Source: a virus. Taken from it: DNA of 22,703 nt. The notes under the pieces are model-generated. The model had not been told where the DNA came from and made no database searches. It saw only the letters and a program-made list of their open reading frames with translations. Made by a program: the position numbers and the translations under genes. Shown here one piece after another: positions 1 through 22,703 of this stretch (position 1 is its first letter; every line of letters begins with the position of its first letter). The stretch lies in IMG/VR virus record IMGVR_UViG_3300042154_002092, positions 1 through 22,703 of that record. One strand, written 5' to 3'.

Positions 1-127
1 GTGGGAATCTGTTCACTTTACTATTAAGATAAACTATAGTGTTATGACCAGTTTTAATCAACCAGTTGACATGACAGTCAAGTCTTTTGTCCCAGACTTT
101 ATAAATTCTTTGATATTTTGTTTTCAT
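1..127 (-). CDS. Hypothetical protein, 3' part cut by window edge
   Basis: An ATG at 125-127 on the minus strand opens a frame that runs without a stop to the left edge, giving 42 codons. It begins MKTKYQRIYK and is rich in basic and aromatic residues; no family is recognised. It lies in the direction of transcription of the neighbours, downstream of a hairpin (141-166). The rest of the gene lies outside the window, so it could be a chance open frame, but the orientation and absence of any competing frame make a real gene likely. Confidence 0.5.
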   Translation of the reverse strand, partial: MKTKYQRIYKVWDKRLDCHVNWLIKTGHNTIVYLNSKVNRFP

Positions 128-140
128 ATTAAAAAGAGGT

Positions 141-166
141 AAGGTTGGAAATGCTAAACCAACCTT
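141..166 (-). terminator. Hairpin, possible weak terminator
   Basis: A perfect 8-bp inverted repeat (AAGGTTGG at 141-148, CCAACCTT at 159-166) encloses a 10-nt loop. Read on the minus strand it is followed by ACCTCTTTTT, so the U-run starts a few bases after the stem. It sits between the membrane micro-ORF (213-293) and the partial gene at 1-127. It could end the operon transcript or be another RNA structure. The remaining stretch 167-212 shows nothing else I can name. Confidence 0.4.
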
Positions 167-212
167 CTATTGATCCTCCTAACTTAAACTAGAAAAAAGT
201 AAATAGCATTTT

Positions 213-293
213 TTAGTACTTGTCACCTTTAATTATAAATAAATATATGATACATATACCAATTACAATAAAAAAAATTCCTTTAGCTAACAT
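213..293 (-). CDS. 26-residue single-span membrane micro-protein
   Basis: An ATG at 291-293 shares one base with the TAA stop of the DUF932-like gene (TAATG), and the frame ends with TAA at 213-215. The 26-residue product is almost one hydrophobic helix (about residues 5-21, rich in Ile, Phe and Val) with a charged GDK tail. This predicts one transmembrane segment with no soluble domain. The stop/start coupling is the usual arrangement in this operon and is the main evidence that it is real. Function is unknown. Confidence 0.5.
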   Translation of the reverse strand: MLAKGIFFIVIGICIIYLFIIKGDKY

Positions 294-1195
294 TAGTCTG
301 CTAATATATATCTTTTTAAATCATCTTCATTAATTTCTTCAATATCATTTATATTTTTAATGCCAAAATCTATTAAAAATTCTTCTTCAGGAGGCATTGT
401 ATTAATTACATGAAAGTCAGAATTAATATTTTCAGAATAAGTTTTAATTCCTGCTGGTGTTAATAAATCAGCAACTATAAATTCATGAAACTTTCTGCTA
501 TCAGATAACCAAGTTCTTGGATGAGATTTTTTAAGAGCTGTAGTAACATGATTATAAAAGGTCCATGCATTTTCAGGATCTGAATTGTAATCAAAAGATG
601 GATGATCAATTTCAGATTTTACAGCAGATAATTGAGTAATATCTAAAATTTCTTTATCTATAAATAGTCTGCCTAACAATTCAGCTTGAGAACGTTTGAC
701 TAAAGGTGTATTTCTTAGAGAATCTCTATCTGCAAGAATTTTTTTGTAACGTTGTTCTGCATGAGTTATTTGATTCATTATTTGTAATTGAATATCACTA
801 AATGCAGAACCAGTATGTTTTCTTCCAAAATTCATAAGATCTCCATTGATCATTCCATTTGCACAAACAAATACATAAGCTCCAATAGCACATTGAAATC
901 TAGCTGATTTATCATAAGAGTTTGTCCAGGCAAACATCATTCCCATTTCTGATTCATTAGCTATTTGAGGATCTATACTTGTAGATTCAAGATGGTAAAT
1001 ACCTTGAACAACTTTTCCATCTTGGTTGCTTCTATATATTTCTTTTTTAATTATAAAACCATGATTAGTCAGTAATGTATGTGTAGTATCTATTACATCT
1101 TTGTGAGATACTACAGTATAAGATTGACTATAGTTAGGTAATGGCGCATTTTCAAGATAACTTCTTGTAGTTTCGGTTGGTTTTTTGTGTCCCAT
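293..1195 (-). CDS. DUF932-like phage/plasmid protein
   Basis: The 300-residue product resembles the DUF932 family found in phages and plasmids. Visible features are an N-terminal VVSHKDVID segment (about 28-36), a central glutamate- and methionine-rich stretch, and the motif VCANGM (110-115) followed by RKHTGSAF (125-132), which matches the family's 'CsNG...rkHt' signature as I recall it. The C-terminal third is less conserved, with an acidic end. The biochemical role of DUF932 proteins is not settled. It lies downstream of the polymerase in the same transcript, 24 bases after the 85-residue gene, and couples to a membrane micro-ORF by TAATG. Family assignment is from motif memory only. Confidence 0.6.
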   Translation of the reverse strand: MGHKKPTETTRSYLENAPLPNYSQSYTVVSHKDVIDTTHTLLTNHGFIIKKEIYRSNQDGKVVQGIYHLESTSIDPQIANESEMGMMFAWTNSYDKSARFQCAIGAYVFVCANGMINGDLMNFGRKHTGSAFSDIQLQIMNQITHAEQRYKKILADRDSLRNTPLVKRSQAELLGRLFIDKEILDITQLSAVKSEIDHPSFDYNSDPENAWTFYNHVTTALKKSHPRTWLSDSRKFHEFIVADLLTPAGIKTYSENINSDFHVINTMPPEEEFLIDFGIKNINDIEEINEDDLKRYILAD

Positions 1196-1219
1196 AAATA
1201 ATTTTAGTTTAATAAATTT

Positions 1220-1477
1220 TTAAAGTTTAAGATAAGGTTCATTCATACATTCTTCAAGTGAAGAGTTTGACATTTTTGCCAATAGAATAAGTTTTGCTGT
1301 AATATGTCCTATAGAAGTTTTAATTAAATCTTCTTCTCCATAGGCAGAGCTTGTATATAGGATTTTAGCATCCTCTTGAATTTTAATAACTAATTTAGCA
1401 CGGGTCATAGTTTCTAATATCTCCGTGCTTTTAGTTGCATGTTCTATAATTGTTTCTAATTCAAAGAAATCTTTCAT
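1220..1477 (-). CDS. Hypothetical 85-residue protein
   Basis: A small, mostly helical and acidic protein (begins MKDFFELETI) with no recognised motif. Its ATG overlaps the TGA stop of DNA polymerase in an ATGA, so it is probably translated by termination-reinitiation after the polymerase and made in comparable amounts. No membrane segment or cysteine cluster is seen. A polymerase accessory role would be guesswork based on position alone. Confidence 0.75.
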   Translation of the reverse strand: MKDFFELETIIEHATKSTEILETMTRAKLVIKIQEDAKILYTSSAYGEEDLIKTSIGHITAKLILLAKMSNSSLEECMNEPYLKL

Positions 1478-3465
1478 AATAAAGGTAGTTGTGTTGATGG
1501 TTTTTGAATAATATTATCAATCTCTTGTTCAATTGTTGTCATATAATAGTTTATATCTACATCATATTCTTCCCATTTTGGTTTGATTATCATTTTATTA
1601 TAAATAGTTTGTAACCATTTGCCAGCTTCAAGTTGAATCTCTCGGCTGTCTGTTTTATTAACTTTGACAATTTTAATACCCCTTTTAGAAATATAATATC
1701 TATTAATTTTTTGAAGAGGTTCTTCATGATAAACTCCGTCTTTAATTGACCGGGCCATTTGTTGCCAATCACCTTTTGTTTTAGCACCAATACAGTAATC
1801 TAAAATGTTTTTATTTGTTTTTAGATAGTTATATGGCAATACATTATGTACAAAGTACTGGTAAATGGCTTTTGGAATAACTAATTTAGACTTATTCTTA
1901 TGGAGAGGTAACTCATGGAAGTCAAATCTACCTTTCATTTTAGCAGGAGCATAAAAGAATTTAGGACCTTCAACTTTAAACAAGTAATGTGGATGTGAAG
2001 CATTAACTTCTCTCCAGGTTGTAATATCTACTTCTTTAAAATTGTTAAGAGCTATGTAGTTATTTACATCAGCAAGAATCATCTTTTGATATTCATCATG
2101 TTCTAACTGAAGGTTTGTTATTTTTTCCCACTCAGCACAAATCTCTAGATATTTTTCTTTGTGTTTTCTAGGGATTCTAGTTTCAATACCATCTGTATTT
2201 TGCATTAAAGCTACAGCATCTGGAATGTTCTCCATAATCATTTCATAAAGCATCATCAAACTTAACTGACCATTAACTGTGATTCTCATTGTAAACTCTG
2301 GGTCATAAAAAAAACTATTAACTTCATTACTTAATCCATATGTACTATTTAATATAATTTTAAATACATAATTCATCGGATCTTTTTTTGGAATAATTTT
2401 TCTTTGGTCAAAGAACCATTCATATTGTTTACAAAATACTTCTTTTGGAAAGTGTGCAGGTGACCATTGATTTCTAATAGCTAAATTTGGGTAAAAAGAA
2501 GTTACATCTGAAGTCATAATTACATAATCATCATCAGATTTATATACACCAGCTTTACGGGCTCCATGTACACCACCTAAACCAAAAGATGTTTCAACAC
2601 CTTTGTATGTTATTTTATGAGCAAAAGTTCCTTTTAGTTCATCAGCTTTAACAGTCATTGATTTAAACTTGGTAAGCAAACCTTTAAACTCTTCAGATTC
2701 AAACTTAATGTAAGGAAGCATGATATCATTCAACTTAATCAAACTTCTATAAGTTTTCATTTTCTTTAAATCCTTTTTGTTAATTTTTAGTTCCTGAGAT
2801 AAGTAGTAAGCAAATATTTCTTTACTAATTCTTGGTTCTGAAGCTGAGTATAAGTCTATATTATAAGTATTACTCAATTCTTTTCTTAATTTAATCTGAG
2901 ATACAGAACGTTTAAATACTTCTTTTGTAGATCTAATATCATTCAAACAGTATTCTATAATTGTATCAATTTGTTCTAATGTAGTAATCTCAGTAGTATG
3001 ATGAATAGGCATTTCTAAAATATTTTCCCAATCCATTCCATATTGTATCCATTTAAGACTAGAACGTTTGGCTGGGTTATCCCAATGATTCATTTTAAAT
3101 AAATCAATTTGTTGTATTTCCATGTTCCATGGAGCATAGTCTTGCCATTCATTAGTATCTTTTTTATGAATACATTTATTGGCATATATATAAATTATTT
3201 TACTAATATCACAACCATCTAAGTTTTCCCATAAGATATAGTTATCTAAAATATATTGTGTTATTTGCCCATCAAAAGCTAAACCATTATAAGAAATATG
3301 CCATTCTTTGTTGGTTTTATTATAATGTAAAAACTTTATAAATTCTTTAAAGTCATTACGTAAATTGTGAACTACAAATGTCTTTGATTCATTTGTTTTA
3401 TAGTCCTCAAAACAAGCAACAAAACAGTTGCTCAATGTTTCAAAATCATGTACCCAGTTGTTCAT
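1474..3465 (-). CDS. Family B DNA polymerase with 3'-5' exonuclease
   Basis: A replicative phage DNA polymerase of family B, 663 residues from the chosen ATG. The proofreading domain has Exo I (D7-x-E9 in HDFETL), Exo II (N60 with F64-D65) and Exo III (Y172-x3-D176). The polymerase domain has motif A (D320...Y325-P), motif B (K369...N373-S-T-Y376-G) and motif C, which reads NTDG at 423-426. The first Asp of the usual DTD is therefore Asn, while D425 remains. A TTG fifteen bases upstream (3480) would extend the frame, but it falls in the A/T run of the preceding terminator, so the ATG at 3463-3465 is preferred. The size is close to protein-primed or small phage polymerases, but I see no terminal-protein gene. 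It works with the primase, helicase and SSB of this window. Confidence 0.93.
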   Translation of the reverse strand: MNNWVHDFETLSNCFVACFEDYKTNESKTFVVHNLRNDFKEFIKFLHYNKTNKEWHISYNGLAFDGQITQYILDNYILWENLDGCDISKIIYIYANKCIHKKDTNEWQDYAPWNMEIQQIDLFKMNHWDNPAKRSSLKWIQYGMDWENILEMPIHHTTEITTLEQIDTIIEYCLNDIRSTKEVFKRSVSQIKLRKELSNTYNIDLYSASEPRISKEIFAYYLSQELKINKKDLKKMKTYRSLIKLNDIMLPYIKFESEEFKGLLTKFKSMTVKADELKGTFAHKITYKGVETSFGLGGVHGARKAGVYKSDDDYVIMTSDVTSFYPNLAIRNQWSPAHFPKEVFCKQYEWFFDQRKIIPKKDPMNYVFKIILNSTYGLSNEVNSFFYDPEFTMRITVNGQLSLMMLYEMIMENIPDAVALMQNTDGIETRIPRKHKEKYLEICAEWEKITNLQLEHDEYQKMILADVNNYIALNNFKEVDITTWREVNASHPHYLFKVEGPKFFYAPAKMKGRFDFHELPLHKNKSKLVIPKAIYQYFVHNVLPYNYLKTNKNILDYCIGAKTKGDWQQMARSIKDGVYHEEPLQKINRYYISKRGIKIVKVNKTDSREIQLEAGKWLQTIYNKMIIKPKWEEYDVDINYYMTTIEQEIDNIIQKPSTQLPLL

Positions 3466-3478
3466 AAAAATTTTAAGC

Positions 3479-3507
3479 AAAAAAAAGGGGAATGTTAATT
3501 CCCCCTT
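3479..3507 (-). terminator. Rho-independent terminator after the 3526 gene
   Basis: On the minus strand the sequence reads AAGGGGGAA-TTAACA-TTCCCC followed by a run of eight T. Stem arms are 3487-3492 and 3499-3504, and the U-run is 3479-3486. It lies between the 140-residue gene and DNA polymerase, so it should make the polymerase mRNA less abundant than that of its upstream neighbour. Confidence 0.85.
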
Positions 3508-3525
3508 GTAAAATATTTTTAATAG

Positions 3526-3948
3526 TTAAGGTGCTATAATTAAAGGTTGTTTTGTTTCAACTTTAGTTGTATCAACTAAAAAAGATTTAAAATCAAAACT
3601 TGAAGCATTTATTGCAAACAAATTAATAAACAGTTCAATGTCAGAATGTTCAGTAAGGTAAAACTCATTGAAAACTCTAATAGACACACGTTGTTCTTTA
3701 ACAACTTTTCCAGTTTGAGCATTTGGTACTCTTAATTTTTGAGGTTCTCCATCTTCAGTAAGTCTTGGGACCATGTGAAAAACTTCTTTTTCAGTTTTAC
3801 TAATTAAAACTAAAACCCCACTTGATGGGTCAAATAAACATTCTGCGTATGGTGAGTCTGTGCTCACAGGAATTAAAGAAAAAGATTTGGCATTTCTGAA
3901 TGCTGAATTAACTAACATCATGTTTCCGCCGATTGGTTGGTTTGTCAT
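3526..3948 (-). CDS. Hypothetical conserved phage protein, 140 aa
   Basis: A 140-residue soluble protein beginning MTNQPIGGNM with a beta-rich middle (LFDPSSGVLVLIS, FHMVPRL) and no recognised catalytic motif. Proteins of this look are, from memory, recurrent in phages of Bacteroidota, but I cannot name a function. It overlaps the upstream gene by ATGA, and a TACCTTTG element 18 bases before its ATG could give it a separate promoter. It is followed by a strong intrinsic terminator, one of only three clear ones in the window; the others follow SSB and the AAA+ ATPase. That suggests it is made in large amounts, as expected for a structural or binding protein rather than an enzyme. Confidence 0.8.
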   Translation of the reverse strand: MTNQPIGGNMMLVNSAFRNAKSFSLIPVSTDSPYAECLFDPSSGVLVLISKTEKEVFHMVPRLTEDGEPQKLRVPNAQTGKVVKEQRVSIRVFNEFYLTEHSDIELFINLFAINASSFDFKSFLVDTTKVETKQPLIIAP

Positions 3949-4532
3949 ATTGTATTTTGTGAGGTCAAAGGTATAGAATTTGTTTTTGATAAATCATATT
4001 TTTTATAAAAATTTGTGTCAAAGGTTTCTTTAATTAAATCCGGTTTGTCACATAATTCATGATTTTCTAAAATAATATCTAAAGATACCTCAAGTTCTTC
4101 TGAATATAATTTATGATATTTATCTGGATGTAAATATGTATTTATATGATTGGCTATAACTCCTGCATTTCCAAAAAAGTTAAGTATAATGTTTTTAGTT
4201 TTTACATCAAATTTTGAATAGTGGCCTTCTTTAAAATGTTCAACATCATTTTTATATTTTTGATAATTAAAAATATACAGATGATGTTTATTATCTAAAT
4301 TATAATATTTTTCAAATAAAGGATGGCTAAATAATAAATCTTTTTCAAAAAATGTAAACTTATCGTTTCTTTCTGCAACATATAAACACAAAAATTTTGC
4401 ATCAGACATAGAGTATTTTGGATTCCAGCAAATAAAACTTTCTACTGGAACATATAAAAGTCCTTTTCTAAACTGAAGTAAAGGATAAAGAAAAACCTTA
4501 CTCTTCTGAAAATATTGTGAATATACAGACAT
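3945..4532 (-). CDS. Hypothetical protein, 195 aa
   Basis: A 195-residue protein rich in aromatic and lysine residues, starting MSVYSQYFQK. It has an N-terminal hydrophobic/aromatic part (FLYPLLQF, YVPVESFICW), and the C-terminal half is charged. No catalytic motif, zinc site or clear membrane span is seen. It sits between the RecB/Cas4-like exonuclease (one-base gap) and the 140-residue gene (ATGA overlap), so it belongs to the same transcript. Function not recognised. Confidence 0.75.
   Translation of the reverse strand: MSVYSQYFQKSKVFLYPLLQFRKGLLYVPVESFICWNPKYSMSDAKFLCLYVAERNDKFTFFEKDLLFSHPLFEKYYNLDNKHHLYIFNYQKYKNDVEHFKEGHYSKFDVKTKNIILNFFGNAGVIANHINTYLHPDKYHKLYSEELEVSLDIILENHELCDKPDLIKETFDTNFYKKYDLSKTNSIPLTSQNTI
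3966..3973 (-). promoter_or_regulatory. Possible Bacteroidota -7 element (TACCTTTG)
   Basis: TACCTTTG on the minus strand matches TAnnTTTG and ends 17 bases before the ATG at 3948, a sensible distance. No convincing TTG -33 box is seen upstream, and the element lies inside the end of the preceding coding region. In AT-rich DNA such octamers occur by chance. Confidence 0.3.
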
Positions 4533-4533
4533 T

Positions 4534-5553
4534 TTACAAAGTTATTATATTTGTTAAATAGTGAAACGGTAAACTATAATCTTTGTTTATATAATGATAC
4601 TCAGCTTGATTAAGAGTATCTAAAAGTCTTTCTCCCCATTGCATCATTGTTTCATCTGAAACACTAAATACATAAACTTGGTTGTATTTATCAATTACTA
4701 CAAACTTAAACACAATATTATATGTTTGTTCTTCTGATGTTAGATTTGATAATACAAGTTTATAATACATAGCAGCTTGAAGCCAGTAATTGTAACGTTC
4801 AACACTTTCCGCAAATTGAGTAATTGTAGATGATGTAGTTTTTAAATCACATATTACTACACTTTTAGTTTCAGAATTTACTTTGTAATAATCTAAAATA
4901 CCTTTTATGTCAAATGGTTTATTTTCTAAAGCTGTTGTAAGTAATTTTTCAGCATAACTTTGAACAGGATCTAATGGAAAATCAGTTTGAATATTTTCAA
5001 ATAATTCCTGAACATCTTTATGATCTTTTAAAATCTCAACTTGGGCTTTACATCTTTCTAACATCTCATTATCTACAACATCTACAGAAGAATTATTTAT
5101 AAATTCCCAATAGACTTGATTGTCATCTGTTTGAATTTTGTTGAGTCTTTTTTGGTTTCCCGTTTCACCTGTTTTTTTATCATCTACAAAAGCCTGATAT
5201 AAATCAGCAGTTTTTAATGCACTTAGGATTGCAGTTTTTAATTCAGGATTATTAATCCTGATATCTTTTTCTTTTGTCAAATCTTTAAGCAGATTCAGAA
5301 CAGATTTAACAGAATCCGGAGGCACTTTGCCCGGTACAATATTAAACTTTGAAGTTAGTTGTTTAGGTTCAAACAGTAAACAATGGATAAGCTTCCCTTC
5401 AATGAGGTGCTTACCTAATTTCTCTTCTCTATTGAGAAGAATATAATCTTTATAAAATAAAGATGGTGCATATAATAGTTTACTCAGGGATGAATAACTA
5501 AAACTAAATTTTTTAGAGTAAAACTCTTTTTCTTTTGCTAAATCTGTATACAT
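4534..5553 (-). CDS. PD-(D/E)XK exonuclease, RecB/Cas4/ExoVIII-like
   Basis: A 339-residue nuclease of the PD-(D/E)XK superfamily. Motifs in order: S-x-S-x-L near 19-25 followed by the EGKLIHCLLFEP region (52-63, with H57), catalytic D221 in KGILDYY, D236-L-K238 in VVICDLKTT, and Q259-x3-Y263 in YWLQAAMYY. This order (H, D, D/E-x-K, Q-x3-Y) is typical of RecB/Cas4 and the phage ExoVIII/DUF3799-type exonucleases. The likely role is double-strand end resection for annealing-type recombination with the window's Sak4-like ATPase and SSB. There is no visible four-cysteine iron-sulfur cluster, unlike true Cas4. Its start overlaps the end of the upstream gene by 16 bases. Confidence 0.82.
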   Translation of the reverse strand: MYTDLAKEKEFYSKKFSFSYSSLSKLLYAPSLFYKDYILLNREEKLGKHLIEGKLIHCLLFEPKQLTSKFNIVPGKVPPDSVKSVLNLLKDLTKEKDIRINNPELKTAILSALKTADLYQAFVDDKKTGETGNQKRLNKIQTDDNQVYWEFINNSSVDVVDNEMLERCKAQVEILKDHKDVQELFENIQTDFPLDPVQSYAEKLLTTALENKPFDIKGILDYYKVNSETKSVVICDLKTTSSTITQFAESVERYNYWLQAAMYYKLVLSNLTSEEQTYNIVFKFVVIDKYNQVYVFSVSDETMMQWGERLLDTLNQAEYHYINKDYSLPFHYLTNIITL

Positions 5554-6686
5554 TCTTTTTTTATTATTGAATTTTTATATTTGCCCACTAAGTAAATAGA
5601 TTCTAGATCTATTGCGAACACATTGTTGTTAAGACCAATGGTGCTTTTAATTACAGAATCATACATCTTTTGAATTGTTTTTTTTACAATAAAGTCTGTT
5701 AATTTATTTTCAACTTCTAATAATTTTATGTATTTATCATAAGGCCACTGATTGCTGCCATTTTTACTACCAGAAAATTTCTCAAGTCTTTTGCGTAATG
5801 TTTTTATATTAATGTTATTCCAATTATTACAATCTTTAAAATAATCATAATACCAAAAGAATAAATAACTAACAATATCAAAAGATTTTTCAATATTACA
5901 ATTACTTAGCATTTCTAAAACTAAAGTTCTGTTGTCTTTGTCTTTACTTTGAATCATTTTAGATACCTGATCAAATTGATCTTCATCTATTACTGCTAAA
6001 TCTTCTGAGATAATCTTATTGATTTCAACATCTTTTACAATCAATGCTGTTGTATTACGCAATTGATCATACAAAGCTACATTACCATCTCTGATAACCA
6101 TATCTCTATTACCATCATAATCATATTCTGATACTTTAGTGGCAATATCATCTGCTACAGGTGATGTGTATCTGTAGTCTTTAACAACCTTGATGCATAT
6201 GTAAGCTTCTTTTTCTACTATAGATAAAAATTCTTTGCATTTATCTAATCCTGATTCAGTTAACTGATCATTTTGTTTTAGCATATTAAATACTTCAAAC
6301 ATTTGAGCATAAGTTATTGATTCAGTCCAATCAAGTGTAAGTAGATTAATAATTAATTTTTCTGATACAATATGAATATCTGCTAACTCTGCATCTCTAA
6401 TGATTTTTACATTAAACTTTGTTTTTAGCAAATCTAATTTTTGTCTAGGTAATTCTAAATTAGGATACCTGTATATTTTTTTATCTTGCAAATCAATTGC
6501 TTTATCTGAAGTAATTATATTTAGTAGAGCAAGTTCTTTTTCATTAGGATAATAACTTTTAGATCTTCCAAAATAATAACCATCTTCTTTTAAACTAAAA
6601 GACCCAATACCAAGTTTTTCCTTTCCGTTTAACCAGGTTGAATGTTCAGCTGAAACAGTTATGTTTAATTTATAATGTTTTTTCAT
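5538..6686 (-). CDS. Tandem paralogue A, unknown function
   Basis: A 382-residue protein, first of three adjacent genes that look related. It contains a segment at about 80-110 of the form 'P-RxKLxLLK...D-x-ELADIHIVSEK', a central variable part, and at about 228-300 the block FDQVSKMIQSKDKDN...LEMLSNCNIEKSFDI. Both blocks recur in the next two genes, and the second also in the 119-residue gene at 12254. The first block looks like a small alpha/beta fold ending in 'AD-hydrophobic-I', somewhat like BRCT; the second is helical. No catalytic residues are evident. Four bases separate it from the next gene upstream. Confidence 0.8.
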   Translation of the reverse strand: MKKHYKLNITVSAEHSTWLNGKEKLGIGSFSLKEDGYYFGRSKSYYPNEKELALLNIITSDKAIDLQDKKIYRYPNLELPRQKLDLLKTKFNVKIIRDAELADIHIVSEKLIINLLTLDWTESITYAQMFEVFNMLKQNDQLTESGLDKCKEFLSIVEKEAYICIKVVKDYRYTSPVADDIATKVSEYDYDGNRDMVIRDGNVALYDQLRNTTALIVKDVEINKIISEDLAVIDEDQFDQVSKMIQSKDKDNRTLVLEMLSNCNIEKSFDIVSYLFFWYYDYFKDCNNWNNINIKTLRKRLEKFSGSKNGSNQWPYDKYIKLLEVENKLTDFIVKKTIQKMYDSVIKSTIGLNNNVFAIDLESIYLVGKYKNSIIKKECIQI

Positions 6687-6690
6687 TATT

Positions 6691-7710
6691 TTATTTGTTA
6701 TTTTTATTATTATTAAATTTTATTAAAGATGTTTTGATTACACAGTTGGGTTTTGAATTAGGTCTAAATAAAGTTTTTTCTAACAAAAGTTTTGCTAATT
6801 CATTTGCCGCAAATTCTGTAAAACATTTTTTTGTTTGTAGTAAATTTTTAATGCTGTAAAAAGTAGTTATGTCATCTTTTATAAGTGTTACACATACATC
6901 TTTCATTGCAATTCTAAAACTTTTACTGTTTACACTTTTCCAATTCTTTAAAGCTTTTAAATTTACTATATGTTTTGTTAAAAGTAGAGTCAATACATCA
7001 TAAGATTTTTTGTAATTTGAATTACACATAATCTCTAAAGCTAGATTAGCATTATCCGTATCCTTACTGTTTAACATTCCGGATAGTCTTTTATAATCAG
7101 CTTTAGTTAGTATAATTGATTCTTCAGATAATAAATTTAGAAACTCTATATCAGATACTTTTGTACGGTTATTTATAGCATCATAAAACTGGATGTGACC
7201 ATTTGGAATATATGTTATTCTTTCTATACTTGGTGTATTTTTAACATAAACTTTTAAAGTATTATCTATAGCTACCATTATTGGGTTAAATATAAACATA
7301 TCATCTGTAGGAGAAAGAATTGTATCACTAGAAAGATTTTTTAAACCAGATTTAGTTTCAATCTCAGTTAATACATTTATTAGTTCTTTATAATTATATG
7401 CCTTTCTATAAGCTTTAAAAAGCATGCGGTTTAATACATTTGAATTTCCTACAACAACATCTGCTTTTTCAATATCATTTGTGAATGATATACCAAATTT
7501 TTTACATGCATTTTCTTTTTTAAGTTGAGGAATATGTATAGATGAAGCTACAAAGATTGTTTTGTTTTTTATTATTTTTGTTATAGATTTATTTGAATTT
7601 AATACAGTCCACTCCATATAATTATAATCTTCACGTTTTCCTAAATCATATATAGTACATTTAAAACCCCCATTACAATGCTGAATACTTGCTTGAATTA
7701 CTTTTGTCAT
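6691..7710 (-). CDS. Tandem paralogue B, unknown function
   Basis: A 339-residue protein sharing two blocks with its neighbours. One lies at about 53-90 (IPQLKKENACKKFGISF then NDIEKADVVVGNS) and one at about 198-270 (ILTKADYKRLSGMLNSKDTDN, then LALEIMCNSNYKKSYDVLTLL). The second block is the clearest match to paralogue A and to the 119-residue gene. The C-terminus is asparagine- and lysine-rich. Its ATG overlaps the stop of paralogue C by ATGA. Function unknown; the tandem arrangement indicates duplication followed by strong divergence. Confidence 0.8.
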   Translation of the reverse strand: MTKVIQASIQHCNGGFKCTIYDLGKREDYNYMEWTVLNSNKSITKIIKNKTIFVASSIHIPQLKKENACKKFGISFTNDIEKADVVVGNSNVLNRMLFKAYRKAYNYKELINVLTEIETKSGLKNLSSDTILSPTDDMFIFNPIMVAIDNTLKVYVKNTPSIERITYIPNGHIQFYDAINNRTKVSDIEFLNLLSEESIILTKADYKRLSGMLNSKDTDNANLALEIMCNSNYKKSYDVLTLLLTKHIVNLKALKNWKSVNSKSFRIAMKDVCVTLIKDDITTFYSIKNLLQTKKCFTEFAANELAKLLLEKTLFRPNSKPNCVIKTSLIKFNNNKNNK

Positions 7711-8747
7711 AGATATTGTTCATAATCAGGATGAATTTCAACTTTAAATTTATAGATTTCTCTATTATCAATATTGATATCTTTTCTAGCAAATTCTTCA
7801 AGATATAAAAAACTTTCTTTGTCAAGTTCTTCATTTTCATGAAGATGCTGAATAAATCTACCAGCTATTTTATTATATTGATAATAATCAAATCTTTTAA
7901 GCCAATCTTGCACATCTTTTATTCTGTTAAACTTATAAAGTTTATTTTTAATTAGATTATACAAAGTCCATAATAAATGTTTTTTTGAATATGTATCAAT
8001 AGTTGGTAAAATCATTGCTGCTAAAGCTATATCATCATCTGAACTAGAGTTTACTAATCTTTCAATGTCTCTAATAGTTTCTATGGTAATTGGTTGTATA
8101 TTGTTTGAACTTTCAATAACAGTTAATAAATCAACTACATCTAATGTTCCATTTTGTACCATCATTGCAATATTTAAAGCCATACCTGTTAATAACATAG
8201 TATTGTACATTTTTTTATTTTCCATTTGAAAGTATCTATTATGTAAGATTTCTTTTCTAATTCTATCATCAAGAATTACAGGTAAATTATTTTCATCAAT
8301 CCACAATTGAACATTAGAATGATGTGTATTAGTATTTATAATTACTTGTTTAAGAGAACAATCAGCAATTAAAGCTGTACTATTAATTACTTCTAGTTGA
8401 AGAAATCTTTGTTTAACTTTATCATGAGTTATAATAAAATCAGCTTCTTCATAGTCATTTGTCAAAACAATACCTTGTTCTTTTAAAGCATATTTAACTC
8501 TAGGTATAGTTGTTGTAGAACCAGGTAATAAAAAACCTTTTTTTTTACTTTTAAAACTTGTTGAATCTAAGTTTGAAGTAGATAATGCACTAAGTACATT
8601 AGTATTAACAACATCATATTCATCTGTTGTAAGCACTTTTATTGTATCACCTTGAGCTAATCTTAATCCAACATATGTTGGGTGAGTTATTCCAAAGTAA
8701 TCTAATACGTGTTGATCATAATTTTGGTATACGGATTTGTTTGCCAT
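7707..8747 (-). CDS. Tandem paralogue C, unknown function
   Basis: A 346-residue protein, first of the three to be transcribed. The shared N-terminal block is at about 70-110 (KGFLLPGSTTTIPRVKYAL, then NDYEEADFIITHDKV); its 'G..L.G....P......L...G......EADFIIT' pattern is the most BRCT-like of the three. The shared helical block is at about 219-290 (IRDIERLVNSSSDDD, then IALAAMILP). No enzyme motif is seen. It begins just after the terminator that follows the AAA+ ATPase, so it depends on read-through or an unseen promoter. Confidence 0.8.
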   Translation of the reverse strand: MANKSVYQNYDQHVLDYFGITHPTYVGLRLAQGDTIKVLTTDEYDVVNTNVLSALSTSNLDSTSFKSKKKGFLLPGSTTTIPRVKYALKEQGIVLTNDYEEADFIITHDKVKQRFLQLEVINSTALIADCSLKQVIINTNTHHSNVQLWIDENNLPVILDDRIRKEILHNRYFQMENKKMYNTMLLTGMALNIAMMVQNGTLDVVDLLTVIESSNNIQPITIETIRDIERLVNSSSDDDIALAAMILPTIDTYSKKHLLWTLYNLIKNKLYKFNRIKDVQDWLKRFDYYQYNKIAGRFIQHLHENEELDKESFLYLEEFARKDINIDNREIYKFKVEIHPDYEQYL

Positions 8748-8755
8748 TTTTTGTT

Positions 8756-8781
8756 AAAAAAGGGGAGATTTTACTCTCCCC
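8756..8781 (-). terminator. Rho-independent terminator after the AAA+ gene
   Basis: The minus strand reads GGGGAGA-GTAAAA-TCTCCCC-TTTTTT. The stem is 7 bp perfect (8762-8768 with 8775-8781), the loop is 6 nt and the U-run is at 8756-8761. It lies between the end of AAA+ exon 2 and paralogue C. Confidence 0.92.
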
Positions 8782-8792
8782 ATTAATTGTTA

Positions 8793-9542
8793 TTAGCTAA
8801 TTGTCATTTTGATTACATCAACATTCATCATTAGTTTGTTGAATTTTTGCTTATTACCATTGAAGATAGTTCTTACAATTAGATATTTTAAATCTGTTGT
8901 AAAATAATCTTGAGTACACAAAGCAATTAATCTATTTGTTATTTTATCTGTAATTGTATTTTCTTGAGAATATACAACTGCAAAGTTTGCCAATCTGGTT
9001 GCAAGAGTTGATGCAATATCTGCTCTATAGGAATCATCATCACCAATACAACCTTTTAATTGTTTCAATACTTGTGTTTCATTATCACCTGTTAACAATT
9101 CTTTTGGAGTAATTAATTTATCCAATTTGTTGTTAATAAACATGGTAAACATTGAAGCAAATGTATCTCCAACTGAACCTTCACCAATCATCTGAATTAA
9201 CAATAAACTCTTTTCAAAATCAGGAAGACTTGATATTGAGTTAAAGAATGTTGTTATAGATCTTGAATTGGTTTCTGTTGTTACAAGTTCAGGGTGAAGC
9301 AAAAGAAAGTTAATACATCTTGTATCAATTCCTGCTTCTTCAGCCCATCTAGCCCATACATTTACATCAAACTTTAGGTTTACTGAAATGTATCTTGTCT
9401 TCTGAGCATTATCCACAGAGGTAACATTATAGTCACCATTATCCGGATTAGCACTCAATAGAATATGCCAATCTTTAGGAAGAGTCCATGAAATATAAGT
9501 TTGTCTGTCTATTAATTCCATACAGGCTTGGATGAATCTCGG
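8793..9542 (-). CDS. MoxR-like AAA+ ATPase, exon 2 (residues 174-422)
   Basis: Second exon of the intron-split AAA+ ATPase: 249 codons and a TAA. It begins with CCG AGA TTC (PRFIQACMELIDRQ), which continues the Walker B helix of exon 1. It then carries the sensor 1 region (HILLSANPDNGDYNV) and a DNAQKTRYI segment that fits the sensor 2/arginine-finger side, followed by a helical C-terminal domain. The ATG at 9543-9545 that seems to start this frame consists of the last intron bases, so it is not a true start. The joined protein (422 aa) is probably the motor partner of the VWA protein encoded just upstream. A terminator follows. Confidence 0.88.
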   Translation of the reverse strand, partial: PRFIQACMELIDRQTYISWTLPKDWHILLSANPDNGDYNVTSVDNAQKTRYISVNLKFDVNVWARWAEEAGIDTRCINFLLLHPELVTTETNSRSITTFFNSISSLPDFEKSLLLIQMIGEGSVGDTFASMFTMFINNKLDKLITPKELLTGDNETQVLKQLKGCIGDDDSYRADIASTLATRLANFAVVYSQENTITDKITNRLIALCTQDYFTTDLKYLIVRTIFNGNKQKFNKLMMNVDVIKMTIS

Positions 9543-9780
9543 CATTTGTTATCTCTAAAGTTCTTTATCTTTAGATTCTACAGTTTTTATTAGATTATCT
9601 GTAGTTCAGACTATATCATCATCTACAATGTAGATGTCCTGCGCTCTTGGTGTTTTACTGTCTGTTCTAGACTCCATACACTAGTCGTTGCACCTTTCTG
9701 ATATTCCTATCAGACTTGGCTCAGGATTGTCCATCTCTGGAGTTTCCCTGAGTTCACAGGATTTTTGGGGGACACGAGAT
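9543..9780 (-). ncRNA. Group IA ribozyme core
   Basis: All catalytic helices can be drawn. P3 is UCCUGUG (9755-9761) with CGCAGGA (9637-9643). P4 is CUCAGG (9747-9752) with CCUGAG (9720-9725), the latter inside the Q-like element AAUCCUGAGCCAAG. P6a is UCUGAUA with UAUCAGA (9697-9714) and a GGAA loop. P7 is GACUA (9682-9686) with UAGUC (9609-9613), within R-like GCAACGACUA and S-like GAUAUAGUCUG. P8 is CAUCUAC/GUAGAUG (9620-9636). P9 is CUACAG/CUGUAG (9578-9604), and P9.1 is UCUAAAG/CUUUAGA (9554-9575). Between P7 and P3 there are extra stems GUCU/AGAC and GUGU/ACAC (P7.2, P7.1), the hallmark of group IA, the class of the T4 and SPO1 introns. Confidence 0.95.
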
Positions 9781-9785
9781 TTTTT

Positions 9786-10526
9786 TTATTCAAACTTCCA
9801 TTTGAATCCACCAGCAATTTTGTGTTTACGTGCTGCTCTATGTACATTGGATATATTAAGCGTTCTTTCTGCAAGTTTTACAGAAGACCATTCTTTAATT
9901 TTGATATATCCAGTATTATCATATTGAACAACTGATTTAACTTGGTAGTTTTTAGTTGGAAGTTCTATTTGGTCATGTTTACTTGTTGACCACAAGTGTT
10001 TTTTAGCTGATTTGGCTCTAGAGTTTAAAACTGCACATATCCCTGAAGGATCTGTTTTAAAAGAACTGGCTGCTTCTGTTATAGATGGGAATGTTTTTAT
10101 ATATTTTCCATCTAAACTATACATATGCACTTCTTGTTTATTGTGAATTTCTAAGCCATTAGCATAAAGTTTTTTCATACTAATACTAAGTCTTTGTTTA
10201 TAAGTATCATCTCTTGTTAATTTGATAGGGTCAAGTATATGATTCATATAAGGAGTTAAAGATTCTATGTAAAATTGTTCTCTTTCAAGTAATAAATCTG
10301 GGTTGCATTTTTCTAAAACTTTAAACTCTATTGTTTGGTATTTATTCCAACAATTTTGCATAGTTCTATTATGATGTTTTCCTGATTTAAGTGCCCACAA
10401 ATGATGTTTCAATCTGTGACCAATTGATGCAGAACTTCCTACATAATTCTTAGTATTAATTTGAATGTAATAGATTCCTGGAACATTCAAGTATTCTTGT
10501 AAATTTTCTATTGTTATATCTTTCAT
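9786..10526 (-). CDS. GIY-YIG homing endonuclease, intron-encoded
   Basis: A 246-residue homing endonuclease that would cut intronless copies of the AAA+ gene to spread the intron. The N-terminal GIY-YIG domain has GIY at 17-19, YVG at 28-30, R38 in GHRLKHH and E83 in EREQFY as the likely metal-binding glutamate. The C-terminal half holds two IENR1/NUMOD1-like DNA-binding repeats: about 133-180 (VHMYSLDGKYIKTFPSITEA...HLWS) and 199-246 (VVQYDNTGYI...GGFKWKF). The ATG at 10524-10526 is preferred over an in-frame GTG at 10541, because a promoter -7 box lies between them. The frame ends five bases before the P10 guide segment, so the gene fills the P1 loop without touching the core. Confidence 0.93.
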   Translation of the reverse strand: MKDITIENLQEYLNVPGIYYIQINTKNYVGSSASIGHRLKHHLWALKSGKHHNRTMQNCWNKYQTIEFKVLEKCNPDLLLEREQFYIESLTPYMNHILDPIKLTRDDTYKQRLSISMKKLYANGLEIHNKQEVHMYSLDGKYIKTFPSITEAASSFKTDPSGICAVLNSRAKSAKKHLWSTSKHDQIELPTKNYQVKSVVQYDNTGYIKIKEWSSVKLAERTLNISNVHRAARKHKIAGGFKWKFE

Positions 10527-10530
10527 AATA

Positions 10531-10561
10531 CAAAGATACACAATTTATTCATTTTAGCAAA
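10531..10561 (-). promoter_or_regulatory. Bacteroidota-type promoter for the homing endonuclease
   Basis: On the minus strand, TTTG (10558-10561) is followed after 19 nt by TATCTTTG (10531-10538). This matches the -33 TTTG / -7 TAnnTTTG consensus of Bacteroidota sigma factors. The ATG begins only four bases after the -7 box, so the transcript would start at or next to the start codon (leaderless or nearly so). It lets the endonuclease be made independently of the unspliced host-gene message. Confidence 0.72.
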
Positions 10562-10583
10562 AAGTAGCTTGAATAATTTGTTT

Positions 10584-11102
10584 ATCCGCCCTGTTCCAGT
10601 CATCTAATAATAAAATACCACCATCTTTTTTATCTGCAATCCACTCAGGTGGACAATAGGACATCCTATTTTTACCGGTCATTTTGTATCCATTTTTTAG
10701 ATACTCACCAACGGCAAGTTCATCTACCCATGCACCAATTTTCTTTGTAGTTGCATTATCAATGTTTGCAATCTCACCTGATGCATTCATTCTATGTGCA
10801 GTGGTTATATTTAAATCCATACTAGTAGGTATAACTTTGGTTTCTTTATACATTTGAAATTGTCTCACTGGGAAACCTACTAAATCCCCTAATTCTTCTA
10901 TCTGAGATAAATTCAATTTGATAAAGTTTAGATTATTTGCTTTTGCAATATCTATAATTGAAGAGGTTTTACCAATTCCGGATTCACCCATAACTTCAAT
11001 AGCCACAGGTAGTTTACCTTGACTTTGTAAAAATCTGTTGTTTGTAATAATGTGTCCTACAAACCCTTTTAATTCGTCTATATTTAAATTTACTTTTGCC
11101 AT
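10584..11102 (-). CDS. MoxR-like AAA+ ATPase, exon 1 (residues 1-173)
   Basis: First exon of the split ATPase. It has Walker A at 39-47 (GESGIGKTS), a MoxR-like 'LGDLVGFP' segment at 71-78, and Walker B at 162-173 (GGILLLDDWNRAD). The exon ends at the GAT codon for D173; unspliced RNA would add nine codons and stop at TAA, giving a dead 182-residue fragment. The gene starts five bases after the VWA gene, a pairing typical of MoxR/VWA chaperone systems, in which the ATPase ring remodels a target bound by the VWA protein. Phages use such pairs for unknown targets. The full protein (422 aa) has both halves of a complete AAA+ module only after splicing. Confidence 0.92.
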
Positions 11103-11106
11103 TTCT

Positions 11107-12261
11107 TTAATTAAGTTTTATTACTTTACCTGGAAGTTCTGTCATTGTTGATGTGCTACTTAGGCACCACAATGTATTTTTGGGACAATTTTCAGGAGCT
11201 GAACATTCTCCATCTGTGAAATATATTAAGGCTGTATAATAACCTTTTTCATTATAGTGATCAATAACCGGCTGAAAGCTCGTGCCCCCACGGCCAAGAA
11301 CAGTGAAATCCTTTTTAGGATTATATGGTTCAACTGGATATAATCTTGCATCACACTGGGCAATTGTAATCATGTGACCAGTTTTATGCATATGATGAAG
11401 CTCATTTAAGAATTCTTTAAGTTCATTTGTAGATACAGAACCTGATGTGTCTAATCCTACTAATATATGATTTTTGAATTTAATCTTTAAACCCGGGTTC
11501 TCAGTATATCTGCGGTTATACTTTCTCCTCATTTTCTTTGTATAGAGAATATTGGAGTTACCAATAAACCTTCTCAAATAACTTCTCCAATCAAATTTAG
11601 GTGGTTCAACATGTCTTAATCTAGCAATTATTTCACCAAACTCTCCGGGAATTGTGCCTCTTCTTTTTTCAGTTTGTTCTGCAACTTCTTTAAGTTGAAA
11701 TTCAATTTGTTTGGTTATTAACTTTTTATCTGTCTCAGACAAATCATCAAATTCATCCCAAGTAGAATGTTCAGATGGTCCACCGCTCATGTCATTTAAC
11801 AATGAATCTAAAGATGGAGATGTTCCATCTTCTTTGGCCTGTTGAAGTAAATCATAATAAACTTTTGTTCCTGCTTTTACTGGAATATTTAATTCTGGAA
11901 ATGTATGAGGATGTATCCAAGTTAATTCAGTTTGTTGCTTAGGTATATATTGATTAATTTCTAAATCAGCAGCAATGTTAAATAACTTTTTATCAGGAAA
12001 ACTATCCCGCATTGTTAAGTGTCCAAAAGATACGTGAAGAATTTCGTGCTTGATAAGACCAACTTTTACATGTTCATTAAGAGTTGCAAAAAAATCAGGA
12101 TTAATTGCTAATTGGATATTTATTCCATGTTTACTTACACCTGCAGTTGGTATATCTTTTCTATAAGCTTTATTTAAGCTAACTAAAAAAAGCCCATAAA
12201 AGGGCTCTTCAAGTATTAATGTTTTAGAAGTCCTAGAGACTTCATTGATTATATCAATCAT
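11107..12261 (-). CDS. Putative metallopeptidase-VWA protein (DUF2201-like)
   Basis: A 384-residue two-domain protein. The N-terminal domain has the zinc-protease-like motif HEILH at 72-76 followed by H81, as in the DUF2201 putative metallopeptidase domain. The C-terminal part is a von Willebrand A-type domain with a MIDAS motif D271-T-S273-G-S275, GRGGTSF at 323-329 and YFTDGE at 347-352. Proteins of this type usually work with a MoxR-family AAA+ ATPase, and the gene directly downstream (five bases) is one. Its start overlaps the preceding gene by 8 nt. A terminator-like hairpin lies within codons 18-26. Target and role in the phage are unknown; metal-dependent binding via MIDAS is expected, while peptidase activity is unproven. 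Confidence 0.85.
   Translation of the reverse strand: MIDIINEVSRTSKTLILEEPFYGLFLVSLNKAYRKDIPTAGVSKHGINIQLAINPDFFATLNEHVKVGLIKHEILHVSFGHLTMRDSFPDKKLFNIAADLEINQYIPKQQTELTWIHPHTFPELNIPVKAGTKVYYDLLQQAKEDGTSPSLDSLLNDMSGGPSEHSTWDEFDDLSETDKKLITKQIEFQLKEVAEQTEKRRGTIPGEFGEIIARLRHVEPPKFDWRSYLRRFIGNSNILYTKKMRRKYNRRYTENPGLKIKFKNHILVGLDTSGSVSTNELKEFLNELHHMHKTGHMITIAQCDARLYPVEPYNPKKDFTVLGRGGTSFQPVIDHYNEKGYYTALIYFTDGECSAPENCPKNTLWCLSSTSTMTELPGKVIKLN
12185..12206 (-). terminator. Terminator-like hairpin inside the VWA coding region
   Basis: The minus strand reads AGCCC-TTTTAT-GGGCT followed by seven T (stem 12191-12195 with 12202-12206, T-run from 12191 down to 12185). This has the form of an intrinsic terminator, yet it sits about 55 bases inside the VWA gene. 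It may act as an attenuator that is masked by translating ribosomes, or it may be a coincidence of the codons for EEPFYGLFL. Confidence 0.5.
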
Positions 12262-12613
12262 TCCATTTTAATTTTATATTTCTATCAATTGTATGCATAT
12301 ATAAGGCTGATGATGATGATTTTCCATATTCAAATTCTAAAATTAATTTTAAATTTAAGGATACTTCTTTATCATTTACAAACTCAAAATACAATTCTTG
12401 CCAAGAAAATCTGTTAAAGTGTTTTTTATTTAAAATAGTTAAAAAATTAGTTCTTTTTTCAAACATCAATGTTTTAGCAAATATTTTTAAATAGTTATCA
12501 CTTAGATTTAAATTTTTTATTGTTTCAATAGCAACATTATAATCTTCATCTGAAGCATTTAGCATTTGTGCTATATTTTTATATTCGTCAAGATTCAATT
12601 CTTGTGTTTTCAT
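12254..12613 (-). CDS. Small protein sharing the repeated helical domain
   Basis: A 119-residue protein that consists mainly of the helical block seen in the three tandem paralogues. Residues about 6-50 (LNLDEYKNIAQMLNASDED, then AIETIKNLNLSDNYLKIFAK) align with the 'ML.S.D.DN..LALE...N.N..KS' pattern of genes 6691 and 5538. Function unknown; a stand-alone version suggests the block is an independent, probably protein-binding, domain. It overlaps the RusA gene by 26 nt upstream and the VWA gene by 8 nt downstream. Confidence 0.75.
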   Translation of the reverse strand: MKTQELNLDEYKNIAQMLNASDEDYNVAIETIKNLNLSDNYLKIFAKTLMFEKRTNFLTILNKKHFNRFSWQELYFEFVNDKEVSLNLKLILEFEYGKSSSSALYMHTIDRNIKLKWND

Positions 12614-12977
12614 TTTCTAATATTTCAATAATTACACCTGGATTTTGTTTGTCATAACGGTATTCTTCAAAATGTGGGAGAATTACATCTGCATTATCAT
12701 CTGTTATCCAACCATGTTCTACCATGTCATCTTGTGTTGTCTCCGTAGGATTTATATAATCAAACTTATGTTTACTGTTTCTTATAAATGTAAATTTAAT
12801 ATGAACAGGTTGTTTGAATTTTGCAAATTCAGCTCTAAATTGTATAGCATATGCTATATAAAGATTTTTAGTAGCTTTTCTGTAATTCATTACAGTTTTA
12901 CTAGATATAAGATATTTACCGGTCCATCTTTTTCCATTTTTGGAGGACGGGACATTTCCTGGAATAAACCATTTCAT
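12588..12977 (-). CDS. rusA: RusA-like Holliday junction resolvase
   Basis: A 129-residue protein with the layout of phage RusA endonucleases, which cut four-way junctions as dimers. It begins with an IPGNVPSSKNGKRW segment (5-18) and a central beta strand pair (VHIKFTFIR, 58-66). An acidic cluster follows: D73 and N76 in FDYINP, D83-D84, and D93-D94 in GWITDDNADVI. The end is PGVIIEIL (113-120). The family's 'D-x-DN...D...DD' acidic pattern is recognisable though the first part is DYINP rather than DxDN. It immediately precedes the 119-residue gene and follows primase without a gap. Role: resolving recombination or replication branches before packaging. Confidence 0.82.
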   Translation of the reverse strand: MKWFIPGNVPSSKNGKRWTGKYLISSKTVMNYRKATKNLYIAYAIQFRAEFAKFKQPVHIKFTFIRNSKHKFDYINPTETTQDDMVEHGWITDDNADVILPHFEEYRYDKQNPGVIIEILENENTRIES

Positions 12978-13955
12978 TTAGGAATTTAATATTTGTTTTA
13001 ATAAAGGTTTTATTGTGGCATGAACTATTTCAAAACCAAATTCTTTTATTGAATCAGAAAAATCTTTGCTTAATGTAAGCAATACACTTTTTATTCCATA
13101 TATTTCTTCATATCGTTGTGCAGCTTTAATACCGGCTGCATCATTATCAAATAAAGTAGCTATGTTTTTATACTTCTCTTTAAAAGATTCAATAATATAA
13201 GGTTTTATTATAGTGTTTTCACTATCTGGTGCAATAATTTCTAAATTATATCCAAACCCTTTTATTGACATCCCATCTTTAAGAGAGGAACAAATCAATA
13301 AGTAAGGTTGATTATATTTAAGTTGATCAATTCCTTGAAGATGTGATTTAATTTTAAGAAACTTATGATTTTTACGAGTAGGTTGATAGATTTTGTATAA
13401 ATCACCGTCTGTAGTAAAATAACCATATATCATAGGTCCTTCAATTTTAAGTTTATTTATTTGCTCATCATCTTGTTTAATCATGTCATACCAAGCTAGT
13501 GGTTTTACATTGTACTCACTTAACATCTCACTACCAATTCTAAATGATAGCCAGAAAAGTTTATCTTCTGTAGTCCATGATCTTATTTCAATAAGATCTA
13601 CTACCCATTTTGATTCAGCTTTTAATATTAAAGCTTCAATTGTTTCATTCCGGGTATAGTTATTATAATCAGTTATAAGTTTTTCTACAGCATGTGGATA
13701 TTGTAATCCAAACATGTGTTTCATTAAATCAATTTTATTTCCTCCATATCCCGTAGAAAAATCTTTAAATTTATATTGCATTATAGATTTATCAACATAA
13801 ATAGACATACTTGGGATCTTGTCATTAAGATTAAACACTGATTTTATTTTAACATCTTGCCCTGTAAGTTTTACACTCAATTGCAGGTAATGTTGAAAAA
13901 CCCAATAACTGGGAACTTCTGATTCATTAACAATTAAATTTTTAGTGTTAAACAT
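12978..13955 (-). CDS. DnaG-type DNA primase with TOPRIM domain
   Basis: A 325-residue primase that would lay RNA primers for the polymerase. The N-terminal part keeps the second half of a CHC2-like fold (FKDFSTGYGGNKIDLMKH, 63-80) but lacks the zinc-binding Cys/His set. The TOPRIM domain has SSLKDGMS (223-230), where the canonical Glu is missing, and the metal-binding D270-N-D272 followed by AAG. The frame opens further upstream at 13982, but that ATG lies in the terminator stem, so the ATG at 13953-13955 is chosen. This start is almost identical in DNA and protein to the start of the SSB gene. The gene adjoins RusA without a gap. Helicase-primase cooperation with the DnaB-type protein is likely. 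Confidence 0.88.
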   Translation of the reverse strand: MFNTKNLIVNESEVPSYWVFQHYLQLSVKLTGQDVKIKSVFNLNDKIPSMSIYVDKSIMQYKFKDFSTGYGGNKIDLMKHMFGLQYPHAVEKLITDYNNYTRNETIEALILKAESKWVVDLIEIRSWTTEDKLFWLSFRIGSEMLSEYNVKPLAWYDMIKQDDEQINKLKIEGPMIYGYFTTDGDLYKIYQPTRKNHKFLKIKSHLQGIDQLKYNQPYLLICSSLKDGMSIKGFGYNLEIIAPDSENTIIKPYIIESFKEKYKNIATLFDNDAAGIKAAQRYEEIYGIKSVLLTLSKDFSDSIKEFGFEIVHATIKPLLKQILNS

Positions 13956-13960
13956 AGATA

Positions 13961-13990
13961 AAAAAAGCGGGAAGACTTTCATCTCCCCGC
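13961..13990 (-). terminator. Rho-independent terminator after SSB
   Basis: The minus strand reads GCGGGGAGA-TGAAAG-TCTTCCCGC-TTTTTT. The stem is 9 bp with one G-U pair (13967-13975 with 13982-13990), followed by six T. It lies between SSB and primase and should reduce primase expression relative to SSB, as suits a stoichiometric DNA-binding protein upstream of an enzyme. Confidence 0.93.
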
Positions 13991-14006
13991 CTAATTAAAA
14001 GATTAA

Positions 14007-14678
14007 TTATAATTCAAAATCACCAGTTTTAGTTACATTACCTGGTTCAAAATTAGTTACATTTTCAGAAACTTTTTTAGTAGTTGGTTTTACATGTTCT
14101 GTTTTATTAAATGTAATAAGTCTTGATTTTTCAACTTCTAAAGCTTCTAATGGAACACCATCTTTTGATATTCTAGGTAAGAACAAATCTAAATTAGTGT
14201 ATCCTTCATTGTTTACCCATTCTCGGCCTCCAATACATGAATTAATGAATTTACTGTTACCAAGTACAGAATTACATGAAGTAATAAAACTTTCAATTGT
14301 ATTTGCAGATATATTATCAAGTTCTGTTCTTTTACCAAGAACTTCACTTAAAAATACCATTCCTTTCATGATTTCAGTATCTTTATCAATTTCTCGGCCA
14401 TTTTCTAAAGTAACACTTTTATATGCATATGCTGACATTTTAACCCGTCCTACTTGACCTTGGTAACGTAAGCCATTTGGTTTATTTACATCAACCAAGA
14501 ACCCTTCAAAATCTCCTTCTACAGGCATGCTTTCAACATGCAATGTTACATGATAAGAATCTTTATCATAAGGTGTTTGGTCTAAAGAAATAGAATTAAT
14601 TTTAATAACTTGATTACCTGCTGTAATCACTGGTTTTGTTTTACCGTTTCCAACGGTTAGATCTTTTGTGTTAAACAT
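14007..14678 (-). CDS. ssb: Single-stranded DNA-binding protein
   Basis: A 223-residue protein with the look of the SSB of crAss-like phages as I remember it: an N-terminal MFNTKDLTVGNGK leader, a beta-rich OB-fold-like core (about 20-170, containing FEGFLVDV, YQGQVGRVKMSAY and CIGGREW...GYTNLDLFLPR), a low-complexity linker, and a C-terminal tip GDFEL. The acidic-hydrophobic tip resembles the protein-binding tail of bacterial SSB (DDDIPF). It is flanked by the Sak4-like ATPase and primase and followed by a strong terminator, consistent with high-level production. Family assignment rests on overall resemblance and position. Confidence 0.8.
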   Translation of the reverse strand: MFNTKDLTVGNGKTKPVITAGNQVIKINSISLDQTPYDKDSYHVTLHVESMPVEGDFEGFLVDVNKPNGLRYQGQVGRVKMSAYAYKSVTLENGREIDKDTEIMKGMVFLSEVLGKRTELDNISANTIESFITSCNSVLGNSKFINSCIGGREWVNNEGYTNLDLFLPRISKDGVPLEALEVEKSRLITFNKTEHVKPTTKKVSENVTNFEPGNVTKTGDFEL

Positions 14679-14696
14679 ACTTTGATTTTTTAATTT

Positions 14697-15380
14697 TTAC
14701 TTTTCATACTCTAATATACACTCTCTTACATATTGTAAGTCATTTGGAATAAATGGACTTGGAAACATATCTATTGGTGATTTACAAGTGTTCTCACCAT
14801 TATTTTGTGTTTCAAATCCATACTCAAGAGTTTTATCTTCTTTTTTAACAACTCTTCCAAAAAGAACAATTGAAAACAGACCTTCCAAAGTTAAGACGTT
14901 GTCAATTAATTTCCCAATTGTTTTTGCTTTAATTCTTCTCACACCATTCATATCTGTTGATTCTTCTGGGTGTGTCATGAAAAATATAAGCAAATCATCT
15001 CTGAAATCTTTAGGAGCTTTTGCAACTTGAGCTAGTGCAGAACCTATCTGCGTGAATTTGTCATAACCTTTCTCTTGGGATCTGTCAAAATACTCAAAAG
15101 AACTCATAAATTGCCAATCATCTACCACTAAGGTTTTAATGTGTAGCATGTTATCACTAACATGTTTCATTGCTTTGAGTACTCCTGCAGAACTTGACGC
15201 TGAAGTCATGTTTCCTGTAGGGTTTTCTTTAGTAATTTGAGTGTAACTGTTTTTCCACCCCTTAAAGGGTAGAGGTTTATTACCAATGTTGATAATAAAC
15301 GTTTCTTTAGGATCCAGGGTCTTTATTGCTGTGGACTTCCCTGAACCAGAATCTGCGATTATAAGTGTTGATATTGACAT
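14697..15380 (-). CDS. Sak4-like RecA-fold ATPase
   Basis: A 227-residue single-domain P-loop ATPase. Walker A is at 9-16 (ADSGSGKS) close to the N-terminus, and Walker B is at 83-89 (TLVVDDW). Then come FFMTHPEES and a C-terminal part without extra domains. Size and layout match the phage Sak4 / AAA_24 proteins that promote single-strand annealing with a cognate SSB. The SSB gene follows directly downstream (18 bases), and a RecB/Cas4-like exonuclease and RusA are in the same transcript, making a full recombination set. A role as a helicase loader cannot be excluded from sequence alone. Confidence 0.8.
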   Translation of the reverse strand: MSISTLIIADSGSGKSTAIKTLDPKETFIINIGNKPLPFKGWKNSYTQITKENPTGNMTSASSSAGVLKAMKHVSDNMLHIKTLVVDDWQFMSSFEYFDRSQEKGYDKFTQIGSALAQVAKAPKDFRDDLLIFFMTHPEESTDMNGVRRIKAKTIGKLIDNVLTLEGLFSIVLFGRVVKKEDKTLEYGFETQNNGENTCKSPIDMFPSPFIPNDLQYVRECILEYEK

Positions 15381-15381
15381 T

Positions 15382-15915
15382 CTATTTTAATTTTTGTTCT
15401 ATTCTTTCTAAAGTTTTAGCAATATTTACTAAAGCTTCAATAGCCGCTCTATGAGAAAATATCTCATCCGGGTTTTTAAGTTCTTTAAATTCAGAGATAA
15501 CTTCTTTGATTTCTGGAACTTCTATTTTTGCTCTTCTTGAATTGATATCATTTATGATTTTTAATTCAGAAACAGGGATCATATGTCTTGAAAATCCATT
15601 GCTGCTTTCAATAATTTCATATTCAGTTTTCCAGTGAGGATTATATTTATGTAAATATAAAGTTCTTTTGGCATCTTCTGAATCATAATCAATACTTACA
15701 AATTCTGTATAAACATCTACTTCTTTTTCCAATTCACTTGGAAAAAAACTGATGTATAATTCATCTTTACCGGTTGGCCTATAAGCCATTTTTGGGATAT
15801 ACAGAGCGTCTTCAATATTAGCTTCTTTAAAATAAGCATTATGTTCTTCTCTTAAATTTAATGTTTTTTCTTTTCTAGCTTGAGGAGTCAATGGTTCTTT
15901 TTTTGTATTAATCAT
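15382..15915 (-). CDS. Hypothetical protein between helicase and Sak4
   Basis: A 177-residue charged protein beginning MINTKKEPLT, with a beta-rich centre (ELYISFFPSE, TEFVSIDYDS) and a long C-terminal helix ending in ERIEQKLK that may form a coiled coil. No enzyme motif. It is separated from the helicase gene by two bases and from the Sak4-like gene by one, so it is firmly part of the replication cluster. It is one of the few genes here ending in TAG, which shows that TAG is not reassigned. Function unknown. Confidence 0.75.
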   Translation of the reverse strand: MINTKKEPLTPQARKEKTLNLREEHNAYFKEANIEDALYIPKMAYRPTGKDELYISFFPSELEKEVDVYTEFVSIDYDSEDAKRTLYLHKYNPHWKTEYEIIESSNGFSRHMIPVSELKIINDINSRRAKIEVPEIKEVISEFKELKNPDEIFSHRAAIEALVNIAKTLERIEQKLK

Positions 15916-15917
15916 AA

Positions 15918-16874
15918 TTATCTTCTTTCATGTTGGTTTGGAGTTGCCATTTCATGAATTTGCATTTTTTCAAATTCAGCTTTAAAGAAACTCATTCTTG
16001 TATCACCGTTTCTTGCTTTTAAAAAATGCAGAACTAAAGTTTTGTCATCATCAATGATGTATCTATCTGGACCATAGAATCTAATCTTTTGTTTAGCAGG
16101 TCTATTAATACCTACTAAAGTATCTGCATGTTGAAGCATTGCATCTGAACCAAATATATCTGATTCAAGAATATAGTTTCCATATTTACCATCAATGGCT
16201 CTTTCCGGGTTATCAATATTCCTATTGAGCTGAGACAGCACTATAAACAAGCAAGGATATTCTCTTTTAGTTTGCGTAAAAAATTCACCCAATTCAAAAA
16301 GCATATCTAAAGTGTTGTTTTGATAAGGAGCTCTTTTAACTAATAACGTATGATCCAATGTGATGATAGTTTTTTTATCTTTATGTATTGAAAAATACAT
16401 ATCAATTTGTTCCCGCATTTGGTTTACTGTCATTGGTCTGCTTACAATATCAACAGGATGTTTGATTCTTTCTTTGGCATACTGGTGACAACTGTTAATT
16501 ACATCTGCAGATATCTTACTACCTGCACTACACAATTCTTTGTATGTCTTACCTGTCATAGATGAAAACTCTCTAAGAGCTGAAGTTCTTCCAACCATTT
16601 CAAATTGAAATTCAAGTACTCTAAAATCATCATGTGGATTAAGTGAAAAAGATTCTCTAATAATTTGGTCTTTAATTAAAGTCTTTCCCGCTCCTGGTCT
16701 TCCACCCATTACAGTTAATGTATTCCATTCTAAACCATCTGTAGTTGCATCATTAAACTTTGGCCATGGCGTGTAAATAGATTTCTCTTCCCCGCTGGCC
16801 CTGTTTATCATGTACTTTATAGCATCATTAAATGCTGTATACTGACCTGCCCATTCTTGTTGTAGCTTACTCAT
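15918..16874 (-). CDS. DnaB-type replicative helicase
   Basis: A 318-residue RecA-fold hexameric helicase equivalent to the C-terminal half of DnaB. Walker A is GGRPGAGKT (57-65), Walker B ends at D174 in TIITLDHTLL, the SQLNR motif is at 214-218, and the KARNG segment at 286-290 provides the region where DnaB carries its arginine finger. The DnaB N-terminal domain is missing (318 against about 450 residues), so loading and primase contact must be handled differently, perhaps by the neighbouring small proteins. ATG overlaps the stop of the 89-residue gene (ATGA). Acts at the phage fork. Confidence 0.92.
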   Translation of the reverse strand: MSKLQQEWAGQYTAFNDAIKYMINRASGEEKSIYTPWPKFNDATTDGLEWNTLTVMGGRPGAGKTLIKDQIIRESFSLNPHDDFRVLEFQFEMVGRTSALREFSSMTGKTYKELCSAGSKISADVINSCHQYAKERIKHPVDIVSRPMTVNQMREQIDMYFSIHKDKKTIITLDHTLLVKRAPYQNNTLDMLFELGEFFTQTKREYPCLFIVLSQLNRNIDNPERAIDGKYGNYILESDIFGSDAMLQHADTLVGINRPAKQKIRFYGPDRYIIDDDKTLVLHFLKARNGDTRMSFFKAEFEKMQIHEMATPNQHERR

Positions 16875-17140
16875 TTTTGAAATTTCCTTATCATTTTATT
16901 TAATTGGGCATCAAATTTAGATTTTTTAATAGGTTTTAGATACTTAGATTCAGTTTTTTTCCATCCCCAACTACTAATGAATGTCATATATGAAATAAAG
17001 GTTACACCATTTTGATATGGTCTTCCTTTTTTCTTTTGGACTTTGGTGACTATCTGTAAAACTGCTTCATTTTCTATAACCTTAAACCATCTATCTCCAA
17101 CATTTGGGTTACTGTATAAAAAGTATTCAGGTTTACTCAT
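16871..17140 (-). CDS. Hypothetical 89-residue basic protein
   Basis: A small, lysine-rich protein beginning MSKPEYFLYS, with a beta-like centre (VTFISYMTFISSWGW) and a very basic C-terminus (YLKPIKKSKFDAQLNKM), which suggests nucleic-acid contact. No recognised family. It lies between the ligase (nine-base gap) and the helicase (ATGA overlap), so co-expression with the helicase is expected. Confidence 0.7.
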   Translation of the reverse strand: MSKPEYFLYSNPNVGDRWFKVIENEAVLQIVTKVQKKKGRPYQNGVTFISYMTFISSWGWKKTESKYLKPIKKSKFDAQLNKMIRKFQK

Positions 17141-17149
17141 GTAGATTTT

Positions 17150-18199
17150 TCATAATGGTTTCCATTTTAGTTTAGAACATAAACATTCACTAGCTTCAAC
17201 ATCATGTCTTGGTTTCAAAAATATAGGCTGATAGAGGCTGCCTCCGGGATAAGCATAAAGATATTTAATCTCCACTATAGAATTTAATTCTGGGATATCT
17301 TGATTTGGATATACAGTGGCATTTCCAACATTATGCAGCTTACCCGCATCATATAAAGATAACTGAATAGATCTTTTATCAGTATTGATTCCACTAACTA
17401 TACAACTGGCTGTTTCATAAAACTTAAATTTAAGTTGATTACCACCTGAACTTGGTCTACCCGGTTCATGAACTGCATGAATGTTTTTGAATACAATTCC
17501 CTCTGCATCTCTTGCTTTAAGTTCTGCATATAATGCTCTTTTCTCCTCAGTAGTCCATGCAATTCTGATTGGGATTATTACATCAAAATCAACCATTGCA
17601 TATGGATTTTCAAGAATATCAATCATTGAATTAAGTCTTTCAATGTAAGGCAAGTCTTTAACAAAATCATCTATTTGATCAAATATTACTATTTTATCTC
17701 CTAAATCTTCTCCAGCAATGATTGCACCACTAGATATCTTATCCAATTCAGTTTGAATTTTATTAGATACAGTTACAGTTAAACCTTTTCTGTTAGCAGC
17801 ATATGAAGGTTTACCACTAAATAATAATCTGTTTTCACCATCAAATTTTTCTTGAGCACACCAATTAGAGTCAGTTAGATATTTCTCAACATTCTGTTCT
17901 GAACATTCATTTAGTAGTTGTGGTTTTACCCCGGTGTCTCTACTATCAACTACAGCTGATATTGTGGAAGTTATTCCACTTTCTTTATAACCTTTAGCAG
18001 TTTTTTCTTTAACTAATTTGTCAAAGATTTTTAAAGCTTGGTCATAAGTTGTAGGGATTTGATTTTTGCGTCCAGTTGTTAAAGAAGAACCTCTTCTACC
18101 ATATGAAAAATCAACATAATAGCCTTCGGCTACAGGTGTTATACAGGCATTATATACCTTATCTGAATTACGATCTTGATAATATAAATTTATATTCAT
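17150..18199 (-). CDS. ATP-dependent DNA ligase with N-terminal WGR domain
   Basis: A 349-residue fusion. Residues about 1-75 form a WGR-like domain (GYYVDFSYGRRGSSLTTGR, 26-44), a nucleic-acid-end-sensing fold best known from PARPs. Residues about 110-262 form the nucleotidyltransferase core: catalytic lysine K118 in EKFDGE (motif I), NRKG at 136-139, EGIVFK at 233-238 (motif IV) and KFKFY at 257-261 (motif V). Residues about 263-333 look like the OB-fold (IVEIKYLYAYPGG). It would seal Okazaki fragments and repaired nicks. The WGR takes the place of the large DNA-binding domain of cellular ligases. Start overlaps the upstream stop as TAATG. Confidence 0.88.
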   Translation of the reverse strand: MNINLYYQDRNSDKVYNACITPVAEGYYVDFSYGRRGSSLTTGRKNQIPTTYDQALKIFDKLVKEKTAKGYKESGITSTISAVVDSRDTGVKPQLLNECSEQNVEKYLTDSNWCAQEKFDGENRLLFSGKPSYAANRKGLTVTVSNKIQTELDKISSGAIIAGEDLGDKIVIFDQIDDFVKDLPYIERLNSMIDILENPYAMVDFDVIIPIRIAWTTEEKRALYAELKARDAEGIVFKNIHAVHEPGRPSSGGNQLKFKFYETASCIVSGINTDKRSIQLSLYDAGKLHNVGNATVYPNQDIPELNSIVEIKYLYAYPGGSLYQPIFLKPRHDVEASECLCSKLKWKPL

Positions 18200-18393
18200 T
18201 ATTTAAATTCTGCTTTTTGTATAAAATGTTTTGTTACTTCAGGTATATGTTTCTTATAGTAAGGTTGTTCTGATTTACACCATTGTTTAACCTCATCTTT
18301 TGTTTTAAATTTCTGATACTTAAATGTTATTTCCAATGCATCTATAAAATCTTGAACTGTCCAACCTTCCCAAATGTGTTTGTTATTTTCCAT
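18199..18393 (-). CDS. Hypothetical 64-residue protein
   Basis: A short helical, charged protein beginning MENNKHIWEG with WTVQDFIDAL at about 11-20. No motif is recognised. It shares single bases with both neighbours (TAATG with the ligase start downstream; its start with the stop of the 202-residue gene), the coupling typical of this operon, so it is probably real. Function unknown. Confidence 0.65.
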   Translation of the reverse strand: MENNKHIWEGWTVQDFIDALEITFKYQKFKTKDEVKQWCKSEQPYYKKHIPEVTKHFIQKAEFK

Positions 18394-19001
18394 TAAACTA
18401 CATTTTCTTTAAAGGGTTTTGGTTTATTATCAGTTACTCCTTCAACTATCATATCACAATAATCAGCCATAGTTGATTGTTTTATTTTATTTTTATCTTG
18501 TTTAGATATAAAGTATTGGCTAGTCATCATGTATAGATAATCTACTTCTTTGTATTCATTGACATACATTTTAGCTGCAGCTAATATCTGCGGCCAAGTA
18601 AAGTTATATGTATCAAAAAACCATCTAAATGAACCGGCCAAAGCTTTAACGTTTTGTCTACCGGGTTTACCTGATGGTAACATTCCTGATGGAAAGATTT
18701 GTCTATACTCTTCAATTTTAACTATAAATTCATCTCCCATTATTTGAGAGTCTGTTCTTTTTTTAGCATTAGTAAATTGAGAATCTAAATTAATAATTAA
18801 TTCTTGAGCTTTTGTTGTTAAATTTAATTCAACTCCTGTTGAAGTTGTTGTTGATATAAGATAATTATTGGTTATAAGCCAATCTAATTCCGGTTTAAGA
18901 TCAATAAATGGAACTGATAGTTTTTCTTTAGTTGAGAAAAGAATCAGACATTGATTCGGGGTTATTCCCTGACTTAATAGTATTTGAAATAGTTTCCACA
19001 T
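18393..19001 (-). CDS. Putative winged-helix replication-associated protein
   Basis: A 202-residue protein. Residues about 1-65 look like a winged helix (a helical start MWKLFQILLS, then LDWLITNNYLIS and a short beta wing). The C-terminal part (LPSGKPGRQNV, FRWFFDTY, then WPQILAAAKMYVNEY and YFISKQDK) has a form I recall in several Bacteroidota phage proteins of unknown role. Its first 74 nt overlap the end of the DnaA-like gene in a different frame; moving the start downstream would destroy the winged-helix part, so the overlap is probably real. A helicase-loader or initiator-type role is a guess based on neighbours. Confidence 0.7.
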   Translation of the reverse strand: MWKLFQILLSQGITPNQCLILFSTKEKLSVPFIDLKPELDWLITNNYLISTTTSTGVELNLTTKAQELIINLDSQFTNAKKRTDSQIMGDEFIVKIEEYRQIFPSGMLPSGKPGRQNVKALAGSFRWFFDTYNFTWPQILAAAKMYVNEYKEVDYLYMMTSQYFISKQDKNKIKQSTMADYCDMIVEGVTDNKPKPFKENVV

Positions 19002-19431
19002 GTTCTGCGACTAAGGTTTTATATTCATTATAAGTATTTAGAAAAATAGGATCTTTGGTTTCTTTATAATTTTTAGCTTTTCTTAAAAGATTTATCACAC
19101 TAGCATGATTATTACCTACAAATTCTCCCATAGCAATTTTAGTATATTTTAAACAAAATCCATATTCATAAAATATAGTTTTAATTGTTATAAACTCTTG
19201 CTTTCTAGTTTTATGATTAAGAGATAATATATCTTTTAAATCAGGAGCTATAGAATGTAATAACTCAATAGCTAATACCTCAAGTTCTTCTAAAGATAGT
19301 TTTTCTTCAACAATAGTATATCCAGATTTAAAGATTCTTATTTTAATTCCATATTTATTATTTATATGTTCTTTAAATATATTTATTTCTTTATCTAGTT
19401 TTAATTTAAGTTTTCTGGTTAATACTTCCAT
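18928..19431 (-). CDS. Protein with DnaA domain IV-like DNA-binding region
   Basis: A 167-residue protein whose residues about 72-140 resemble the C-terminal DNA-binding domain of DnaA: NHKTRKQEFITIKTIFY (72-88, the basic first helix), YTKIAMGEFVG (96-106) and NNHASVINLLRKA (107-119), the counterpart of DnaA's 'rDHSTVlhA..k'. It has no AAA+ domain, so it cannot act alone as a DnaA-type initiator. The N-terminal 60 residues are lysine- and leucine-rich helices. It could bind the phage origin or regulate transcription. It overlaps the downstream gene by 74 nt and follows a 14-bp perfect inverted repeat located just before its start. Confidence 0.72.
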   Translation of the reverse strand: MEVLTRKLKLKLDKEINIFKEHINNKYGIKIRIFKSGYTIVEEKLSLEELEVLAIELLHSIAPDLKDILSLNHKTRKQEFITIKTIFYEYGFCLKYTKIAMGEFVGNNHASVINLLRKAKNYKETKDPIFLNTYNEYKTLVAEHVETISNTIKSGNNPESMSDSFLN

Positions 19432-19444
19432 TTTAATAAATGAT

Positions 19445-19482
19445 GAACTGATTCATTAATTATAAATATAATGAATCAGTTC
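19445..19482. repeat. Perfect 14-bp inverted repeat
   Basis: GAACTGATTCATTA (19445-19458) is repeated in reverse complement at 19469-19482 with a 10-nt A/T-only centre. It contains the stop codon of the 93-residue gene and ends 14 bases before the start of the DnaA-like gene. On the plus strand it is followed by five T, on the minus strand by ATCATTTATT. It may be a weak terminator, an mRNA-stabilising hairpin or a protein-binding dyad. Confidence 0.85.
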
Positions 19483-19737
19483 TTTTTGAATTTCTTTTTT
19501 ATTAATGAATAAATCAGATTTAAAAAATTCCATTGGAGTTAGTTCTACATCTTTATCATCAACTTTGACTTTATTTTTTCCAGTTGATTTAAGCCATTCA
19601 TTAGCTTTATCTAAAGTAATCATTAAAAGTGTTCCTATTATGCCATCACTATAAGTAATTTTGATGCCACGCCAATGAATTCCATAATCCATTATTAATG
19701 GAAAATCTTTAATATCAATTTCAACTATAGTTTTCAT
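19456..19737 (-). CDS. Hypothetical 93-residue protein
   Basis: A small protein beginning MKTIVEIDIK with an alternating beta start, WRGIKITYSD, and an alpha-helical end (KKEIQKELIHYIYN). An in-frame ATG twelve bases upstream (19749) exists, but the ATG at 19735-19737 forms an ATGA overlap with the stop of the preceding gene, the usual pattern here, and is chosen. The last codons lie in the inverted repeat. No family recognised. Confidence 0.7.
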   Translation of the reverse strand: MKTIVEIDIKDFPLIMDYGIHWRGIKITYSDGIIGTLLMITLDKANEWLKSTGKNKVKVDDKDVELTPMEFFKSDLFINKKEIQKELIHYIYN

Positions 19738-19952
19738 GAAAAAAGCCATTTAAAAAAAGAAACCTTTAAGCTAGGTAAATCTTCTTTATTATTACTAGCT
19801 CTTGTTTTACCGGCTTCAAATTCCGTGTTAGTTAAACATAATGGTATAATTTTACCATTTGTTTCTACATAAACTACATTGTACTCAGTTGTTGAACCAA
19901 AGTGTCTTTTTGTGTTTTCTACTTTTTTAATTTGACCTAATTTTATATTCAT
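19734..19952 (-). CDS. Hypothetical 72-residue protein
   Basis: A small protein starting MNIKLGQIKK, with a beta-rich part (TEYNVVYVETNGKIIPLCL) and a basic C-terminus. A TTG codon at 19964 would add four residues but overlaps the UDG stop; the ATG at 19950-19952 lies five bases after the UDG stop and is preferred. Couples by ATGA to the 93-residue gene. Function unknown. Confidence 0.68.
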   Translation of the reverse strand: MNIKLGQIKKVENTKRHFGSTTEYNVVYVETNGKIIPLCLTNTEFEAGKTRASNNKEDLPSLKVSFFKWLFS

Positions 19953-19957
19953 GATTT

Positions 19958-20644
19958 TTACCAATTAATTATTGTTTTGTTTTGTGTTGCAAGATAATCA
20001 TTTACCTTATTAAATATATCATCATGCTTCCATATTCCACCGTTATAGGCAGCTGCAGCAGGATGAGGAACTTTGTAAACCTTTTGGTTAGTAAAATATA
20101 ATTCCCATTCTTCTGCTTTCTTACCAAGAAGCACAATTGGAATATCTTTAAATTGTTTGTTAATCTCTGTAAAAAGATATGAAATAAAAGGTTTCCAAAT
20201 CATATAATGGGAACCAATTCCTTTTATCCTTACAGTCAAAGCTGTATTTAATAATAAAACACCTTGATGACTCCACCTGCGCAAATCACAATCTTTATCT
20301 TCATAAGTGCCATATAAAGCTTTAAATATATATTGTAGTGATTTTTCAGGAGTTCCTTTAATACTACAACTAAATGCTATTCCGTCAGCTGTTTCAAATT
20401 GAGGATATGGATCTTGTCCAATAATAATAACCTTGGTTTTATCAAATTGACATTCCAAAAATGCATTAAAAATATCTTTAAACTTTGGAGTGAATCTTTG
20501 GTCTTTTTCAACTTCATTCACCAGACTGGTAACCATTTTATCAAAATCAGCAGAATCAATCCATGGTCCAATAACATCATGCCATCCACTAACTTTTAGT
20601 AGAGCATTAAAATAATCTTTTTTTTCCTTTATTTTTAGTTCCAT
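19958..20644 (-). CDS. ung: Uracil-DNA glycosylase, family 1
   Basis: A 228-residue enzyme that removes uracil from DNA. The catalytic water-activating loop is GQDPYP (76-81) with D78. VLLLNTALTVR (129-139) is the uracil-binding strand with its Asn, and the DNA-intercalation loop is HPAAAAYNGG (194-203), where most family 1 enzymes have HPSPLS. Length matches the family. It opens the leftward replication operon: upstream lies the start region of the only plus-strand gene, and no clear -7 box for UDG is visible in the 26 bases between them. Likely protects the AT-rich phage genome from uracil or clears misincorporated dUTP. Confidence 0.95.
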   Translation of the reverse strand: MELKIKEKKDYFNALLKVSGWHDVIGPWIDSADFDKMVTSLVNEVEKDQRFTPKFKDIFNAFLECQFDKTKVIIIGQDPYPQFETADGIAFSCSIKGTPEKSLQYIFKALYGTYEDKDCDLRRWSHQGVLLLNTALTVRIKGIGSHYMIWKPFISYLFTEINKQFKDIPIVLLGKKAEEWELYFTNQKVYKVPHPAAAAYNGGIWKHDDIFNKVNDYLATQNKTIINW

Positions 20645-20653
20645 TACTTTTTA

Positions 20654-20661
20654 TATCTTTG
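20654..20661 (+). promoter_or_regulatory. Bacteroidota -7 element (TATCTTTG) of the plus-strand gene
   Basis: TATCTTTG matches TAnnTTTG and lies nine bases before the ATG at 20671. It is identical to the -7 box of the intron endonuclease promoter. A clear TTG -33 box is not seen at the expected distance, so it may depend on an activator. Confidence 0.6.
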
Positions 20662-20670
20662 TTTAAAATT

Positions 20671-21108
20671 ATGGCAGAAGAAAATAAAATCCAACTTGAA
20701 GCAGTATTAGATCCTTCAACCGTTACTAAGAATTTATCAATATCAACTCAATATGTGGCTTTATTGCAAAATTCTTTATTATTTGTATTAGGGCAAGTTG
20801 ATCCTGCAGATATTCCAACAATTTATACAAAAATTGATAATCTTATTGAGGGAGATACTTCAATTAAACTTAACCAAATGGAGTCTACTGTATTTACATT
20901 AACTTCATTAATTCAATATATAAGAGGTGAAGCTTTTAAACAAGATAATATTTTAAAAGATTTAAAACCTAAACCTGTCTCTAAAGAATCTGCAACAGCT
21001 GTGTTTAAAGAATTATTAAACAATGGAACTGATGATTTTAATCCTGATGCTTTCAAAAAAGCATCTGATAAATTAATGTCAGAAGCTTTTCCACCTAACG
21101 AAGATTAA
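20671..21108 (+). CDS. Hypothetical 145-residue protein, only plus-strand gene
   Basis: An acidic, helical protein beginning MAEENKIQLE, with long amphipathic helices (LLQNSLLFVLGQV, MESTVFTLTSLIQYI) and an acidic tail ending NED. The frame can be opened from a TTG at 20659, but that codon is part of the -7 promoter box, so the ATG at 20671 is chosen. It is transcribed against all neighbours: divergent from UDG and convergent with the NinB-like gene, whose 3' end it overlaps by 14 nt. No motif is recognised; it could be a structural-module or regulatory protein. Confidence 0.8.
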   Translation: MAEENKIQLEAVLDPSTVTKNLSISTQYVALLQNSLLFVLGQVDPADIPTIYTKIDNLIEGDTSIKLNQMESTVFTLTSLIQYIRGEAFKQDNILKDLKPKPVSKESATAVFKELLNNGTDDFNPDAFKKASDKLMSEAFPPNED

Positions 21109-21478
21109 TATTTGAAAAGTCACCTATTTCAATAAGAGTTTGAATTACCAAGTTTAATTCAGGTACATCACAATCTGCAAAAGATTTGCAATATTCAACT
21201 TTATCTTGATTAAAACATAATCCTGTTTTTCTTTTTGTTTGAAGTTTCATTTCTTCAAATGTATAACCCAATTCATTTGCTAAATCCCTAATCATTGCAT
21301 GAATTTTAGCTAATTGAGCAGTGCTACCATGTCCAGTAGTCACACTAATAAATAATTCTATTTTTGCATCATCAGGAAGTGTTTTCAGAAAGTTTTTAAC
21401 TCTTGTTTCACTTGCTTTGATTGGATATACAAGTTCTCCATTTTTAATAGAAGCTTTTGTAAAAAGACTTGTTTTCAT
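21095..21478 (-). CDS. Possible NinB-like recombination protein
   Basis: A 127-residue protein. The segment AQLAKIHAMIRDLANELGY (about 54-72) followed by EEMK and KRKTGLCF resembles the NinB family (lambda Orf-type recombination mediators), which have 'k.HA.L.dIA...g....e.wK' and then an LxxxI end; here it ends PELNLVIQTLIEIGDF. The match is partial and from memory. Start overlaps the upstream zinc-ribbon gene by ATGA. The tail overlaps the plus-strand gene by 14 nt. If correct, it adds a single-strand-binding mediator to the recombination set. Confidence 0.55.
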   Translation of the reverse strand: MKTSLFTKASIKNGELVYPIKASETRVKNFLKTLPDDAKIELFISVTTGHGSTAQLAKIHAMIRDLANELGYTFEEMKLQTKRKTGLCFNQDKVEYCKSFADCDVPELNLVIQTLIEIGDFSNINLR

Positions 21479-21633
21479 CTATATGTTATTGCCGGTTCTG
21501 TTTTAGGATGTTTTTTTGAATAACATGTGTCACATATTGTCTCAAATTGTTTAGATAAATTACCACATGTAATACATTTTCTTGTTATATAACCTGTTAT
21601 CTGTTTATTTAATATTTCTTCTGTTATTTTCAT
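21475..21633 (-). CDS. Small zinc-ribbon protein, 52 aa
   Basis: A short frame from ATG at 21631-21633 to TGA at 21475-21477, overlapping the next ATG as ATGA. The product starts MKITEEILNK and contains two CxxC pairs, CITC (20-23) and CDTC (34-37), separated by 10 residues, the layout of a zinc ribbon. It ends in a basic, proline-containing tail. Zinc binding with nucleic-acid or protein contact is likely; the specific role is unknown. It fills what would otherwise be an empty gap between the NinB-like and 60-residue genes. Confidence 0.75.
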   Translation of the reverse strand: MKITEEILNKQITGYITRKCITCGNLSKQFETICDTCYSKKHPKTEPAITYR

Positions 21634-21636
21634 TTT

Positions 21637-21819
21637 TTAATAAAATTTTATTCCTAAACGTTTGCATCCAGTATAAGTCAGCCAAAATGAGATAATAGCT
21701 TTACCTCCATTGTAGAATCTTGGGCTTAAATCTACTCTAATCTTACCACCCTTATAATCAGATACTTTTTTTGTAATCCAGCCCATGCGTTTTGCTTCTG
21801 TGTAATTTCTTGGTGTCAT
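21637..21819 (-). CDS. Hypothetical 60-residue protein
   Basis: A small basic protein starting MTPRNYTEAK, with GWITKKVSDYKGGKIRVDL and an aromatic end. It shares a base with the stop of the upstream gene (TAATG) and is followed three bases later by the zinc-ribbon gene. No family recognised; the size and charge would suit a nucleic-acid-binding accessory protein. Confidence 0.65.
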   Translation of the reverse strand: MTPRNYTEAKRMGWITKKVSDYKGGKIRVDLSPRFYNGGKAIISFWLTYTGCKRLGIKFY

Positions 21820-22451
21820 TATTTTGTTTGTGTTTTTTCTAAACTTATATCATAGTAAAATGAATTACTATCTTCTGTAACCCATCTATCAGATTGATTT
21901 TCAACAGAAAGTAAAGTAGTATCAACTTTAAATTGTTTTAAATCTTTTGCAAGTGGTTTTGTTATCCAATTGCTATCTTTCCAAAACATTCTATTATTAG
22001 GCATACAAAGTAAGTAACCATCATCAGATTTTAATACGTGACCGCATTTATAATCAGATGGTTCATCACTATATGGGTTATCATACCAATCTACTGTAAA
22101 CATGTATGTTGTCCAAATTTTAGAACTATCTTTTAAAATAACTTGTACTCTATGATTTATTAAAAAATCATAAGCAATAACACTTACATTTTCTGAAAAA
22201 CAATCCCATAACTGTTTAAAGTGAAATGGGATATCATTAACTGGTTCTTTAGTATAAATTTCTGAAATTGGAACACGACTTCTTAACATACCATCATCAG
22301 TCATAACATGAAATGTTAAAATAACTCCTGAAACAGATTGAATAGCAAAACAATAAACATTAATAAAAATGTTTTCATCACTATTATTTTTTGTTAAGTA
22401 AGATTTTTTAACAAATGCTTTAAAACTTGGAATGTCTGAGTTTAATTTCAT
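21819..22451 (-). CDS. Hypothetical 210-residue protein
   Basis: A beta-rich protein beginning MKLNSDIPSF, with strands such as VYCFAIQSVSGVILTFHVM, a cysteine-containing middle (QLWDCF, KCGHVL) and the segment LLCMPNNRMFWKDSNW. No catalytic motif is recognised. Its ATG overlaps the stop of a 20-residue membrane micro-ORF by ATGA and its stop couples to the 60-residue gene, so it is part of the same transcript. Confidence 0.75.
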   Translation of the reverse strand: MKLNSDIPSFKAFVKKSYLTKNNSDENIFINVYCFAIQSVSGVILTFHVMTDDGMLRSRVPISEIYTKEPVNDIPFHFKQLWDCFSENVSVIAYDFLINHRVQVILKDSSKIWTTYMFTVDWYDNPYSDEPSDYKCGHVLKSDDGYLLCMPNNRMFWKDSNWITKPLAKDLKQFKVDTTLLSVENQSDRWVTEDSNSFYYDISLEKTQTK

Positions 22452-22510
22452 ACTATTATTAAAAGAGTTACTATTATGTGTAAGATAATTATTGCTATTG
22501 ATTCTTTCAT
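22448..22510 (-). CDS. 20-residue membrane micro-peptide
   Basis: ATG at 22508-22510, TGA at 22448-22450, overlapping the next ATG as ATGA. The 20-residue product has a charged start (MKES) followed by an uninterrupted run of Ile, Val, Leu, His and Thr, long enough for one membrane span. Both ends are coupled to neighbouring frames by ATGA, which argues for a translated peptide, but its length means chance cannot be excluded. Confidence 0.4.
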   Translation of the reverse strand: MKESIAIIILHIIVTLLIIV

Positions 22511-22608
22511 TTGAAATTAATTGGTTTTGAAATTTGTTTAAGTCGTTTTTTAAAACTTGATTTTCGGGTGAAGATTAATTGCACCCAGTTGTTAATAATC
22601 TTTTTCAT
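22507..22608 (-). CDS. 33-residue basic micro-protein
   Basis: ATG at 22606-22608, TGA at 22507-22509, overlapping the next ATG (ATGA) and starting 17 bases inside the end of the truncated upstream gene. The product begins MKKIINNWVQ and has ten Lys/Arg residues, including FTRKSSFKKR. It may bind nucleic acid or the membrane surface. Evidence is the coupled start/stop arrangement only. Confidence 0.42.
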   Translation of the reverse strand: MKKIINNWVQLIFTRKSSFKKRLKQISKPINFK

Positions 22609-22703
22609 AGGTTTCGTTGTAGTATTGTTCTGCATTAAAAAATCCTTCTGCAGTATAAGCACTATCCCAAGCATCTTTTATTTGTTGCTTCTCTATTTCT
22701 TTT
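22592..22703 (-). CDS. Hypothetical protein, C-terminal 36 residues
   Basis: An open minus-strand frame enters from the right edge and ends with TAA at 22592-22594. The visible end reads AWDSAYTAEGFFNAEQYYNE (about residues 11-30 of the fragment), of the 'AW..G...a..f.naeqYyNeTY' type that I recall from small Bacteroidota phage proteins. The start lies outside the window. Confidence 0.7.
   Translation of the reverse strand, partial: KEIEKQQIKDAWDSAYTAEGFFNAEQYYNETYEKDY

Follow-up and report, generated by a model that had tools for sequence, protein, structure and literature searches.

The group I introns of phage T4 (td with its endonuclease I-TevI, nrdB and nrdD; PMC2988022) reside in DNA metabolism genes and combine a GIY-YIG endonuclease under its own promoter with co-conversion of the flanking exons. 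Insertion beside a conserved Asp, endonuclease promoters and exon co-conversion are known in other phages as well (PMC11620839, PMC2988022, PMC3984707). Group I introns are also reported from core replication genes of crAss-like phages, among them ATP_43b, an AAA-domain gene in the Delta group (PMC7886860), and in Bastillevirinae, GIY-YIG/NUMOD and HNH endonucleases occupy phage group I introns, the PHROG 314 endonuclease family being shared with the present element (PMC11878797). In PhiPA3, the intron endonuclease gp210 has been shown experimentally to act as a weapon against co-infecting intronless phages (PMC11620839). Here we analysed IMG/VR record IMGVR_UViG_3300042154_002092 over its full 22,703 nucleotides (the window), in which a previous inspection of the letters and open reading frames (the sequence-only reading) had proposed that a group I intron splits a MoxR-type AAA+ ATPase gene. 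Our comparative analysis confirms that observation and, with minor corrections, supports its interpretation. The locus shares the GIY-YIG endonuclease, promoter and co-conversion traits with T4, yet the interrupted gene encodes an AAA+ ATPase, the phage appears to be of Bacteroidota type, and the promoter resembles a host promoter, not a phage late one. As in PhiPA3, intron and endonuclease lie by a conserved Asp of an essential phage gene and intronless relatives would be the targets; there, however, an HNH endonuclease sits in an RNA polymerase gene and its function was tested experimentally. The genes hit in Bastillevirinae are instead those of DNA polymerase, ribonucleotide reductase, thymidylate synthase and terminase (PMC11878797). 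The crAss-like phages, with introns in core replication genes including an AAA+ gene, probably belong to the same broad phage assemblage as the present one; ATP_43b is a possible homologue of this ATPase, and in the window the AAA_24/Sak4-like gene (14697-15380) is separate from the ATPase gene. A literature search of open-licence papers turned up no report of an intron within a MoxR-like gene of a phage. Elements of this kind are familiar, but neither the host gene nor the site that is hit again and again seems to have been described before.

The ORF list contains two minus-strand frames, 11102-10554 and 9545-8793, which look like separate proteins and which the sequence-only reading took for one gene. 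Joining 11102..10584 to 9542..8793 yields a single 422-residue frame of 173 + 249 codons. Exon 1 (10584..11102, minus strand; AAA+ ATPase codons 1-173) ends in ...DDWNRAD and exon 2 (8793..9542, minus strand; codons 174-422 plus stop) starts with PRFIQACMEL, as anticipated; both are defined by the ORFs, the joined translation and 80 uninterrupted homologues. The predicted spliced junction in DNA is ...GGGCGGAT-CCGAGATTC (codons 173/174). The letters also bear out an exon ending in U (10584) and an intron ending in G (9543), and the ATG that opens the second frame is indeed a false start, its G being the final intron base (9543). The insertion had been placed exactly after Walker B; it is near this motif, but the splice point lies five codons 3' of the DD pair (ILLLDD-WNRAD/P), not immediately after it.

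Since tblastn of the joined ATPase against 50,697 phage records matched nothing at 1e-5, homologues were taken from IMG/VR, where the joined protein has about 600 or more relatives. In the 80 best matches, residues 1-421 align in one piece at 75-81% identity, and all 80 cross the junction gap-free, reading DDWNR(A/S)D-[V/T/I/M]-RFIQA. When the joined protein of contig L103, a less closely related carrier, served as query, another 78 genes without interruption came up, and several of these share 97-98% identity with the spliced product of L103. Altogether, 158 uninterrupted homologues read DDWNRAD-xRFIQA past codon 173/174, with up to 98% nucleotide identity to an intron-interrupted allele. We looked for homologues whose halves are naturally separate, and all 158 are single continuous genes, in line with the restored frame and with one interrupted gene.

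The Rfam group I intron model RF00028 matches the window at 9822-9589 (minus strand) with 79.9 bits (cut-off 50 bits; E 3.9e-19) over its whole length, and a search of the entire 22,703-base record gave no second group I match. The intron comprises 1041 nt (9543..10583, minus strand); its 5' splice site lies at U(10584)/A(10583) and its 3' splice site at G(9543)/C(9542), both placed by the Rfam match, the P1 and P10 pairings and same-site introns. In P1, the exon strand GGCGGAU (10584..10590, minus strand) faces the internal guide sequence GUCCCCC (9767..9773, minus strand), with the U at the splice site paired to G 9773. The P10 intron strand AAUCUCG (9775..9781, minus strand) lies just upstream of the guide and forms 7 bp with CGAGAUU of exon 2 (9541-9535). 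The P3 to P7 core region (9637..9761, minus strand) contains P3 (9761-9755/9643-9637), P4 (9752-9747/9725-9720), the P7 5' strand (9686-9682) and, between P7 and P3, the helices P7.1 and P7.2; the P7 3' strand (9613-9609), P9 and P9.2 (9574-9569/9560-9555) follow within 9555..9613 (minus strand). Both regions are assigned from the Rfam match and pair counts.

Alignment of 11 same-site introns shows that these helices are maintained. Standard pairs make up 96.2% of 684 pair cells, and both sides have changed in 32 of 63 core pairs, against a shuffle mean of 16.3 (0/500 as high) and 2-7 in slid controls. Covariation extends over P3, P4, P5, P6a, P7.1, P7.2, P9 and P9.2; P7.1 and P7.2 are both 100% paired with compensatory changes and point to an IA-like subgroup. 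The U-G pair at the P1 5' splice site is present in 11/11 introns, the last base is G in all, and the guide covaries with exon position -7 (U-A/G-C). In ten other distinct codon-173 introns, P10 helices with the intron's own exon 2 span 6-10 bp (mean 7.8 bp), compared with 5.1 bp with other carriers' exons; examples are GUAAGAUUU/AAAUCUUAU in L083 and UACGUUUU/AAAACGUA in L084. P1 and P10 set the splice junctions where the sequence-only reading had put them. The P1 of the window contains one C-C mismatch at -5, mid-helix, common to L081-L083 and L090/L091, whereas P1 of the L084/L103 type pairs 7/7; the window intron may therefore splice less well than that type. P1 is extended by the intron 5' segment UUAUUCAAGCU (10566..10576, minus strand), which pairs over 11 bp, including G-U, with AGUUUGAAUAA (9796-9786), the final endonuclease codons plus stop. 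A P1 extension general to the carriers was dropped: own pairs average 6.4 bp and mismatched ones 5.6, so the extension is claimed for the window and L082 only.

An ORF within the intron, 10526-9786, is absent from the sequence-only reading. Located in the P1 loop (9786..10526, minus strand), it is intact, encodes 246 aa and matches GIY-YIG (28.5 bits, cut-off 22.6) and NUMOD1 (31 bits, cut-off 22.8) in Pfam as well as PHROG 314 (homing endonuclease); TIGR01453 (group I intron endonuclease) scores 54.6 bits, just under its cut-off of 56.05. From these domains we infer homing endonuclease activity. Its placement in this loop, ahead of the core, differs from what is known of the T4 introns. A promoter-like site of Bacteroidota type, TTTG-N19-TATCTTTG (10531..10561, minus strand), is found 4 nt before the endonuclease ATG, its spacing being that of the Bacteroidota consensus. 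About two chance occurrences of the strict motif are expected per window of such composition, so the motif alone proves nothing, and its weight lies in the fixed position before the ATG of diverged endonuclease ORFs. A -7-like box, TAnnTTT[G/A], stands immediately ahead of the ATG in the majority of the 20 distinct endonuclease ORFs carried by introns of this gene: 13 have it at a distance of 11-13 nt, and L082 and L084 join them should their true start be a downstream ATG. At the corresponding place it precedes 0 of the 29 ordinary window genes. The endonuclease transcript presumably starts at the ATG, giving a leaderless message.

Introns at codon 173 are found in at least about 15 other IMG/VR contigs. 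One of them (L081, same contig as L160) is 99.7% identical to the window; L082, L083 and L084 also have the intron, with endonucleases 67, 66 and 52% identical, and L090/L091 carry a 352-nt mini-intron with the last 23 endonuclease codons only. The 11-bp pairing of the ORF tail with the intron 5' end may explain the survival of exactly that tail in the mini-introns. A DNA core-pattern scan added, among the matches listed, L103, L109, L113, L145, L147, L179, L186, L202 and L210. Many codon-173 introns place a stop codon immediately 3' of exon 1, and an AUG in frame with exon 2 closes the majority of site-173 introns and several at site 73, a false start for gene finders. Gene finders would split the ATPase gene; the finding mends its annotation in a large lineage of uncultured phages from the environment, whose members number in the hundreds. 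In L147, the codon-173 intron (1523 nt) contains a further endonuclease ORF of LAGLIDADG-like type, set within the P4 region and possibly breaking P4; a separate TTTG-N19-TATATTTG box serves this ORF, 4 nt ahead of an ATG.

Closely related alleles with and without the intron record how it may have arrived. The exons of intron-bearing L083 and intronless L006 show 22 differences in 1269 nucleotides; 8 of these fall no more than 30 nt from the insertion (p=3e-6), and there are zero differences between -246 and -9 or between +51 and +246 (exclusive). The codons at the site read CGT GCT GAC/ACA in L006 and AGG GCG GAT/GTA in L083; the upstream changes are synonymous and downstream one residue is altered. 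Differences also cluster near the insertion in L103 versus L215 (p=3.5e-5), L179 versus L225 (p=1.3e-5) and L147 versus L225 (p=1.3e-3), all these p-values assuming independent differences. Overall, such allele pairs are 95-98% identical (98.3%, 96%, 95.5%), with the differences clustered within ~30 nt of the insertion. We read this clustering as the footprint of homing with exon co-conversion. The flanks could alternatively have diverged by selection for P1 and P10 after insertion; some of the changed positions fall outside both helices.

The hexamer GCGGAT is present in 12/12 distinct site-173 carriers examined versus 5/158 intronless alleles, and 6/7 positions of the window guide pair with the window's own exon, against 4/7 for 78 of the 80 intronless alleles compared. 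The intron thus seems to import the exon letters it needs and appears to bring its own exon flanks. The proposition that homing introns favour conserved target sites holds at the level of the protein motif; the DNA of the site lacks such conservation, GCGGAT occurring in just 5 of the 158 intronless alleles. On the ATPase tree the intron state requires seven changes, which is, on this phylogeny, a pattern of patchy gain and loss. Among nine relatives' records searched for group I introns, that of L091 alone has any, and no group I intron was found anywhere in the long (108-120 kb) intronless relatives searched. One intronless allele, L028, bears the intron-type codons AGG GCG GAT GTA CGT, possibly a scar of intron loss; its nearest relative is 190 differences away, too distant to judge such a loss.

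The ATPase gene is a hot spot for insertion: related introns occupy at least four more positions in it, at codons 43, 73, 171 and 172. Insertions within codon 43, inside Walker A, are found in L116, L145, L186 and L195 and, by their 3' ends, in L182, L226 and L232; those after codon 73, in the LGD/LVG motif, in L170, L173, L174, L188 and L205; and those in the DDWNRAD motif after codon 172 in L174 and after codon 171 in L182. At least four contigs carry two introns at once. The endonucleases group by insertion site (SH-aLRT 97 for the site 173 clade and 98 for the site 73 clade), indicating that each lineage mostly homes to its own site. Protein conservation is high at all these sites, but the top window includes site 73 only; site 43 ranks at the 69th percentile and sites 171-173 between the 63rd and the 81st. 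We therefore rejected the idea that the insertion sites are unusually conserved in the protein, and a preference for conserved sites is only modestly supported. A role beyond selfish spread is unlikely in our estimate, be it the ATPase as a preferred battlefield, on which intron endonucleases would knock out this gene in co-infecting phages, or splicing that depends on GTP as a means to tune an energy-using phage ATPase. Core-pattern matches show similar introns splitting DnaB and Sak4-like genes in related phages (L095, L114 and others).

Taken together, the evidence identifies the element, with high confidence, as a mobile, IA-like group I intron that bears P7.1 and P7.2. The ATPase transcript would fold, exogenous GTP would attack after U10584, and the freed exon would then attack after G9543, so that the ligated mRNA encodes the full ATPase. 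The endonuclease would be expressed from its own host-type promoter, on a transcript that lacks exon 1 and could not splice. During co-infection it would cut intronless ATPase alleles near codon 173, and repair on intron-bearing genome copies would bring in the intron together with up to ~30 nt of flanking exon. Such short conversion would install the codons AGG-GCG-GAT (or CGT-GCG-GAT) and a matching 3' exon, so that P1 and P10 could pair in the new gene with the protein barely altered. After fixation the endonuclease could be lost, leaving a mini-intron as in L090/L091. The C-C mismatch in P1 would also suit a dead relic, in which the group I look is kept but splicing is lost, leaving the phage with two half-genes or no ATPase. 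We consider this very improbable, because exons and endonuclease are all open and conserved, core pairing is maintained by compensatory changes across the 11 introns, the identical mismatch persists in several separate contigs, and an ATPase ending before its later motifs is not expected to work. Barely credible, to our mind, is a split ATPase whose separately made halves reassemble, even though the in-frame AUG that ends most site-173 introns could start exon 2: in many introns a stop directly follows exon 1, whereas the homologues are uninterrupted, and each P10 matches its own exon 2, a match needed by splicing alone.

To a domesticated intron, one whose GTP-dependent splicing or endonuclease would benefit the phage, for instance by attacking intronless phages in the same cell, we assign a low but appreciable probability. 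In its favour, the endonuclease reading frame is unbroken and has a promoter-like site to itself, intronless relatives are abundant as targets, and gp210 of PhiPA3 offers a precedent (PMC11620839); patchy presence, endonuclease loss in L090/L091 and the homing footprints, however, fit a selfish element. Domestication is compatible with the mobile-intron explanation, not exclusive of it. Within that mobile-intron explanation, the natural evidence for how the intron spreads is, as far as allele comparisons go, unusually clear, comprising natural before/after pairs, an endonuclease-less mini-intron and related introns at five sites in one gene. Co-conversion length, guide-exon matching and site switching thereby become testable outside the T4 and Bacillus models.

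The assignment of the interrupted protein was examined separately. Pfam gave no match to the joined ATPase at E 0.01. Across 36 family members AAA_5 is matched by all, weakly (best E 0.00033), AAA also weakly, and AAA_3 (MoxR) in 16/36, weakly and below the cut-off (best E 0.0033). Profile comparison with solved sequences returned midasin as best, and a fold search placed NorQ-NorD chains first (E 5e-8; target-normalised TM ~0.5-0.6, model pLDDT 70.8). Directly upstream of the ATPase gene lies a VWA/DUF2201 gene (11107..12261, minus strand; DUF2201_N 62.1 bits, DUF2201 40.7 bits), that is, the adjacent VWA partner typical of MoxR-like ATPases. The AAA+ assignment holds; "MoxR-type" applies in the broad sense (AAA_5/midasin/NorQ with a VWA neighbour) but not as strict AAA_3 membership, and "MoxR-like AAA+ with a VWA partner" is a fair description. 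The VWA/DUF2201 gene is tagged "HNH endonuclease" in PHROG 1314 and several phage records, which looks like a misannotation.

The window record is without terminase, portal and capsid genes. The TerL of a 118-kb relative (L005 contig) has its best matches in crAss-like phages at ~25-27% identity, which together with the promoter type suggests a Bacteroidota host. Finally, L160 (positions 1-8046; contig 3300042526_000246) is 99.7-100% identical to the window over 7.2 kb and carries an intron-like insert of ~840 nt with an HNH-like ORF in the Sak4-like gene, at window 15064-15067. In the window this gene is intact (14697-15380), and the codon beside the L160 insert changes from GGT to GGG.
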